Shown here: positions 1 to 64,000 of the stretch, piece by piece
Position numbering within the stretch: position 1 is the first letter of the stretch
Layout: every line of letters starts with the position of its first letter
Origin: Lachnospiraceae bacterium
Lineage (GTDB): Bacteria; Bacillota; Clostridia; Lachnospirales; Lachnospiraceae
Direction of reading: 5' to 3'
Length of the DNA stretch: 64,000 nt
Assembly (NCBI GenBank): GCA_017938315.1
Contig: JAGBBV010000037.1
Location: 47,665-111,664 of the forward strand
Notes under the pieces: generated by a model
What the model was told of the DNA's origin: nothing
What the model saw: the letters and a program-made list of their open reading frames with translations, nothing else
Database searches by the model: none
Position numbers and translations under genes: made by a program

Positions 1-668
1 TCCTCATCTTTAGGGTATCCTGTGATGATACGGTCAACCAGTGTAGAACAGAAGACGCATGCTTCCTTAAGCCAATCTTTAAATGCTTCTTCCAGGTTCC
101 ATAAATCAGTGAGTTTCATTACGCATTCTTTTAAATGAATGCCATTATCATCAATCAGTTCCACGGGAAGAATAATCAGTCCTTTATCTGCTGCTCCGTA
201 AAAATGCTGATATCTTTCATACAAAAATTTGGTCAGCTTTCCGGGGTAACTCTTAGGTGGGGCCATGTCTAATCTGTCCGAATCATCATAGACAATGCCT
301 GCTTCCGTTGTGTTGGATACAATAAATCTAAGTGTATCCAGTTTTGCATATTCACTGTACTTTTCATACTCTTCATATGCACCCACTGCATCCGTAACAC
401 TGGTGATAATGCGGTTCTGCACGGTCGCCTCACCATCCACAATTCCTCTTAAGGAAACAGTATACTGGCACTGCTGGTTATGTAAGCGTGTAAGCGTGCC
501 GAATTCAATGGGTTTCACAAGTACGATGTCCCCGTCAAAAAAGCCTTTTTCATTGGCTATATCAATCATATAATCCACAAATCCGCGTAAAAAATTGCCT
601 TCTCCGAACTGTAATACTTTGACGGGTCTCTCTTGTTTTTTTGTTATGCTCTTATCTAATAAGCTCAT
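1..668 (-). CDS. uxaB: Tagaturonate reductase (altronate oxidoreductase), 3' part cut by window edge
   Basis: This gene reads leftward off the window, so only about the first 222 residues are visible. The protein opens MSLLDKSITKKQERPVKVLQ and continues with FGEGNFLRGFVDYMID, the NAD-binding start typical of the UxaB branch of the mannitol dehydrogenase family, then RLHNQQCQYTVSLRG and IVSNTTEAGI. UxaB reduces D-tagaturonate to D-altronate in galacturonate breakdown, in the cytoplasm. The ATG at 666-668 is preceded by GGAAAGAAGG. A promoter and a TGTAAG-type operator lie directly upstream (710-758). The family call is firm. UxaB rather than the related fructuronate reductase UxuB is chosen from the start motif and is somewhat less sure. 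It fits the uronate theme of the GH67 locus at 46-48 kb. Confidence 0.85.
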   Translation of the reverse strand, partial: MSLLDKSITKKQERPVKVLQFGEGNFLRGFVDYMIDIANEKGFFDGDIVLVKPIEFGTLTRLHNQQCQYTVSLRGIVDGEATVQNRIITSVTDAVGAYEEYEKYSEYAKLDTLRFIVSNTTEAGIVYDDSDRLDMAPPKSYPGKLTKFLYERYQHFYGAADKGLIILPVELIDDNGIHLKECVMKLTDLWNLEEAFKDWLKEACVFCSTLVDRIITGYPKDE

Positions 669-709
669 CCTTCTTTCCTTCTTTCATTTGGTCTACACCT
701 GCGCCCTAG

Positions 710-758
710 TGTAAGCCCTTACAGTATTGATTTTACAGGTTTTATAGGTTGTAGTCAA
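710..758 (-). promoter_or_regulatory. uxaB promoter with TGTAAG-N3-TTACA operator
   Basis: On the minus strand a -35 box TTGACT (753-758), a 17-bp spacer and a -10 box TAAAAT (730-735) point at uxaB. Just after the -10, over the expected start of transcription, is the dyad TGTAAGGGCTTACA (710-723). A site in this place would normally be a repressor operator. It resembles two sites in front of the transporter operon at 55.4 kb. It is close to a CcpA cre site, but the central CG is missing, so a dedicated LacI-type repressor is the better guess. Confidence 0.6.
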
Positions 759-762
759 CCTA

Positions 763-2688
763 TTATTCCTCTGTTTCAAGCAATCCTTCCACATATTTTC
801 TTTCCATATCATGCCTTGCTTTTCTCACTTCCACAGAATCAAATATAATCGAAAAATCATAATCTTCAGGATACAATTCCTCCGCCGGCACATGGAGTTT
901 TACTCTCTTGTGATTGATGTATATTTTCTTATCCTGGAGTTGCACTCTGAGAACACCTTTCTCATTGATAGGCTCACACACAATTCCAATCTTTTTATCA
1001 GGATAGACCATCACACTGTCACCGCGCTTAAACTTATCTGCAAGTGAATGAAAATCTTTTTCTTTTGCTTTTTTGATGCGCCGTCCTTTTTCCTTTTTTG
1101 CCCCATCTTCCTTCTCTGTCCACACCTCTAATACTTGCTCATTGTTTCCATATGCATAATTTGCAGCTTCCTTTAGCATTGCAGCGGGCATCCCCAGTTT
1201 CTTTGCGATATAAAAAGCACAGCTCTCTCCCGCTTCACCGATAATTAATTGATATAAGGGCCTTAGGCTCTCTTTGTCAAAAGTCATCCTGGCATTTACC
1301 ACACCTTCTTCTTTATCTGCATAAGTCTTTATTTCAGGATAATGAGTCGTCACCAGATAAAGGCATCCGCATTTTTTAAGTTCCTTCAAGATAGCAACGG
1401 CAATTCCCATTCCTTCCGCCGGATCCGTACCGGAACCAAGCTCATCCATAACCACAAGGCTTTCCTCTCCTGCTTTCTTCAAAATAGAGAGAACATTCTT
1501 TATATGTGCCGAGAACGTAGAAAGATTCTCTGATAAATTTTGCCCATCGCCGATATCACACAAAATCACATTATTCATACATATATGTGCCTGCTTTGCT
1601 GCCACATGAAGTCCGCACTGTGCAAGCAGGCAATTCAGTGCTACGGTCTTAATCGCCACAGTTTTTCCACCCGTGTTGGGTCCTGTAATAATAATGCCGT
1701 TTATACCATTCCCGATTTCAAATTGAAGCGGTATATTCACGCTTTTATCCATAAGCGGATGTCTTCCGTCTGTAAGGTGAATATAACGCTGCGTATTTAT
1801 CTGCGGCTCTATGCCGTCATAATGCATACTAAGTTTTCCTTTGGCAAATATGAAATCCAGTTTTTCTACCGTAGCATGATTACGATATATCACTTCTGCT
1901 TTGTCCGAAAGCAGCACTGACAACGTATACAAAATTCTTCGCTCTTCGTTCTCCTCGTCAATTCGCATCTCTTGTAATTCATCATAGAGCTTTGCCACTG
2001 CCACCGGCTCTATAAACAACGTATTTCCTGTAGACGACTTGTCAATCACCGAGCCGCTTATTTTAAATTTGTATTCTTTCTTTACCGGAATACAAATATG
2101 CCCGTTTCTGATGGTGCTGAAACTATCTGCCATACACTCTTTATTCGCTCTGATGGTTGCATCTGCTTTTTCACGCATCCTGCTTTCTGTACGGTCTATT
2201 CCTTCCCGAAGGGATTTCAGTAGCTTGGAAGCATAATCATCTACCCTGCCACTTCGTATTTTGTCATTGATTTCTGCTCTGATTTCCTCCATAGAATCCA
2301 GATTCTCTTCATAATAAGGCAGACCGATATCGTATGCCTTTCCGCGGCACAAATAATCCTTTAGTCTTTTGATTGCAGTCAGATTATTTGCGGCTTTTTG
2401 AAGCTGATCCGGGGTCAGGCAAACACCTTTCTCTGCCATCTCCACAAACTCAGTCACTTCATCCGCAAGAGCCAACGGCACATCACCGCATTTTTCCAAC
2501 ATAACTTTTGCCTCGCTCGTTCCACGAAGCAGGCTCTTAACCTCTGTTTCTGATAAACTCGGCTGCAATTCTTTTATTTTCTCCTTTGCATTTCCCGTAA
2601 CTGCAAAATCTGAAAGCTGTTCTATTATTTTGTCAAACTCCAGCATTTTTGCCGAAGGTGTTTCATAAAAATACTCTTTTTTATTCAT
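763..2688 (-). CDS. MutS2-like ATPase lacking the Smr nuclease domain
   Basis: 641 residues with the MutS core and lever region (about 20-330), then the ATPase: Walker A GPNTGGKT at 336-343, the signature-like NLSTFSAH near 388, and Walker B LVVMDELGSGTDP from 411. The order and lack of an N-terminal mismatch-binding domain are those of MutS2, which acts on branched DNA and, in Bacillus, on collided ribosomes. MutS2 proteins are usually near 780 residues and end in an Smr domain. This one stops after a KOW-like basic segment (about 560-610), so no Smr nuclease is present. The reading frame looks intact, so it is probably a separate subfamily rather than a truncation. It follows the GNAT gene by 26 bp and is likely co-transcribed with it. 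Function is inferred. Confidence 0.8.
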   Translation of the reverse strand: MNKKEYFYETPSAKMLEFDKIIEQLSDFAVTGNAKEKIKELQPSLSETEVKSLLRGTSEAKVMLEKCGDVPLALADEVTEFVEMAEKGVCLTPDQLQKAANNLTAIKRLKDYLCRGKAYDIGLPYYEENLDSMEEIRAEINDKIRSGRVDDYASKLLKSLREGIDRTESRMREKADATIRANKECMADSFSTIRNGHICIPVKKEYKFKISGSVIDKSSTGNTLFIEPVAVAKLYDELQEMRIDEENEERRILYTLSVLLSDKAEVIYRNHATVEKLDFIFAKGKLSMHYDGIEPQINTQRYIHLTDGRHPLMDKSVNIPLQFEIGNGINGIIITGPNTGGKTVAIKTVALNCLLAQCGLHVAAKQAHICMNNVILCDIGDGQNLSENLSTFSAHIKNVLSILKKAGEESLVVMDELGSGTDPAEGMGIAVAILKELKKCGCLYLVTTHYPEIKTYADKEEGVVNARMTFDKESLRPLYQLIIGEAGESCAFYIAKKLGMPAAMLKEAANYAYGNNEQVLEVWTEKEDGAKKEKGRRIKKAKEKDFHSLADKFKRGDSVMVYPDKKIGIVCEPINEKGVLRVQLQDKKIYINHKRVKLHVPAEELYPEDYDFSIIFDSVEVRKARHDMERKYVEGLLETEE

Positions 2689-2714
2689 TTTCTTTCTTCC
2701 TCATTTTACATCTC

Positions 2715-3293
2715 TTACAATGCATCGTAGTAATCATATTCAAGTGTCCCTTGTATCTCATCCAGGCTACCCTGTACCAATTCCTTTACCATCAGACAAT
2801 TGATATGAGGCAAGTGAACTGTTTTTCCCGGCATAATTCCATGATTCGCCGCAGTTTCAAAACCGCGTGCATGATAATTAGCAGGATCACCCTCTACAAG
2901 TACAGCTTTGAATCCCATTTCTTTTGCCCTTCGAAAACCAAATTCAATCATATCTTTTGAAATATGCTGTCTTTGCAACCTGGTTTCAACCGCTGCGGGT
3001 GTCAAAAGAAGCAGCTCCTCTTCATAGTTACCGTTTAAATGAAATCTTGAAAACATTACATATCCGATTACATGGTTGTCTTCGTCTAGTGCAATGAGTT
3101 CCAAGTCCGGCAAATAACACTTTTTGCTACGGATTTCTTCTACCAGCGCCCGCACTTCTTTTCCTTCCTCTTTACCATAATGATCGGTAAATACGCGCTC
3201 AATAAGCTCCAGGCTCTCCTGCATATATTCTTTTGTAATTGATTGAATTGTTTTATATATTTTGTTTTTATTTATTTCATTTTTGTTTGTCAT
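2715..3293 (-). CDS. GNAT family N-acetyltransferase (YhbS-like)
   Basis: 192 residues. The central part has the GNAT fold signature: a beta strand LELIALDEDNHVIGYVMFSR and the segment KAVLVEGDPANYHARGF, which is typical of YhbS-type acetyltransferases (the VEGDP..Y..-GF motif). These enzymes transfer acetyl groups from acetyl-CoA to an amine; the substrate cannot be read from the sequence. The ATG is preceded by GGAG at a 5-base distance. It is the first gene of a likely operon with the MutS2-like gene 26 bp downstream, and it lies behind a leader with three hairpins (3371-3556). A leader peptide with terminators in front of an acetyltransferase would fit an inducible resistance gene, but this is only a suggestion. 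Confidence 0.8.
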   Translation of the reverse strand: MTNKNEINKNKIYKTIQSITKEYMQESLELIERVFTDHYGKEEGKEVRALVEEIRSKKCYLPDLELIALDEDNHVIGYVMFSRFHLNGNYEEELLLLTPAAVETRLQRQHISKDMIEFGFRRAKEMGFKAVLVEGDPANYHARGFETAANHGIMPGKTVHLPHINCLMVKELVQGSLDEIQGTLEYDYYDAL

Positions 3294-3370
3294 GTTTACT
3301 CCTTTTCTGTTCCCTCACAGGACATTTTCATCTATTTATTTCAATTTCTGTTATTCTATATGAGGAAAAC

Positions 3371-3417
3371 AAAAAACCACAGAAATATCCGCCCTAATGG
3401 GGAGCCTACTTCTGTGG
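3371..3417 (-). terminator. Hairpin terminator, third in the leader
   Basis: On the minus strand the 8-bp arms CCACAGAA/TTCTGTGG (3410-3417 with 3377-3384) enclose an inner GC-rich stem and are followed directly by TTTTTT. It is a good Rho-independent terminator shape between the leader region and the GNAT gene. Confidence 0.7.
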
Positions 3418-3424
3418 TCTTTAC

Positions 3425-3454
3425 AAAAAAGAGCATAGCCATGCTGCTATGCTC
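3425..3454 (-). terminator. Hairpin terminator, second in the leader
   Basis: Perfect 9-bp arms GAGCATAGC/GCTATGCTC (3446-3454 with 3431-3439), a 6-base loop, and a run of six T on the minus strand (3425-3430). This is a strong intrinsic terminator for leftward transcripts. Confidence 0.8.
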
Positions 3455-3529
3455 AAATAAACATTTTATTCTTTAATAAACCTATAAAGAGTATGATAAG
3501 CATTTCATAAGGCAGATAAATGGACACAC

Positions 3530-3640
3530 AAAAAACACCGCAGGATCGTCTCCTGCTTTCTTTGTTCGTCCTTACAACTGTTTAGTTCGTTGATTCCCTC
3601 GCATCTACAATGCTTAACATAAAAACCCTCTTAAATCTTT
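3530..3640 (-). ncRNA. Short leader or small RNA with micro-ORF and first terminator-like hairpin
   Basis: The promoter at 3659-3687 should start RNA near 3652. Within about 120 bases this RNA has a 12-codon ORF (3582-3620) and a 6-bp hairpin GCAGGA/TCCTGC (3540-3556) followed four bases later by TTTTTT. No longer ORF is present on either strand between 3294 and 3788. I do not recognise it as a known RNA family; it is not a T-box, SRP RNA or tmRNA. It could be a leader controlling the GNAT/MutS2-like genes by attenuation, or a separate small RNA. Confidence 0.45.
3582..3620 (-). CDS. Putative 12-residue leader peptide
   Basis: ATG at 3618-3620 follows GAGGG at 5 bases, a proper ribosome site, and the frame reads MLSIVDARESTN then TAA. 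It lies about 30 bases after the predicted start of a strong promoter and is followed by a terminator-like hairpin. The location is that of a leader peptide. A micro-ORF this short can arise by chance, so only the combination with promoter, ribosome site and hairpins supports it. Confidence 0.4.
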   Translation of the reverse strand: MLSIVDARESTN

Positions 3641-3658
3641 GTTAATCTTTCTAGTGAA

Positions 3659-3687
3659 AATATAATACAAAATAACCATTCTGTCAA
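3659..3687 (-). promoter_or_regulatory. Strong sigma-A type promoter without an adjacent long ORF
   Basis: Minus strand: TTGACA (3682-3687), 17-base spacer, TATATT (3659-3664). It lies just after the terminator of the GH13 gene (3717-3753), so it begins a new transcription unit running into the micro-ORF and the three hairpins. Confidence 0.7.
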
Positions 3688-3710
3688 TAAATTGTAGGGT
3701 TACGATTATA

Positions 3711-3753
3711 ACAAAAAGCAGCAAAAAATGTTATTGATACATTTTTTGCTGCT
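3711..3753 (-). terminator. Terminator of the AKR/GH13 operon
   Basis: Perfect 15-bp arms (3739-3753 with 3717-3731, sequence AGCAGCAAAAAATGT), a 7-base loop, then TTTTTGTT on the minus strand, 35 bp after the GH13 stop codon. Confidence 0.85.
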
Positions 3754-3788
3754 TTGCTTAAAATACTTATTAAGTTTCTTCTATTCTT

Positions 3789-5327
3789 TTATACCTTCAA
3801 AAAGCTTACACTACATGCCGGTGCACAAACCTTACCGTCCACCGCTTTGGCCTCTCCTCCAAAGGAATAGATAACTTCTGACGGATTTAAGTCACAATCA
3901 AATTTGACTTCTCTATCTGACGGATTAAGAACCACCAGAATCTTTTCTTCTTCCGCACTTCTCACATACGCAAAAGGATAACTTTCTTTCTCTGCATAAA
4001 CAAATGTTATCTCTCCCTTACTCTGCAGTGCTTTATGATTCTGTCTGATTGCAATCAATTTTCTGATTTCATGATATAAGGATTTTTCATCCGCCTGCTG
4101 ATTCTCTACAGTCGGTCTATCTTTACTTTCATCCTGCTTAATGTATAACTTATCTTTAGACGCTGTACTAAAACCTGCGTTTACGCCGCCATCCCACTGC
4201 ATAGGACTGCGGGCACCGGTACGGTTATAACCGCCTTCTACGGAAATCAGATTTTCCACATGACGCATACCGATTTCATCACCGTAATATATAAAGGGAG
4301 CTCCCGGCATGGATAAAAGAAAGGCAAATGCAATCTTCATCTCATCCTCATCCAGTGTCCGTGCAAGTCTATCCATATCATGGTTGCCGGAAGGAATACA
4401 GATAAGACCCTTTTTCTCAGACTTCTTGTAGTTTTCTATATACTTTTCAACAAAGGCTGAAATATCTCCCTTGCCTTCTTTGTTAAAGTAAGGATGCTCA
4501 CATCGGAACAAATCGTTGTAATGGGATGGTCCAAAGTGAAGCAGAAAATCCATATGAAAGCCACCCTGTAATGCCTTATCAGGTTCACCCCATTCAGAAA
4601 CCAGTGCAGCCTGTGGAAACTCTTCATCCAAAAATTTTCTTACCTTCTGCCAAAGGGCAATGGTACCTTTTCCTTCTTCATCCTGCTTTACGAGGGAACC
4701 GGCCATATCCACACGAAAACCATCGCAGCCCATGGTAAGCCAAAAACGCATCACGTTTTTCATTTCTTCCAAAGTAGCTCTCGGGCCTTCATCTTCAGGA
4801 GACATCTGCCATGGTCTTGTAATCTTATAATAACCATAGTTAAGTGCCGGTTGTGAGGAAAAGAAATTCAGGGCGCAGGAACCGTCCCTATCGGAAATTC
4901 CCCGAAGGCTGCCCATATTTTCCGGTGCTTCCCAAACATTATCTGTCCAAATATATCTGTCACTATATTCATTTCTCTCGGGCTTCATGGATTCCTTAAA
5001 CCATTCATGCTCTACAGAAGTATGTCCCGGTACTAAATCAAACAGTATATGCATCCCGCGTTTATGTACTTCTTCGAACAACTGCTTTGCATCTTCGTTA
5101 GTTCCGTATCTGGGTGCAATGGTATAGTAGTCTTCCACATCATACCCTGCATCCCCAAAGGGGGATTTGAAACATGGATTTATCCACAATGCATTGCAGC
5201 CCAATTCCCTAATATAATCCAGTTTTGAAATGATTCCCTGAAAATCACCGATACCATCAGCATTAGAATCCATAAAGGACTGTGGGTATATCTCATAAAA
5301 AATTGCATTATCAAGCCACTTCGCCAT
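3789..5327 (-). CDS. GH13 alpha-amylase family glucosidase
   Basis: 512 residues, a cytoplasmic alpha-glucan hydrolase of family GH13 with no signal peptide. The barrel starts at WLDNAIFYEIYPQSFMD and carries the three catalytic carboxylates: nucleophile Asp207 in GFRVDMAG, acid/base Glu245 in VSEWGEP and Asp317 in SGNHDMDR. The usual conserved region I (D-x-V-x-N-H) reads DLVPGHTS at 97-104, so its Asn is replaced by Gly. A beta-sandwich C domain fills roughly 420-512. It probably cleaves imported malto-oligosaccharides or a related alpha-glucoside; the exact bond is not readable. It sits 15 bp after the aldo/keto reductase gene, with GAGGTGATAACAA before its ATG, and is closed by the terminator at 3711-3753. 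Confidence 0.87.
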   Translation of the reverse strand: MAKWLDNAIFYEIYPQSFMDSNADGIGDFQGIISKLDYIRELGCNALWINPCFKSPFGDAGYDVEDYYTIAPRYGTNEDAKQLFEEVHKRGMHILFDLVPGHTSVEHEWFKESMKPERNEYSDRYIWTDNVWEAPENMGSLRGISDRDGSCALNFFSSQPALNYGYYKITRPWQMSPEDEGPRATLEEMKNVMRFWLTMGCDGFRVDMAGSLVKQDEEGKGTIALWQKVRKFLDEEFPQAALVSEWGEPDKALQGGFHMDFLLHFGPSHYNDLFRCEHPYFNKEGKGDISAFVEKYIENYKKSEKKGLICIPSGNHDMDRLARTLDEDEMKIAFAFLLSMPGAPFIYYGDEIGMRHVENLISVEGGYNRTGARSPMQWDGGVNAGFSTASKDKLYIKQDESKDRPTVENQQADEKSLYHEIRKLIAIRQNHKALQSKGEITFVYAEKESYPFAYVRSAEEEKILVVLNPSDREVKFDCDLNPSEVIYSFGGEAKAVDGKVCAPACSVSFLKV

Positions 5328-5342
5328 TTGTTATCACCTCAA

Positions 5343-6479
5343 TTACAACACATACTTTCTCTCATCTAAATCCTTCTGTACTTTTTCAAGGTCTTCCCTT
5401 ATGGAAATTTTCTGAGGACAAGCCGCTTCACATTTACCGCATTTAACACAATTCTTGGCCTGCTTTTTATCTCCCATGTCTGTTTCCCATTTCCAGCTTA
5501 CCACATTATAATTCTGATACATATGGTAAGTATTCCATGCACTGAAGCATCCGGGGATATCTACACCTGCGGGACAGGGCATACAATAACGGCATCCGGT
5601 ACACCCATTCTGGACACGGCTGTTTAATACTTCCACCACTTTATCAATGGTATTCTTCTCATTCTCCGATAATACCTTAAAGCCGGTAAATGTCTTTAAA
5701 TTGTCCTCTACCTGTTCCATGGATGACATGCCACTCAAAATCACCTTTACTCCGGGCAGACTTCCTACCCAGCGAAGGGCAAATGATGCAACAGATGCAT
5801 CCTTATCCATATCCCTAAACATACCTGTGATATCTTCTGCAAAAGAAGCTAAAGAGCCACCCTTAATCGGTTCCATTACCACTACCGGAATTCCTCTCTC
5901 TGCCGCCAGTGCATATCCCTTTAAGCCGGCCTGTTCCTCTGCATCCATATAATTCAGCTGAATCTGGCAGAAATCCCAGTCTCTTTCATTTAAAATATCT
6001 TCAAACACCTCATAACTGTCATGGAAAGAAAAGCCAATGTATTTTATTTTTCCTTCACTACGCAATTTCTCAAGAACTTCCAAATATCCCACTTCTCTCA
6101 TTTTGCGGATTCTGTCCGCATCCATGGCATGAAGCAGGTAAAAATCTATGTAATCTGTCTGCAAACGCTCAAGCTGCTCTGCAAAAATTCTTTCAATATC
6201 TTCTTTGGTTTCCACCAACCAAACAGGCAACTTAGTCGCCAGATAAAAAGATTCTCTCGGATACTTCTGAAGCACCTTGCCTACAAAAGGCTCACTTTCC
6301 CCATTATGGTACGGGTAAGCCGTATCAATATAATTTACCCCTGCAGCAATTGCCTTATCAATCATTTTCTCCGCTTCTGCTTCATCAATTTTCCCCTCTT
6401 TAGTAACAGGAAAACGCATACACCCAAATCCCAGTAGTGAAGTTTCAATTCCCAATTTTTCTAATTTTCTCTTTTCCAT
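5343..6479 (-). CDS. Aldo/keto reductase with C-terminal 4Fe-4S ferredoxin-like segment
   Basis: 378 residues. The first 270 form the aldo/keto reductase barrel with the catalytic set Asp (NYIDTAYPY), Tyr (same segment), Lys (LATKLPVW) and His (YLLHAMD). The C-terminal 100 residues hold CTGCRYCMPCPAGV and CVKCGKCEAACPQ, two cysteine clusters that would bind iron-sulfur. This predicted oxidoreductase type is common in anaerobes; its substrate is unknown. The ATG is preceded by GGAGGAG. It forms an operon with the GH13 gene 15 bp downstream, so its carbonyl substrate may be a sugar derivative, but that is inference. Confidence 0.85.
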   Translation of the reverse strand: MEKRKLEKLGIETSLLGFGCMRFPVTKEGKIDEAEAEKMIDKAIAAGVNYIDTAYPYHNGESEPFVGKVLQKYPRESFYLATKLPVWLVETKEDIERIFAEQLERLQTDYIDFYLLHAMDADRIRKMREVGYLEVLEKLRSEGKIKYIGFSFHDSYEVFEDILNERDWDFCQIQLNYMDAEEQAGLKGYALAAERGIPVVVMEPIKGGSLASFAEDITGMFRDMDKDASVASFALRWVGSLPGVKVILSGMSSMEQVEDNLKTFTGFKVLSENEKNTIDKVVEVLNSRVQNGCTGCRYCMPCPAGVDIPGCFSAWNTYHMYQNYNVVSWKWETDMGDKKQAKNCVKCGKCEAACPQKISIREDLEKVQKDLDERKYVL

Positions 6480-6687
6480 GAAAAATACTCTCCTCCATAT
6501 CGTATTAGCAAAACATAATTATTTATATTATATCACCTATTTCCGGTATACGACTACTCATTCCTTCACTAATTATTGCTCAAAACTTGTCTTTTCCCAT
6601 GTCACTTTTTGTCTCATTCAAAATAATTATTTTCTTTGCCTTGAAACACTTGAAAAAAATGAAAAAACAGTTAATATTAAAACATAC

Positions 6688-6702
6688 TATAAAACGTTTT
6701 AC
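6688..6702. promoter_or_regulatory. Palindromic operator candidate before the GH43 gene
   Basis: The segment TAAAACGTTTTA is a 12-bp perfect palindrome with central CG, about 30 bp before the GH43 start codon. LacI-type repressors bind such dyads. It does not match the TGTAAG sites found near uxaB and the second transporter. Confidence 0.35.
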
Positions 6703-6729
6703 TTAACCAGAATTTAGGAGGAAATTATT

Positions 6730-8058
6730 ATGGCAAATCCTTATTTACCACTTTGGGAGTACATCCCTGACGGAGAACCCCGTGTTTTTGGCGACAGAGT
6801 ATATATTTATGGTTCACATGACAGTGCAGGCTCCTATGCTTTTTGCGATACAAAATTAATGGTATGGTCTGCTTCTGTAGATGATTTAAACAACTGGAAG
6901 TGCCACGGTGATATTTTCCGTACCACAGACGGCGAAGACCGCAAAGCAGATGTTGACTGGACAAACGGAAGGCTCTTTGCTCCCGACGTTGTAGAAAAAG
7001 ACGGCCGTTACTATTTATACGCATATATACAGGAAGCGAAAGGCTGTGTAGCAGTCAGCGACAAGCCTGAAGGACCCTTTACCTTACTGAGCCAGTATAA
7101 ATATCCCATACCTGACGGAACAGAGGGCTTTGACGATGGTATTTTTATTGATCCCGGTGTTCTTGTGGATGACGACGGAAAAGCATATATTTACTGTGGC
7201 TTCCTTAGTTCTTATATGGCAGAACTGAACGCTGACAATATGTACGAAGTGCTTGACGGAACGTTCCAAACAGATATCATTCCCAAGGGTGATGAGCCTT
7301 GGCAGTTCTTTGAAGCATGTTCTCCCAGAAAAGTAGGCGATACCTACTATTTAATTTATTCACCCATGCATTGCAGTAACCTTGCTTATGCAACTTCCGA
7401 TTCACCCACAGGTCCCTTTACCTTCCGTGGAAATATTATCGACAGCGGTGACAATTATCCCGGTGGAAATAACCATGGTTCTATCTGCTGCATTAAAGGA
7501 CAGTGGTACATCTTCTATCATCGTATGACCAATAATTCTATCTTCTCCAGAAGAGGATGTGTGGAAAAAATTGAGATTTTAGAAGACGGCACGATTCCTC
7601 AGGTAGAAGCAACTTCCCTTGGATTTGAAGACTCCTTAAATCCTTACAAGCAGACTCCTGCAGACATCGCCTGTGTTTTAACAAACGGTGCTTATATCAT
7701 AGAGCATAACGAATTTGAGCGTTGCATTACCGGCATTAAATCCGGCACTGTAATGGGTTATAAATATTATGACTTTGGTGAAGATTTCGGAAGCAAGACC
7801 ATGCAGTTTGCCGCAAAGGTAAGAGGGTTTGGTGCTCCCTGCAAAATCAAAATTGTATTGGATGACTTTGAAAACGGAAAAGAAATCGGCGAATGTATCA
7901 TCGGACTTGACGATGGCGTATACAAGGCAAAGATTGAAAACGTAACCGGACGTCATGCTGTATATCTTATCGCTGAAAGCCTTGCAAACGGCTGGGACTG
8001 CGAACGTTTCCACAATCGTCCCATGATGGAACTTGAGTCCTTTGTATTCATGAAATAG
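6730..8058 (+). CDS. GH43 beta-xylosidase / alpha-L-arabinofuranosidase
   Basis: 442 residues without signal peptide, so a cytoplasmic glycosidase. The first 310 residues fit the five-bladed GH43 propeller: FGDRVYIYGSHD near the start, FIDPGVLVDDDGKAYIY (the pKa-tuning Asp) and WQFFEACSPRKV, whose Glu is the likely general acid. Residues from about 335 look like a CBM6-type beta sandwich (YYDFGEDFG, VRGFGAPCKIKIVLDD). Substrates are probably xylo- or arabino-oligosaccharides, matching the xylan locus at 37-55 kb. The ATG follows AGGAGGAAATTATT. The gene stands alone between the divergent AKR gene and ptb. Which of the two activities it has cannot be decided from sequence alone. Confidence 0.85.
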   Translation: MANPYLPLWEYIPDGEPRVFGDRVYIYGSHDSAGSYAFCDTKLMVWSASVDDLNNWKCHGDIFRTTDGEDRKADVDWTNGRLFAPDVVEKDGRYYLYAYIQEAKGCVAVSDKPEGPFTLLSQYKYPIPDGTEGFDDGIFIDPGVLVDDDGKAYIYCGFLSSYMAELNADNMYEVLDGTFQTDIIPKGDEPWQFFEACSPRKVGDTYYLIYSPMHCSNLAYATSDSPTGPFTFRGNIIDSGDNYPGGNNHGSICCIKGQWYIFYHRMTNNSIFSRRGCVEKIEILEDGTIPQVEATSLGFEDSLNPYKQTPADIACVLTNGAYIIEHNEFERCITGIKSGTVMGYKYYDFGEDFGSKTMQFAAKVRGFGAPCKIKIVLDDFENGKEIGECIIGLDDGVYKAKIENVTGRHAVYLIAESLANGWDCERFHNRPMMELESFVFMK

Positions 8059-8059
8059 A

Positions 8060-8088
8060 TTGATATTTACCCATAAATATGGTATGAT
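8060..8088 (+). promoter_or_regulatory. Promoter of ptb-buk
   Basis: TTGATA (8060-8065), 17-base spacer and TATGAT (8083-8088), beginning at the GH43 stop codon and about 50 bp before the ptb start. It gives the butyrate genes their own transcription start. Confidence 0.65.
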
Positions 8089-8139
8089 GATAGTTGCGTT
8101 ATAAATTTAACAAATATCAAAAATAAGAGGTAAAGACAA

Positions 8140-9066
8140 ATGAGCAAAGGATTTGATGACATTATTTCAAAAATCAGCGAATGCGGAATGAAAACCGTGG
8201 CTGTTGCAGTTGCACAGGATTCCGCTGTCCTTGAAGCAGTCCAGGCTGCCAAGGAAAGAAACATTGCAAATGCAATTTTAGTAGGTGATGAAGCTAAGAT
8301 TAAAGAAATTGCTGACTCTCTGGGCATTGATGTATCCGGCTTTGAAATTATCAACGAGCCCGATATGATTCAGGCATCCCTTACCGCTGTTAAGCTTGCA
8401 CACGACGGCAAGGCAGATATGTACATGAAAGGACTTGTTGACACCAAGAACTTCTTAAAGAGCGTTCTCGATAAAGAAGTTGGTCTTCGTACCGGAAGCC
8501 CTCTTTCCCATGTAGCCGTGTTTGATATTCCCGGCTTAGAACAGCTTTTATTCTTAACCGATGTTGCATTTATGACTTACCCTACCTTAGAAGATAAAGT
8601 AAGTATTATCAAAAATACTGTTCCCGTATGTAAGGCTTGTGGTGTAGATACTCCTAAGGTAGCACCTCTTGCTGCTGTAGAAGTTGTTAACCCCAAAATG
8701 CCTGCTACCGTGGAAGCTGCAGAACTGACCAAGATGAACGCAGAAGGTCAGATTACCGGTTGTATTGTTGACGGTCCTCTTTCCTTAGACCTTGCTATCG
8801 ACCCTGAAGCTGCCCTTCACAAAGGAGCAACCGATAGAAAAATCCAGGGTGATGCTGATGTTCTTCTTTTCCCTGACATTCATGCAGGAAACCTTGTTTA
8901 CAAGGCATTGGTACATACAGTTCCCGGTGTTAAGAACGGCTGTATCTTAACAGGAACCAAGGTTCCCGTTATCTTAACCTCCCGTTCCGATACTTTTGAA
9001 ACAAAAGTAAACTCAATTGCACTCGCTGCCGTTGTTGCAGAAGAGATGAAAAAAGCAAACGCATAA
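8140..9066 (+). CDS. ptb: Phosphate butyryltransferase
   Basis: 308 residues. It converts butyryl-CoA and phosphate to butyryl-phosphate and CoA in the cytoplasm, the first step of the kinase route to butyrate. The protein aligns end to end with the Ptb/Pta family: MKTVAVAVAQDSAVLEAV at the N terminus, KADMYMKGLVDTKNFLKSVL and GPLSLDLAIDPEAALHKG, which is diagnostic for Ptb. The ATG is preceded by AGAGG. It is followed after 24 bp by butyrate kinase, and the pairing removes doubt between butyryl and acetyl specificity. Codon choice is rich in highly used codons, consistent with strong expression. Confidence 0.93.
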   Translation: MSKGFDDIISKISECGMKTVAVAVAQDSAVLEAVQAAKERNIANAILVGDEAKIKEIADSLGIDVSGFEIINEPDMIQASLTAVKLAHDGKADMYMKGLVDTKNFLKSVLDKEVGLRTGSPLSHVAVFDIPGLEQLLFLTDVAFMTYPTLEDKVSIIKNTVPVCKACGVDTPKVAPLAAVEVVNPKMPATVEAAELTKMNAEGQITGCIVDGPLSLDLAIDPEAALHKGATDRKIQGDADVLLFPDIHAGNLVYKALVHTVPGVKNGCILTGTKVPVILTSRSDTFETKVNSIALAAVVAEEMKKANA

Positions 9067-9090
9067 GAATTTGAATAGGAGGAAAAACAA

Positions 9091-10158
9091 ATGTCTATTA
9101 AGAGTTTGATTATCAATCCCGGTTCCACTTCCACCAAAATCGGTGTTTTTGAAGATGAAACCTTATTATTTGAAGAAACTCTTCGTCACTCTACAGAAGA
9201 AATCGCACAGTACGCTTCTATCGTAGACCAGAAGGATTTCCGTAAACAGATTATTCTTGACTTACTTGCAAAAAAAGATTTCGACATCAACTCCTTACAG
9301 GTTATCGTAGGACGTGGCGGTATGCTTAAGCCCATTCCCGGCGGTACCTATGCAGTAAGCGACGATTTACTTAACGATTTAAAGATTGGCAGACAGGGAC
9401 AGCACGCTTCTAACTTAGGCGGTATCCTTGCAAGAGAAATCGGTGATGCTATCGGCGCACCTTCCTACATCGTTGACCCCGTTGTTGTTGACGAGCTTAT
9501 GCCCATCGCAAGATACTCAGGTGTTCCTGAAATGCCCCGTACCAGTGTATTCCATGCACTGAATCAGAAGGCAGTTGCGAAACGCTACGCAAAGGAAAAA
9601 GGCGTTCCTTACGAATCCTTAAACTTAATCGTTGTTCATATGGGTGGCGGTGTTTCCGTAGGTGCTCATGAAAAAGGACGTATTGTAGACGTATTCAACG
9701 CACTCGATGGCGATGGAGCTTTCTCACCTGAAAGAGCAGGTGCCGTGCCTGCCGGTGCACTGATTAAAATGTGCTTCTCAGGCCAGTACACTGAAAAAGA
9801 AGTATATAAGAAAATCGTAGGTGGCGGTGGCTTTAACGCTTACCTTGGCACCAACGATATGCGTGAAGTAGCAAAGATGGTTGCAGATGGAAATAAAAAA
9901 GCTGCAGAAATCCGCGAAGCATTTATCCTTCAGGTAACAAAGGACATGGGTTCCATGGCCTGTGTATTAAACGGAAAAGTTGACCAGATTATCGTAACCG
10001 GCGGTATCGCATACAACAAAGACGTAGTTGATAGAATGCAGGAAAGAGCAGGATTTATCGCTCCTTTCACTGTATATCCCGGTGAAGATGAACTTCTTGC
10101 GCTTGTACAGGGTGCACTTCGTGTTATGAACGGCGAAGAAGAAGCGATGAAGTATTAA
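9091..10158 (+). CDS. buk: Butyrate kinase
   Basis: 355 residues. It transfers phosphate from butyryl-phosphate to ADP, giving butyrate and ATP by substrate-level phosphorylation. The ASKHA fold is evident: N-terminal phosphate loop [18 protein letters not shown], the acid-sugar-kinase signature [20 protein letters not shown], and [17 protein letters not shown] near the C terminus. It follows ptb by 24 bp with AGGAGGAAAAACAA before its ATG and is closed by a strong terminator (10171-10203). Length and motifs are those of typical clostridial Buk. The pair implies a butyrate producer using the kinase route; a CoA-transferase route elsewhere cannot be excluded. Confidence 0.93.
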
Positions 10159-10170
10159 TAAAAAGCAAGA

Positions 10171-10203
10171 AAAGGTTGCCGATTTACGGCAACCTTTTTT
10201 ATT
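10171..10203. terminator. Terminator between buk and trkH, probably bidirectional
   Basis: 11-bp arms AAAGGTTGCCG/CGGCAACCTTT with a 5-base loop, followed on the plus strand by TTTATTTT. The two genes converge here, so it may stop transcription from both sides. Confidence 0.85.
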
Positions 10204-10210
10204 TTCCTAT

Positions 10211-11647
10211 TTATTCATGCGCTGACTTTGCAAACAGTAAAAACATCGGGAAAATTTCCAATCTTCCGGTAAGCATTGCCGCCGATAGCAAAAGCTGTGC
10301 CGGGTCAGAATACACGCTGAAATTTGCCGCTGGTCCTACTGCACCAAGTCCCGGTCCGATATTATTAAAGCATGCAAGCACCGCCGTAAAATTTGTTGTC
10401 AAATCAAGCCCATCCAATGACAAAAGTACTGTAAATAAACAAATCAAAAGCATATATGTTGTAACGTATATTCTGGTAGAACTTAAGGTTTGTTTGTCTA
10501 CGGGTTTCTTATCCAATCTTACATTCACTACTGCTTTCGGTGCAATAATCTGCTTAATTTCCACAAACATGGATTTTACTACAATAATTACACGGGAAAT
10601 CTTCATACCACCACCGGTAGATCCTGCACAGGCACCAATCACCATTAAAAGTAGCAATATATGCTTAGAAAACTCCGGCCAGTAATTGTAATCTACCGTG
10701 GCAAATCCGGTAGTGGTAATAATACTGGAAACTTGGAAAAAAGCATCTCTAAAAGATTTTCCGATACTTTGTGTCTGGTTTAAGACGTTCACAGCAATTG
10801 CAACCGTTGACAAAGCGACAATCCCCAAATATACCTTTGCCTCCTCAGACTTTAAGACCTCTTTCGCTTTTCCAAGCAAAAGCAAATGATATAAGTTAAA
10901 ATTGACACCAAACAGTAACATGAAGATACCAATTACAATCTCTATATAAGCACTTGCGTATCCACCGATACCGGCTGCATTTACAGCAAAACCACCGGTT
11001 CCGGCCGTACCGAAAGCAATACAAAAACTATCAAAAGCAGGCATACCACCCACCCATAATAGCACGATAAGAATCACTGTCATCGCAGTATAAATGCCAT
11101 AAAGAATCATAGACGTGGTACGCATTCTCGGCACCAGTTTGCCTGCTGTGGGCCCGGGCACTTCTGCACGTACCAAATGCATGGAATTGTCATTTTCCAT
11201 TGGCATTACCATAAGTACAAATACAAGCACCCCCATGCCGCCAATCCAATGGGAAAAGCTTCTCCAAAAAATAATTCCGTGCCCTAAGTCTGCCGGCTCT
11301 GCTAAAATAGATGCCCCTGTGGTGGTAAAACCGGATACCATTTCAAACAAGGCATTGATATACGTGGGAAATCCGCCTCCCAGATAAAGTGGAATTGCAC
11401 CGATTACGGATATTACAATCCATGCCGTAGCTACAATAAAATACCCGTCTCTGCTACTCATTCTCTCTTCTGACTGTTTTACCCTTGAGAGCAAAAATCC
11501 AATAATTGCACAGGGAATTATGGTAGTAAGAAATGCAGATGCATCACCGTCACCATAAATAAACGCCACCAGCAGGGCCGGAATCATCAGCACGGCTTCT
11601 ATTAAAATAATTTTACCGATAAAGCTTATAATTTTTCGTTTATTCAT
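10211..11647 (-). CDS. trkH: Potassium uptake channel subunit TrkH
   Basis: 478 residues, polytopic membrane protein built of four M1-P-M2 repeats. The four selectivity-filter loops can be seen as TTTGAS (about 110), GTAGTGGF (about 215), ITTTGFA (about 315) and NNIGPG (about 430). It conducts K+ (or Na+) into the cell when gated by the cytoplasmic TrkA ring. The start ATG follows AGGTAAACAGA. It lies 16 bp after trkA in the same operon, the usual arrangement. KtrB would be shorter and paired with a single-domain KtrA, so TrkH is the better name. End of the gene faces the buk terminator. Confidence 0.9.
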   Translation of the reverse strand: MNKRKIISFIGKIILIEAVLMIPALLVAFIYGDGDASAFLTTIIPCAIIGFLLSRVKQSEERMSSRDGYFIVATAWIVISVIGAIPLYLGGGFPTYINALFEMVSGFTTTGASILAEPADLGHGIIFWRSFSHWIGGMGVLVFVLMVMPMENDNSMHLVRAEVPGPTAGKLVPRMRTTSMILYGIYTAMTVILIVLLWVGGMPAFDSFCIAFGTAGTGGFAVNAAGIGGYASAYIEIVIGIFMLLFGVNFNLYHLLLLGKAKEVLKSEEAKVYLGIVALSTVAIAVNVLNQTQSIGKSFRDAFFQVSSIITTTGFATVDYNYWPEFSKHILLLLMVIGACAGSTGGGMKISRVIIVVKSMFVEIKQIIAPKAVVNVRLDKKPVDKQTLSSTRIYVTTYMLLICLFTVLLSLDGLDLTTNFTAVLACFNNIGPGLGAVGPAANFSVYSDPAQLLLSAAMLTGRLEIFPMFLLFAKSAHE

Positions 11648-11663
11648 TCTGTTTACCTAATAT

Positions 11664-13046
11664 CTATGCACTAAATATATCTTCCAATCTCGCAATCTGA
11701 CTGTTAATCGTTGCCACCAAAACAGTATCCCCTGCTTTAATTACATCATCACCTCTGGGAATCAGGATTTTAGCATCTCTGATGATGCACCCAATCAACA
11801 TATTTCTTTTCATCTTCAAATTCTTAAGCGGAATATCCAGATTTTTGTCATTTTCATCTACTTTGAACTCGATAAATTCTATTTTACCGTCCATTAACCG
11901 ATATAAAGACTCTACTGCATCATTATCTTCCGCATTTAAAAGCGAACGGCTGTATCCCAAAATACGGTCTGTTGCAACATCTTCCCTTGAAACAATACAT
12001 ACCTTGCTGTCATCGGGAAGTACATGAAGTCTTGACTTCATCTTAACCCTTGATATTACTTTGCTGATATCCTTTGATTCAGCATACATTGCTGCCACCA
12101 GATTATATTCATCATTTTCTGTAAGCGTGATAAATGCATCTGTATGAGTAATATCAGACTGTGACATATTGTCAAAATAAGCAAGTGCATCATCACAGAT
12201 TACGTTTACACCATCCAGCTTCTCTGCAATTAGAGCAGCCTCTTCTTCATTCTGTTCTACCAAAGTCACCTTTGTTCCGTGCTGCAGCAAAAGTTCTGCC
12301 AGATAATAAGAGATGATTCCTCCACCTGCAATCATAATAGACTTCATCGGTTTAATGGGCAAATTCAGTTTCTTAAACGCTTTGCGGAACTCCTGTACCG
12401 CACCTGTCATATAGAGAACGTCTCCGGCGTGGATTACCGTATCCCCTTTCGGCACGAAGGCTTCTTCGTCGCGGACTACCGCACAAATCAGCAGATTAAT
12501 CCCCATATTCTGGCTGATTTCTATCAATGTTTTATCAGTAAGAGGACTATCCTCTTCTATCATCATTTCTACAAGCTCTGCTCTGCCCTTTGCAAAAACC
12601 TCCACTCTGGTAGCAAGCGGAAAACGAAGCAAACGATAAATTTCCATTGCTGTAGCAAGCTCCGGATTGATAATCATGGAAATACCCATTTTATCTCTGT
12701 AAAAACGATATCGCCTTGCATAATCCACATCCCTGATTCTTGCAATTGTATGTTTTGCCCCTAACATATGAGCCGTCAGACAGCTCAAAATGTTCATTTC
12801 ATCCGAGTTCGTCACGGAAACAAAAATATCTGCTGCGGAAACATTCATCTCCTGGAGCGTTGCACAAGAGGCACCATTTCCCTGCAAACATATAATATCC
12901 ATGGAATTTCCGAGACTGACAATTACCGATTCATCTCTGTCAATTACCGTTAATTCATAACCGTCATTTACAAGCTGTCTTGCAAGTGCACGCCCGATAT
13001 TTCCCCCACCTACAATAAATATTTTCATTGTTTTGCGATTTCTCAC
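11664..13046 (-). CDS. trkA: Trk system regulatory subunit TrkA
   Basis: 460 residues made of two RCK units, each with a nucleotide-binding Rossmann fold and a RCK-C lobe: IFIVGGGNIGRALARQL at the start and IMIAGGGIISYYLAELL near residue 238. It binds NAD(H) or ATP and gates TrkH from the inner face of the membrane. The chosen start is the GTG at 13046, which has AGAAGG nine bases upstream; the internal ATG six codons later has no ribosome site but would give the more usual MKIF N terminus. It is the first gene of the trkA-trkH operon. Confidence 0.88.
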   Translation of the reverse strand: MRNRKTMKIFIVGGGNIGRALARQLVNDGYELTVIDRDESVIVSLGNSMDIICLQGNGASCATLQEMNVSAADIFVSVTNSDEMNILSCLTAHMLGAKHTIARIRDVDYARRYRFYRDKMGISMIINPELATAMEIYRLLRFPLATRVEVFAKGRAELVEMMIEEDSPLTDKTLIEISQNMGINLLICAVVRDEEAFVPKGDTVIHAGDVLYMTGAVQEFRKAFKKLNLPIKPMKSIMIAGGGIISYYLAELLLQHGTKVTLVEQNEEEAALIAEKLDGVNVICDDALAYFDNMSQSDITHTDAFITLTENDEYNLVAAMYAESKDISKVISRVKMKSRLHVLPDDSKVCIVSREDVATDRILGYSRSLLNAEDNDAVESLYRLMDGKIEFIEFKVDENDKNLDIPLKNLKMKRNMLIGCIIRDAKILIPRGDDVIKAGDTVLVATINSQIARLEDIFSA

Positions 13047-13170
13047 TTTGTAATACCTTCTTTCATGTATACTTCACGGTACACTGTTGATAATACCACA
13101 CTTTTCACGACTTTTCATTAATAAAATGAAACAAAAACCTCCTAATTTTGAGTATGCCAAAAAAATTTAT

Positions 13171-13199
13171 TTGACATTCTTCTTTTTGCTAATTATAAT
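13171..13199 (+). promoter_or_regulatory. Promoter of the tyrS T-box transcript
   Basis: TTGACA (13171-13176), 17-base spacer, TATAAT (13194-13199), a full consensus sigma-A promoter placing the start of RNA near 13206. Confidence 0.8.
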
Positions 13200-13205
13200 T
13201 GCAAG

Positions 13206-13515
13206 TAATTAAATAGTTGATTGATTAAGAAAAGCAATGATAAGAAGAAGTAACATAAAGGGAAACATACAGAAAGTTGCCGGTTGATGAGAGGCGCATG
13301 GGAAGCTTTATGCGAATACATCTTTGAGCTTCGCACCAAAAGACTTACGTCCGGTAGGCTGCGACGGTTCCTGCACCCGTTAACGTGCTAGAGTATAAAC
13401 CATTAAAAATAAATTGGTCGTACTCGAAGAGGTAAACAGTGTGAACTGTTTATAAACTTTAGGTGGTATCGCGAGAATGTACTCTCGTCCTATTGAAGGA
13501 CGGGAGTTTTTTGTT
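13206..13515 (+). promoter_or_regulatory. T-box riboswitch controlling tyrS
   Basis: About 300 bases of leader with the marks of a T-box: a stem I region with GATGAGAGGCGCATGGGAAG, the antiterminator T-box sequence AGGTGGTATCGCG (13461-13473), and a terminator with 10-bp arms CTCTCGTCCT/AGGACGGGAG (13482-13506) and six T. A TAC triplet at 13317-13319, inside GCGAATACATC, is the likely specifier codon and matches tyrosine. Uncharged tRNA-Tyr pairing with the specifier and the T-box bulge should let transcription read into tyrS. Confidence 0.93.
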
Positions 13516-13543
13516 TTTCTTGATCAGAACAGGAGGAAAACAT

Positions 13544-14776
13544 ATGAAAACTAATGAAAGTAACATGAAACAGGAAGTAAACAGGCAGATGCGCATTATT
13601 TTGAAAGGTGCAGAAAACCTAATCGGCGAAGAAGATCTTAGGTGCAAACTAGAGCGTTCCCTATCTACCGGAAAGCCCTTAAACGTAAAGTTCGGAATGG
13701 ACCCCAGCGCTCCTGACATCCACTTAGGCCACGCTGTGCCTCTTCGAAAACTGAAACAATTACAGGACTTAGGGCATCAAGTCATCATTATTATCGGTGA
13801 TTTTACCGCCAGAATCGGAGATCCCACCGGTAAATCCAAAGGCAGAAAAGCACTCAGCAGCGAAGAAGTACTAACCAATGCACTTACCTACCAGGAACAA
13901 ATTTTTCACATTCTTGACAGGGAGAAAACACAGGTCCGTTACAATGGGGAATGGCTGGAACTACTCGCCATGGAAGATATCTTGAAATTAGCATCTACCA
14001 TTACCGTAGCCCGTATGTTAGAACGGGACGACTTCCAAAACCGTTTTATCAATCAGGTGCCTATCGGACTCCATGAATTCTTTTACCCGCTGATGCAGGC
14101 ATACGATTCTGTGGAAATTTCGGCTGACCTTGAACTGGGCGGCACAGATCAGACTTTCAACATCCTAATGGGACGCTCTTTGCAAAAGGACTACGGATTA
14201 GAACCTCAGGCCGCTCTCTTCATGCCTATCCTGGAAGGCCTTGACGGCATCGAAAAGATGAGCAAGAGCCTTGGCAACTACATTGGTGTAAAAGAAGATG
14301 CCAACGTCATGTTTAAAAAGGTGATGGAAGTGCCTGACAACCTGATTATCCGCTACTTTGAACTGGCTACTGACATTCTTCCCGATGAACTTGATGCCAT
14401 AAAAGAAAAACTGGCAGAGGGATGCAACCCCAGAGATATAAAACTACTATTAGCCCAAACCATTACCGGTTTGTATCACTCAGAAGAAGAAACTGCGCTT
14501 GCTGAAAAATTTTTCAAACAGGCCTTCACCAACAAGGGGATACCGGAAGACGTTCCTATACTACCTGTACCTATGGAAGCAAAAATCTTGCAGGATATCA
14601 TCCCGACACTTATTCAAAAAGAAATCCTCAAAAGCGGTAGTGAATTCAGACGTCTGGTTGCACAAGGCGGTGTGTCGCTCAACCAAGCAAAAATTTCTTC
14701 TTTGGATGCTCCGATTCATACCGGCGATGTTCTCAAAATAGGAAAGAAAACCTTCTTGAAAATAGAGCTGTTATAA
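13544..14776 (+). CDS. tyrS: Tyrosyl-tRNA synthetase
   Basis: 410 residues, class I synthetase that charges tRNA-Tyr. The HIGH motif is HLGH at 60-63, the KMSKS loop is EKMSKSLGN at 237-245, and an S4-like RNA-binding domain closes the protein (about 345-410, with LVAQGGVSLNQ). The open frame extends upstream to 13463, but that part lies inside the T-box terminator; the ATG at 13544 follows AGGAGGAAAACAT and is the real start. The family is the TyrZ-like branch, with the long insert VIIIIGDFTARIGDPTGKSK. Regulation is through the T-box; a palindromic terminator follows at 14785. Confidence 0.95.
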   Translation: MKTNESNMKQEVNRQMRIILKGAENLIGEEDLRCKLERSLSTGKPLNVKFGMDPSAPDIHLGHAVPLRKLKQLQDLGHQVIIIIGDFTARIGDPTGKSKGRKALSSEEVLTNALTYQEQIFHILDREKTQVRYNGEWLELLAMEDILKLASTITVARMLERDDFQNRFINQVPIGLHEFFYPLMQAYDSVEISADLELGGTDQTFNILMGRSLQKDYGLEPQAALFMPILEGLDGIEKMSKSLGNYIGVKEDANVMFKKVMEVPDNLIIRYFELATDILPDELDAIKEKLAEGCNPRDIKLLLAQTITGLYHSEEETALAEKFFKQAFTNKGIPEDVPILPVPMEAKILQDIIPTLIQKEILKSGSEFRRLVAQGGVSLNQAKISSLDAPIHTGDVLKIGKKTFLKIELL

Positions 14777-14784
14777 CGCAAAAG

Positions 14785-14812
14785 GGGCAGACGTACGTCT
14801 GCCCTAATTTTA
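14785..14812. terminator. Terminator between tyrS and the VanW gene
   Basis: Arms GGGCAGAC/GTCTGCCC (14785-14792, 14797-14804) around GTAC, so the centre is a full palindrome. TAATTTT follows on the plus strand and CCTTTTGC on the minus strand, fitting two converging genes. Confidence 0.7.
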
Positions 14813-14823
14813 ACAGTATTCTG

Positions 14824-15648
14824 TTACACTTCTTCTTTCTTTAGCAAATGTTCTGCTTTATACATTACCTGTGCATGATTTATCTGAAGCAGTTCCTTTT
14901 CCAATAAATTGCCACTCTTTTTATCAAACTTACTACGGTAAATTTTCCCCTCGCGATAAATAATATCTGTTTCTTTTATAAACCGTTCTTCTTCACACTG
15001 AATGTGCCAGCTGTTTGGAAGTTCCCTTTCGCATCTGAGCTCGCCGCACAAATACTCATCCGTCACCCATGTAAATATCTGAAACGTCTGTCCTGTATTA
15101 TTTTTCACCCGGTAATCTAAATAATTGTACATAATGGAAGTGCCTGTTCCAAATGGTACTTGTCTTCCAAAATCCGGAAACAAATCATATCTGTCGTGAT
15201 GATGACGTTCTGTCACTGTAAGCGGCGAATGCAAAACCATCCAATGTAGCAAATTGGTAAACTGGCACATGCCGCCACCGATTCCTTTTTGGGTCTTTCC
15301 ACAACTGATAGTCAGCCCCGGCAGATAACCCTTCTTCGCATTCGTCTTACCTACCAGCTTCCAGAAAGAAAAAGTTTCTCCCGGTCTGATGAGCACTCCC
15401 GTTACCTTTGGTGCTGCCAAAGACAAATTCTTTGCCTTATTTTCCTGCAATTGCAAATCCACATTGCCCAATTTTCTCCGTATCAAAGACTTATGCTCAT
15501 ACACCAAAACCGGCAACTTATCCGCTTGTTTGTCTTCTGCAAATTTTTCTTTCGAAAATAAGTCTTTCACATGTCTATGTATACGGCATTTTATCACAGA
15601 AATATCATAACAAATGGGATGTAACTCACAAAATAATTTTCTCGCCAC
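14824..15648 (-). CDS. VanW family protein
   Basis: 274 residues. The VanW domain spans about 80-215, with the hallmark RPGETFSFWKLVG, the segment GLTISCGKTQKGIGGGMCQ and the HHHDRYDLFPDFG stretch. VanW proteins occur in some vancomycin-resistance clusters and widely in Clostridia; their biochemical role is not established, and nothing else of a van cluster is present here. No signal peptide or membrane segment is seen, so this short form appears cytoplasmic. The start is GTG with GGAG six bases upstream, overlapping the end of the NUDIX gene region (9-bp gap), so the two are likely co-transcribed. Confidence 0.85.
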   Translation of the reverse strand: MARKLFCELHPICYDISVIKCRIHRHVKDLFSKEKFAEDKQADKLPVLVYEHKSLIRRKLGNVDLQLQENKAKNLSLAAPKVTGVLIRPGETFSFWKLVGKTNAKKGYLPGLTISCGKTQKGIGGGMCQFTNLLHWMVLHSPLTVTERHHHDRYDLFPDFGRQVPFGTGTSIMYNYLDYRVKNNTGQTFQIFTWVTDEYLCGELRCERELPNSWHIQCEEERFIKETDIIYREGKIYRSKFDKKSGNLLEKELLQINHAQVMYKAEHLLKKEEV

Positions 15649-15657
15649 CTTTTTCTC

Positions 15658-16161
15658 CTACAGTTCAAATACCTGCTTAATACTGTCATAATGAAGGAAA
15701 ATCCCCTGCTTTGCCAGTTCTTTAATTTCCTCTGCTGTTGCCAGTTTAAAGCCTGCTGCCTCTTCTTTCTGAATCTTTACATCGCTCTCATCAAAATCCA
15801 TCACAAAGCGATAAATATCCACAAAATAGTTATCTCCTTCACCGGGATTTTCTCTATGATAACTGAACAGATAACCTCCCTTAGCTCCGGACACGTCAAG
15901 GCCTGTTTCTTCTAAAACCTCACGTCTCACCGCATCGGCGGAATCCTCACCAGCCATAACACCACCACCGGAAACCTCCCACCATCCGGGTGCCCATGAC
16001 TTTGTCATCACACGCTGGGTAATCAAAAATTTTCCGTCAGATCTTACAACCACTCCCAGCACCGTAAGATGGTATTCGCCCTCCTTAAGACACCAATCAT
16101 TGCGTTTCATCGTACGGCCTGTACGCTGTTTGTTCCTATCATAAATATCCCAAAGTTCCAT
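15658..16161 (-). CDS. NUDIX hydrolase
   Basis: 167 residues. A complete NUDIX box GVMAGEDSADAVRREVLEET (G-x5-E-x7-REV-x-EE-x-G) lies near residues 68-90. The enzyme should cleave a nucleoside diphosphate linked to another group, using Mg2+; the N-terminal ELWDIYDRNKQRTGR pattern is common in the IPP-isomerase-like NUDIX branch, but the substrate is not known. The frame is open eight codons further upstream, yet the ATG at 16161 has GGAAGGAAG before it and starts with the usual MELWDIYD, so it is preferred. The VanW gene follows after 9 bp. Confidence 0.85.
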   Translation of the reverse strand: MELWDIYDRNKQRTGRTMKRNDWCLKEGEYHLTVLGVVVRSDGKFLITQRVMTKSWAPGWWEVSGGGVMAGEDSADAVRREVLEETGLDVSGAKGGYLFSYHRENPGEGDNYFVDIYRFVMDFDESDVKIQKEEAAGFKLATAEEIKELAKQGIFLHYDSIKQVFEL

Positions 16162-16193
16162 TGTAAAGTTCTTCCTTCCAAGCATAAAATCTA

Positions 16194-17900
16194 TTATTCT
16201 ATTGTGAATTCTTTCACACCATCTTCCAATTCACGGGCAATTCCATATAATCCATCTGTACGTTCGGCTACTGCATTCATAATCGAACTTACTTCTACAG
16301 CCAGCGCAGATGTTTCTTCCGTACTTGCAGCATTTTCTTCTGCAATGGCTGTCAGATTCTGCACAACATCAACCACCTTTACTCTTGCTTCATCAAGCTG
16401 CTGTGTTTTGCTGGCAATCACTCTAATTCCATCAATGGATGTATCAATGCCTTGTTTTACATCCATAAATGCGTCGCTTGTCCGCTGTACATTTTCATCC
16501 TGTTTCTCGACAACCTCTTTCACTTCTTCCATTGTCTCTACAGATTTATGTGATTCCTGCATCAAAGTTTCTATTACCTTCTTTATCTGACTTGCTGACT
16601 CATTAGACTGTTCTGCCAATTTTTGGATCTGTGCCGCCACTACAGCAAATCCCCTTCCCTGTTCACCGGCTCTTGCAGCCTCAATAGATGCGTTCAAAGA
16701 AAGTAAATTAGTTTCTTCCGCAATATCCGTAATAATATTAACCGCTTTTTCAATTTCATTAACAGAATCATTTGTTATATTAGTCTGTTCATAAATTACT
16801 TGTATTGCATCTTTGGTTTTTTGATTTACGAGGCTTAATTCGCTTAATTTTTCTACCGCAGTTTCTCCGGCATCACGCATTGCCCTGGCATTTTCACGAA
16901 GTCTCTCTACCTCACCACTGGTCTCCTCAATCATATTGCCCATAACAATAACGTTTTCTGTCGCAGTCTGGGTATCTGCAGCCTGGGAAGACGCACCTTC
17001 TGCAATCTCATCTATGGCCTTTTCCACTTGTTTAACAGCATCGTTTGCTTTTTCTGCATTTTCATTTAACGAATTTGCTGTGGTATATAATTCGCTGCTT
17101 TGGCTCATTATTTTTGCAATAACTGCCACAAGTGTTTCCCGCAAGTCCTCCACAGCACGTGCCATAGCACCGCTTTCATCTTTTCTTTTCATTATTTTTG
17201 CCTGTTTTTCATTCTTTCTGAAATCCAAGCCTGCAATTTTTTTAACCAAGTCTGTGGTATGTTGAATTGGTTTAATAATTAATACAGATATAAACAATGC
17301 CAATGTAACATATATGATTGCAGTTATCACAGCACCAATAATACTGCTGCTGATAATCGTTTTCATATCAGCAAACACTTCACTTTCATCTGCCGTAATT
17401 ACTAAAATGTATGCCGCATCTTCTCCTATATAATAAGCGGCATATTTCATAACACCCTTAAATAAATATTCAATCAAATCCGGCTGTGGAATATTGCCCT
17501 TTGCAATATCACTTACCAGTGCTGTCACTGCTGCATTTTCTACCGGCTGACCTATCTTTTCCGGTGTCGGATGATAGAGCATGGTTCCATCCGCAGAAAC
17601 AACATATGCGTAGCTTGAAGACATTCCTTTAATTGTCACATCACCCACAAGCACATCCAGCTCTTCCGGTGCAAGAGCCACCTCGGATCCCAAAATCTCC
17701 ATTTCTCTGTCTACACTGGCCCCCGCAACCAACGCAATATCTTTCATGTAGCTTTGTGTTGTGCTCCGCATGTTTTCTTCTACTTGCGGAATAATAATCC
17801 TTAGTACAATTGTTACCACGCTCACAATGGAAATAAATACCAACAAATTCATTTTTGTCTTAATAGAATGCATTACTGGAACTTTATCTTTCGTTTTCAT
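16194..17900 (-). CDS. Methyl-accepting chemotaxis protein with extracellular Cache domain
   Basis: 568 residues. Order: N-terminal membrane segment (about 13-30), extracellular Cache-type sensor (about 35-185, with [20 protein letters not shown]), second membrane segment (about 188-212), HAMP (about 215-270) and the cytoplasmic signalling coiled coil. The hairpin tip reads [20 protein letters not shown] followed by [19 protein letters not shown], the strict signature for CheA/CheW contact. The ligand cannot be read. The ATG follows CAGGAGGTATTTGT, and a promoter TTGAAT-17-TATAAT lies at 17939-17967. Presence of a chemoreceptor implies a motile cell. Confidence 0.93.
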
Positions 17901-17938
17901 ACAAATACCTCCTGAATTCCTACTTTATACACACTTAT

Positions 17939-17967
17939 ATTATATTGTAAATTCACTCAGTATTCAA
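17939..17967 (-). promoter_or_regulatory. Promoter of the chemoreceptor gene
   Basis: Minus strand TTGAAT (17962-17967), 17-base spacer, TATAAT (17939-17944), 39 bp before the start codon. It looks like a sigma-A promoter and not the flagellar sigma-D form. Confidence 0.65.
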
Positions 17968-17999
17968 CCGATAGTCTACTTAAATTGTATGCCTCATTT

Positions 18000-19070
18000 C
18001 TATTTTTTAATAGCCCACCGCATCTTGGTGGAACGTGCTCTAGGGTTTCTGATACACTCCTCTGCCGAGGGTCTGATAACATCTGTTGCTATTTCACTAT
18101 AAATGCCTTCTCTCTTCATTTCCTTAAAAGCCTTCTTCACAAGCCGATCTTCCCCTGAATGAAACGTTAAAATTGCAATACGGCCTCCCGGTGCCATCAC
18201 ATCCGGCAGTTTCTGCAAAAAGGCATCCAACATCTCAAACTCACTGTTCACATCAATGCGGAGTGCCTGAAATACCCTCGCACAACATTTCTTTACCGCA
18301 TCTTTTCTTTCCTTCTCAGGAATAAAGGAAAGAGTTTCCTCTATAAGTGTTGCAAGCTGTGTAGTCGTTTCAACAGTTTTTCCTTTTCTTCTCTTCTCAA
18401 TAATTTTTCTGGCAATTTCTTTTGCATAAGGCTCATCAGCATTATCAATCAGCATCCAGGTCAGTTCCTCTGTGGTCACTTCCCTAAGGCGCTCTGCTGC
18501 CGAAATTCCAACCATGGGATTTAGCCGCAAATCAAGTGGTCCTTCATTCTTATAAGAAAAGCCTCTCTCAGGATTGTCAATTTGCATGGATGAAACCCCT
18601 AAGTCTGCCAGTAAAAAATCAAACAGTCCATACTCTTTTGCCACCCTGTCAACATCTGCAAAATTCTGATGAATAGCAGTAAAAATTTCCTCTCCATAGC
18701 CTAAATCCTCAAGCCGTTTTTTGGTTTTCTCTATCTCTATGGGGTCTACATCTAACCCATATAAATGTCCATTTCCTTCTAAACATTCCAGCATTCTGCG
18801 ACTGTGTCCCCCATATCCTAAGGTGGCATCCAACCCTTTCATACCCGGTTTTATCTGCAAAAAATCCAATATTTCCTGTACGCAGATAGAAATATGCATT
18901 CCCGCGGGTGTGCTTCCTTTGCTGATTACCTTTTCGATGGTATCACCATATTTATCAGGATTGTGCTCTTTATATTTTTCACTGTATTTTCTCGGGTGAG
19001 TGCCTTTGTAACGGACCCGTCTTTTATGTACTTCTTCTCTTTGTTCTTTCTGCACCTTATTCTCTTCCAT
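18000..19070 (-). CDS. rsmH: RsmH-like 16S rRNA (cytosine-N4) methyltransferase, paralogue with basic N-terminal extension
   Basis: 356 residues, about 45 more than usual. The SAM-binding motif is GLDATLGYGGHSRRMLE (near residue 78), followed by YGLDVDP, LLADLGVSSMQID, ERGFSYKNEGPLDLRLNP and the C-terminal RSTKMRWA, all RsmH signatures. RsmH methylates C1402 of 16S rRNA. The first 50 residues are lysine/arginine-rich (HKRRVRYKGTHPRKYSEKYK) and the usual opening HIPVL is replaced by STPAGMHISI. The gene is not in a division/cell-wall cluster where mraW normally sits. The ATG at 19070 follows AGAGGG; the frame stays open 22 codons upstream. It may be the only RsmH or a second copy with altered target. 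Confidence 0.82.
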   Translation of the reverse strand: MEENKVQKEQREEVHKRRVRYKGTHPRKYSEKYKEHNPDKYGDTIEKVISKGSTPAGMHISICVQEILDFLQIKPGMKGLDATLGYGGHSRRMLECLEGNGHLYGLDVDPIEIEKTKKRLEDLGYGEEIFTAIHQNFADVDRVAKEYGLFDFLLADLGVSSMQIDNPERGFSYKNEGPLDLRLNPMVGISAAERLREVTTEELTWMLIDNADEPYAKEIARKIIEKRRKGKTVETTTQLATLIEETLSFIPEKERKDAVKKCCARVFQALRIDVNSEFEMLDAFLQKLPDVMAPGGRIAILTFHSGEDRLVKKAFKEMKREGIYSEIATDVIRPSAEECIRNPRARSTKMRWAIKK

Positions 19071-19184
19071 TTCAAACCCTCTCTTATCTTCTGCTAACAT
19101 GATACATGAATTTTTCAGAAAAAACAATGCGGTCACAATGCATACTGTGCTATAATATTTTGTAGTAAACGCAAAGGAGTTATT

Positions 19185-19487
19185 ATGGAATTTACTTACG
19201 AACCAAAACTAATAGAATATATGAATAAAAAGGGAAAAAATATTATTGTTGTTGAAGAAGTCACAAGCAATAATTCTGACTTTGAAATCACGGAACTTCA
19301 TGTTCATCTGATTGATGAAAAACGTGCCGATTTCTTTAAAACCAAACAAAGATACCACGGTATAAAAACAAAAGAGGGGGAAGTACTCCTTCCCCCTTTT
19401 CGCTTAAAATATGATGATGTGATTACCTTTGGTTTGAAATCATTTTTAGGTATTAAGTATATCAGTTATACCGGCATCCAAAAATAG
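19185..19487 (+). CDS. Small conserved protein resembling the CC/Se-motif family but without the motif
   Basis: 100 residues, soluble. From ITELHVHLIDEKRADFF to ITFGLKSFLGIKYISYTGI the pattern matches small proteins of the HesB-like CC/Se (seleno)protein family, in which a Cys-Cys or Cys-Sec pair precedes the same segment. Here that place reads EVTSNNSDFEITE, with no cysteine anywhere in the protein and no in-frame TGA. The function of the family is not known. The gene has its own ATG with AAGGAG, is divergent from the RsmH gene, and ends 2 bp before the deacetylase gene that converges on it. The family link is from memory of the pattern and uncertain. Confidence 0.55.
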   Translation: MEFTYEPKLIEYMNKKGKNIIVVEEVTSNNSDFEITELHVHLIDEKRADFFKTKQRYHGIKTKEGEVLLPPFRLKYDDVITFGLKSFLGIKYISYTGIQK

Positions 19488-19489
19488 CC

Positions 19490-20344
19490 TCAGTTCTTCA
19501 TCTGCCTGCCTTCATGATTCATATGGTATCCATCCTTGTAAATAAGCTCCGACACCGGCACAAAAGTATATCCTTTTTCCTTTAATGTAGTAATCATTGT
19601 ATCCAGTGCCTGTGCGGTATACTTTGCTCCGTTATGACAAAGTATAATGGTTCCGTTTCCAAGATGCTTATGCCCGCACACGGTTTTTACAATAGACTCT
19701 ACACCATAATCTTTCCAGTCTAGTGAATCCACATCCCACTGAATTGTATAATATCCACATTCCTTTGCTGTCTTCACAACCGCATTATCATAATCCCCGT
19801 AAGGCGGCCTAAACAAAAACATTTCATATCCTGTAAGTTCCCTAACTTTTTCATGAACCTTCATCAATTCTTCTTTTTTCTCTTCATTAGATAACTGGCT
19901 CATATTTTTATGGTTTTCACTGTGGTTACCCAAATCATGCCCTGCTTTCAAAATCGCCCTTACATCCTCCGGATAATTTTCTACCCAGCCGCCTGTCATA
20001 AAAAACGTAACCTTCACATCATGTTTCTTTAAAATTTCCAAGATCTGCGACGTATCTTCGTTCCCCCAAGCTGCATCAAATGTAAGGGCAATTTTTGGTT
20101 CTTCGCATTCCACGCAATAAATAGGTAGTTCTTTACCATTTACACTGTTGCTTACGGTCACACTACCGCCTACTGTCACCAGAACTCCTCTGAGCACTGC
20201 AAATGCTGCCAGCGCAAACACACCATATTTAAGGCCTGTTATCATACGTTGTTTCGCATATTCCTCACCACTCTGGCCTTCCTGTTTTTTAGGAAAAAGC
20301 CTAATATTTTTAACCCGGTCTATGTATTCTCTATGTCTTTTCAT
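19490..20344 (-). CDS. Membrane-anchored polysaccharide deacetylase (NodB/PdaB-like)
   Basis: 284 residues. One N-terminal membrane segment (about 38-58) anchors a catalytic NodB domain outside the cell (about 80-265). The metal and catalytic motifs are complete: TFDAAWGNEDT (catalytic Asp), GNHSENH (two His ligands), RPPYGDYD, WDVDSLDWKD and ILCHNG. Such enzymes remove acetyl groups from peptidoglycan or chitin-like polymers; the AALTFDAAW-type motif recalls sporulation proteins of the PdaB group. The ATG at 20344 has GAGGG eight bases upstream; the open frame begins five codons earlier inside a palindrome. The ribosome site lies within the left arm of that repeat (20353-20387), which could affect translation. 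Confidence 0.87.
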   Translation of the reverse strand: MKRHREYIDRVKNIRLFPKKQEGQSGEEYAKQRMITGLKYGVFALAAFAVLRGVLVTVGGSVTVSNSVNGKELPIYCVECEEPKIALTFDAAWGNEDTSQILEILKKHDVKVTFFMTGGWVENYPEDVRAILKAGHDLGNHSENHKNMSQLSNEEKKEELMKVHEKVRELTGYEMFLFRPPYGDYDNAVVKTAKECGYYTIQWDVDSLDWKDYGVESIVKTVCGHKHLGNGTIILCHNGAKYTAQALDTMITTLKEKGYTFVPVSELIYKDGYHMNHEGRQMKN

Positions 20345-20350
20345 GCAAAA

Positions 20351-20402
20351 GTCCCTCACATAACTGTTATTACAGTTTATGTGAGGGATAGTTTGTCACA
20401 TG
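20351..20402. repeat. Palindromic repeat element, copy A
   Basis: Arms CCCTCACATAACTGT (20353-20367) and ACAGTTTATGTGAGGG (20372-20387) with a 4-base loop, followed by GTTTGTCACATGCA. Copy B at 20953-21003 shares the loop, the inner arms and the GTTGTCACAT tail. There is no U-run, so it is not a normal terminator; it resembles a REP-like dispersed repeat. Confidence 0.6.
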
Positions 20403-20426
20403 CAATATTTTGTCTAAAAAAAAGCA

Positions 20427-20645
20427 TTATCTTCTGCTTTCTCTTTCATACTCCTCTGATAAATCTTTCGATAAATACTGTTCACTCATACAGTGCATAT
20501 CTGAACTTCCTTCCCGCATAAGCTCATATACTTTGGACTTGTAAAAAAAAGCGAGTGCATCATCTAATGTCAAATAATTCTCTTCTGCGAACAGTTCCAC
20601 AACACGGGCATATTTTTTTTGTAGTAAAATGGGATTGGCATTCAC
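20427..20645 (-). CDS. Small protein of unknown function, partner of DUF3791 gene
   Basis: 72 residues, charged, no membrane segment or signal peptide. I do not recognise a named domain. The middle has LDDALAFFYKSKVYELMREG and SSDMHCMSEQYLSKDLSEEY, a pattern I associate with small genes paired with DUF3791. It starts with GTG at 20645, overlapping the DUF3791 stop codon by four bases (GTGA), so the two are translationally coupled. A GGAG lies four bases before the GTG. The pair has the size and coupling of a toxin-antitoxin cassette or a small regulatory module, but no toxin-like gene (for example DUF3990) is beside it. Confidence 0.6.
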   Translation of the reverse strand: MNANPILLQKKYARVVELFAEENYLTLDDALAFFYKSKVYELMREGSSDMHCMSEQYLSKDLSEEYERESRR

Positions 20646-20869
20646 AGTACTCCACTCTCCTTCATAAACTCAACAATATCGTTCACTATATATTCCTTAC
20701 TCTGTGTATGCAGCATTTCATATTCCGGAACAATATAGGAATTCAAAATATCACTCTCTTCTGTCAGTAGCTTATATACTTCCCCCGCATCTCGTCCCAG
20801 AAAACTCGCAACATTTTCAATACAAAATATTGCAAACTCAAGTTCCTTACTATCCTTAATATTCATCAC
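20642..20869 (-). CDS. DUF3791 family protein
   Basis: 75 residues. The sequence matches the DUF3791 pattern: LEFAIFCIENVASFLGRDAG, then VYKLLTEESDILNSYIVPEY, then LHTQSKEYIVNDIVEFMKES. The family has no established function and is common in gut Clostridia, often next to DUF3990, an ADP-ribosyltransferase-like protein. Here the only partner is the coupled 72-residue gene downstream. The ATG follows AGGAAATGTG. The two-gene unit is bracketed by the palindromic repeats at 20351 and 20953, which may mean it moved as a unit. Confidence 0.7.
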   Translation of the reverse strand: MMNIKDSKELEFAIFCIENVASFLGRDAGEVYKLLTEESDILNSYIVPEYEMLHTQSKEYIVNDIVEFMKESGVL

Positions 20870-20952
20870 ATTTCCTGCCTTAAGACAAACAAATATTTCT
20901 ATTACTGATAACTGATATTATCATACAACAAAATAGTGGATTTATCCACAAA

Positions 20953-21003
20953 TACTTCGACATGACTGTTACTACAGTCTATGCCGGGGGAAGGTTGTCA
21001 CAT
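20953..21003. repeat. Palindromic repeat element, copy B
   Basis: GACATGACTGT/ACAGTCTATG arms around a TACT loop, followed by GGGGGAAGGTTGTCACATTCA. It aligns with copy A over about 48 bases. It ends exactly at the stop codon of the AEC transporter gene, so both copies lie just downstream of leftward genes. Confidence 0.6.
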
Positions 21004-21918
21004 TCATCCTACCAACATCGCTACAAACGGCATCGTCGCAACGGAAAGCACCGTAGTAAGTGCCACTCCTTTAGATGCCATTTCATAATCTCCATCATAC
21101 TGCTGTGCAAGCATCGCTGTCATACTTCCCACTGGAGTTGCCAGCATGACCATACAAACACCGCAAATAATATCATTTGCCACAAACTGTCTGATGATCA
21201 GCACCCCAATAATGGGAATAATGATGAGTTTTATAACAGAAAACATAAGTAATTTCACATCCATAAACAATCTTTTTATATTGATGGTCGCAAGTGAAGC
21301 ACCTATCACCATCATGCTTAAAGGTGCCGTCAAATTACTTAAATGAGTAACTGTGGTTTCTACGAACGCAGGCACAGGAAGCTGTAATAAATATACTATA
21401 ATTGTAATGATACATGCTATCACACCGGCATTGAAAACCCTACTTAAGGAAAAAGTTCCTTTCTTCGCACGCTCGTCTGTAGCCATGGCTGATACCCCAT
21501 AGGTATAGATAAGTACATTATATGGAATCGTAAACAGAGAAGCATACAGAAGTGCTTCCCTGCCGTACAGTGCGGAAATAACAGGAAATCCCATAAATCC
21601 AATATTAGAAAAAACCGTCATTGCACCATATGTCCCCACGCTCTTTTCCGGCACACGCAAAATACGTGGCACCACCCGTGCCAGACCTAAAAGCACTACA
21701 TAAATCAATATAATAATGAGTGCCACCTGCAGCAGTTCCTGTCCTTTTATCTTGGAATCGCCCATACATCCGGTAAGCACCATTGCCGGATTTGCAATGT
21801 TCACTACAATTGCAGAAAGCTTTTTACTGCTCTCATCGGTAATCATCCCCTTTTTATAACAATAGAAACCAATTCCCATTAAAAGGAAAAGAACTACCAT
21901 CTGCTCTAACAATAACAT
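21004..21918 (-). CDS. AEC family transporter (auxin efflux carrier-like permease)
   Basis: 304 residues with about ten membrane segments in two five-helix halves. Family signs are VNIANPAMVLTG in the first half, the FSNIGFMGFPVISALYG loop in the middle and LATPVGSMTAMLAQQY in the last third. AEC carriers export or import small carboxylates such as malate or are of unknown substrate. The frame begins ten codons earlier, but the ATG at 21918 is preceded by GAGGAGACAGAC and gives the usual MLLLEQMVVLFLLM start. The YlmH-like gene ends 11 bp upstream, so both are probably in one transcript. Confidence 0.87.
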   Translation of the reverse strand: MLLLEQMVVLFLLMGIGFYCYKKGMITDESSKKLSAIVVNIANPAMVLTGCMGDSKIKGQELLQVALIIILIYVVLLGLARVVPRILRVPEKSVGTYGAMTVFSNIGFMGFPVISALYGREALLYASLFTIPYNVLIYTYGVSAMATDERAKKGTFSLSRVFNAGVIACIITIIVYLLQLPVPAFVETTVTHLSNLTAPLSMMVIGASLATINIKRLFMDVKLLMFSVIKLIIIPIIGVLIIRQFVANDIICGVCMVMLATPVGSMTAMLAQQYDGDYEMASKGVALTTVLSVATMPFVAMLVG

Positions 21919-21929
21919 GTCTGTCTCCT

Positions 21930-22691
21930 CTATTTCTTTCCATAGCATTTGACTGCTATGTTTAATTTCCCTTTTTTACTGAGTCCCAAATTTTGGTCAA
22001 AAACAAATTTTCCATAGCCCCGCACAGTCACAACATCGTTTTCTTTCAAACTGTAACTGTTATTTTCACAGAGCCGTCCGTTTACAAACACTTTCTTTTG
22101 GCGGAAATATTCCACGCTTTCTCCCCTTGAAAAATGATACACCTTAGCCATCACTCCGTCAATGCGGATTGAAGATACTTGGAGTTTCACCTCCTGCGCA
22201 TCCTCCTCTGTTTCTATCGGAAGTTCCCTTGTTATCTCACATATCACTGACGTATGTTTAATCCGCGTCAGATTCTCGCAAATATAGGGAGCGATTGTCT
22301 CTGTGCATAACAGATATCCTTGATTTTCCTTTAAAACAATATCTCCTAAAGTATCTCTTTCTATTCCCAGATTCATAAGTGCTCCCAAAAAATCCCTATG
22401 GGATAGTTTATCTGCGAATTTCTGCATCAATGGTCTGATTTTCAGGCAGACAATAGGAAATGGCTCTTCATAACCAAACTGTTCTGCACTTCCAAAGCGG
22501 ATCATAACTCTCTCACTATCCTGATGACCGCCGGAAATCTCCCACTTGATAAAGGAAACCTCTCTTTCTATCTCATAGAAATCAGCCATCTCCGAAAGCC
22601 CCAAAAAACCTGTAAAGGTATAAATGTTATGATTGTATGCCTTATTTGCAAGCTCCAGAAATCTCTTTTTCATAAAATCATTTGATTCCAT
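21930..22691 (-). CDS. ylmH: YlmH-like RNA-binding protein with C-terminal S4 domain
   Basis: 253 residues. The N-terminal 170 residues follow YlmH (FTGFLGLSEMADF, RVMIRFGSAEQFGYEEPFPI, HRDFLGALMNLGIERDTLGD), and the S4 fold occupies about 180-250 (SIRIDGVMAKVYHFSRGESV, VFVNGRLCENNSYSLKENDV). In Bacillus YlmH binds stalled 50S subunits and helps ribosome quality control. In most Firmicutes the gene sits with ylmEFG-divIVA in the division cluster; here it stands beside a transporter gene. The start ATG has GAGGATGCC upstream. Identification is firm; the role is from the family. Confidence 0.88.
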   Translation of the reverse strand: MESNDFMKKRFLELANKAYNHNIYTFTGFLGLSEMADFYEIEREVSFIKWEISGGHQDSERVMIRFGSAEQFGYEEPFPIVCLKIRPLMQKFADKLSHRDFLGALMNLGIERDTLGDIVLKENQGYLLCTETIAPYICENLTRIKHTSVICEITRELPIETEEDAQEVKLQVSSIRIDGVMAKVYHFSRGESVEYFRQKKVFVNGRLCENNSYSLKENDVVTVRGYGKFVFDQNLGLSKKGKLNIAVKCYGKK

Positions 22692-22788
22692 GGCATCCTC
22701 TTTTTCTCATTTAAAAAATTACTTGTTTTTATGTTTATTTTACAGGATTATGATAAACTATAAATAGGATAAACACAAGGAGGTCCTT

Positions 22789-24627
22789 ATGAATATACGC
22801 GATGCATATAAAAGTATTATCCGTTCCCATGAGGAGGATAAGTTATATCCCCTTTCCACAGTATTCGGTGAAAATTTAGATAAAAAAAATGTCTTACCCG
22901 AATATCCCCGTCCCCAGATGGTCAGAGATTCCTACATGAATTTGAATGGCACATGGCAATATGCCATAACAAATTCTGATACACTTCCTACCAATTATCA
23001 GGGAGATATTCTTGTGCCCTTCTCGCCTGAAGCCTCCTTATCCGGTGTAAACCGTCAGTTAAAACCGGAGGAATATCTGTGGTATCGCAGAACATTCTCC
23101 ATAGATAACACTCTTCTTGATAACGGCAAGCGGCTGATTTTACATTTTGGAGCCGTGGACTATGTTTCTACCATCTATATAAACAATCATGCTGTTACCA
23201 CTCACGAAGGTGGGTATACACCTTTTGAAGCCGATATTACACCTTATCTTCTCCCTGAAAATAATAGTCTAACCCTTCGTGTACAGGATTTCACTGATGT
23301 CCAAAGTCATGCCAGAGGAAAACAAACCTTAAAACGGGGCGGCATTTTCTATACTGCCCAAAGCGGCATCTGGCAAACGGTATGGATGGAATGGGCCTCT
23401 CCCTGTCACATCAAAAACATACAGGTTCATACTGATTATGACACAAAGAAGGTCTCTCTTTTCATGAACCTTGCTGTATTGCAGAAGGAACCTGTAACCG
23501 ATTTATCCGTATCAGCCTATTTTTCCGGAAAAGAACTATGTATGCAAACGCTCTCTTTTCCTCTTGAACCAAGCAACAAAAGTACGGACATAACCGCATC
23601 TGTAAGTTTTACCCTATCTGACGGAAACTTTCATCCTTGGAGCCCCGAGTCACCGGCGCTGTACGATTTAGAAATATGTTTTGGTGAAGACCGCATCACA
23701 AGCTATTTCGCCATGAGACTTTTTTCCTTAGAAAAAAAGAAACTGGAATCCGGCATAGAAGTTCCTGTATTTTGTTTAAATCACAAACCCTATTTTCTAC
23801 ATGGTGTATTGGACCAGGGATATTGGCCGGAAGGTTTATATACTGCTCCATCTGACGAAGCTCTCATCTATGATATTACCACTATGAAAAATCTTGGTTT
23901 TAACATGATTAGAAAACATATTAAAGTAGAATGTGCACGTTGGTACTATCACTGCGACCGCTTAGGCATGATTGTCTGCCAAGATATGGTAAACGGCGGT
24001 TCTGCCTACAGTATGCCTGTTATCAGTTACTTCCCTACCTTACTACCTAAACTAACGCATTTCTTGAAAGATACCAATTATCGCCTACTATCCAGAAAGG
24101 ATGAAGCAGCAAGAATCAGTTGGGAAAAGGAATGCATGGAAACAATAACTGCCCTTTCCTTCTTCCCATGCATCGCTATCTGGTGCCCCTTTAACGAAGG
24201 GTGGGGACAATTTGACAGTGAACGCATCACAGACTTAATCCGTGCAAAAGACCCTACCCGCTTAATCGATTCAGCCAGCGGATGGTTTGACCAGGGCTGC
24301 GGCGATTTTATCAGTGAACACAATTATTTCCGTCCCTTGAAAGTTACTAATAAAAAGTGGAATAAACGTGCCTTATTCCTCTCTGAGTATGGCGGCTATG
24401 CTTGCTATATCAAAGGGCACTCCAGCGTCGACCGGATTTTCGGATATAAGCGTTATGATACACCTAATGAACTAAAAGTTGCTTTTGGCGAGCTTATAAA
24501 TAAATCCCTGCTTCCGTTACAGAAACAAGGACTTTCCGGTGCTGTATACACACAACTTTCTGATATAGAAGAAGAAGTAAACGGCATCTTAACTTACGAC
24601 CGCAAGGTCAACAAACTTATTGATTGA
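22789..24627 (+). CDS. GH2 glycoside hydrolase
   Basis: 612 residues without signal peptide. Domain order is GH2 sugar-binding sandwich (about 45-190, with WYRRTFSID and HEGGYTPFEADIT), immunoglobulin-like domain (about 200-315) and TIM barrel (about 330-610). The acid/base Glu lies in WCPFNEGWGQFDSER and the nucleophile Glu in FLSEYGGY. GH2 covers beta-galactosidase, beta-glucuronidase, beta-mannosidase and others; the short three-domain layout suggests a cytoplasmic enzyme on small oligosaccharides, but specificity is open. The ATG follows AGGAGGTCCTT. Its last 11 bases overlap the convergent MATE gene. Confidence 0.87.
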   Translation: MNIRDAYKSIIRSHEEDKLYPLSTVFGENLDKKNVLPEYPRPQMVRDSYMNLNGTWQYAITNSDTLPTNYQGDILVPFSPEASLSGVNRQLKPEEYLWYRRTFSIDNTLLDNGKRLILHFGAVDYVSTIYINNHAVTTHEGGYTPFEADITPYLLPENNSLTLRVQDFTDVQSHARGKQTLKRGGIFYTAQSGIWQTVWMEWASPCHIKNIQVHTDYDTKKVSLFMNLAVLQKEPVTDLSVSAYFSGKELCMQTLSFPLEPSNKSTDITASVSFTLSDGNFHPWSPESPALYDLEICFGEDRITSYFAMRLFSLEKKKLESGIEVPVFCLNHKPYFLHGVLDQGYWPEGLYTAPSDEALIYDITTMKNLGFNMIRKHIKVECARWYYHCDRLGMIVCQDMVNGGSAYSMPVISYFPTLLPKLTHFLKDTNYRLLSRKDEAARISWEKECMETITALSFFPCIAIWCPFNEGWGQFDSERITDLIRAKDPTRLIDSASGWFDQGCGDFISEHNYFRPLKVTNKKWNKRALFLSEYGGYACYIKGHSSVDRIFGYKRYDTPNELKVAFGELINKSLLPLQKQGLSGAVYTQLSDIEEEVNGILTYDRKVNKLID

Positions 24628-25975
24628 CAGATAGTATTTTTTCCAGTTTCCTGCGCACATGGGTATATGCCGGAAATAAAAACGCATCCGCAAGTATCCA
24701 TGCCAGGGGACTGGCAAGACATACGCCCACAAATCCAAATGCAGGCACCAGAAATAAGCCCGCACCTGCTCTCGCGATCATCTCAAAGACACCTGCCAGA
24801 ATCGCAAATGTGCTAAAGCCCATTCCTTGAATTAAGAACCGCACAATATTTACATAGGCAAGAGGAATATAAAAAGCCACGCTGAATAAAAGCATCATTC
24901 TTGCATTGGCTAATATCTCAGTCTCACCAGCATCTACAAATAATGCAATTAAGTTATCTCCGATAAAATACAGTACTACAAATGCAAGTACAGAATAAAC
25001 ACATCCCAAAAGTCCGGATGCCTTCAATCCTTTTCCCAAACGCTCTAATTTACCTGCTCCTACATTCTGTCCTCCGTAAGTGGCCATGGTTGAGCCAAGT
25101 GCATCAAAAGGACAGCAAAAGAACATACTGACTTTATTGGATGCTGTTACGGAAGCAACTGCCACGGAACCAAGTCCGTTTACCGCAGTCTGTAAAATTA
25201 CAGAACCAATCGCAGTAATTGAATACTGTAATCCCATGGGAATCCCCATGCTGCAAAGAAACTTCATATAATCTGTATTCACAGCCCACTCTTCTTTTGT
25301 CACATGCAAAATTTCAAACTTCTTCACTACATAGAAAAAACAAAGAAGCCCGGATATCAACTGGGAAATAACAGTGGCCACTGCGGCTCCTGCCACACCC
25401 ATATGAAACACTAAAATACACAAAAGATCCAGTGCAATATTTAAAAACGAAGAAATAATAAGAAACACCAGGGGGGTTTTACTATCTCCCAAAGATCGGA
25501 TGATACCGGACAAAATATTGTACAGAAAAGCTGCAGGAATTCCCAGAAAAATAATGAGAATATAAATATAAGAATCCCTAAAAATATCATCCGGCGTATT
25601 CATCCACTGCAAAATATTTTTACACAAAAGCGAGACTATCACAGTTATCACTACCGCAAAAAAAGCGGAAAGCCACACGCTGTTTGCCACAAATTTTCGC
25701 ATCATGGAATAGTCTTTTGCACCAAATTTCTGTGCCACAGGAATAGCAAATCCATTGCAAATTCCCATGCAAAAGCCAAGAATCAAAAAATTGATGGAAC
25801 CGGTGGCGCCAACTGCCGCAAGAGCATCCACTCCCAAAAACTGGCCTACAATCACCATGTCTACTACACTATAAAATTGTTGAAATAAAAAGCCAAAAAG
25901 AAGTGGAACTGAAAAGCCCAGAATGAGCTTCATCGGCGAACCAACTGTCATGTCTTTCGTGGTACTTCCTGCCAT
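24617..25975 (-). CDS. MATE family multidrug exporter
   Basis: 452 residues, twelve predicted membrane helices in two halves. MATE signs are SVPLLFGFLFQQFYSVVDMV and IVGQFLGVDALAAVGATGS near the start, and SVTASNKVSMFFCCPFDALG plus ATYGGQNVGAGKLERLGKG in the middle. These carriers expel cationic drugs or metabolites in exchange for Na+ or H+. It belongs to the NorM/DinF-like branch frequent in Clostridia. The ATG is preceded by GAGGAGGAAGAA. The gene is monocistronic and its 3' end overlaps that of the GH2 gene by 11 bp. Confidence 0.9.
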   Translation of the reverse strand: MAGSTTKDMTVGSPMKLILGFSVPLLFGFLFQQFYSVVDMVIVGQFLGVDALAAVGATGSINFLILGFCMGICNGFAIPVAQKFGAKDYSMMRKFVANSVWLSAFFAVVITVIVSLLCKNILQWMNTPDDIFRDSYIYILIIFLGIPAAFLYNILSGIIRSLGDSKTPLVFLIISSFLNIALDLLCILVFHMGVAGAAVATVISQLISGLLCFFYVVKKFEILHVTKEEWAVNTDYMKFLCSMGIPMGLQYSITAIGSVILQTAVNGLGSVAVASVTASNKVSMFFCCPFDALGSTMATYGGQNVGAGKLERLGKGLKASGLLGCVYSVLAFVVLYFIGDNLIALFVDAGETEILANARMMLLFSVAFYIPLAYVNIVRFLIQGMGFSTFAILAGVFEMIARAGAGLFLVPAFGFVGVCLASPLAWILADAFLFPAYTHVRRKLEKILSVNQ

Positions 25976-26111
25976 TTCTTCCTCCTCAAACTATACTGAA
26001 ACTAAATATACAAATCAACTATGAGTATACTCACAATATTTCTAAAAGAATAGAACATTTTTTCATAAAAAGTGTAAAAAACTCTTCTATCTTATTATAC
26101 TATTTGCATAA

Positions 26112-26142
26112 TAAAAAGCGGTCCGGATATCTCCGGACCGCT
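26112..26142 (-). terminator. Terminator of the isomerase/xylB operon
   Basis: Perfect 11-bp arms AGCGGTCCGGA/TCCGGACCGCT (26117-26127, 26132-26142), 4-base loop, then TTTTTAT on the minus strand, 17 bp after the last gene's stop codon. Confidence 0.88.
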
Positions 26143-26158
26143 ACTGTTTTATCCTCAA

Positions 26159-27643
26159 TTATGCAAAAGGATTTTCAGATTTGTAAAGCATTCCCTTAGG
26201 CTGATTGAATCCGATTTCTTCAAGTTCAACACCAACATACTTGAATACTTCGTAAAGAGCCTTTCCGAAATGTCCGAATGCAACAGCACCATGGTGAGGA
26301 TAGTTGCCTTCGATTAATACGTGACGGTAGAATCTTCCCATTTCAGGAATAGCAAATACACCGATTGCACCAAATGACTTAGTTGCAACAGGAAGAACTT
26401 CGCCGTGTGCAATGTAAGCACGAAGCTTAGCATCTGCTGTAGACTGCAGACGGAAGAATGTGATATCGCCGGGAACGATGTCACCTTCAAGTGTACCCTG
26501 AGTAACTTCTTCAGGAAGGTTTCTAGCCATAATCATCTGATACTTCATGTTGCAGAAGCTAAGTTTCTTGGAGTTAGTATTTCCGCAGTGGAATCCCATG
26601 AAGGTATCTTTATGTGTATAGTCAAATTTGCCCTTAATGGATTCTTCGTACATATCAGCAGGAACAGAGTTATTGATATCAAGTAATGTTACGATATCAT
26701 CACTTACTGCTGTACCGATGAACTCGCTGAGTGCTCCGTAGATATCTACTTCGCAAGATACAGGGATACCCATACCTGTTAAACGGCTGTTAACATAGCA
26801 GGGAACGAATCCGAACTGTGTCTGGAATGCAGGCCAGCATTTTCCAGCGATAGCAACATATTCTTTGCATCCTTTATGAGCTTCTACCCAGTCAAGTAAT
26901 GTTAATTCATACTGTGCAAGCTTAGGTAATACTTCAGGCTTAAGATTTCCGGCACCAAGTTCTTCTTCCATTTCTTTCACCTTAGCAGGAATTCTTGCAT
27001 CACCATCATGGTTCTTGAATGCTTCGAAAAGGTCAAGTTCAGAGTTTTCTTCGATTTCAACACCAAGGTTGTAAAGCTGCTTAATAGGAGCGTTACAAGC
27101 AAGGAAGTTTGTAGGTCTGGGACCAAAGGAAATAATCTTAAGGCTCTTAAGACCAACGATTGCTCTTGCGATAGGAACGAATTCACGAATCATGTCTGCA
27201 CATTCTTCTGCTGTACCAACAGGATATTCAGGAATATATGCCTTAACATTACGCAATTTCATAGCATAGCTTGCATTTAAAACACCACAGTAAGCATCGC
27301 CACGTCCGCCAACTAAGTCGTTCTGGCTTTCTTCTGCTGCTGCACAAATCATTGCAGGACCATCAAAAATCTGAACTAATAAAGATTCAGAAATTTCAGG
27401 ACCAAAGTTTCCAAGGTATACGCAAAGTGCATTACATCCCTGATCTTTTAAATCCTTAGCTGCCTGAACAGCCTGTACTTCACTTTCTACAATACAGATA
27501 GGACATTCATAAATATCGTCCATACCATATTTTTTTGCATAAGCTTCTACAAGTGCTTTTCTTCTGTTAACGGACAGAGATTCCGGGAAACAGTCACGGC
27601 TAACCGCAACGATACCAATTTTTACTTTAGGTAAATTGTTCAT
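26159..27643 (-). CDS. L-fucose/L-arabinose isomerase family protein
   Basis: 494 residues. The architecture of fucose/arabinose isomerases is visible: N-terminal Rossmann-like domain (KVKIGIVAVSRDCFPESLSV), central part with GPRPTNFLACNAPIKQLYN and GKCWPAFQTQFGFVPCYVNS, and a C-terminal part with FMGFHCGNTNSKKLSFCNM and RHVLIEGNYPHHGAVAFGHF. The enzyme would convert an aldose to a ketose with a divalent metal. It shares an operon with a xylulokinase, so its product may be D-xylulose or a related pentulose; the usual XylA is absent here. The start ATG at 27643 follows AAGGAGGATGTTTCAC; the frame opens three codons earlier inside that ribosome site. Confidence 0.82.
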   Translation of the reverse strand: MNNLPKVKIGIVAVSRDCFPESLSVNRRKALVEAYAKKYGMDDIYECPICIVESEVQAVQAAKDLKDQGCNALCVYLGNFGPEISESLLVQIFDGPAMICAAAEESQNDLVGGRGDAYCGVLNASYAMKLRNVKAYIPEYPVGTAEECADMIREFVPIARAIVGLKSLKIISFGPRPTNFLACNAPIKQLYNLGVEIEENSELDLFEAFKNHDGDARIPAKVKEMEEELGAGNLKPEVLPKLAQYELTLLDWVEAHKGCKEYVAIAGKCWPAFQTQFGFVPCYVNSRLTGMGIPVSCEVDIYGALSEFIGTAVSDDIVTLLDINNSVPADMYEESIKGKFDYTHKDTFMGFHCGNTNSKKLSFCNMKYQMIMARNLPEEVTQGTLEGDIVPGDITFFRLQSTADAKLRAYIAHGEVLPVATKSFGAIGVFAIPEMGRFYRHVLIEGNYPHHGAVAFGHFGKALYEVFKYVGVELEEIGFNQPKGMLYKSENPFA

Positions 27644-27724
27644 GTGAAACATCCTCCTTAAAATATAGTTCTCTTTCTTTTGTTTATAACACGCACTGCT
27701 TTTTATCAGTGTTTGTTCCTTTAA

Positions 27725-28348
27725 TTATTCGTTTACGTTTAAGTTTTTGCCGATAAGTCCCATAGGGCTTCCTTCGTCAAGACCTCCTTCAGGATGTCCT
27801 AACAGCCACTTATTCTTAGCTGTAAGATGTCCGTCTTCACCGCCTGCATGTGCCGCGTCAAGAGGTAAGTTTGTTCCCTTAGGAAGTACAATACCCACTT
27901 TAAATCCGGCACCGTCTACACCGCAAGGTGCATAGTGAAGAGAAGTTGCATAAACTTCTACTGCTGTTCCCTTAGGAACAAGGAATGCTTCTACCAAAGA
28001 TGTGTCATATGTAAAATCATCTGTGATATCAGGCTGCCATCCAAGCATTAAAATTGCATCTGTTGCTGCAATATTGATTTCAGAATCTCTGTGGTATTCA
28101 AGGGCATTTAACATACAGTTATGTCCGTTACAATATCCAACCTGAATAGGCATTTCACCATAAACTTTTACAGATAATTCCTTTGCAGCAGGAAGTGCTT
28201 CTAACTCTGCAAGTCCGGGAACATATTCTACTCCTTCAGGAAGAGGTGTGCATTCTTCCATCTTTGCAATTAACTCGGAAAAATCAACACCTTCTACAAC
28301 CTTTCCGTATTTTTTAAACTTAGGATCTGTTACACTGTAAATCTGCAT
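27725..28348 (-). CDS. DUF4867 family protein (cupin-like, sugar-operon associated)
   Basis: 207 residues, soluble. It matches DUF4867: MQIYSVTDPKFKKYGKVVEG at the start, VGYCNGHNCMLNALEYHRDS and TSLHYAPCGVDGAGFKVGIV in the middle. The His and Glu residues in NGHNC..LEYHR and the SLHYAPC motif look like a cupin metal site. The family has no proven activity but is regularly found beside sugar isomerases and kinases, which suggests sugar mutarotation, isomerisation or lyase work. The ATG at 28348 has AAAGGAG seven bases upstream; the frame opens six codons earlier. It lies between the isomerase-like and xylB genes in one operon. Confidence 0.75.
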   Translation of the reverse strand: MQIYSVTDPKFKKYGKVVEGVDFSELIAKMEECTPLPEGVEYVPGLAELEALPAAKELSVKVYGEMPIQVGYCNGHNCMLNALEYHRDSEINIAATDAILMLGWQPDITDDFTYDTSLVEAFLVPKGTAVEVYATSLHYAPCGVDGAGFKVGIVLPKGTNLPLDAAHAGGEDGHLTAKNKWLLGHPEGGLDEGSPMGLIGKNLNVNE

Positions 28349-28411
28349 TTTGTTACTCCTTTCCATGTTTTATCTTCATTCTTTTATCTCATATCCGCCT
28401 TATGGCGTTTA

Positions 28412-29881
28412 TTACTTAATAATATCAAAAAGAGGCTTGCATGCAGGATAAATTTCCTTAAACTGCTGATATCTCTCTTCATACTTAGCAACAAGTTCAG
28501 CGTCGGGCTCTACTGTATCAATAACCTTAACAATCTTAGCCGCTGCTTCTTCTACACTTGCATATTCACCGCAAGCAACTGCTGCAAGCATTGCACCACC
28601 GAGTGCAGGACCTTCCTCACTCTCAATAACATCTACCTTAACGTTTAAGATATTTGCAATCATCTTCTTCCAAAGAGGACTCTTCGCACCACCACCGCAA
28701 ATCTTGGTTCTTTCAATCTTAATACCAAGAGACTTAGCAACTTCGAAGGAATCTCTTAAAGCAAATCCAACACCTTCAAGTACTGCCTGTGTCATGTCTG
28801 CTCTGGAGGTATCCATGGTCATACCGATGAAAGTACCTCTTGCGTTAGGATTGTTGTGAGGAGAACGTTCTCCCATCAGATAAGGCAGGAAGTAAACATG
28901 GTTTTCACCAAGTTTTGTAATGTTTGCCTGCTCTTTTGCATATTCTTCTGTTCCTATGATTTCATCCATCCACCATTTGTTACAGGAAGCAGCTGAAAGC
29001 ATACATCCCATTAAATGATAATGTCCGTCAGCATGTGCAAATGCATGTAAGGCATTGAACTTATCTACACCAAATTTTTCAGAGGAGATAAAGATAGTTC
29101 CGCTGGTACCAAGGGAAATGTTACACATACCATCGCCTACTGTACCGGTTCCTACAGCTGCTGCCGCATTATCACCTGCACCTGCTGCCACTTTAACGGT
29201 TTCAGGAATACCGAGCTCTGCTGCGATTTCCTTGGTAACTGTTCCTACACATTCATAACTTTCATAAAGCTTGGGAAGCATATCTACGGTAATACCACAG
29301 ATATCACACATTTCCTTAGACCAGCAGCGGTTCTTAACATCCATAAGAAGCATACCGGAAGCATCGGATACATCTGTACAATTTACACCGGTAAGCTTAT
29401 AAGCGATGTAATCCTTGGGAAGCATAATCTTTGCAATCTTTGCAAAATTCTCAGGCTCTTTATTCTTAACCCATAATACTTTAGGTGCTGTAAATCCTGT
29501 AAAGGAAATATTCGCTGTGTACTCAGAAAGCTTATCCTTTCCGATTACATTATTCAAATAATCACATTCTTCGTAAGTTCTTCCATCATTCCATAAAAGA
29601 GCGGGACGGATTACGTTATCGTCCTTATCTAAGATAACAAGTCCGTGCATTTGTCCGCCGAAACTGATACCTGCAATCTGAGACTTGTCAGCCTCTGCAA
29701 TCAGCTCCTTGATACCTGCCATGGACTGTTCATACCAATCTTCAGGCTTCTGCTCTGACCAACCGGGATTAGGGAAATATAAAGGATATTCTTTAGATAC
29801 AATCTTCTGAATCTTTCCCTCTCCGTCCATTAATAATAATTTTACCGCACTGGTTCCTAAGTCAATTCCTATGTACAGCAT
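28412..29881 (-). CDS. xylB: Xylulokinase
   Basis: 489 residues, FGGY carbohydrate kinase. It phosphorylates D-xylulose with ATP to give D-xylulose 5-phosphate. Signs are YIGIDLGTSAVKLLLMDGEG at the N terminus, SFGGQMHGLVILDKDDNVIR (the xylulokinase substrate loop), LLWNDGRT, AAGAGDNAAAAVGTGTVGDG and CGGGAKSPLWKKMIANIL. The ATG follows AAAGGAGGATCAAA. It is the second gene of the LacI-led operon (19 bp after the regulator). Its role in xylose breakdown fits the xylan locus to the right, which releases xylose inside the cell. Confidence 0.92.
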   Translation of the reverse strand: MLYIGIDLGTSAVKLLLMDGEGKIQKIVSKEYPLYFPNPGWSEQKPEDWYEQSMAGIKELIAEADKSQIAGISFGGQMHGLVILDKDDNVIRPALLWNDGRTYEECDYLNNVIGKDKLSEYTANISFTGFTAPKVLWVKNKEPENFAKIAKIMLPKDYIAYKLTGVNCTDVSDASGMLLMDVKNRCWSKEMCDICGITVDMLPKLYESYECVGTVTKEIAAELGIPETVKVAAGAGDNAAAAVGTGTVGDGMCNISLGTSGTIFISSEKFGVDKFNALHAFAHADGHYHLMGCMLSAASCNKWWMDEIIGTEEYAKEQANITKLGENHVYFLPYLMGERSPHNNPNARGTFIGMTMDTSRADMTQAVLEGVGFALRDSFEVAKSLGIKIERTKICGGGAKSPLWKKMIANILNVKVDVIESEEGPALGGAMLAAVACGEYASVEEAAAKIVKVIDTVEPDAELVAKYEERYQQFKEIYPACKPLFDIIK

Positions 29882-29900
29882 TTTGATCCTCCTTTAATAT

Positions 29901-30947
29901 TTAAAAATAATGAATGTTTTCATTCATAATAATTTCCAGTTTCGAATACAACTTGCGCTGTTCCATGCTCTTACCGTAGCACATTTCATTAAACAAAATC
30001 TTCACAGCCTGATAAGCCTGCATGCTTAAATCCTGATACACTACCGCATCTATGGAAGAATCCTCCACGTAACTTCTGATTTCTTCAAACAAGTCAAACC
30101 CGACCAGCTTGATATCTTTCCGATTCTTATCACCCAGTAGCTTAGCAATCACATCTAACCGGTAGGTTAAATCAAAAATGCCGGTTAGTTCCGGTTCGTT
30201 TTTGATGCAGTTGTCAATTTCCCTGTATATCTTGTTCTCCTCTGTAAGACCATATGATACAGGAAGCAATTTTATGTACGGGTACTCTTTTATCTTATCC
30301 AAAAAACCATCTAATCTGGCAACAATATCCGGGTTTGTCTCATATTCTTCCGTCACCGGAATCAAAATTTTTCCACCACTAAGCATCTTGCCTAAAAGTT
30401 CAGCCGCAAGTCTGCCGCTTTTATAATAGTCAACACCTACGTAATAACTATTTTTGTCTTCCTGGTAATCACGGCTGAGAAGCACTATCCCAGCACCGGC
30501 CTTTCCCAGTAATTTCAGAATCTGTTCTATAATCTCTTTATCTGAATAAGCAAGCACAAAAGAGTCAATTCCCTGGAATAACATTTCCTTGACAGCAGCA
30601 AGCTGACCCCTGGGCTTTTCAGCATCATATTCCGAAACAAGGACAGAAAGGCCGTCATCACCAAATTCCTTTACCGCTCTTTTAATTCCTTTACCGATTT
30701 CTGTAGAGAAATAATTTGCACTTTTTGATTTGAAACCCACATATCCAATGGTGTAATGCCTATTCATAGCCAGGTTTCTGGCATTACGGTTTTGTACATA
30801 ATTGTACTTTTTTAGGGCCTCGTTAACAATTCTGCTGGTCTCTTCACTGACATGACCTTTGTTCTTAATAACTTTATATATGGTGGTTCTGGAGATACCG
30901 ATTTCTTTCGCTATTTCCTCCAGCGTCATACGTGATATCTGTTCCAT
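29901..30947 (-). CDS. LacI family transcriptional regulator
   Basis: 348 residues. The N-terminal helix-turn-helix reads TLEEIAKEIGISRTTIYKVI with the hinge region NYVQNRNARNLA, followed by a periplasmic-binding-protein-like sugar sensor (about 65-345). It is the first gene of the operon with xylB, DUF4867 and the isomerase. Its own promoter holds the perfect palindrome GTTAACACGTGTTAAC (30969-30984) right after the -10 box, so it very likely represses itself and the operon, released by a pentose. The ATG follows GAGGGAAAA. Unlike the two GGDEF proteins upstream, it keeps its DNA-binding head. Confidence 0.9.
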   Translation of the reverse strand: MEQISRMTLEEIAKEIGISRTTIYKVIKNKGHVSEETSRIVNEALKKYNYVQNRNARNLAMNRHYTIGYVGFKSKSANYFSTEIGKGIKRAVKEFGDDGLSVLVSEYDAEKPRGQLAAVKEMLFQGIDSFVLAYSDKEIIEQILKLLGKAGAGIVLLSRDYQEDKNSYYVGVDYYKSGRLAAELLGKMLSGGKILIPVTEEYETNPDIVARLDGFLDKIKEYPYIKLLPVSYGLTEENKIYREIDNCIKNEPELTGIFDLTYRLDVIAKLLGDKNRKDIKLVGFDLFEEIRSYVEDSSIDAVVYQDLSMQAYQAVKILFNEMCYGKSMEQRKLYSKLEIIMNENIHYF

Positions 30948-30968
30948 TTTTCCCTCTTTTTGCAGTTT

Positions 30969-31016
30969 GTTAACACGTGTTAACTATATGTTATCACTAT
31001 ATATATCCAATGTCAA
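30969..31016 (-). promoter_or_regulatory. Promoter and LacI-type operator of the xylB operon
   Basis: Minus strand TTGACA (31011-31016), 17-base spacer, TAACAT (30988-30993), then the 16-bp perfect palindrome GTTAACACGTGTTAAC (30969-30984) over the expected transcription start. Central CG and location are typical for autorepression by the LacI protein encoded 22 bp downstream. Confidence 0.78.
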
Positions 31017-31041
31017 ACGAATCCTCTCTGGCATTTTGCAC

Positions 31042-31071
31042 AAAAAAACCGACCGAATTTTGTATCGGTCG
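31042..31071 (-). terminator. Terminator of the first LacI-sensor GGDEF gene
   Basis: 7-bp arms CGACCGA/TCGGTCG (31050-31056, 31065-31071) followed on the minus strand by GTTTTTTTG, 30 bp after the stop codon. Confidence 0.75.
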
Positions 31072-31100
31072 ATTTTCTACGTTTTTCACATATTATACAC

Positions 31101-32957
31101 CTAATCTTTTCTGGCTTCTTTTTTGCTTCTTTTTTCCCTGTACATGTTTTTATCTGCCACGCGCATACACTCCAAAACGCCTTTCGATTCCTCACATAAT
31201 GCATATCCGATACTTGCAGACAATTTGTATGGTTTATCCCATGTACGGTTTTTCATATCTATAGCTTCTCTGATATCTTCAATCACTTTCTCCACTTCAG
31301 CCTTATCTTCCGTTTCCAGACAAAGCATATATTCATCTCCACCGGTTCTGGCCACATGCCCCTTATCACTTTTGCATTCATTCAAAATGTTCGCAAGTGC
31401 ACATAATGCGGCATCCCCTTCTAAATGGCCGTACTTATCATTAATCATTTTTAACCCGTCCATGTCAGCACTTAACACATAAAAACCGGGGCCGCCGCTA
31501 CACAGACGTGCATATCTGCTTTGTATGATTTTTTGAATTCCACGGCGGTTTCCGATTCCGGTCAGTTCATCCGTTTCATATAACAGTCTACCTTCCATCA
31601 AAAGCTTATTTTCTTCATACATCTTTTGACGTTCCATGGCAATGGCAAGCCCAAGTAACCATCCCCGATATGCATATTTTAAATCCACGATATGCTCCGA
31701 AATCAAAACCACATAACCTAGGCAATTATCTTTTTCATGAAGTGGTGAAACATGTACATACTTATTATCTTTCATATACTCTTTTGGCAAAATATCACTG
31801 CGCAGGAATCTCTTATCCATTAGTTCCACGCTTTTCGGTGTAATCACTGCTTTTAATGACATATGCTCCGTATAGTTTTCTCTCATAGCCACTTCTTCAA
31901 TTCTTTTCTCTTCCTCATCACAAAGGCAGACATAAAGACTTTTATACCGGTAGTTGCTCATATAGGATTGCGCCACATCCATCAATTCCTCAAAAGTATC
32001 TGTGGCCTCAAAATCCATATCCATATATACAATATTATTTAATACATTACGCATATCACCGGAGTCAAAGAAAAGAGAACGTTGCAGTTCCTTATCAGGT
32101 ACATATTCACAGCCGCAGGATTCTTTAAAGGATTCTTTTACTTCTACATTCACCACTCTGTTCTGCGGTAATCCCCGTTCTAAATTCAGTAAAATCTGCA
32201 AAGCCGCCCTGCCCATTTCATCACTGGGTACATACATACTGGAAATAGTCGGTGTAGAATATTTCACCTCATCAATATCATCAAAACCGGATACAGCAAT
32301 ATCCTCCGGTACCCGAACTCCTCTTTTTTGAAGTGCTTCGCAAACGGAAATAGCCATAAAATCATTGGCGCACACAATGGCTTCAGGCATTTCGTCTCCG
32401 CCTAAAAACCACTCTACAGCTTCATTTCCCTTATTGCGCCAATAGTTGCCTTCAAATACCATTCTCTCAGTTACATCAAGGTTATATTTATCCATGATCT
32501 CCAAGTATCCCAAATATCTCTCTCCGGAATCCTTAAGATCACTTCTGCCCGTCATAAAACATATTCTTTTAAATCCATGTACCGTCACAAAATGCTCTAC
32601 CATTTTTTTCATAGCAGCACAGTTATCAAACAGTACATTATAAAATCTCTCATCCTCGCTTCTAAGGCACACAATAGGGCAAGTTGCATTCTCTTCTATG
32701 GACTCAATCAATTCTTCGTACATCCCCTGAATGCCCAAAGTATCCGCACAAATAATAACCCCATCGTAATCTGACCAATTGGGAATTTTTATAACACTCT
32801 TTTCGCCGTAGGCATAAAAAATATTTTGCCCATAGCACCCCGCATTAGAAAAAACGATGGTCTCCACCCCTAATTCTGTTGCCTCTTTTGCAATGGCTTC
32901 TACGACTGCCAATTCATGTACTCCATAATCACCAATAAAAATAGCTATTCTCTTCAC
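31101..32957 (-). CDS. Diguanylate cyclase with N-terminal LacI-type sugar-sensing domain (first of two)
   Basis: 618 residues, no signal peptide or membrane helix. Residues 1-290 form a LacI/RbsB-like binding fold: RIAIFIGDYGVHELAVVEAI, MVEHFVTVHGFKRICFMTGR, AIVCANDFMAISVCEALQKR, VPEDIAVSGFDDIDEVKYST. The helix-turn-helix that precedes such domains in regulators is missing. A linker region of about 300-450 joins the GGDEF domain, whose active site is GGDEY at 539-543 after ELTGIGNRRG and SADMDGLKMINDKYGHLEGD. The RxxD inhibitory site is absent. It probably makes cyclic di-GMP in response to a cytoplasmic sugar. Start is GTG behind GGTGGGGG. Confidence 0.88.
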   Translation of the reverse strand: MKRIAIFIGDYGVHELAVVEAIAKEATELGVETIVFSNAGCYGQNIFYAYGEKSVIKIPNWSDYDGVIICADTLGIQGMYEELIESIEENATCPIVCLRSEDERFYNVLFDNCAAMKKMVEHFVTVHGFKRICFMTGRSDLKDSGERYLGYLEIMDKYNLDVTERMVFEGNYWRNKGNEAVEWFLGGDEMPEAIVCANDFMAISVCEALQKRGVRVPEDIAVSGFDDIDEVKYSTPTISSMYVPSDEMGRAALQILLNLERGLPQNRVVNVEVKESFKESCGCEYVPDKELQRSLFFDSGDMRNVLNNIVYMDMDFEATDTFEELMDVAQSYMSNYRYKSLYVCLCDEEEKRIEEVAMRENYTEHMSLKAVITPKSVELMDKRFLRSDILPKEYMKDNKYVHVSPLHEKDNCLGYVVLISEHIVDLKYAYRGWLLGLAIAMERQKMYEENKLLMEGRLLYETDELTGIGNRRGIQKIIQSRYARLCSGGPGFYVLSADMDGLKMINDKYGHLEGDAALCALANILNECKSDKGHVARTGGDEYMLCLETEDKAEVEKVIEDIREAIDMKNRTWDKPYKLSASIGYALCEESKGVLECMRVADKNMYREKRSKKEARKD

Positions 32958-33008
32958 AATTCCCCCACCAGCTTTCTTCCTTGCAGCATTCGTTTGTTTT
33001 CTAGTACT

Positions 33009-33037
33009 ATTTTACCACTTTTGTGTGATTTCATCAA
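33009..33037 (-). promoter_or_regulatory. Promoter of the first LacI-sensor GGDEF gene
   Basis: Minus strand TTGATG (33032-33037), 17-base spacer, TAAAAT (33009-33014). It lies right after the terminator of the upstream paralogue, so the two genes appear to be separately transcribed. Confidence 0.55.
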
Positions 33038-33040
33038 CTA

Positions 33041-33066
33041 AAAAGAGCCTATACAGACTCTTTTTT
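33041..33066 (-). terminator. Terminator overlapping the end of the second LacI-sensor GGDEF gene
   Basis: Arms AAAAAGAGTC/GGCTCTTTTT on the minus strand around TGTATA, one G-U pair, ending in the T-run. The stop codon TAG (33049-33051) lies within the hairpin. Confidence 0.65.
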
Positions 33067-34899
33067 CTTTCTCTTTTCTTTATACATATTCTGGTCTGCC
33101 ATTCGCATGCAATCCATTAATGCCATATTCTTTTTACAATATGCGTATCCGATACTTGCAGACAGCACATAGGGCTTATCCCATTTTGCATTAATACCTT
33201 CTATCGATTCCCGGATATTTGCTATTACTTCTTCCACTTCAGTTTTGTCTTCCGTGCCAATGCACATCATATACTCATCGCCACCAACCCGGGCAACATT
33301 GCCATGCTCTCCCTTGTTTTCATCAAGAATCTCAGCAAGAGCACACAGTGCTTCATCACCTTCTAAATGTCCGTAACCGTCATTGATTTTCTTTAAGTCA
33401 TCCATATCAATACTTACTACATAGAATCCGGTTCCGGTAAGACGCATACGGGTAAATCTGCTTTGCAGAATTTTTTCCATCTCTCTGCGGTTTCCAATGC
33501 CTGTAAGCTCATCCTTTTCCGACAATCTCCTGGCTATTACCAGTTCCTTATTTTCCTCGTACATTTTTAGGCGAGACAATGCTGACCCCATTCCCAACAC
33601 CCATGTTTGGAAAAAGAATCTGACTGCACCTATATCTTGTGTTTTTAGTACAATATATCCCAAGCAGTTATTTTTTTCGTGCAACGCTGAAATATAAAGC
33701 GGTTTGTTTCCATCTAAATATTCTTCCGGCAATAGACTCTCTCTTTTAAATTTTTGATGTAAAATTTCCTCTTTACTAGGCGTAAGAACTGCTCTAAGCA
33801 CCATATTCTGGGTATAATTTTCCATCATTGCCATTTGTTCTACTTTCTTTTCTTCCTCATCGCAAAGGCAAACGTAAATAGCCTCGTAGGAGAATGCATC
33901 AATATATCTGCGTGCACTTTCCATCAGTTCTTCAAAGGTATCTGCATTTTCAAAATCCATGTTTAGATAAATATTTCGATACATAACTCTCTTAATATCC
34001 TCAGTTTCTAAAAACAGGGATCTTTGCAGAGTCATATCACATTCATAGTTGCAACCGCAAGATTGCTTATAAGATTCTTTTGCTTCCAAATAGACATTCT
34101 TAGACTGTTCAATACCATTGTTTACATTTTCAATAATCTGTAATGCGACTTCTGCTATTTCTTCATTGGATACATACATGCTGGATATGGTAGGAACGGA
34201 ATACCACACTTCCTCCACATCATCAAAACCGGAAACTGCCACATCTTCAGGTATGCGGTATCCTTTCTTTTGCAGTGCATCACAAATTGATATCGCCATA
34301 TAGTCATTGGCACATACGATAGCCCTGGGCGGCTCTTCACCATCAAAAAACCACTCCACTGCTTCATCACCCTTATCACGCCAGTAATTTCCCTCGAAAA
34401 GCATGCTGGGAGTCACTTCAAGTCCATGCTTACGCATGGCATCAAGATACCCTTGCATTCTATCTCTTGAATCTGCCAAATCTCTTCTTCCTGACATAAA
34501 GCATATTCTTTTATATCCATGTTCTTCAATGAAATGATTGGTCATTCTTTCCATCGCCGATTTGTTATTAATTAATACATTATAAAACTGTTCATCCCCA
34601 TTCCTGAGGCAAACAATGGGACAAGTCGCCTGTTCATTGATTCTTTCAGCTAATTCTTCATACATGCCCTGAATCCCAAAAGTATCTGCACAAATAATAA
34701 TTCCAACATAGTCGGAAAGCTGTGGAATTCTGATAATACTCTTTTCACCAAGTGCATGAAAAATATTATTGCCATAGGAACCCGCATTATTAAAGATATG
34801 CACTTTCATATTCTTTTTGGATGCCAGTTTTGTGACAGTCTGCATCACTTCCAATTGATATGTACCATATTCTCCCAGGAAAAGAGCTATTTTCTTCAT
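33049..34899 (-). CDS. Diguanylate cyclase with N-terminal LacI-type sugar-sensing domain (second of two)
   Basis: 616 residues, same layout as the neighbour: a binding fold without helix-turn-helix (KKIALFLGEYGTYQLEVMQT, HGYKRICFMSGRRDL, AIVCANDYMAISICDALQKK, VPEDVAVSGFDD-like RIPEDVAVSGFDDVEEVWYS), a middle segment with the conserved SCGCNYECD cysteines, and a C-terminal GGDEF domain with GGDEY at 539-543. There is no RxxD site. The paralogue is similar along its whole length, pointing to tandem duplication. The ATG at 34899 follows GGAGGAACAT; the frame opens ten codons earlier. The two differ enough in the binding half to have different ligands. Confidence 0.88.
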   Translation of the reverse strand: MKKIALFLGEYGTYQLEVMQTVTKLASKKNMKVHIFNNAGSYGNNIFHALGEKSIIRIPQLSDYVGIIICADTFGIQGMYEELAERINEQATCPIVCLRNGDEQFYNVLINNKSAMERMTNHFIEEHGYKRICFMSGRRDLADSRDRMQGYLDAMRKHGLEVTPSMLFEGNYWRDKGDEAVEWFFDGEEPPRAIVCANDYMAISICDALQKKGYRIPEDVAVSGFDDVEEVWYSVPTISSMYVSNEEIAEVALQIIENVNNGIEQSKNVYLEAKESYKQSCGCNYECDMTLQRSLFLETEDIKRVMYRNIYLNMDFENADTFEELMESARRYIDAFSYEAIYVCLCDEEEKKVEQMAMMENYTQNMVLRAVLTPSKEEILHQKFKRESLLPEEYLDGNKPLYISALHEKNNCLGYIVLKTQDIGAVRFFFQTWVLGMGSALSRLKMYEENKELVIARRLSEKDELTGIGNRREMEKILQSRFTRMRLTGTGFYVVSIDMDDLKKINDGYGHLEGDEALCALAEILDENKGEHGNVARVGGDEYMMCIGTEDKTEVEEVIANIRESIEGINAKWDKPYVLSASIGYAYCKKNMALMDCMRMADQNMYKEKRKKKESV

Positions 34900-35008
34900 A
34901 TGTTCCTCCAAGACTATTCGTCTTTCCAAAAAATCAACTTCTTTTTATTGTATCACTCCCCGCCTTTCTTATCAATGTTTTTTATGCCACATAACCTCTT
35001 GATTGCAA

Positions 35009-35044
35009 AGTCCCGGCATCTGTCTATCCACAGATACCGGGGCT
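35009..35044 (-). terminator. GC-rich hairpin after the ABC exporter operon
   Basis: 15-base arms AGCCCCGGTATCTGT/ACAGATGCCGGGACT on the minus strand with two G-U type pairs and a 6-base loop, 5 bp after the permease stop codon. The following U-run is short (ACTTTGC), so termination may be weak. Confidence 0.5.
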
Positions 35045-35048
35045 TCTA

Positions 35049-35867
35049 TTAATCCAAATTCAATTTTCTTTTTACAATAAATTCACTTAATATATACAGC
35101 AAAACGGCTATTATCAGTGATATAATACTTATCCCGTAATACATAGGTGCCATTACCACAAAAACATTATCTTCAGCCGTGAATGTCATTCGGAACATGG
35201 AAGGAAACATGACCATCATAGAAAGCGTCTGCATCACTATCATAATTGCAAAATAAGCACCGATGCTGCCAAGAATCTTATGTTTTCCTACCAGCTGACC
35301 GATTGTAATGGAACCGGTAACGGTAAGCGTACCGCTAAATACCCCCACAACCATAAGTGCAATCAAGCTGATCACAAAATTTGTACCTCCTTCTAAACCG
35401 AACACCTCTTTCATTGCTCTTTGAAGCTCCTGAACAAATTCTGCGAGAGATACGTTTGCGGAAGGCTCTAAAAACATATATGCCATCGCCCCGAAAATAA
35501 AAACGCTTAGTATGATTGCCAGACTGGCAAGTGCTGACCATGCACACATGGGCAAAATTTTGGATACAAGCAATTGCCTTGCTGTTACCGGTAAGGTATG
35601 CGTCAGATAGCCTTCGTCCGTAAACATACTCTTATAAAAGCGGTATGCCAGATAAATCGTGATGCCTATGCTAACTGCAATTAACGCAAAGTAATACACT
35701 AACCACAAAAGAATCATCAATATGGTAAGACCAGTCATCTCGCTCTCCCAGATAGGTGCTGAAAATCCAAGTCCTGCAAGCACGGTAATCACGAGAAGTG
35801 CCACCAACATAAAAGTAGGAATCTTCCATGTTTCCACCCACTCATGCTTCAATAATTTTTTTAACAT
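35049..35867 (-). CDS. ABC-2 type exporter permease
   Basis: 272 residues with six predicted membrane helices. The N-terminal MLKKLLKHEWVETWKIPTF and the GYLTHTLPVTARQLLVSKIL loop are typical for permeases of YtrB/YtrC-like systems in Clostridia. It overlaps the ATPase gene by 7 bp and has GGGAGGTGTTCGC before its ATG, so the three genes GntR-ATPase-permease form one operon. The cargo is unknown; related systems respond to cell-wall stress or antimicrobial peptides, which is only a family-based suggestion. Confidence 0.83.
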   Translation of the reverse strand: MLKKLLKHEWVETWKIPTFMLVALLVITVLAGLGFSAPIWESEMTGLTILMILLWLVYYFALIAVSIGITIYLAYRFYKSMFTDEGYLTHTLPVTARQLLVSKILPMCAWSALASLAIILSVFIFGAMAYMFLEPSANVSLAEFVQELQRAMKEVFGLEGGTNFVISLIALMVVGVFSGTLTVTGSITIGQLVGKHKILGSIGAYFAIMIVMQTLSMMVMFPSMFRMTFTAEDNVFVVMAPMYYGISIISLIIAVLLYILSEFIVKRKLNLD

Positions 35868-36562
35868 GCGAACACCTCCCTAAAATATGCATCTACGCTC
35901 TTCCCTTTTTCTTCTCTAATCTCTTCTACAGTCGCCTGCATAACCATGTTTCCGTCTTTGATAAAAATTACTTCATCAAGAACGTTTTCGATGTCCGATA
36001 TTAAATGTGTCGATAAAAGGACGGTCGCATTTTCATTATAATTTGTAATAATGGTTTTAATGATATAATCTCTTGCCGCAGGATCTACGCCGGCAATAGG
36101 CTCATCTAAAATAAACAAATCCGCATCCCTGCTCATCACTAAAATAAGCTGTACTTTCTCTCTTGTACCTTTTGATAATGTCTTAATCTTTGCATTTTCA
36201 TCAATCCCCAAGGACTCCAACATTTCTTTTGCACGTTCCGTCTTAAAGTCCTCGTAGAAATCAGCAAAGTATGCAATCAACTCTTTCACCTTCATAGAAT
36301 TCCTCAAATAGGTTCTTTCCGGCAAGTAGGATATTCTTGCTTTTGTCTCAGGTCCCGGAGCACTGCCGTTAATCAGCACTGTTCCTTCCGTGGGTCTAAG
36401 CAGACCATTCATTATTTTAATCAGTGTCGTCTTACCACTTCCGTTGGGTCCCAGCAAACCAACAATTTTTCCCTTTGGAATAGAAAGATTCATTTGGTTT
36501 AATGCTGTTTTTCTTTTGTCATAAACCTTGGTAAGATTGGTGACAGTTACCAATTCATTCAT
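35861..36562 (-). CDS. ABC exporter ATP-binding protein (YtrB-like)
   Basis: 233 residues. Walker A GLLGPNGSGKTTLIKIM, Q-loop region ARISYLPERTYLRNSM, signature TLSKGTREKVQLILVMSRD and Walker B LFILDEPIAGVDP are all present, followed by the switch His in LLSTHLISDIEN. The degenerate signature LSKGTREK instead of LSGGQ is usual in this branch. The ATG at 36562 follows GGAGGGGAAAAAA and overlaps the GntR gene by eight bases; the frame opens 18 codons further upstream, inside that gene. It energises the permease encoded next. Confidence 0.9.
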   Translation of the reverse strand: MNELVTVTNLTKVYDKRKTALNQMNLSIPKGKIVGLLGPNGSGKTTLIKIMNGLLRPTEGTVLINGSAPGPETKARISYLPERTYLRNSMKVKELIAYFADFYEDFKTERAKEMLESLGIDENAKIKTLSKGTREKVQLILVMSRDADLFILDEPIAGVDPAARDYIIKTIITNYNENATVLLSTHLISDIENVLDEVIFIKDGNMVMQATVEEIREEKGKSVDAYFREVFAC

Positions 36563-36929
36563 TTTTTTCCCCTCCTGCTTCACTCTTAAGCAATGTAAGA
36601 ATTTCTTCCTTTTCAAATCCCAGTTCTCTCATTCTCTGTATAAATTCCTGGATCTGTTCTTTGGCAAGCATATTACGAGTTTCTTTAATCATGTTCATGT
36701 CCTCCGTCACAACTCTGCCGCTGGTACGCTGAGTGCTTACAAGACCATGTCTTTCAAGCTCGGCAAGTGCCCTCTGCATCGTATTGGGATTTACACCGGC
36801 TTCCGCTGCCAGCTCACGTACACTTGGAATTTTCTCACCCGGCTTATATACGCCGGAAACAATTTGTATCTCAATCCGTTCCAATATCTGTGCATAGATG
36901 GGACGGTCAGAATCTAAATTCCACGCCAT
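36555..36929 (-). CDS. GntR family regulator, YtrA type
   Basis: 124 residues. A winged helix-turn-helix fills the first 75 residues (PIYAQILERIEIQIVSGVYK, IPSVRELAAEAGVNPNTMQR, LVSTQRTSGRVV), and the short C-terminal helix pair lacks a ligand domain, as in YtrA. It is the first gene of the operon with the ABC exporter and lies right after a perfect inverted repeat (36948-36981) that overlaps its promoter, so it should repress its own operon until an effector appears. ATG behind GAAAGGAAGGTTGCT. Confidence 0.9.
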   Translation of the reverse strand: MAWNLDSDRPIYAQILERIEIQIVSGVYKPGEKIPSVRELAAEAGVNPNTMQRALAELERHGLVSTQRTSGRVVTEDMNMIKETRNMLAKEQIQEFIQRMRELGFEKEEILTLLKSEAGGEKNE

Positions 36930-36947
36930 AGCAACCTTCCTTTCTTT

Positions 36948-37000
36948 GTATTATTGTATTATCTACTTAATACAATAATACGCAACTTTCATTTTGTCAA
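36948..37000 (-). promoter_or_regulatory. Promoter and GntR operator of the ABC exporter operon
   Basis: Minus strand TTGACA (36995-37000), 17-base spacer, TATTGT (36972-36977). Overlapping the -10 is a perfect inverted repeat with 14-bp arms GTATTATTGTATTA/TAATACAATAATAC (36948-36961, 36968-36981) and a 6-base centre. This is a text-book YtrA-type operator. Confidence 0.82.
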
Positions 37001-37048
37001 TACGTAATTTATTATTTTTTACAAATATTTCCACACAGCTGTAATCAA

Positions 37049-37510
37049 TTACTTGTAATACCCTATCAGGCTTAGCAGGGCTCCTATCATAATGCAGAAA
37101 TCACTAATGTTAAATATCACTCTTCTGATTCCTTTGACCGGCACGTTAAAACTCACATAATCCACTACGTATTTCCTTACAATTCTGTCATATGTATTAG
37201 AATAAGCGCCTCCCAGAAGGAACGTAAGCCCCCACTTCAGCAGACCTCTTCCTCCCTGTCCAAGAGTACACACAAATATCACTGTTGCAAGTGCAGAGAA
37301 AGCAATCGAAATCCCCATAATCATTTTTCGTCTTGTCTCTCCCGCATTTAAGAAAGCACCTTTATTGTGATGCTTTCTTATGAGCAACATATTTTTGCAT
37401 TTGGTCTCTTCCTGCCCTATAGCCTTAGTATCCTCTATATAATTTTTAATTTTATAATCCGCGGCAAAAATTCCGCCAATCACCGCTACATGTTTTAGCC
37501 ATTCTACCAT
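37049..37510 (-). CDS. Divergent signal peptidase II (LspA)-like membrane protein
   Basis: 153 residues, about four membrane segments. The order of motifs follows LspA: HHNKGAFLNAGE (for N-x-G-A-x-F), GGAYSNTYDRIVRKYVVDYV (for GN-x2-DR...VVDF) and FNISDFCIMIG (for FN-x-AD). Both predicted catalytic Asp residues are thus kept. LspA cuts lipoprotein signal peptides. The spacing and surroundings differ from ordinary LspA, and a highly charged stretch YKIKNYIEDTKAIGQEETKC follows the first helix, so it may be a second, specialised enzyme. ATG at 37510 follows GGAAGGGATTAAA; the frame opens twelve codons earlier. Confidence 0.7.
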   Translation of the reverse strand: MVEWLKHVAVIGGIFAADYKIKNYIEDTKAIGQEETKCKNMLLIRKHHNKGAFLNAGETRRKMIMGISIAFSALATVIFVCTLGQGGRGLLKWGLTFLLGGAYSNTYDRIVRKYVVDYVSFNVPVKGIRRVIFNISDFCIMIGALLSLIGYYK

Positions 37511-37560
37511 TTTAATCCCTTCCTTTTTCCAACTTTTTATCATCATATACCATTTAGGGC

Positions 37561-37595
37561 AGAAAAAAAAGACACCTTCCGAAGAAAGTGTCTTT
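37561..37595 (-). terminator. Terminator of the xylan ABC transporter operon
   Basis: 12-base arms AAAGACACTTTC/GAAGGTGTCTTT on the minus strand with one G-U pair and a TTCG loop, followed by a run of T. TTCG loops are very stable. It lies 12 bp after the last permease gene. Confidence 0.87.
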
Positions 37596-37606
37596 ATGTA
37601 ATCTTG

Positions 37607-38503
37607 TTATTCTTTTACACCACCAATGGTAAGACCTGTTACAAAGTATCTCTGTAAGAAAGGATACAACATAACGATTGGTAACATGGTAGCAATAGAT
37701 GCTGCTGAACGTACCGTAACAGGTGTGATAGCAGCGTTCGCCGCTCCTGCAGCAGATGCATTTGCCGCATTACCTGACTGGTTCATAACGGATGATAACA
37801 GTTTCATAAGTTCGTACTGAAGTGTTGTATATTCACTCTTTAAGCGGTTATATAACATAGCATCAAACCATGAGTTCCACTGTCCAACTGCTACAAACAG
37901 TGCTACTGTTGCATATACCGGTTTACAAAGCGGGGAAATAATCTTCACAAATACGGTCCAGTATCCCGCACCGTCAAGCTGTGCAGATTCTTCCAAGGAA
38001 TCAGGCAGACCATTCATGTATGTACGAAGCACTAACATATTGAATGCACTGATTGTACCGGGAATAATATATACCCAAAATGTACCTGTAAGGTGTAAGT
38101 TTCTATATAATAAGAATACAGGAATCAAACCACCGTTTACATACATGGTAATTACCCAGAATAAAGATAATCCCGATTTAAACAAGAATCTCTTACGGCT
38201 TACTACAAACGCAAGTAACGCATTTGTTACAAGAGCCAACAATGTTCCTAAAATAGTACGTGCCACAGTGACATAGACTGCGGTAATCATATTCTCTTTG
38301 CCTAATATGGTCAGATAATTCTTAAATGTAAATTTTCTGGGCCATAAATGAATTCCACCACGAACGGCATCAATACCATCATTAAAAGAAATAGCTAATG
38401 TATTTAATACCGGATATAAGGTAACAACAACAAAGGCGATCATGAATAAGGTATTACATACCACAAATATTTTGTCTGCTAATGATGTTTTTCTCTTTTT
38501 CAT
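37607..38503 (-). CDS. Oligosaccharide ABC transporter permease (LplC/YtcP type)
   Basis: 298 residues, six membrane segments. The EAA loop that contacts the ATPase reads EESAQLDGAGYWTVFVKIIS, and the C terminus FVTGLTIGGVKE is typical for LplC-type permeases. An insert rich in Ala and Asn (about 235-260, NAANASAAGAANAA) is unusual. With the partner permease and lipoprotein upstream it imports oligosaccharides, by context aldouronates or xylo-oligosaccharides. No ATPase is encoded nearby; lpl-type systems use a shared MsmX-like ATPase elsewhere. ATG with TAGGAGGTGAAGGC. Confidence 0.9.
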   Translation of the reverse strand: MKKRKTSLADKIFVVCNTLFMIAFVVVTLYPVLNTLAISFNDGIDAVRGGIHLWPRKFTFKNYLTILGKENMITAVYVTVARTILGTLLALVTNALLAFVVSRKRFLFKSGLSLFWVITMYVNGGLIPVFLLYRNLHLTGTFWVYIIPGTISAFNMLVLRTYMNGLPDSLEESAQLDGAGYWTVFVKIISPLCKPVYATVALFVAVGQWNSWFDAMLYNRLKSEYTTLQYELMKLLSSVMNQSGNAANASAAGAANAAITPVTVRSAASIATMLPIVMLYPFLQRYFVTGLTIGGVKE

Positions 38504-38514
38504 GCCTTCACCTC

Positions 38515-39456
38515 CTAGAATAATCTTTCTTCGCCCATACGTTTCGCAGCATAGTTTGCAATGACGATTAATGCAATACTAACCGCACTCTTAAACATAC
38601 CGGCCGCTGTACCGAGCGAGAAGTCGTTATTACTAATACCCCAGGTAAGGACATAAATGTCGATTGTGTCGGAAACGCTCTTAATGAGACCGTTACCTAA
38701 CAAATACTGAATTTCAAAACCTGCATTTAATACGTTACCAACATTCATGAGTAACAGAATCATAATGGTAGGTCTGATACTCGGAAGTGTAATATATTTA
38801 ATTTTTGCCCATCTGCCTGCACCATCAATGGATGCTGCTTCATAGAGACAAGGATCAATCGCTGTGATTGCCGCCAGATAAATAATCGCATTCCAACCTG
38901 TTTCCTTCCAACAGTTGGCAAAGGCTACAATCGGCCAGAAGTACTCCTTATGGGCGAAAAAGTTGATTGCCTGATCAATAAATCCATACTTCAATAAAAG
39001 TTCGTTAATAATACCGGATGAAGATAATGCATCATGCAAAATACCGGTAACGATAATCCAAGAAAGGAAGTGCGGAAGGTAAGAAATCGTCTGCACTGTT
39101 TTCTTAGCAATCGTAGATTTAATTTCATTCAATAAGATGGCAAACAAAATTGCCATAAACGTGGATGTAGCTAAGTTTATTACACCCATCGCTAAAGTAT
39201 TTCTGACAACCTGAATAAAGGTTGCATCTTCGAACAAAAATTGGAATTTCGCAAGTCCTACAAACTTAGACCCTAAAAGACCACGATTCGGTTTATAATT
39301 CTGGAACGCCATAATCCAACCGGTCAAAGGCCAGTAATAGAAAATCGTTCCGTATACTACCATGAAAAAGGAAACAATCAGAAGGAATTTCTGTCTTTTC
39401 ACTTCTTTCCATGTAATTCTTTTATCTTTTACTACTTTTACTTGTTCTTGAGCCAT
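38515..39456 (-). CDS. Oligosaccharide ABC transporter permease (LplB/YtcB type)
   Basis: 313 residues, six membrane segments. The EAA loop reads YEAASIDGAGRWAKIKYITL, and the N-terminal part has FYYWPLTGWIMAFQNYKPNR, both usual for LplB-type permeases. It follows the binding-protein gene after a hairpin (39479-39519) and precedes the second permease by 11 bp. Start ATG with GGAGTGACTT. It forms the membrane channel together with the gene at 37607. Confidence 0.9.
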   Translation of the reverse strand: MAQEQVKVVKDKRITWKEVKRQKFLLIVSFFMVVYGTIFYYWPLTGWIMAFQNYKPNRGLLGSKFVGLAKFQFLFEDATFIQVVRNTLAMGVINLATSTFMAILFAILLNEIKSTIAKKTVQTISYLPHFLSWIIVTGILHDALSSSGIINELLLKYGFIDQAINFFAHKEYFWPIVAFANCWKETGWNAIIYLAAITAIDPCLYEAASIDGAGRWAKIKYITLPSIRPTIMILLLMNVGNVLNAGFEIQYLLGNGLIKSVSDTIDIYVLTWGISNNDFSLGTAAGMFKSAVSIALIVIANYAAKRMGEERLF

Positions 39457-39478
39457 AAGTCACTCCTATCTTGCAGTT

Positions 39479-39519
39479 AAAAAGCGGCAATAGTTTTCTT
39501 TCTGAAGACTATTGCCGCT
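39479..39519 (-). terminator. Intercistronic terminator between binding protein and permease genes
   Basis: Perfect 12-bp arms AGCGGCAATAGT/ACTATTGCCGCT (39483-39494, 39508-39519), 13-base loop, then TTTTT on the minus strand. A leaky terminator here would keep the binding protein more abundant than the permeases, as is common in such operons. Confidence 0.78.
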
Positions 39520-39565
39520 CTTATCATGCAATTATTTCAGAATATTACAGTTGTTAATCCCCGAC

Positions 39566-41314
39566 TTATTTGAATGTGTCAAGAATTGCCTGCATTTCAG
39601 CTAAGAAATCTTCAGGCTTAGCAGCGTTGTATACTTCCATATACTCTGCCCATGTAGCGTCGAAGTCATCAGCCATAACTACCTGAGGTAACCATTCATG
39701 TTTGATTTCGCCCATCTTTGTCCAAGCTACACCACCAGGAGTATCTGTAGTGAAGTTGTTAGAATAGGAGTACATAGGGAACCAAGGTCCGTTAGACTCT
39801 ACAACTGAACCCATCATATCAACGTAGTTACCTGCGCCGTATGCTGCGAAACAGTCTTTAAGAGGCTGAGCCATATCGTACTGGAATTCTGAAGGCTGTT
39901 CTTCAGGCTTGTTAGCGTTGATACCATCATCGCTTGTTCCATGCCACTGAAGTAAGTAGCTGTACTGGCAACGATGAGATGCCTGGTAAGCTGTATCAGC
40001 CCAGTTCATTCTCTGTTCGTCTGTTCTGTAGTATAAACCATTTTCATCTACACAGTAGTCAACATCTTTAACACCCCAGAATCTTAAATCATGGAGTTCC
40101 TGATCCATAGCGGACTGAACGATGAATTCAAATGCTCTGTCAGGATCTTCACAGTCAACTGTGATAGCAACACCGGATGCCTGGTTAACTGTATCGTCAA
40201 ATGTATGCCATCTGTTTTCCATACCAGCTTCTGTTGTTAATCCAAGAGGAACATAGTTACAACCGATCTTATCAAGACCCTGCTGTTTGAATACATCATT
40301 TACTGTGTAAGCGAAATCCCACCACTGGTCAACCATACCAAGTACACGACCTGTGGAAAGCTTAGCGATATATTCGTCATATGTCTGTGTGAAGGATTCA
40401 GGATCTACGAATCCTTTCTTGTATTCTTCATTTAACTTCTTGAAGTATTTGATTGTATCTTCAGAAGTATTGTAATCTTCGATAGTCATTGTTTCTTTGT
40501 TAACGATAACGGAACCATCGTTAGGATAACCAGCTAAGAACTGACCTGCGTTTTCAAGACAGAAGTATCTCCAGTCTTCGCAAAGGATAGTATAAGCCAT
40601 GTTAGGTGTTCCGTCTTCCATTGTAGGGTTAGCCGCAATGTAGTCTTCGATTACTTTGAAGTAGTCATCCATTGTCTGGATCTGAGGATATCCAGCCCAT
40701 TCAAGTACTCTTACCTGAATCCAGAAAGCTTCATCGTTATGAGTTGTTGCTGTAGGTTCACCCTTTGTGTTACCGAAAGGATTGATCCAGTAAATGTGTC
40801 CATCAGACCAACGGAATTTTTCCCATTCAGCTTCTGTGAACCATTTTTCTTTGAACTCAGGATACTTGTCGATGTATTCATCGAGGGGAAGTAATGCTCC
40901 GGAGTCAGCTAAGATACCCATATCATCAGAGTCGATGAGGTCAGGATATTCGCCGGAAGCGATTAATGTACCAGTTGCTTCAGCAGCTGTCTGGCCTGTT
41001 AACCATGTTTCTTTGATCTTTACGCCCCATTTTTCAGCGATCATCTGAGCGATTTCATTATCGTCATTGATTTCTGAACCGGGCATTGTGATAAACATGT
41101 CAAGGTTAAGAATTTCGTCCTCAGAATAAGTCTTAGCTTCTTCTGCAGGAGCTGCTTCTTCTGTAGAAGCTGCATCTGTAGCAGGTGCTGCTTCTTCTGT
41201 AGCAGGTGCATCTGTAGCAGGTGCTGCTGCTTCTTCCTTAGCGCCACAACCAACTAATAAAGTAGCTGTCATAGCAACGCTAAGAAGTAATGCTGTTAAT
41301 TTTTTCATTTTCAT
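39566..41314 (-). CDS. Extracellular oligosaccharide-binding lipoprotein (LplA type)
   Basis: 582 residues. A lipoprotein signal ends in LLVGC with the lipid-carrying Cys at 23. Residues 27-65 are a low-complexity Ala/Pro/Glu/Thr tether made of imperfect EEAAPATDA-like repeats. The rest is a large type-1 solute-binding fold (LDMFITMPGSEINDDNEIAQ, WYTEAEW-like KWFTEAEWEKFRWSDGHIYW), as in LplA of aldouronate importers. It captures oligosaccharides outside and passes them to the permeases at 38515 and 37607. The ATG has GGGAGG ten bases upstream. Being next to YesM/YesN, it is probably induced by them. Confidence 0.88.
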   Translation of the reverse strand: MKMKKLTALLLSVAMTATLLVGCGAKEEAAAPATDAPATEEAAPATDAASTEEAAPAEEAKTYSEDEILNLDMFITMPGSEINDDNEIAQMIAEKWGVKIKETWLTGQTAAEATGTLIASGEYPDLIDSDDMGILADSGALLPLDEYIDKYPEFKEKWFTEAEWEKFRWSDGHIYWINPFGNTKGEPTATTHNDEAFWIQVRVLEWAGYPQIQTMDDYFKVIEDYIAANPTMEDGTPNMAYTILCEDWRYFCLENAGQFLAGYPNDGSVIVNKETMTIEDYNTSEDTIKYFKKLNEEYKKGFVDPESFTQTYDEYIAKLSTGRVLGMVDQWWDFAYTVNDVFKQQGLDKIGCNYVPLGLTTEAGMENRWHTFDDTVNQASGVAITVDCEDPDRAFEFIVQSAMDQELHDLRFWGVKDVDYCVDENGLYYRTDEQRMNWADTAYQASHRCQYSYLLQWHGTSDDGINANKPEEQPSEFQYDMAQPLKDCFAAYGAGNYVDMMGSVVESNGPWFPMYSYSNNFTTDTPGGVAWTKMGEIKHEWLPQVVMADDFDATWAEYMEVYNAAKPEDFLAEMQAILDTFK

Positions 41315-41399
41315 TACTTTTTTTCCTCCCTTTATAAATAGTAATTGAATAAATTATAAAAAATTTGTGAACAAAAAAAAACGGAAAAAGTCTATATAA

Positions 41400-41444
41400 A
41401 GACCCGAAAAACTCTAGATTGTAAATGTAGAGTTTTTCGGGTCT
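41400..41444 (-). terminator. Perfect 17-bp hairpin between yesN and the binding-protein gene
   Basis: Arms AGACCCGAAAAACTCTA/TAGAGTTTTTCGGGTCT, 11-base loop, beginning 2 bp after the yesN stop codon. On the minus strand TTTATATAGACTTTTT follows. It is a likely terminator or processing site that separates the regulatory genes from the transporter genes. Confidence 0.72.
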
Positions 41445-41446
41445 GT

Positions 41447-43063
41447 TTAAACATCCTTTTCCGCGCCTTCGATTTCTCCGGCGTTTTTGCGGTATTTTGC
41501 CGGTGTACAACCTTTTTGTTCAATAAAACGGGTGATAAAATAATCGGTATCATGATATCCAACTTCTTCTGCTATCACACTGATTTTTTTATCCGTCCTA
41601 AGAAGAAGCTGTGCCGCTTCGTTAATTCTGTAATTACTCAGATAATCCTTAAAAGATTGTCCGTATTTTTTCCTGAATATCTGTCCCAAATAAGAACTGT
41701 TGACAAAATATTTTTTGCTCAGTCCCTTCAAAGTCAGGTTTTCCGCAAAATGCTCTTTCACTTCTTTTTCCACCTCTAAAAGAACCCCTCTGGACACATT
41801 CTTTCGCAGTTGGATTAAGTATTCTGCATATTCGCAGGCAAATCTTCTCATATGTGCCCGGCTGCCCCTGGAGATGCCGGAATCAAATACATTATCACTG
41901 ATATAAAGCATGACTTCTTCCTGATCTACCGATTCATCCTGCTCTACTGCCAGATGAATCAACTGGAATAACAGATAATTTGTATTCATGGAAACAATTT
42001 CCCCTGTCATTCCCATACTTTCCATTTCATTGAACAGTTCATCAACGCTATTATTGATTTCCACACGGTCATTCTGTTCCACCGCTGAAACCAGACTATC
42101 CAGACTTTGTTTACACAAAACCACCTTGTTTTGGTTTACATGAACCTCTTCTTCATAATAATAGATATTCTTTTCCGCCTTAAATCCCTTAAAAGGCTTT
42201 AGCATACAAGCACTACTGTAGGAATTGGAAATTCTCGCAATATCTTCCACTTCTTTTCCCACCAGAAGAACTACATTTTCACTGATATCACCGGATGCCG
42301 CTTCATAAAGTTTCTCCATGAAGCCTACCATGGACATTTCCCTCTCTTTTGTCATATGCTCACTGAGCAAAAGCCCGATTTCATGTTCATCCTCATACCC
42401 GGGCATTTCACAGATAAGATGTGCCTTATCTTCCCCAAGAAATCTCTTTACATTATGAACCAATTTCTCTTTCAGCAGTTTCAGTTCCTCATCGGACAAA
42501 TCCTCCAATTGGGAAAGATTATCAAGTCCGATATGCACATATCTGAGTTTACCGGAAAGATCCATATTTTCTTTCACATACTTTAAATCCGCATTTTCAT
42601 ACTTTCCTGTTAAAAGTGCATTTACATTTTGCATCAGATAGAGCTTTTCAATCTTCCGGTTTTCATCTTCCTGCTTTAAAGTCACCGCTTTCTGCCTTGC
42701 TACCGTACGTAACACTTCAAGCAGTCCTGCTTTCTGTACCGGTTTTACCATATAATCCATACAGGAATAACGGATTGCTTTCTGGGCATATTTAAAGTCA
42801 TTGTATCCGCTTAAAATCACAAAAAAGGCATCAGAAACTTCCTCTTCCCTAATGGTCTGTAAAAGTTCCAGTCCTGTCATAACCGGCATTGTAATATCCG
42901 CGATAATCAAATCCACCGGGTTTTCCCTCAAGTAATCCAGTGCCTCTTTTCCGTTTGACGCCATCTTTACAATATCAAATCCTTCTGCCTGCCAATCAAT
43001 CAGCACGGAAAGTCCCTGTAATATAAAAGGTTCATCATCCACAAGCAACACTTTCATGTTCAT
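41447..43063 (-). CDS. yesN: AraC-type response regulator (YesN-like)
   Basis: 538 residues. Receiver domain 1-125 with acidic pocket Asp9-Asp10-Glu11 (LLVDDEP) and phosphorylated Asp56 (IIADITMPVMTG); a long middle region of about 130-430; and two AraC helix-turn-helix units at the end (FAENLTLKGLSKKYFVNSSY and KISVIAEEVGYHDTDYFITR). It receives phosphate from the YesM kinase encoded 19 bp upstream and should switch on the transporter and hydrolase genes when oligosaccharides are sensed outside. The ATG chosen has GAGGG ten bases upstream. Confidence 0.92.
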   Translation of the reverse strand: MNMKVLLVDDEPFILQGLSVLIDWQAEGFDIVKMASNGKEALDYLRENPVDLIIADITMPVMTGLELLQTIREEEVSDAFFVILSGYNDFKYAQKAIRYSCMDYMVKPVQKAGLLEVLRTVARQKAVTLKQEDENRKIEKLYLMQNVNALLTGKYENADLKYVKENMDLSGKLRYVHIGLDNLSQLEDLSDEELKLLKEKLVHNVKRFLGEDKAHLICEMPGYEDEHEIGLLLSEHMTKEREMSMVGFMEKLYEAASGDISENVVLLVGKEVEDIARISNSYSSACMLKPFKGFKAEKNIYYYEEEVHVNQNKVVLCKQSLDSLVSAVEQNDRVEINNSVDELFNEMESMGMTGEIVSMNTNYLLFQLIHLAVEQDESVDQEEVMLYISDNVFDSGISRGSRAHMRRFACEYAEYLIQLRKNVSRGVLLEVEKEVKEHFAENLTLKGLSKKYFVNSSYLGQIFRKKYGQSFKDYLSNYRINEAAQLLLRTDKKISVIAEEVGYHDTDYFITRFIEQKGCTPAKYRKNAGEIEGAEKDV

Positions 43064-43082
43064 AACAAAGTTTCCCTCTTTC

Positions 43083-44864
43083 TTATTCCTGTTTCAGTAC
43101 TTCCAGGGGAACCTTAATTAAGATGTAAGTTCCCACTCCTTTTTCACTCTCAAGTTCAAACTCTGCACGTTCATCGGTAGACATACGTAGCCGCAGGCAT
43201 GCATTCATCATTCCCACATGCTTATTTCCCATTAGTTCCTCAATGCTGCATGTGCGCATTTTATACAGGAATGCTTCTACCGCATCCTCCTCCATACCAT
43301 CTCCGGTATCTTCCACTTCTATGCAAAGCATATCGTTTTTTCTATAGATTCTTACATAAATCCAGCAGGACATTGCTTTCTTTTCTGCCCCGTGTACGCA
43401 AGCATTTTCCACAAAGGTTACCAAGGTCAATTTAGGAAGAACATATCTTTCGCATTCTTTTTCCACTTCAATTTCATAAGAAAGCTTATTGCCAAACCGA
43501 TACTTTTGCAATTCCAAATATGCCTCAATAAATTGCAGTTCTTCACTGATTGTAACATAATCAGAGCGCCATTGCACATTTTGTCTCTCAAGCACTGCCA
43601 ACCGCTCTATCATGGATGCTGTTTCTTCTTCTCCTTTAAGCACACTGTGCATGCGGATACTTTCAAGTACATTAAATAAAAAATGTGGGTTAATTTGGCT
43701 GTGCAATGCAAGAAGTTCTGCATTCTGTCTCGCCATATCAATCTTTTGACGCTCCAAACGGTCTATATAAACGGTCTTAATCAGTTCCCTAAAACGCACA
43801 ACCATCCGGTTATAGTTTCTCATAAGACCGCTGATTTCATCGTGTCCCTGTATCTCTTCTATTTCTTTAATGCTTTCCGCATCAATCTGTTCAAAGGCAT
43901 GGCCCAGTTCAAAAAGCCGCACTGTAAAAGAACGGTTAATCATTCTGGCAAGGATTAACGGAAGCAAAATATTCACAGAAAGTAAAAATAAAATTAATGG
44001 TGTATATTGTTCCATTCTTGTGAAAACCGTATTTTCCGGCGGCATAACTAAAATACGCATTTCCGAACCATAAATATTAAATTCTCTTTCATATATCTTT
44101 TTATCAATTTTAATCTTATCCGGCAAGTAACTGAATTGTGTTCGGTTTCCTGAATAGCCAACATTGGAAAACAATATCTGGTTTCCCTTGCATAAATAAA
44201 CAGGCATATTGAATTTCATATCGTTTAAGCGCCTGACAATGGTACCGTAATCCAAATCTATTTTCACTAATTTTTCAGATGGCAAGTCTTTATAATAATC
44301 CAATTTACGTATCACAGATACTTTTCGGGGAGTTGTGGAAGTTGGTGCTGCTTCCCCAATATAATAAAAAATAAGTAAAATATCTCCTCCCGAATACTGC
44401 AACGTCTGATACCATTCCTCCTCCTTCACGGAAGATATTTGGTGGAAATGATTTCCGTTTACGATAGTCTCATTATCGCTGTACATAATTACGTTGGTAT
44501 TTTGGGTACCGGAACTTATCTCATAAAACGTTTTTTCCATAACTCCGGCACTGGCTTTAAAATAATCAACGCCGGACTCATATCGCTTTTCCAAAAATTC
44601 ATTAATAGAACGGTCAATATATAAACTGTTTGCCATCTTGGCAGCTTCCTCAAAAGTGTAAGTCAAATCACTCTGCACGGCACTGGCAACATTTTCCATT
44701 TCGTACTTCTGTTCTGCCCGTTCACCTTGCAAAATAATTGTTAAAACGACACCATCCGTCAAAACCAACGGAACAAGCACACACAGGACATATAAAAGTG
44801 TCAGTTTACGCATGATGCTTAAGTCGTTTAATTTTTTTTCCACTTTTTTAAGAAGCCAGTTCAT
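43083..44864 (-). CDS. yesM: Sensor histidine kinase (YesM-like)
   Basis: 593 residues. A membrane segment at about 20-46, an extracellular sensor of about 250 residues, a second membrane segment near 295-317, HAMP, then the kinase. The phospho-acceptor is His394 in HSQINPHFLFNVLESIR, and the ATP site has VENACVHGAEKKA and EDTGDGM. This is the LytS/YesM type, which partners AraC-type response regulators. By context it senses xylan fragments outside the cell. ATG with AGGGAGAACGGTCAAT. It lies between the GH8 gene (18 bp) and yesN in a leftward operon. Confidence 0.92.
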   Translation of the reverse strand: MNWLLKKVEKKLNDLSIMRKLTLLYVLCVLVPLVLTDGVVLTIILQGERAEQKYEMENVASAVQSDLTYTFEEAAKMANSLYIDRSINEFLEKRYESGVDYFKASAGVMEKTFYEISSGTQNTNVIMYSDNETIVNGNHFHQISSVKEEEWYQTLQYSGGDILLIFYYIGEAAPTSTTPRKVSVIRKLDYYKDLPSEKLVKIDLDYGTIVRRLNDMKFNMPVYLCKGNQILFSNVGYSGNRTQFSYLPDKIKIDKKIYEREFNIYGSEMRILVMPPENTVFTRMEQYTPLILFLLSVNILLPLILARMINRSFTVRLFELGHAFEQIDAESIKEIEEIQGHDEISGLMRNYNRMVVRFRELIKTVYIDRLERQKIDMARQNAELLALHSQINPHFLFNVLESIRMHSVLKGEEETASMIERLAVLERQNVQWRSDYVTISEELQFIEAYLELQKYRFGNKLSYEIEVEKECERYVLPKLTLVTFVENACVHGAEKKAMSCWIYVRIYRKNDMLCIEVEDTGDGMEEDAVEAFLYKMRTCSIEELMGNKHVGMMNACLRLRMSTDERAEFELESEKGVGTYILIKVPLEVLKQE

Positions 44865-44882
44865 ATTGACCGTTCTCCCTTT

Positions 44883-46049
44883 TTACCAGATACGATAATT
44901 TCCGCTCAGTGCAAGGAATGCAAAGAAATAAAGACAATTATCGTAGTATCTTCTATCGCCTTTTCTCAAAGGCGTATTCCACAATTCGTCTACCCACTTC
45001 CATGCTGTTTGTATTTCCTTTTCGTCTTCGGAATAACCGATAACAGCAAGGGAACCTTGTGCTGTGGCTGCCATCATTCCCACAGGATGAAGCGCCGGCT
45101 CTTCAAGGGGCGTTCCGTCCACTTCGTAGATAACGTAAGGATTATCCTTTCTTTCATTTCCCAGATAATTTTGCAGCCTGGCTGCTGCTTTTACATGCCC
45201 TTCATCTACGCCAAACCACGCATAATCAAGTCCGATATTCGCCACGGTACGGTATGCGTCGCTGAAAAACCAGTCATGTCTGTCACTTGTCCATGGAAGT
45301 TTTCTGCTCATGGGACTTCCGTCAAATTCAGCGTATTCCGCATTCATTCCTGTAACCGGATGACATGCTTTTGCCAAATACTCACGGCTAACCTTAACCG
45401 CATCTTCAAAAAAAGCTCTGTCTTCTTCATCTGCCCAAAGTGCATACAATTCGTAGAAATGCGGCAAATGATAAGAGGGATCCGTGAAATCAATTCCGGG
45501 AACAAATAAAATCTGTTTGTTTTCAGGATGGAACATGGGATGTCCCAATCTTCCATTCTTGCCCTTATGTAAACAGGCTCTTAAAATCTTCTTAGCCATT
45601 TCGGAATAAGCAAAGATTCCCTCTCCATCTCCCCATCTGTGGGATGCGAAGAAAAGAGCCATAGCAAAAAACTCTTCACCGTCAGGAGCTGCACCATCTG
45701 CATTTTTTGTTCCGTCGACACCGCAGGACCATGCAAAATATCCTTCATTCCAACCGGTATCCATCCACATATAAGTACATGCCCACTTCCAGATACGGTC
45801 AAACTCTTCTTTTTTGTCCATCTGTACACAAATCATCATACCATAAGACATGCCTTCTGTTCTGGCATCATGATTTCCGGTATCCTCCAAATATCCCATA
45901 TCATCTCCAACCGGATGATAAATTCTCTCTTCCTCGGAACCATAAAAGAAAGTATTCCATATTTCATTTAAGCGCTCATCAATTTCTTCCTGTGTTTTTC
46001 CCATCTCTAAGAAGAGATTCCGATAGGTTTTGTTCTGTAATGTACTCAT
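44883..46049 (-). CDS. GH8 reducing-end xylose-releasing exo-oligoxylanase
   Basis: 388 residues without signal peptide. The alpha/alpha barrel of family GH8 is evident, with acid Glu65 in HDARTEGMSYGMM and the likely base Asp in TSDRHDWFFSDAYRT. The close match of layout to Rex enzymes (EC 3.2.1.156), together with the xylan neighbours, indicates removal of xylose from the reducing end of xylo-oligosaccharides in the cytoplasm. The ATG has AAAGGAGGACTTTACAT upstream, and the gene lies 15 bp after the GH67 gene. An endo-acting GH8 would normally be secreted, so Rex is preferred. Confidence 0.88.
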   Translation of the reverse strand: MSTLQNKTYRNLFLEMGKTQEEIDERLNEIWNTFFYGSEEERIYHPVGDDMGYLEDTGNHDARTEGMSYGMMICVQMDKKEEFDRIWKWACTYMWMDTGWNEGYFAWSCGVDGTKNADGAAPDGEEFFAMALFFASHRWGDGEGIFAYSEMAKKILRACLHKGKNGRLGHPMFHPENKQILFVPGIDFTDPSYHLPHFYELYALWADEEDRAFFEDAVKVSREYLAKACHPVTGMNAEYAEFDGSPMSRKLPWTSDRHDWFFSDAYRTVANIGLDYAWFGVDEGHVKAAARLQNYLGNERKDNPYVIYEVDGTPLEEPALHPVGMMAATAQGSLAVIGYSEDEKEIQTAWKWVDELWNTPLRKGDRRYYDNCLYFFAFLALSGNYRIW

Positions 46050-46064
46050 ATGTAAAGTCCTCCT

Positions 46065-48065
46065 TTAATATATGGTTCTTCCCTTTTCATCCGCAATACC
46101 TGATTTGCGGTAGAAATAGGTATTAATCTGATCCCGCCATTCACGTGAGTGCATCTTCTGATGTGCAAGTCTGTCCGCAACACGCTTAAAAACAAGTTCC
46201 GGAAGTTTACCCTCCAGTTTTGCAAAACGTGCCACCATTTCATCTACCGTTTCGACACCTTCAAAATGGGTGTCATAAATATGTTGAATCACCGTTTTCC
46301 CGGATTTCAGTTTCCATGTATAGGGTACATGGTGGAAAAACAATAACAGTTCATCCGGGCACGTGTCCACATTGTTATATACCGACGCATGGGGTTCATG
46401 GTACAAAAGAGCATATCCTGTTCCTTTATCGCTCCGGTCCACACCGATTCCTAAATGGTCTGCCCTGTGGTAAGTACCCCATCTGTCGTATTCATAACCG
46501 TCCACATTAGGTCCATAGTGAAAACTGGGATTTACCATCCAGCCGATTCCAAGGGGTGCATTGTACTTTTCATAAGCAGGCCAGGATTCCATAAGCATAT
46601 ATTCTATGGTTTCTTTCACCAATTCGTCTCTGCCGTAACTGACGGTAATCCATTCAGCTGCTATTTCCTGTGCTGATAAATCCGGCTCGAATGCAAGTCT
46701 TCCGAATCCATACAGATTCGCCATCGCCAAATCATGTCCTGTCCAGTTATCATCATTTCCCATATTGGAAACTGCTGCCATACCGCAATTCCGCTGATGG
46801 AACGTTTTACCGGATACAATATCCCTTACGGTATCATAAGTATCTCTCACATAGGTCCTAAATGCAAGTACTTCTTTAAACATGGGTATGAGATAACAGA
46901 TATGTCTCTGCTGTCCGGTATATTCCTGGGCAATCTGTACCTCTAACATCTGGTTTGTCTTCTCAAGTCCACCAAACAACGGATGTATTGGCTCTCTTAC
47001 CTGAAAGTCCATAGGTCCATTCTTTATCTGTAGTATAACATTATCCCTAAAGGTTCCGTCAAGTCCCATAAAGTTATCATAGCCGGAACGGGCTCTGTCT
47101 GTCTTTTTATCACGCCAATCCTGCTGGCAATTATATACAAAACACCTCCAGATAATGGTGCCGCCATAAGGCTCTACAGCCTCTGCCAGCATATTGGCTC
47201 CATCTGCATGTGTTCTGTTGTAGGTAAATGGTCCGGGGCGTCCCTCTGAGTCTGCCTTAATCAAAAAACCACCCAGTTTCGGTACAGCCGCATATACTTT
47301 TTTCATACGGTCTTTCCACCACTTAATCACTGACTCATCAAGAGGGTCTGCCGATGTATTTTCACCCATTTCCACCGGTGCCGCATAATTTAAGCTCAAA
47401 AACAGCTTGATGCCGTAGCCGCCCAACACTTCAGAAAGTTCACGCACCTTATCCCAATATCTTTCGGTAATGAGATAAGTAGCACATTCCTTTACATTAA
47501 CATTATTGATTACGGTGCCGTTAATTCCCACTGCAGCAAGTAGTCTTGCATAGGTATGGATACGTTCATCCACTACCATTTCATTATTGACAAAGAAAAA
47601 GGAATCTCCTGCATATCCTCTCTCAATACTGCCATCCATGTTATCCCAATGGTTCAGCATACGAAGGGGCATATCCGGTTTCTTTTTGATATCTAAAGTC
47701 TTTAACTCTTTTTCCATCTGCATCTGTCTGATCAACTCAAAACTACCATAAAGTATTCCGGCGGAATCAGATGCCTCAATCATTATTTTGTCACCCTCAG
47801 CATAAACATGATATGCTTCCGGGTCCATTTGGGAATTGATTTTCAGACAAATTCTTGCAATTACAGGACCGGCATTTTCTCCACCACAGTCATCTGCTGT
47901 ATATTCCGGTTTCGTACCACTCATTTTTTCGATAGCAAGCCGTAATTCCGCCACACTGTTTTCCATTCTTTTGTCATCACAAACTGCTTCAACATAACGT
48001 ATATTCTTTATATCTTCGTAATTTTCCTTTAACGTATAATTTAAATACGCCTGTTCAAAACTCAT
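46065..48065 (-). CDS. aguA: GH67 alpha-glucuronidase
   Basis: 666 residues, cytoplasmic. It removes 4-O-methyl-glucuronate from the non-reducing end of aldouronates imported from glucuronoxylan. Family signs are [38 protein letters not shown] with catalytic residues, [36 protein letters not shown] and [20 protein letters not shown]. The frame extends eight codons upstream to a TTG, but the ATG at 48065 follows GGAAAGG and starts [11 protein letters not shown] hairpin lies between it and the GH3 gene. With GH3 and GH8 it breaks down the imported fragment fully to xylose and uronate. Confidence 0.94.
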
Positions 48066-48087
48066 ATTTCTGTTACCTTTCCTTTCC

Positions 48088-48129
48088 AAAAAGGGAGCCC
48101 CAAAATCTCAATCGACTTAAGGGACTCCC
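48088..48129 (-). terminator. Intercistronic terminator between GH3 and GH67 genes
   Basis: 9-bp arms GGGAGTCCC/GGGGCTCCC on the minus strand (one G-U pair), 19-base loop, then TTTTT. It may give GH3 higher expression than the genes after it. Confidence 0.65.
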
Positions 48130-48141
48130 CTTATGATTATT

Positions 48142-50298
48142 TTATACAAGCACTAATTCTTCCTCTGCATGCATTTCAAATGTAATAGGACTTTGTCCTG
48201 TCAATTTCTTACTTCTGTTTTCCGGCTGACAGGTTCCAATTGAAACAAGATATTTGCCTTTGCTCACACGGTTTACCGCCTCTTCATCATATAGCGCAAA
48301 TGCATTTACAGGAAGTTTGATTGTAATCATCTTCTCTTCCCCGGGATTAAGGGCTACTTTTGAGATACCCTTAAGCTGTGCATTGGGTGTTCCTTCTCTG
48401 TCAGCTTTTACATAAACCTGCACAGTTTCCACACCTGCACGGTCTCCTGTATTTTTTACCTTTACACTGATTTCTACTCCGTCAGTTCCCACAACATCCG
48501 TGGAAATGCCCGCATCAGCATAGGCGAATTTTGTATAAGACAAGCCGTAGCCAAAGGGATACAATGCTTCATTCTTCATATAACGGTAGGTTCTACCCTT
48601 CATGGAGTAATCTGTAAATTCAGGAAGTTCATCCGTGCTTCTATAGAAAGTTACAGGCATTCTTCCTTCCGGATTTGCATCTCCAAAGAGGATTTTAGCA
48701 ATGGCACGTCCCCCCTGTGCACCCGGGTACCATCCGTGAATCATAGCCGGAATATGCTCATCTGCCCAGCTAAGGTCAAGGGCACTACCTGCCAATGTCA
48801 CAAGCACGATAGGCTTGCTGCTCTGATATGCCACTTCTAAAATTTCCTGCTGGTTGCCCGGAAGTTTTAAATTGGGTTTGTCGCCGCTGGCATATTGGTT
48901 ACCCTGGTCGCCTTCTTCACCTTCAAGTCCGGAATCAAGCCCAAGACACATAATTACAACATCACTGGCATCACAGATTGCCTTTACTTCTGAATGTCTG
49001 TCTTTGCCGGTACTTAAGTTCTCAATATAATCAAGATGCAAGTGGCAACCCACAGATACAAGGGTTCTGATATCATCCCCAACATATTCCTGAATGCCTT
49101 GTGAAATAGTATTATATCTGGATGCAGTTCCTTCGTAATTACCTACAAGTGCTCTTCTGTTATCTGCATTGGGACCGATAATACCAATCGTCTTAATCTT
49201 TGTTTTATCAAGCGGCAACATATTGTTTTCATTCTTTAAGAGAACGACACATTTTTCAGCTGCTTTTAAATTGAGTTCCTGCATTTCCTTGGAATCTACG
49301 ACGGTATAAGGGATATCATCATAAGGTGTCTTACCCTTTTCATCAAATAGTCCCAGTTTCATTCTGGTTGTAAAGAGATTTACAAGTGCTTCGTCCACTC
49401 TCTCTTCGCTGATCATCCCTTTTTCCACTGCTTCTTTTACATACCCGAATAAGTTACCACAGTTCAAATCGCAACCATTTGAAACTGCACGGGCTACAGA
49501 TTCTACCGGTCCTGCAGTGACCATATGGCCTTCATGGAAATCTTTAATGGCCCAGCAATCAGATACCACGTGACCTTCAAAGCCCCATTCATCTCTCAAA
49601 ATATCCTGAAGCAGAGTCTTACTTCCGCAGCAGGGTTCTCCATTGGTTCTGTTATAAGCACCCATTACAGCTTCTACTTTTGCTTCCTGTACACATGCTT
49701 TAAAAGCAGGAAGGTAAGTTTCATACATATCCTGTTTGCTTGCCACTGCATCAAAACTGTGTCGCAAGTCTTCCGGACCACTGTGTACGGCAAAGTGCTT
49801 TGCACAAGCTGCAGCTTTCATGTAGTTTTCATCATGCCCCTGGATACCTTCCACAAAACGTACGCCCAATCTGGAGGTAAGATAGGGATCTTCGCCGAAA
49901 GTCTCGTGTCCTCTTCCCCATCTGGGATCTCTGAATATATTTACATTGGGAGACCAGAAGGTAAGTCCTTTATAGATATCCGTATCATCATATTTCTGCT
50001 GTGCATTGAACTTTGCCCTTCCTTCTGTGGAAATTGCATCAGCAACCTCTTCGATAAAATCTTCGTCAAAAGTAGCAGCAAGGCCAATTGACTGAGGGAA
50101 AACAGTAGCAAGTCCCGCTCTCGCCACTCCGTGCAGTGCTTCATTCCACCAGTTGTACGCTTTAATGCCAAGCCTATCAATGGCAGGTGCACCGTGAAGC
50201 ATCTGGAATGCTTTTTCTTCTAAAGTCATCTGTGCCACCAATTCTTTTGCGCGTTCTCTGAAATTCTTATTCTTCTCTTCATTTCTAACAAGTTCCAT
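48142..50298 (-). CDS. GH3 beta-xylosidase / beta-glucosidase
   Basis: 718 residues without signal peptide. The (beta/alpha)8 domain holds NIFRDPRWGRGHETFGEDPY and the nucleophile Asp in GHVVSDCWAI (near 248); the alpha/beta sandwich follows (TIGIIGPNADNRRALVGNYE, CLGLDSGLEGEEGDQG), and a fibronectin-III-like domain closes the protein (about 590-700). The DPRWGRGHETFGEDP form is frequent in beta-xylosidases, and the operon supports that activity on xylobiose and longer oligomers. It is the first gene of the leftward xylan operon, with AGGGAGATAAGGAC before its ATG and a promoter with a poor -35 in the region to the right. Confidence 0.9.
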   Translation of the reverse strand: MELVRNEEKNKNFRERAKELVAQMTLEEKAFQMLHGAPAIDRLGIKAYNWWNEALHGVARAGLATVFPQSIGLAATFDEDFIEEVADAISTEGRAKFNAQQKYDDTDIYKGLTFWSPNVNIFRDPRWGRGHETFGEDPYLTSRLGVRFVEGIQGHDENYMKAAACAKHFAVHSGPEDLRHSFDAVASKQDMYETYLPAFKACVQEAKVEAVMGAYNRTNGEPCCGSKTLLQDILRDEWGFEGHVVSDCWAIKDFHEGHMVTAGPVESVARAVSNGCDLNCGNLFGYVKEAVEKGMISEERVDEALVNLFTTRMKLGLFDEKGKTPYDDIPYTVVDSKEMQELNLKAAEKCVVLLKNENNMLPLDKTKIKTIGIIGPNADNRRALVGNYEGTASRYNTISQGIQEYVGDDIRTLVSVGCHLHLDYIENLSTGKDRHSEVKAICDASDVVIMCLGLDSGLEGEEGDQGNQYASGDKPNLKLPGNQQEILEVAYQSSKPIVLVTLAGSALDLSWADEHIPAMIHGWYPGAQGGRAIAKILFGDANPEGRMPVTFYRSTDELPEFTDYSMKGRTYRYMKNEALYPFGYGLSYTKFAYADAGISTDVVGTDGVEISVKVKNTGDRAGVETVQVYVKADREGTPNAQLKGISKVALNPGEEKMITIKLPVNAFALYDEEAVNRVSKGKYLVSIGTCQPENRSKKLTGQSPITFEMHAEEELVLV

Positions 50299-50645
50299 GT
50301 CCTTATCTCCCTATTTCTCATTTCTATGCATACTTTTGCATGGTAACATCATTATATTATGCATGGACTTTTTTTGCTTTTTACATATTGCGTTGTGTGT
50401 ACCACATTTTGCTATTTTCTCTTTTTTTCGTTACCTCTTTTCAAAATGCTTTTACATTTTGCATTTCGTTTACGACTCTATTTTTGCTTATTTTTACCAT
50501 TTTTGTATATTCATCACCGATTTTTTATGTTCATTTTTAGCATATTGCACACATTTTTCAGTAGCAAAATTTGATTTGACACTCCTATCATTCTATGCTA
50601 TTGTTTATAAAAATCAGATATACTGGTCTAGAGAGGATTTTGCTT
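50299..50645. promoter_or_regulatory. Divergent control region between GH3 and the AraC gene, with four repeated ACATWTTGC sites
   Basis: No gene is seen in this T-rich stretch. Leftward, a TATAAT -10 (50351-50356) has no usable -35 (AAGCAA), which suggests activator dependence. Rightward, TTGACA (50576-50581), 17 bases, TATTGT (50599-50604) serves the AraC gene. The motif ACATATTGC/ACATTTTGC recurs at 50383, 50404 and 50454, and GCATATTGC at 50540. The first two are 21 bp apart, as for half-sites bound by an AraC dimer, and the first sits next to the expected -35. Confidence 0.55.
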
Positions 50646-51527
50646 ATGATTGAAATTTTAAATGGCACCCGGGAAACCGTTGTTTACCGTGATTTTCAAG
50701 GGTTGAAATTATATCGCAATGTGGAACCTGATAATTATCCGCTTCACTGGCACACTGCTTTGGAAATTATTGTTCCTCACGAAAACACTTATACTGTAAT
50801 GATTGACAACACGCCTCACACTTTCTCGGAAGGCGATATTTTCATTACTCCACCGGGCACACTTCATGCACTGATAGCCCCTCCTTTGGGAGAGCGTTTG
50901 ATTATTCTCTTCGACTATAGCCTCATTTGCAATATTAAGGGCATGGATTCCCTATTACATTCCCTTCATCCTTTCACCTTAATATCAAAAGAAGAGTATC
51001 CGGATCTCAATGCCCGGCTTCGTTTTTATCTGGATGAAGTATCCCGCGAATATGAAAATAATGCACCCTTTACGGAAGCTTTTATTTATGCCATGATGCT
51101 ACGCTTTTTCATAGACATTGGAAGAACCAACTTCAATGCCACTACCCGTTTTCCCGGCATTACTTCCGGAAAACAACATGAATACATTGAAAAATTCATG
51201 AACATCTGTAATTACATCACAGACCATTGTGCCGAAAATATCAGCATGGAAGAGCTCTCAAACCTGGCAGGTTTTTCCAAATTTCATTTTGCAAGGTTAT
51301 TTAAACAATTTTCCGGCATGTCCTGCTACGAGTACCTGCTCCAGAAACGTGTGGCCCTTGCCGAGCAATTGCTGATTCAGCCTGATATATCCATTACAGA
51401 AGCCGCCATGCTTTCCGGTTTTAATAGTTTATCCACTTTTAACCGGGTTTTCAAAGCTCATAAAAATTGTACTCCTTCCGAATACAAAAACTTAAACAGA
51501 AAAGAAAACAAAAAGGACGCCCCTTAA
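50646..51527 (+). CDS. AraC family regulator with cupin sensor domain
   Basis: 293 residues. An N-terminal cupin (about 20-110: LHWHTALEIIVPHENTYTVM, FSEGDIFITPPGTLHAL) would bind a sugar; the C-terminal 100 residues hold two helix-turn-helix units (ISMEELSNLAGFSKFHFARL, ISITEAAMLSGFNSLSTFNR). It is divergent from the GH3-led operon and probably activates it. The ATG at 50646 follows GAGAGGATTTTGCTT; the frame opens 17 codons earlier, upstream of the ribosome site and partly in the promoter. Its stop codon lies within a hairpin (51515-51536) shared with the convergent binding-protein gene. Confidence 0.9.
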   Translation: MIEILNGTRETVVYRDFQGLKLYRNVEPDNYPLHWHTALEIIVPHENTYTVMIDNTPHTFSEGDIFITPPGTLHALIAPPLGERLIILFDYSLICNIKGMDSLLHSLHPFTLISKEEYPDLNARLRFYLDEVSREYENNAPFTEAFIYAMMLRFFIDIGRTNFNATTRFPGITSGKQHEYIEKFMNICNYITDHCAENISMEELSNLAGFSKFHFARLFKQFSGMSCYEYLLQKRVALAEQLLIQPDISITEAAMLSGFNSLSTFNRVFKAHKNCTPSEYKNLNRKENKKDAP

Positions 51528-51544
51528 GGAGCGTCCCATTTTAA
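51515..51544. terminator. Shared terminator of the AraC gene and the second transporter operon
   Basis: GGACGC-CCC-TTAA-GGA-GCGTCC hairpin (51515-51536), followed by CATTTTAATT on the plus strand and by TTTTTGTTTT on the minus strand. It works best for the leftward transporter transcript. Confidence 0.7.
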
Positions 51545-51558
51545 TTACTATTTAATGA

Positions 51559-53295
51559 TTAGGGCTGTTCAGCAACATCACCGAAAGTAGCAATCCACTT
51601 TTCAGTACGTTCGTCAATAATAGCCTGACCACCGGAGCTTAAGTAATCTTCGTAACCAGCATCCCAGATGGAATCAAATTCGTCTACAGATGCAACAACA
51701 GCTGTATCGAATACGATATCTCTCTTTTCAGAAAGAGCAGGTCCCATACCTTCTTCTGCAGTGATAGCACCAACGTTAACATTTCTTTCTGCACGAGAAT
51801 CTGTCATAGCGATTTCGTAAGCATTTGCTACGTCAGCAGGATCAGCTTCTGCATAAGAGTATGCAAGAGACTTAAGTGTAGATTCAGGTGTTGCAAGGTT
51901 AAGACCGTTACATGTAATTGTGTAGTCAATGTTCTGACCAGAGTTCATGATAGCTTCACCTTCTGCTGCCATGGAAGCATATACACCTTCTTCAACTACT
52001 GTATGTGTAACGCCTTCATCACCGAGCTGTAAGTACTGGATATGTTCAGGATCACTGATCCAGTCTAAGTATAACATACAAGCTACAGGTTCTTCGTTTG
52101 TGCTGGGGAAGAAGATCTTACGGTCACCAGCAGAGCTTGTGATGAATTTTGTATGTGTTCCCTTAGAATCTTCGAAAGGATCAATTGCAACGAATTTTGC
52201 ATCGGGTCCAACCATTCTTACTAAGTTTGCTGCGATACTGTCTGTACCATTTCTCCAAGGATAATCCCAGTTATGAGTAAATGCACCAACATATCCGGCT
52301 TTCATCATATCGTCTTCTGTAGCATCACCGCTTCCGTATAAAGCGAAATCTTTCCAGATAAGACCATCATTGTACCACTTATTGATTAATCTAACAGCTT
52401 CTTTTGTTCCGTTTTCTGTGAACTTTCTGTCATCGAAACCATTTACATAGTATTCTCTTCCGCTGATAGCAGGATCCATGAAGGATTCGATTAATGTAGC
52501 TGCTCTCCAGCCTACATCGTAGCTGATGGAGTAAGGAACCATCTTGTCAGCGTCTGCACCAAGTAATGTATCAGCATTGTCTCTGAATGCTACAAGCATT
52601 GCTTCGAATTCTGCCTTTGTTGTAGGTGCCTGTAATCCTAACTGATCAAGCCAGTCCTGACGAACGAAAGTATTGATACGAGCTGTAACGGCTCTCTTAC
52701 CTTCGATTGCCCAAACAGTTCCGTTCTGAGGATCTCTGTTCCAGTAAATGTTTGTATCGCCAAGCCAGTTAAAGAGGTTAGGAAGCATATCCTTGTAGTC
52801 TGCAAGATATGTAGACATATCAAGAACACCACCCATGTTAGCGTATGTCTGGATTGTAGGATAGTCGTATGTTAAGCAGATGTCAGGAGCATCGCCTGCT
52901 GCAAGTAAGTTGTTGATCTGTTCAACTTCTGTCCAACGGGGAACAGCTACGAACTCAACTTCTACGTTATGATCTTCTAACATACCTTTTTTGATGTACT
53001 CTGTGTACATGTTGTTTGTGGGGTCAGAACCACCATCGTTACCACGGTCATAAATTTCAACTGTGATTTTTCTTGTTTCAACGAATTTTCCGTCAACGAT
53101 TTCACCGTTTGAAGGATCAACAGCAGCTTCTTCAGCAGGTGCTGCTTCTTCAGCAGGTGCAGCTTCTTCAGCAGGTGCTGCTTCTTCAGTAGCAGGTTCT
53201 GCAGGTGCGGCAGCTTCTTCAGTCTTACCGCCACAAGCCATTAATGACATTGTCATACAGCTTGCAAGTACAAGTGCAATAATTCTCTTTTTCAC
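51559..53295 (-). CDS. Extracellular solute-binding lipoprotein of the second lpl-type transporter
   Basis: 578 residues. Lipobox LMAC gives a lipid Cys at 21. Residues 25-60 are a tether of repeated EEAAPA units; at DNA level this is an 18-base imperfect tandem repeat (about 53105-53215). The binding fold follows (RKITVEIYDRGNDGGSDPTN, EQINNLLAAGDAPDICLTYD). It is only distantly similar to the first binding protein at 39566, so the ligand may differ. Start is GTG with GGGAGGAAACAAA. It is the last gene of its operon, whereas the first binding protein is the first of the transporter genes. By context it takes up plant cell-wall oligosaccharides. Confidence 0.88.
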   Translation of the reverse strand: MKKRIIALVLASCMTMSLMACGGKTEEAAAPAEPATEEAAPAEEAAPAEEAAPAEEAAVDPSNGEIVDGKFVETRKITVEIYDRGNDGGSDPTNNMYTEYIKKGMLEDHNVEVEFVAVPRWTEVEQINNLLAAGDAPDICLTYDYPTIQTYANMGGVLDMSTYLADYKDMLPNLFNWLGDTNIYWNRDPQNGTVWAIEGKRAVTARINTFVRQDWLDQLGLQAPTTKAEFEAMLVAFRDNADTLLGADADKMVPYSISYDVGWRAATLIESFMDPAISGREYYVNGFDDRKFTENGTKEAVRLINKWYNDGLIWKDFALYGSGDATEDDMMKAGYVGAFTHNWDYPWRNGTDSIAANLVRMVGPDAKFVAIDPFEDSKGTHTKFITSSAGDRKIFFPSTNEEPVACMLYLDWISDPEHIQYLQLGDEGVTHTVVEEGVYASMAAEGEAIMNSGQNIDYTITCNGLNLATPESTLKSLAYSYAEADPADVANAYEIAMTDSRAERNVNVGAITAEEGMGPALSEKRDIVFDTAVVASVDEFDSIWDAGYEDYLSSGGQAIIDERTEKWIATFGDVAEQP

Positions 53296-53361
53296 TTTGT
53301 TTCCTCCCTATTAATATAGAATTATTAGTTATATGAATGAACGTACAGCCATGCAGTACGC

Positions 53362-54234
53362 TTATTCCTTGACAGCTCCCAGTGTAACGCCGTGAATGAA
53401 GTACTTCTGAAGCCACGGGTAAATACACAAAATCGGGATGGTGGAAAACATTACAATAGCCGCTTTCAGGGTTTCTGAAAGACCCGGTGTTGAAAAGCCT
53501 TCCTGTGTAGCAACTTCAACCTGGTTAACATTATTTAAGATGTTGTAAAGTAAAAGCTGCAGGGGATAAAAATCTTTATTCTTTACCATGTACATAAGTG
53601 CATCTGAATATCCGTTCCATCTTCCTACTGCGTAGAATAACGCCAAGGTAGCAAATACCGGTTTGGAAAGAGGCACATAGATACTGGATAATATCTTAAA
53701 GTAACTAGCTCCGTCAATTTCTGCAGATTCCCTTAAACTATCAGGTATTCCGTAGAAAAAGCTTCTCATGATAATCATATTGTAAACGCTCATACAACCG
53801 GGAATAATCAAAACCAATGGATTATCCAAGATGTTCAGTGCTTTCATAAGCAGATAGTTCGGTATGGTACCTGCGTTAAAGAACATGGTAATTGTAATAA
53901 AAATATTGATAAATCCACGTCCTTTTAAGTTTTCAAAAATAAGCGGGTATGCACAGACAGTTGTCATTACAAGTGATACTACCGTACAAATAATGGTAAG
54001 TATTACCGTCCATACAAATGCTTTGATATATTTTACATCTCCAAGTACCATGGCATAGGCATCTAAGTTCCAGCCCTTAGGCCAAAGGTAAACTTCTCTT
54101 CTAATTAAATATTCTGTTCCACTTAAGGATCTTGCCAACAGGTTTACCATAGGCACAAGGCATATGATGCTGACAATAACACAGATTATAACAAATACCC
54201 AATCGCCTGCTTTTGCAGATTTAGATTTAATCAT
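53362..54234 (-). CDS. Oligosaccharide ABC transporter permease (LplC type), second system
   Basis: 290 residues, six membrane segments. The EAA loop reads RESAEIDGASYFKILSSIYV and the C terminus FIHGVTLGAVKE is the LplC form. It pairs with the permease encoded 26 bp upstream and feeds from the lipoprotein encoded downstream. ATG with GGAGGCTTGAAAA. No ATPase gene is present, so an MsmX-like shared ATPase is expected. Confidence 0.9.
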   Translation of the reverse strand: MIKSKSAKAGDWVFVIICVIVSIICLVPMVNLLARSLSGTEYLIRREVYLWPKGWNLDAYAMVLGDVKYIKAFVWTVILTIICTVVSLVMTTVCAYPLIFENLKGRGFINIFITITMFFNAGTIPNYLLMKALNILDNPLVLIIPGCMSVYNMIIMRSFFYGIPDSLRESAEIDGASYFKILSSIYVPLSKPVFATLALFYAVGRWNGYSDALMYMVKNKDFYPLQLLLYNILNNVNQVEVATQEGFSTPGLSETLKAAIVMFSTIPILCIYPWLQKYFIHGVTLGAVKE

Positions 54235-54260
54235 TTTTCAAGCCTCCATTCTCTTTCTTC

Positions 54261-55214
54261 TTACCAAATTCCTCTCTCTCCCAGCCTTCTGGAAATCCAG
54301 TTAGCTAAAAGAAGGAAGAATACACATATGATAGATTGGAAGAAACCTACCGCTGTGGTTAAGGAGAACTGAAGTCCCTTGATACCATTCTTGTATACGA
54401 ATGTGGAAATTACATTTGCCACGTCCATAACCAATTTGTTCTGTAATGCGAAAGGTCTGTCAAATCCGCTTCCGAGAATGTTACCCAAACTCATAATGAG
54501 GAGTACTACAATAGTGGATCTGATACCGGGCAAGGTAATATGCCACATTTTTCTAAAACGTCCCGCACCGTCAACCGATGCTGCTTCGTAAAGTTCAGGG
54601 TTAATACCTGCAATCGCCGCCAAATATACAATGGAGTTCCAACCAAAGCTCTGCCAAACTCCAAGGAATATGTAAGTAGCCACCCAGTGTCCCGATTCAT
54701 TCAAGAAAGGAATTGACTCAAATCCCATATTATTCAAAAGCATATTTATAAGACCATTTGTGGGAGCAAAAAGCTGTAATGCCAATCCGTAAATAATAAC
54801 CCATGAAAGGAAGTGGGGCATATACGCAATTGTCTGAACCACTCTCTTAAAGTTCTTGAACACAAGTTCATTTAATATAAGAGCAAATATAATCGGTATC
54901 GGGAAACCGATAAACAAATCAAGCAAATTAAGGAATAATGTATTTCTCAGTGCAAAGAGGAAATCTCTATTCTTAAATGCTTTGATGAAATATTCAAATC
55001 CGTTATTATCTGCCCAAGGCATTTCCCATACACTCTGTACGATACTGTAATCCTTAAAGGCAATCTGAATATAAACCATTGGTATGTACTTAAATATCAG
55101 AAGATATACAAGGGGCAATGCAAGTAATACGTATAACTGCCAGTATCTCTTCATGTAAACACCAAAACTCTTTTTTTTCTGTACTGCCACGATGTTTGTT
55201 TTAGAAGCTTTCAC
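54261..55214 (-). CDS. Oligosaccharide ABC transporter permease (LplB type), second system
   Basis: 317 residues, six membrane segments. EAA loop YEAASVDGAGRFRKMWHITL; N-terminal YWQLYVLLALPLVYLLIFKY. The start is GTG at 55214, preceded by GGAGGTGTAAGC. It is the first gene of the operon and lies behind a long leader that holds a cre-like site and a terminator-like hairpin. Expression therefore appears controlled at both start and elongation of transcription. Confidence 0.9.
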   Translation of the reverse strand: MKASKTNIVAVQKKKSFGVYMKRYWQLYVLLALPLVYLLIFKYIPMVYIQIAFKDYSIVQSVWEMPWADNNGFEYFIKAFKNRDFLFALRNTLFLNLLDLFIGFPIPIIFALILNELVFKNFKRVVQTIAYMPHFLSWVIIYGLALQLFAPTNGLINMLLNNMGFESIPFLNESGHWVATYIFLGVWQSFGWNSIVYLAAIAGINPELYEAASVDGAGRFRKMWHITLPGIRSTIVVLLIMSLGNILGSGFDRPFALQNKLVMDVANVISTFVYKNGIKGLQFSLTTAVGFFQSIICVFFLLLANWISRRLGERGIW

Positions 55215-55258
55215 GCTTACACCTCCAAAAATTGCTATATTATGCTGATAAGCTTTTA

Positions 55259-55272
55259 TGTAAGCGCTTTCA
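55259..55272 (-). promoter_or_regulatory. CcpA-type cre site before the second transporter operon
   Basis: TGTAAGCGCTTTCA matches the cre consensus TGNAANCGNWNNCA at every fixed base. It lies 45 bp before the first start codon and downstream of the main promoter, where CcpA would block transcription when preferred sugars are present. Confidence 0.7.
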
Positions 55273-55281
55273 TTTTTGTCT

Positions 55282-55329
55282 AAAAAAAGTTCTTATCGGC
55301 AGTGGAACCATTATATCACTACTGATAAG
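55282..55329 (-). terminator. Terminator-like hairpin in the leader of the second transporter operon
   Basis: 13-base arms CTTATCAGTAGTG/CACTGCCGATAAG on the minus strand with two G-U type pairs, 12-base loop, then AACTTTTTTT. It may end the subtilase transcript, or act as an attenuator if the transporter operon starts at 55.4 kb. Confidence 0.65.
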
Positions 55330-55360
55330 TCTTGGAGTTTTCCCTCCATTCAACACCCTA

Positions 55361-55425
55361 TGTAATCGCTTACAAATGTAACTGCTTACAACCTATTATA
55401 ATACATTTTTTTTATTTTTCCAGTC
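55361..55425 (-). promoter_or_regulatory. Promoter with two tandem TGTAAG-N3-TTACA operators
   Basis: Minus strand TGGAAA, 17 bases, TATAAT (55395-55400). Just downstream are the dyads TGTAAGCAGTTACA (55377-55390) and TGTAAGCGATTACA (55361-55374), 16 bp apart. The second also fits the cre consensus. Both resemble the uxaB operator TGTAAGGGCTTACA in sequence and in place relative to the -10 box. Confidence 0.58.
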
Positions 55426-55506
55426 ATTTATGTGCCGCACTACCCAATTTCGTGATTTTCCACAAAAAAGGGTGTGCGTTATGTTTCACTTTTACTAATT
55501 GCAACA

Positions 55507-57249
55507 TTATAATCCGGCTATCACATCGAATGTACGGTCGATGTTTACCTGCCCGTATCCCCATTCTCTTGACGGATAGGTATTGCCAGGGGGCCTCACA
55601 GCACCACGTATCAAATAGTTTTTCAGTTCCCTGCTTTCCATCCACTTCCTGTTGCCTTCCACAACAGCCCATTGCATAAACTGTGCACATATCCCTGCAA
55701 GTAGTGCTGCCGCCATTCCTGAACCGGTCCTTTTCCCCAGAACCGTGTCTATATCTACTCCCGGCGTACACAAATCCGGCTTATATCTGCCTTCTCTGGT
55801 AAATCCTCTTCCTGATTCCCCATAGAAGCTGGCATTATTATCCTGATAGTAAGTAGTGGTAATTACCTCCTGCGCATTTCCCGGCTCTGTAATTGTCGTG
55901 TAGGGTGCGGGACTCAAAAAATAAGTTTCCGATTGCAAAAAAGCCTTAACCGGTAGCCAAACGTGGAAACCTGTTTCCTGCAGTCCGGCCTCTCCCCTTA
56001 CCGTCACCTGTATGGTCCACACCCCCGGTGTGGGATCCACAAAACGGAAAAAGATAAGTTCTTCCCCTGAGCCCTGCTCCACCAGCACATGATCCACCCT
56101 GATCTTTGTATCTTCATAAACAAATGAAAATTCTCTCGTCTCCCTTACTTTAAAATCCACTCTGTCTGTGGTCTCACCTCCCGGCGAGCGGATAGAAATT
56201 GCATGGGTTGCCGGGATACTCCCCCATAGTTCCGACACAAATCCTCTTTCCCCCTCACCCACGCGTATCTCCACGCTCACCACAGTTTCTCTGAGGGCTT
56301 GCGTAGCATATCCTTCATAATGATGGGCATTGTTCCCTTCATTTCCTCCGCATACTACCACCGCCCTGCTTCTTCTGGTGGCAATGGTGTTTAAATAACC
56401 TGACAAAATAGAGTGGCCATCGTGATCTCCCATATTGCTTCCTATCCCGATGCAAATAACAAGAGGTCTGACAAGAGAAACTGCATAACTTTCCAAGTAT
56501 TTGATTGCCGCAATCACATCACTTTCCGAATAGGCGGTAACGGTATCGTCTACCATATAAAATTCTCTCAGATATGGCTTGGCCTGCCGTAGTTTCACCA
56601 CCACAATATCAGCATCCGGTGCAGCCCCTAAAAATCTAAGTCCTCCGCTTAACGTACTTCCTGCTGCCACGCTTGCAATTGCAGTCCCATGGCCGTCTTC
56701 ATCATAACTGGGTACAATGGCTCTGGGATTGTCACTTTTTAGTGCAGCATCTATGATATCCTTTTTATACTCTGTTCCGTACAAAAGCCCTGCAGGCGTC
56801 GGTCCGTCATTAATATTTTGGTCCCAAATCCCCAATATTCTGCTACTGCCGTCTTCTTTTCTAAATACCCCATCATCATAACGGATACCTGTATCCAAAA
56901 AACCAAGCACCACTCCCCGCCCCGTAAGGTTTAAGGGTTCTCCCTGCACCTGCAAAATACCGCTGTTAATAAGGGGAGTAGGGTCAAAGTTCGTCACACT
57001 GCCTGCCTCCGGTGAAATGCCGCCTCCGTCCACCTGCATAAGTCCGTACAATTTAGGAATGGAGCGATAAGTAAAGCGCCGTATTCCTATGGGCGTCACT
57101 TCCTCTTTGTTAATATAAGTAACACCAAGATTAGTATCTATCGGCTGGAAAACATAGTCTTCCACTTCCACGTCAAGTCCTTCCGGCTGATTGTAATCGG
57201 AGAGCACATCAATGTAGTCATTTGATGCAATCTTTTCCCTGTCCGTCAT
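55507..57249 (-). CDS. Csp-like subtilase family (S8) protease
   Basis: 580 residues. The catalytic triad is Asp119 (LGFLDTGIRYDD), His187 (DEDGHGTAIASVAAGS) and Ser510 (GSGMAAALLAG). A beta-sandwich insert of about 330-450 between the His and Ser parts is typical for the Csp family of Clostridia, in which CspB activates the spore-cortex hydrolase SleC during germination. No signal peptide is seen. Other csp genes or sleC are not nearby. The oxyanion region GSNMGDHDG in place of the usual Asn context is hard to judge. ATG with GGAAGGGGATTAT. A proteolytic role is likely; a role in germination is inferred from family only. Confidence 0.84.
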   Translation of the reverse strand: MTDREKIASNDYIDVLSDYNQPEGLDVEVEDYVFQPIDTNLGVTYINKEEVTPIGIRRFTYRSIPKLYGLMQVDGGGISPEAGSVTNFDPTPLINSGILQVQGEPLNLTGRGVVLGFLDTGIRYDDGVFRKEDGSSRILGIWDQNINDGPTPAGLLYGTEYKKDIIDAALKSDNPRAIVPSYDEDGHGTAIASVAAGSTLSGGLRFLGAAPDADIVVVKLRQAKPYLREFYMVDDTVTAYSESDVIAAIKYLESYAVSLVRPLVICIGIGSNMGDHDGHSILSGYLNTIATRRSRAVVVCGGNEGNNAHHYEGYATQALRETVVSVEIRVGEGERGFVSELWGSIPATHAISIRSPGGETTDRVDFKVRETREFSFVYEDTKIRVDHVLVEQGSGEELIFFRFVDPTPGVWTIQVTVRGEAGLQETGFHVWLPVKAFLQSETYFLSPAPYTTITEPGNAQEVITTTYYQDNNASFYGESGRGFTREGRYKPDLCTPGVDIDTVLGKRTGSGMAAALLAGICAQFMQWAVVEGNRKWMESRELKNYLIRGAVRPPGNTYPSREWGYGQVNIDRTFDVIAGL

Positions 57250-57292
57250 ATAATCCCCTTCCGTTTTTTTACTCTCTCTACTATATGCAAAA

Positions 57293-57781
57293 CCTTACCA
57301 AAACGTACGAGCCGCTCACGTCACTACATTCCGACTGCGTATGCAATAATCTTTCTTATAAAAAGCTTTTTAGAACTTTTCGTCAGATTTTTTAGAAACG
57401 CCCTGTTCATAAATGCACTGCCGGTCGTGACTGTCCGAAAAGCTGTCATTGTAACTGTGCAGAACTGATAAAACTTTTAAGAAAAATCTAATAAGAACAC
57501 TTTAAAGATGCAATAAACAAGCCATTCCAAAACTTGCTCCGCTTCGAACAGTTGGAATGGCTTGTACATTTTTTAAAGTGTTCTTATTGATTTTTTACAA
57601 AAGTTTTAAAAGGCTCTGAGCACATGTTACAATTGACAGCTTAAGTTGCACGACGGGCAGTTAATAGGCATATGAACAGGGCGGGTTCAAAAAATCCAGA
57701 AAAGTGATATAAGCTTTATAAGAAAATTATTACAAAGCAGCCGGAATGCAGTAGTATGACGGCTCGTATGCTTTGGAAAGG
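57293..57781. repeat. Giant foldback palindrome (about 490 bp) between clpX and the subtilase gene
   Basis: Nearly the whole gap is one imperfect inverted repeat centred near 57541. Matching pairs from outside in: CGTACGAGCCG (57304) with CGGCTCGTATGC (57760); ACGCCCTGTTCATA with TATGAACAGGGCGGGT; CACTGCCGGTCGTG with GCACGACGGGCAG; GCTGTCATTGTAAC with GTTACAATTGACAGC; ATAAGAACACTTTAAA with TTTAAAGTGTTCTTAT; AAGCCATTCCAA with TTGGAATGGCTT. The loop is about 20 bases. It has no convincing ORF. It begins 2 bp from the clpX stop codon. It could be a MITE-like foldback element or a long structured RNA. Confidence 0.85.
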
Positions 57782-57782
57782 A

Positions 57783-59339
57783 CTAGCCTTCGATTAATTT
57801 TACATCGTCAGGATTTTCGCTACTGATACTGCGGATATCGATAACAGGTCCACCGGTGCCTTCAATATATTCCCTGGTAATGGTGACCTTTCCGATATTG
57901 TCATCCTTGGGGATTTCATACATGATATCCAGCATGAATTCCTCGATAATGGCACGCAGTGCCCTGGCACCGATTTCTTTTTTCATAGCCTTCTCGGCAA
58001 TTGCTTCCAGTGCACCTTCATCAAAGGAAAGCTGCACCTCATCAAGTTCAAGGAGTTTTTGATACTGTTTTAAGATCGCATTCTTAGGCTCTCTCAAAAT
58101 CTTAATCATCATTTCCTTATCCAGTGCCTTAAGTGTATATACAATGGGAAGTCTACCTAAAAATTCCGGAATCATACCAAACTTCTTTAAGTCCTCTATG
58201 GTTACCTGGCTTAATATGTTGCTTTCCTTATCAAATTTATCTTTCAGTTCGGCATTAAACCCAATGGATGTCTGTTTGCGGAGTCTTTGTTTAATAATCT
58301 CCTCCAAATCAGGGAACGCACCACCGCATATAAACAAAATATTTCTGGTATTGATGGTTGCAAGGGGTACCATAGCATTTTTGCTGTTTGCGCCAACCGG
58401 CACTTCCACTTCTGCCCCTTCCAAAAGACGGAGCATACCCTGCTGCACACTTTCCCCGCTGACATCACGGTTGGTTGTATTTTTCTTCTTAGCAATTTTA
58501 TCAATTTCATCAATAAAGATGATTCCACGTTCTGCCTTTTCCACATCGTTGTCTGCTGCCGCCAAAAGTTTGGAAACAACACTTTCAATATCGTCTCCGA
58601 TATAGCCGGCTTCCGTAAGGGATGTAGCGTCCGTAATGGCAAGGGGCACGTCCAGTAATTTGGCAAGAGTCTTAACCAGATATGTTTTACCGCAACCGGT
58701 AGGTCCAATCATGAGCATATTGGACTTTTCAATCTCAATCTCATTCATGGTTCCTGTCGCCACTCTTTTATAATGATTATAAACGGCAACGGATATCACT
58801 TTCTTTGCATGCTCCTGTCCGATAATATAATCATCCAGCTGGGCCTTGATTTTATGCGGCGGAGGGATATTTTTAATGTCTAAGACAGGTTCACCGGATG
58901 TCTTTTCTTTTTTCTTTTTTAATTTCTGTTTATTGGGGATTCCGCCTTCTCCCTGCAAATCTGAGATGTTCACAAAGCGGATATTGGGAAATCCTTTATC
59001 CGACATACTTTTGTTTAAATCACCCATAAATGAAGGGTTATTTAACATTCCCTGATAATCAAACTGGCTGACCGTATCCATGGTTTTATGCATACAGTCA
59101 TTACATACGCAGATGTTATTGGGAAGTTTAAACATCTTGCCTGTCTTACTTTCCGGTCTGCGGCAAATAAAGCAAACATCTTCATATTCGCTTTCTCCGC
59201 CTTTATCTCCTGTTTCCGGCTTTTCTTCTTTTATCTCCTCTACAGATAATTCTTCTTTCGACGTTCCATCTGCAGCCACCTCATCTGCTTCATGGGATGA
59301 CTCAAAAAGTTCTTCGTCTTTTTCATTATAGTCTGACAT
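57783..59339 (-). CDS. clpX: ClpX-like AAA+ unfoldase with acidic N-terminal extension
   Basis: 518 residues against about 420 in ordinary ClpX. The first 53 are an acidic tail, followed by the zinc-binding domain (Cys56-x2-Cys59, Cys79-x2-Cys82), a lysine-rich linker (about 135-150) and the AAA+ core: Walker A GPTGCGKT at 212-219, pore loop GYIG at 245-248 (usually GYVG), Walker B IIFIDEI at 273-279 and the IGF loop at 359-361 that docks on ClpP. It should unfold proteins for ClpP. No clpP, lon or cytoplasmic tig is beside it, so it may be a second ClpX. ATG with GAGGAATT. Confidence 0.9.
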   Translation of the reverse strand: MSDYNEKDEELFESSHEADEVAADGTSKEELSVEEIKEEKPETGDKGGESEYEDVCFICRRPESKTGKMFKLPNNICVCNDCMHKTMDTVSQFDYQGMLNNPSFMGDLNKSMSDKGFPNIRFVNISDLQGEGGIPNKQKLKKKKEKTSGEPVLDIKNIPPPHKIKAQLDDYIIGQEHAKKVISVAVYNHYKRVATGTMNEIEIEKSNMLMIGPTGCGKTYLVKTLAKLLDVPLAITDATSLTEAGYIGDDIESVVSKLLAAADNDVEKAERGIIFIDEIDKIAKKKNTTNRDVSGESVQQGMLRLLEGAEVEVPVGANSKNAMVPLATINTRNILFICGGAFPDLEEIIKQRLRKQTSIGFNAELKDKFDKESNILSQVTIEDLKKFGMIPEFLGRLPIVYTLKALDKEMMIKILREPKNAILKQYQKLLELDEVQLSFDEGALEAIAEKAMKKEIGARALRAIIEEFMLDIMYEIPKDDNIGKVTITREYIEGTGGPVIDIRSISSENPDDVKLIEG

Positions 59340-59374
59340 AATTCCTCACATTCTGCCATCAGGCTTATAAGTAT

Positions 59375-60607
59375 TTATACAATTCTTCTCACCGCCAATA
59401 TTTCACGGTAAGTTGCTCTCGATATTTTAATTCCCGTCTTTGCACTGCTGGCATGTACGATCTGCCCGTTGCCAATATATAGCCCTACATGTCCTGCATA
59501 ACAGATAATATCTCCGGGCTGTGCCTCCGAGTAGGACACGCCTGTTCCCGCGCTCCTTTGTGCATAAGAGGTTCTGGGAATCGAATACCCAAAATCCTTG
59601 TAAATGCGCCAGGTAAATCCGGAGCAATCCGCCCCGTTTGTAAGGCTTGTCCCGCCCATCACATAGGGATTTCCAACAAACTGGCATGCATAGCTTACCA
59701 CCTGCTGCCCTTTGCTTCCGGTTCCCGAATAGCTGGACGCAGGGTTATAACTGCCGGAGGACGTTTTCTTAGCCGCTTCTTCCTGGGCTTTCTTGGCTGC
59801 ATCAATCTCTGATTGTTTTTGACTTGCGGCTGCTTCCAGACGCCTGATTTCCGCATTTTGCTTTTCTACATTTGCTTTGTATACCGCTGCTTCCTGCTTT
59901 GCTTTTGCAAGAAGAAGTTCATAGTCCTCATAAGCTGCCTGCTTCTCTGCAAGCATGGTTTCCAGGTTTGCTTTCTCTTCTTCCAATTCATGCTGCTGGG
60001 CTTCCAGTTCTGCCTTTTCTACTTCCAGTTGTTCTTTAATAGTCTGGGTTTCTTCCCTGGCAAGCTGGTATTCTTCCAACATATCCCGGTCATACTTTTC
60101 TATTTTTTCAATATACTCCGCCTTGTTCACCATATCGCTAAAGCTTTGGCTTTCTAAGAGTAACTGCAAATAAGTGGAATCGCCCTTTTCATACAAAAAC
60201 TTAATCCGCAGTTTCATAGCCTCATACTGTGCCTGCTCCGTTGCCAGTGCTGCTTCATATTCGACTGTAGTTTCTTCTATTTGCGTTTCCTTTTCTTCAA
60301 GGTCTTCTTCTATTAAAGTAACGCTTGCGATTGTTTCTACCAAAGCAGCATCCGTCTCTTCTATTTCCTCTGCCACCACATCAGCCTCATCCTGCATGGT
60401 GTCTATTTCACCGGTGATACTATTTAGTTTCTCCTGTTCCTCGCTCTGCTTATTCTTCGCTGCTTCTTTTTGTTTTTCTAATTCCTTCTTTTCTTTTTCT
60501 AAATCAGAAATAGTGGTAGCACGCACCGGTTCTACCACTAAAATCATCATAATCAATGACATACATATTGCGAATACATGAATCCATCTTTTTCTTCTCA
60601 TATGCAT
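59375..60607 (-). CDS. Secreted NlpC/P60 peptidoglycan hydrolase with long coiled coil
   Basis: 410 residues. A signal peptide (about 1-31, IHVFAICMSLIMMILVVEPV then RAT) precedes a coiled coil of some 230 residues (LEKEKKELEKQKEAAKNKQS onward), a Ser/Gly-rich linker and a C-terminal NlpC/P60 domain with catalytic Cys328 (GADCSGFTW), His373 (AGHVGLYIG) and His385 (IVHASS). The layout is that of CwlO/PcsB-type hydrolases, which cut peptide bonds in the wall and are often held by FtsEX. The ribosome site is weak (only GGGC nearby). It lies 21 bp after the trigger-factor-like gene and 35 bp before clpX, so the three may be co-transcribed. Confidence 0.9.
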   Translation of the reverse strand: MHMRRKRWIHVFAICMSLIMMILVVEPVRATTISDLEKEKKELEKQKEAAKNKQSEEQEKLNSITGEIDTMQDEADVVAEEIEETDAALVETIASVTLIEEDLEEKETQIEETTVEYEAALATEQAQYEAMKLRIKFLYEKGDSTYLQLLLESQSFSDMVNKAEYIEKIEKYDRDMLEEYQLAREETQTIKEQLEVEKAELEAQQHELEEEKANLETMLAEKQAAYEDYELLLAKAKQEAAVYKANVEKQNAEIRRLEAAASQKQSEIDAAKKAQEEAAKKTSSGSYNPASSYSGTGSKGQQVVSYACQFVGNPYVMGGTSLTNGADCSGFTWRIYKDFGYSIPRTSYAQRSAGTGVSYSEAQPGDIICYAGHVGLYIGNGQIVHASSAKTGIKISRATYREILAVRRIV

Positions 60608-60628
60608 TTGCCCATTTAAAATAATTGA

Positions 60629-61705
60629 TTATTCTGCTGCCACTCCTGTGTTGTCACGCAAAAAATCAAGTACTTTTTCCATCATCAGATATTCTCTGTA
60701 CGCTTCCACGTCTATTGCTTCTTTATATGCATCTGCCGTTTCATAACCATATGCCGTAGCTTCCTCTGCTATTTTTGTCTCTAATTCTTCATCAGAAACA
60801 ATAAGCCCTTCTTTTTCTGCGATCACCTGCATTACCATATACTGTTTTGCCATCTCAACAGACAGATTAGTCAGAGTGGTATCATAAGTTTCTGCAGTGC
60901 CGCCGTAAACAGCCGCCACATAATCAGGCAGGCTCATTCCATACATGGATGCATAGTTTCCCACATTGTTCATCAGTCCGTCCTTCAGTCTGGTGATCAT
61001 ACCTTCCGGCATATCCTTTTTGAATTCGGAAGTCTGCATAATCTGGTCTAACGCCATGGCTTCTTTTTCTTCTTCATATGCAAGCTGCTTTTCTTCCAAA
61101 ATACTGTCACTCATATACTGGCGGAACTCTTCTACTGTAGAACACTCTTCCGTTCCCAGTCCGGCTACGAATTCATCGGTAAGTTCCGGAAGTTCAAGTA
61201 CACTGATGCTGTTAACGGTAACTGTGAAAATTGCAGGTTTGCCGGACATATCAGGGTTATTCAGATAAGGATCGGGAAATGTCACTTCCATATCTCTTGT
61301 CTCACCGATTTCCATGCCAATCATTCCCTCTTCAAATCCGGGAATAAACTGGCCGGAACCGATTGTCAAATCGTACCCCTGTGCAGTACCGCCCTCAAAA
61401 GCGACACCATCCATCTTTCCTTCATAATCAATATTCGTGATATCACCATTCTGGACAGCACGGTCTGTCACTTCCACAGCCGTAGCTCTTCCTTCCAAAA
61501 TATACTGTATGGAATATTCCACTTCCTCTTCCGTTACCGCCGGTTCCTCGGCAGTCATCTGAACAGTAAGTCCTTTATATTCTCCTACTGCAACATATTT
61601 ATCCGCTTTTACATCTTTTAAATACTGTGCCTGCGTGTCATTACTTCCGCATGCACAAAGCAACATAACGGATGAAAGTCCTAAGGCTAATAATCTCTTT
61701 TTCAT
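60629..61705 (-). CDS. Trigger factor-like FKBP peptidyl-prolyl isomerase lipoprotein
   Basis: 358 residues. A lipoprotein signal ends in LLCAC with Cys19 as the lipid site. Residues of about 95-185 are an FKBP domain (NGDITNIDYEGKMDGVAFEG, IGSGQFIPGFEEGMIGMEIG), and the rest matches the C-terminal chaperone arm of trigger factor (ELTDEFVAGLGTEECSTVEE, AKQYMVMQVIAEKEGLIVSD). The N-terminal ribosome-binding part is replaced by the lipid anchor and a short segment. It should help fold proteins on the outer face of the membrane, as PrsA does. ATG with GAGGAGATTTTTATT. The hydrolase downstream is a plausible client. Confidence 0.87.
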   Translation of the reverse strand: MKKRLLALGLSSVMLLCACGSNDTQAQYLKDVKADKYVAVGEYKGLTVQMTAEEPAVTEEEVEYSIQYILEGRATAVEVTDRAVQNGDITNIDYEGKMDGVAFEGGTAQGYDLTIGSGQFIPGFEEGMIGMEIGETRDMEVTFPDPYLNNPDMSGKPAIFTVTVNSISVLELPELTDEFVAGLGTEECSTVEEFRQYMSDSILEEKQLAYEEEKEAMALDQIMQTSEFKKDMPEGMITRLKDGLMNNVGNYASMYGMSLPDYVAAVYGGTAETYDTTLTNLSVEMAKQYMVMQVIAEKEGLIVSDEELETKIAEEATAYGYETADAYKEAIDVEAYREYLMMEKVLDFLRDNTGVAAE

Positions 61706-61796
61706 AATAAAAATCTCCTCATTTATTCATTCTTTTATCTTTATACCACAAAAACAGCTTTTGGAAAAGCACTTCCTCAAAAATCGGCGTGCATCA

Positions 61797-63224
61797 TTAT
61801 AATACCGGTGAAAACAATCTGCAGACCTGCTCCTTAAAACGCATCCACACCGGTCTGCTCAAATATTTATTTTTGGTTATTTTTTTACATACTTTCAAAT
61901 CTTCCATAAAATATCCGGTCATCTCTGCTGCCTTCTGTTTGTCATAGACAATGGCATTTACTTCAAAATTAAGGGCAAAACTCCTGATATCCATATTGGC
62001 CGTGCCATAACAAAAGACCTCTTCGTCAATAATCACACCCTTCGCATGAAGGAATCCGTTTTCATAGGTATAGCAGTTTGCTCCCGCCATCACCAGCTCT
62101 CCCACATAAGAATAGGTTGCCCAGTAAACAAAGGGATGGTCCGGCTTGCAGGGTATCATAATATTCACCTCAATACCAGACTGTACAGCTACCATCAGGG
62201 CAGCAAGAATTGCTTCATCCGGAATAAAATATGGCGTTTGAATATAAATACTCTTCTTCGCCTTGTGTATCAGTGTAAGATAAGTGTCACGGATACTTTT
62301 ATGGTAGGTATCCGGTCCACTGGAAATAATCTGCACGGGAATTCCTTTTTTTGGTGCTCCCTCCGGAAGGGCAATATAAGGGTCAAAGGATAAGGTATGT
62401 TCCCGGCACGCATAATTAAAGTCCAGAATAAAACGTCCCTGCAAAGCCTGAACTGCAGACCCTGTAATTCTCATATGTGTATCCCGCCAATAGCCGAACT
62501 TCTTATCTGCTCCTATATATTCCCTGGCTACATTAAAGCCTCCTACGTAGCCGACTTTTCCGTCAATTACTACAATTTTACGGTGATTCCGGTAATTGAT
62601 ACGCAGCTGGAGTCTTCCGAATAATGCCGGAAAAAATTCGGCCACCTCTATACCTGCTTCCTTAAGGCTCTTCCACTCCTTCTTGCGGAAGCTACGGCAT
62701 CCCATTGCATCAAAAAGAATTCTGACCTCAACACCGGCCTTTGCCTTTTTCAGTAAAATCTCTTTCATTTCCGCAAAAATTTCATCATTTTTTATGATGT
62801 AATACTGGATATGAATAGAGTGCTCCGCGCTCTCCAAATCTGCAAAAAGCTGCTTAAACTTTTCTTTGCCGTCCGTGATAATCTGCACTTCATTATCATC
62901 TGACAAAATGGCACCTGCGGTCTGTAAATTATACAGTACCACATCCGAATAGTGTGCCATCTGAAGCTCACCTGCAGTAAATTCTTTATTTTTTATACTT
63001 GCTTCCTGTCTGCGGATGGCATCACTTAACTTATCCTCTATCTCTTTCGTCCTAAACATCTTTGCTTTATGCATATCCGTTCCCACAAGAATATAAAACA
63101 TAAATCCCAGAACGGGAACAAAATAAAGGATAAGAAGCCATCCCCACACTGACTTCGGGTCTTTGCGCTGGAAAAACACAATGACGATTGCAAATATTAA
63201 GTTGATGTAAGCCAATATTTCCAT
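61797..63224 (-). CDS. cls: Cardiolipin synthase
   Basis: 475 residues. Two N-terminal membrane helices (about 2-20 and 28-48) precede two phospholipase D halves: HRKIVVIDGKVGYVGGFNVA in the first and HAKGVIIDEEVFCYGTANMD in the second (HKD motifs; GS is replaced by GT in the second). It joins two phosphatidylglycerol molecules into cardiolipin and glycerol. The ATG at 63224 follows GAAGGTGGCAAG and begins MEILAYINLIF; the frame opens 16 codons earlier, overlapping the divergent gene's promoter. It appears monocistronic. Confidence 0.9.
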   Translation of the reverse strand: MEILAYINLIFAIVIVFFQRKDPKSVWGWLLILYFVPVLGFMFYILVGTDMHKAKMFRTKEIEDKLSDAIRRQEASIKNKEFTAGELQMAHYSDVVLYNLQTAGAILSDDNEVQIITDGKEKFKQLFADLESAEHSIHIQYYIIKNDEIFAEMKEILLKKAKAGVEVRILFDAMGCRSFRKKEWKSLKEAGIEVAEFFPALFGRLQLRINYRNHRKIVVIDGKVGYVGGFNVAREYIGADKKFGYWRDTHMRITGSAVQALQGRFILDFNYACREHTLSFDPYIALPEGAPKKGIPVQIISSGPDTYHKSIRDTYLTLIHKAKKSIYIQTPYFIPDEAILAALMVAVQSGIEVNIMIPCKPDHPFVYWATYSYVGELVMAGANCYTYENGFLHAKGVIIDEEVFCYGTANMDIRSFALNFEVNAIVYDKQKAAEMTGYFMEDLKVCKKITKNKYLSRPVWMRFKEQVCRLFSPVL

Positions 63225-63286
63225 CTTGCCACCTTCTTTGCTACTAAAATAATAACAGAATGCCCTTTCCAATTCAACGAAATCCC

Positions 63287-63315
63287 TTGCTTAAATTCTT
63301 AAAAAATGATAAAAT
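63287..63315 (+). promoter_or_regulatory. Promoter of the small membrane protein gene
   Basis: TTGCTT (63287-63292), 17-base spacer, TAAAAT (63310-63315), 46 bp before the ATG at 63362. Confidence 0.6.
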
Positions 63316-63361
63316 GTCCTACAGTCGGTTTCACCGGCAAGGTACATCAAGGAGGATTATC

Positions 63362-63838
63362 ATGAATACATTAACAATTGTATTATTAGTTATTATAGCC
63401 ATATTACTCATTGCCATCGTTGGTCTTTATTTCCTTGGCAAGAAAGCACAGAAGAGACAGTCAGAGCAGCAGGCTCAGATTGATGCCATGAAGCAAACCG
63501 TTTCTATGTTAATCATCGATAAGAAGCGGATGAAAATTAAAGAGTCCGGACTTCCCCAGGCAGCCATTGAACAGACTCCGAAGCTTATGAAAAATTCCAA
63601 GCTTCCCATTGTAAAAGCTAAGGTTGGTCCACAGATTCTCTCTCTTGTCAGCGATGAAAAGATTTTTGATTCCATCCCTGTAAAGAAGGAAGTAAAAGCA
63701 GTTGTAAGCGGTATTTATATTACAGAAGTCAAAGGCCTTCACGGCAAACAGGCTCCCGTAGAGCAGAAAAAGAAAGGCTTCTTCAAACGTACTTTGGAAG
63801 CAGCGCAAGAAAAAGCAGGTGCAAAACCCGTAAAATAA
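63362..63838 (+). CDS. Small single-pass membrane protein of unknown function
   Basis: 158 residues. An N-terminal membrane helix (about 3-24, LTIVLLVIIAILLIAIVGLY) is followed by a cytoplasmic basic region with KKAQKRQSEQQAQIDAMKQT (short coiled coil), a conserved-looking middle LMKNSKLPIVKAKVGPQILS and a C-terminal QKKKGFFKRTLEAAQEKAG. I do not recognise a named domain. The ATG follows AAGGAGGATTATC; the frame stays open 34 codons upstream without a ribosome site. The insertion sequence begins 21 bp after its stop codon. It might be a membrane-attached scaffold, but nothing shows this directly. Confidence 0.75.
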   Translation: MNTLTIVLLVIIAILLIAIVGLYFLGKKAQKRQSEQQAQIDAMKQTVSMLIIDKKRMKIKESGLPQAAIEQTPKLMKNSKLPIVKAKVGPQILSLVSDEKIFDSIPVKKEVKAVVSGIYITEVKGLHGKQAPVEQKKKGFFKRTLEAAQEKAGAKPVK

Positions 63839-63859
63839 GCAAACAAAAACTCCGGTCTC

Positions 63860-64000
63860 TGTACCGACCCCCAAAAGTTAGACCTAAAAAATCTAACGAT
63901 TGGAGGTCGGTATTTTTATGGCTAAATATAGTTATGAATTCAAGAAACAAGTTGTAAATGAATACTTATCAGGAAAAGGTAGCTATAATTATCTTGCCAA
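63860..64000 (+). mobile_element. Left end of an IS3-like insertion sequence, cut by the window edge
   Basis: TGTACCGACCCCCAAAAGTT at 63860 has the TG start and the GACCCCCAAAAGTTAGAC form of IS3-family terminal repeats. A transposase frame starts at 63918. Inside the end, the arms CCGACC...GGTCGG and GTTAGA...TCTAAC form a nested hairpin that takes in the GGAGG ribosome site. The right end and any target duplication lie outside the window. Confidence 0.75.
63918..64000 (+). CDS. IS3 family transposase OrfA, 5' part only
   Basis: The visible frame reads MAKYSYEFKKQVVNEYLSGK then GSYNYLA, the first helix of the helix-turn-helix that OrfA uses to bind the terminal repeats. Translation begins at ATG 63918 after TGGAGG. 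The rest, including the DDE catalytic part expected in OrfB by frameshift, is beyond the window. Confidence 0.78.
   Translation, partial: MAKYSYEFKKQVVNEYLSGKGSYNYLA

Follow-up and report, generated by a model that had tools for sequence, protein, structure and literature searches.

The clpX–subtilase foldback

The stretch of DNA analysed here (the window) comprises 64,000 nt of a Lachnospiraceae contig. Between clpX (57783–59339, minus strand) and the adjacent subtilase gene lies a 489-nt foldback (57293–57781); both gene names are putative labels from an initial annotation made from the sequence. The ClpX protein gave one strong match per genome in 37/37 congeners. The initial annotation had described a gap that folds on itself around a loop of approximately 20 bases, with no credible ORF in either half, and each of these points is borne out: the best self-inverted alignment of the region covers 57293–57781 with 392 of 453 aligned columns identical, the apical loop maps to 57530–57550 and no ORF of at least 60 aa is present within the foldback. 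The two halves are far better matched than shuffled sequence (score 319, maximum 42 in 300 mononucleotide shuffles), with arms that differ from each other by ~13 %. RNA folding of 57285–57790 returned −220 kcal/mol (100 dinucleotide shuffles: −108.87±5.27; z=−21.09, 0/100 as low).

The foldback had been placed 2 bp from the clpX stop codon; in fact, a single base (57782) separates them. The element therefore presents a hairpin directly behind a stop codon, as an intrinsic terminator would, while its other end lies 43 nt from the subtilase start codon. A scan by 800-nt frames returned 57293–57781 as the top-scoring inverted repeat of the window. The runner-up elsewhere (score 80) is an 82-nt inverted repeat at 41382–41463 that forms a small nested hairpin, with an inner stem of GACCCGAAAAACTCTA/TAGAGTTTTTCGGGTC and an outer pairing of CGGAAAA/TTTTCCG. 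At the gathering score, Rfam matches the window only once, with a T-box leader (13228–13495, plus strand, 110.7 bits).

A dispersed repeat at gene 3′ ends

Searches of the genome itself and its congeners, as had been suggested, revealed dispersed copies. The genome carries ~7 copies, of which five are whole (the clpX copy, one each on contigs C27 and C28 and two on C7) and two are split over four contig ends. Family members are ~440–500 nt long and have diverged in sequence across related gut bacteria. A covariance model of the inner part of the element (R1), built from 17 copies, matched at E≤0.01 in 13/37 congeneric genomes (the match in G009 being weak and that in G027 running over N-filled sequence) and in 7/299 genomes drawn from the bacterial family, own genome included. 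One of these seven, G177, has eight R1 loci that carry neither the loop motif nor the H2 motifs described below; they are probably unrelated hairpins, and G177 was discarded as a relative. The clpX site lacks the element in 28 of the 30 congeneric clpX loci examined (own included), and the copy is present at the same place in G017, an independent bin.

The copies are placed non-uniformly with respect to genes. Of 83 loci of the genus, 12 lay at a contig edge or had no gene nearby and were dropped, and the 14 from other genera were not counted, giving 71 placed copies: 38 between convergent, 26 between tandem and 7 between divergent neighbours. Convergent pairs make up 7/49 adjacent gene pairs in the window; there is thus a large excess of convergent placement among the copies, in counts where orthologous copies are not independent and genes were called as simple ORFs. 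A stop codon faces the element in 64/71 placed copies. The median distance to the nearest one is 7.5 nt, and in 48 copies it falls within −40 to +60 nt.

Nested architecture of the element

Comparison of the copies resolved the clpX element into layers, which from the tip outwards are an apical loop, an inner module (H1), an outer module (H2) and a pair of outer arms. The apical loop AAACTTGCTCCGCTTCGAACA (57530–57550, plus strand) is the least variable stretch in the core alignment, and its motif occurs in 85/97 loci. It tops H1 (57462–57619, plus strand; R1 score 173.1 bits), which is nested in the loop of H2. Alignment of copies places the left half of H2 at 57376–57455 and its right half, which contains GGGCAGTTAATAGGCAT, at 57635–57705 (both plus strand); the left and right motifs were each found in 45/97 loci. 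Together, these modules form a shared core of ~354 nt (57363–57716, plus strand) that can be aligned with other copies, its limits being estimated from two recent paralogous copies. Across the family, the core measures ~350–380 nt, and other close paralogous pairs have 349–381 nt in common. Outside the core lie the outer arms on the subtilase side (57293–57362) and the clpX side (57717–57781), both with approximate inner limits. They pair with each other, and the subtilase-side arm cannot be aligned with copies at other sites, in keeping with the rest of the family, where outer arms are paired within a site but unrelated across sites.

H1 and H2 are separable, standing side by side in four G031/G032 copies of ~640 nt (L199, L201, L195 and L196), while H2 was seen by eye to occur without H1 in G032_C27 and G033_C119. 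The internal loop is closed in G000_C7a, G012_C7 and G018_C22.

Of 19 stretches with the H2 motif, 17 come from metagenome bins of Lachnospiraceae or Bacillota; the other two, from Cyclobacterium and Paucibacter, may be chance matches. In other families of the order, the apical loop (AAACTCGCTNCGCTCARACA) also caps hairpins whose stems are unrelated (L302–L320 and others). Among 116 genomes drawn from the order, own included, 8 contained the loop pattern and a reversed control pattern gave 0 matches; of the 25 loop matches outside the own genome, 16 loci were examined, and in 13 the loop was centred in an inverted repeat of 180–284 nt. Genome G135 has 14 hairpins topped by the AAACTCGCTNCGCTCARACA loop. 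Carriage by phages or plasmids was considered and set aside, since the clpX foldback had no match in the plasmid and phage collections; 28 viral contigs contain the loop motif, but only in 2/28 does it lie at the centre of an inverted repeat of at least 60 nt. A second small hairpin (E2) was also dropped as a widespread partner, its pattern being found at only 3 places in 2/37 genomes by a search pattern that misses variants seen by eye.

Outer arms and the question of mobility

The two recent copies of the own genome are informative with regard to the arms. One lies between typA and mgtE and the other behind mnmA (these names, like hrcA and nfeD below, are putative identifications from the proteins). 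Each copy is split by the assembly over two contigs, and the pairing of contig ends agrees with gene order in relatives. A central stretch of 141 nt is identical in both, perhaps as a result of the word length of the assembler, and the rest of the core is ~93 % alike. Outside the core, nothing relates the two sites, but at each of them the left arm matches the right. Among the 97 loci, 22 have both edge motifs, and the outer arms are clearly paired in 20/22, G017_C72 and G007_C40b having been anchored wrongly. The arms reach 40–80 nt and some extend into coding sequence.

Two origins of the arms may be envisaged. At the mnmA site, the far arm resembles the inverted last codons and stop of mnmA (15/18 bases), a modest match whose local score was equalled by 6/2000 shuffles. 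The outer arms at the typA site of the own genome carry A and T tracts like those of a bidirectional terminator, and the arms at the typA and G000_C7a sites resemble ordinary terminators, suggesting that there the arms may predate the insertion. The arms may thus have come from a flank that was copied in inverted form or from a hairpin that was already there and took up the insert, and the two routes perhaps operate at different sites.

Insertion into hairpins is also what a miniature inverted-repeat transposable element (MITE) might do, and a non-autonomous foldback transposon was among the initial proposals for this gap. According to this explanation, a transposase favouring hairpin loops or terminators would insert the core, and the outer arms would represent the target hairpin. 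MITEs (reviewed in PMC10969869) are likewise short, non-coding and dispersed and have inverted repeats. The dispersal of non-coding copies and the clpX sites without the element speak for this part of the proposal, as do the alike cores of the two recent copies at sites with unrelated arms and the terminator-like arms at typA. The four ~640-nt copies, moreover, have common ends bearing TTAACGTTTAGC-like inverted sequences. A further point in its favour comes from the typA terminator of G017 (L288), which holds an extra nested hairpin, small and different from the element, flanked by TGGGTA/TACCCA; the same terminator in G007 (L287) lacks it, and the pair reads as the filled and empty site of this other hairpin.

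However, MITE ends are expected to be conserved terminal inverted repeats, and here the outermost bases vary between sites in the subgroup to which the window's copy belongs: the outer arms of the two recent copies are unrelated and the arms vary across aligned copies, so that the arms of this subgroup are site-specific. The length of the arms and their entry into coding sequence also count against a MITE, as does the lack of any longer relative with an ORF among 38 own-genome matches. By eye, no direct repeat indicative of a target-site duplication was noticed, the mnmA site pointing instead to an inverted copy of the gene end. A Y1/RAYT transposase was rejected as the mover because it shows no association with the element (Y1 transposases in 7/13 R1-matching and 14/24 non-matching genomes). 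Given that end sequences vary from site to site and that neither the Y1 comparison nor the 38 own-genome matches pointed to a mobilising gene, MITE identity is not established, and we regard it as somewhat unlikely.

Pairing is kept while the sequence changes

The stem is maintained despite extensive sequence divergence. In an alignment of 73 rows (71 distinct) that was fitted to the model and hence leans towards it, 95.4 % of cells are paired, with two-sided changes at 44/48 model pairs (686 cells). The covariation score was 0.600, whereas shuffling gave 0.187±0.006 and sliding the partners no more than 0.136. Four rows proved to be reverse-strand matches of copies already present and were removed from the pairwise-change counts, leaving 69 rows with one per locus. 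Among copies that are 90–95 % identical, two-sided Watson–Crick changes affect 3.7 % of pairs (0.12 % expected under independence) and one-sided changes 4.4 %. Over shorter times, one-sided changes predominate: two sister-species pairs showed 21 one-sided vs 2 two-sided and 15 vs 0, respectively, suggesting that repair is slow. The palindrome nevertheless accumulates fewer substitutions than its surroundings between sister species (32/466 inside vs 31/169 outside, and 18/489 vs 11/168).

Copying from arm to arm would be expected to leave tracts. Two-sided changes are abundant, but multi-base runs are scarce; in the 90–95 % class, there are 68 single changes vs 2 runs of two. Multi-base tracts would be the most direct mark of template switching; isolated two-sided changes could equally come from selection on pairing.

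An assembly or amplification artefact, i.e. a chimeric foldback, is highly improbable. Contigs of the own genome do end inside copies, and those relatives with H2 motifs in this genus that can be named are all metagenome bins; against this, the clpX copy recurs at its site in the independent bin G017, its arms are not identical and copies covary across genomes.

The centre of the element is frequently inverted

The initial annotation had raised the possibility of a recombination-prone hairpin, and the orientation of the centres bears this out. Among 22 orthologous pairs with both flanks aligned, a set that excludes pairs in which a single flank matched and one pair whose flanks contradicted each other, the centre has the same orientation in 13 and the opposite orientation in 9, clpX being among the reversed. 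Sister genomes G025 and G033 account for five pairs of each kind. We mapped five flipped pairs, and in each, the flanks are colinear while the central 264–404 nt match in reverse; in G025_C53/G033_C91, 325 nt are reversed at 92.9 % identity within colinear flanks. At clpX, the G017 copy is reversed over 385 nt (79 % identity).

A reversed match could also arise through replacement of the core by another copy. True inversion requires that orthologous cores be mutually nearest, and three of the four flipped G025/G033 pairs agree with this among the copies compared; in the remaining pair, a paralogue lies just as close. At clpX, hrcA and nfeD, the orthologous cores show no greater similarity to each other than they do to other copies; hence, core replacement could mimic inversion at these sites.

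Strand preference and the RNA alternative

A stem selected as RNA might tolerate G.U pairs in preference to the A.C mismatches seen when the other strand is read. In the family orientation, we counted 109 G.U vs 111 A.C mismatches (17 copies), and a lenient alignment of 93/97 loci gave 639 vs 608. Over all 48 model pairs the counts were 126 vs 61, with the excess sitting in pairs that are less than 80 % Watson–Crick; pairs at or above 80 % gave 60 vs 52. When read in the direction of the adjoining gene, for the 14 copies with such a direction, the counts were 97 vs 83. A strand-specific RNA is therefore only weakened as a candidate, the counts being mostly balanced but including the excess over all model pairs, and frequent inversion of the centre would make near-balance compatible with selection on RNA.

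The suggestion that the gap holds the gene of a long double-stranded RNA finds no support, because the mismatches show little strand preference and the orientation relative to genes is variable. A broader alternative is a structured RNA (or DNA hairpin) under selection, which would be produced by transcription from the neighbouring gene and recognised by way of its paired stem and apical loop, for instance by RNase III, by another protein or in termination. Strong covariation, the position of copies at gene 3′ ends, the G.U excess over all model pairs and a nearly invariant apical loop that recurs on unrelated stems beyond this family, within the order, would all suit such an RNA. Balanced against these are the lack of a clear G.U excess both within well-paired helices and in the direction of the adjoining gene, the orientation flips and the search results: Rfam 15 gave no match to the foldback at gathering score, and permissive searches brought up only hairpin precursors of plants and animals, whose weak similarity fell well short of the gathering scores and is not credible as a match. 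Furthermore, the internal unpaired columns of H1 have a mean conservation of 0.65 compared with 0.75 for paired columns (conservation being measured on the first 69 of the 73 alignment rows, one of which is a reverse-strand duplicate). This runs counter to the structured RNA, and conserved asymmetric loops were accordingly dropped as proof of selection. Overall, we consider the structured RNA unlikely.

A palindrome proposed to be maintained through its own arms

Our favoured reading, to which we assign a probability of about 0.55, is that the clpX gap is one copy of a dispersed, non-coding, quasi-palindromic repeat that sits at gene 3′ ends in a group of Lachnospiraceae and is maintained via its arms. 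Template switching between the arms, or their recombination, would preserve the palindrome, invert it and probably extend it. Both a classical MITE with conserved ends and a strand-specific double-stranded RNA gene fit the data less well.

In single-stranded or extruded DNA, one arm may act as template or recombination partner for the other, such that arm-templated copying would correct mismatches and copying or recombination between the arms would turn the centre round. Copying that runs past the core would lay an inverted copy of one flank on the opposite side, and the palindrome would grow until a stop codon or promoter is reached. Between gene ends, a symmetric hairpin can act as a terminator on either strand, which could be why the element is tolerated or kept. 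Template switching would jointly explain the kept pairing, the reversed centres, the lack of a clear strand preference and why the site-specific arms end where coding sequence begins. The centre could just as well be flipped when the arms recombine or are processed as a cruciform. The near-invariant apical loop suggests selection in addition, as pure mutation leaves its conservation unexplained. In a more ambitious version, a hairpin core would spread without a transposase into the loops of hairpins at gene ends; replication template switching alone would then make it grow, repair itself and flip, adding nested layers until coding sequence is met. We regard this version as quite unlikely.

The processes invoked have precedents. 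When the template is switched between the two arms of an inverted repeat, the arms are reported to become alike and the spacer to be reversed (PMC8604942); new stems are reported to arise in this way too, and existing ones to be extended and repaired (PMC8794818). The arm homogenisation, spacer inversion and stem growth that template switching predicts run parallel to the favoured reading, and the spacer is reversed in 9/22 pairs. The reports concern short repeats or rRNA stems, whereas here, the process would act over hundreds of bases in a repeat family; in particular, the yeast spacer inversions reported in PMC8604942 measure 2–5 bp compared with 260–400 nt in our pairs, which counts against the favoured reading.

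Relation to known repeats

Palindromic repeats at gene ends are already known. The intergenic stem-loops of low-GC Firmicutes (Petrillo et al. 2006, PMC1590033) likewise sit at gene 3′ ends, favour convergent genes and have been proposed as bidirectional terminators. As described, that survey dealt with stems from 12 bp, loops of 5–100 nt and one bulge or mispair, whereas the present elements form a ~440–500-nt multi-copy family with internal loops, nested modules and inversion. REP, BIME and REPIN sequences with their RAYT transposases (PMC2817692, PMC3116915) are dispersed extragenic palindromes, as here, but REPs are short (20–40 bp; PMC3733652), abundant and linked to a Y1 transposase, while the clpX foldback is 489 nt long, is present in ~7 copies and shows no Y1 association. 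The use of REP sequences as insertion-sequence targets (PMC1525189) offers a comparable case of one element inserted at the palindrome of another; in our case, hairpin modules lie inside hairpins with no transposase gene within. A repeat search described in PMC10434271 allowed gaps of 0–10 bp and at most one mismatch, settings with which a clpX-type element would not be seen whole. We found no description of the clpX-foldback family itself in Rfam or the open-access literature.

Long palindromes are usually considered unstable in bacteria; the ~490-nt foldbacks appear to persist in several species at sites that correspond, and at 5/10 sister-species sites the centre is reversed. If the favoured reading is true, the family records in nature how templates are switched between inverted repeats, and strong covariation, normally accepted as proof of a functional RNA, can arise at the DNA level.

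Contigs end inside or shortly after copies in G000 (C2, C8, C9 and C40) and G018 (C57 and C5), and such palindromes are therefore probably undercounted in draft genomes. Finally, three G033 copies (L192, L209 and L229) are missing part of the element that the sister species has, which suggests that copies decay through deletions inside the palindrome.
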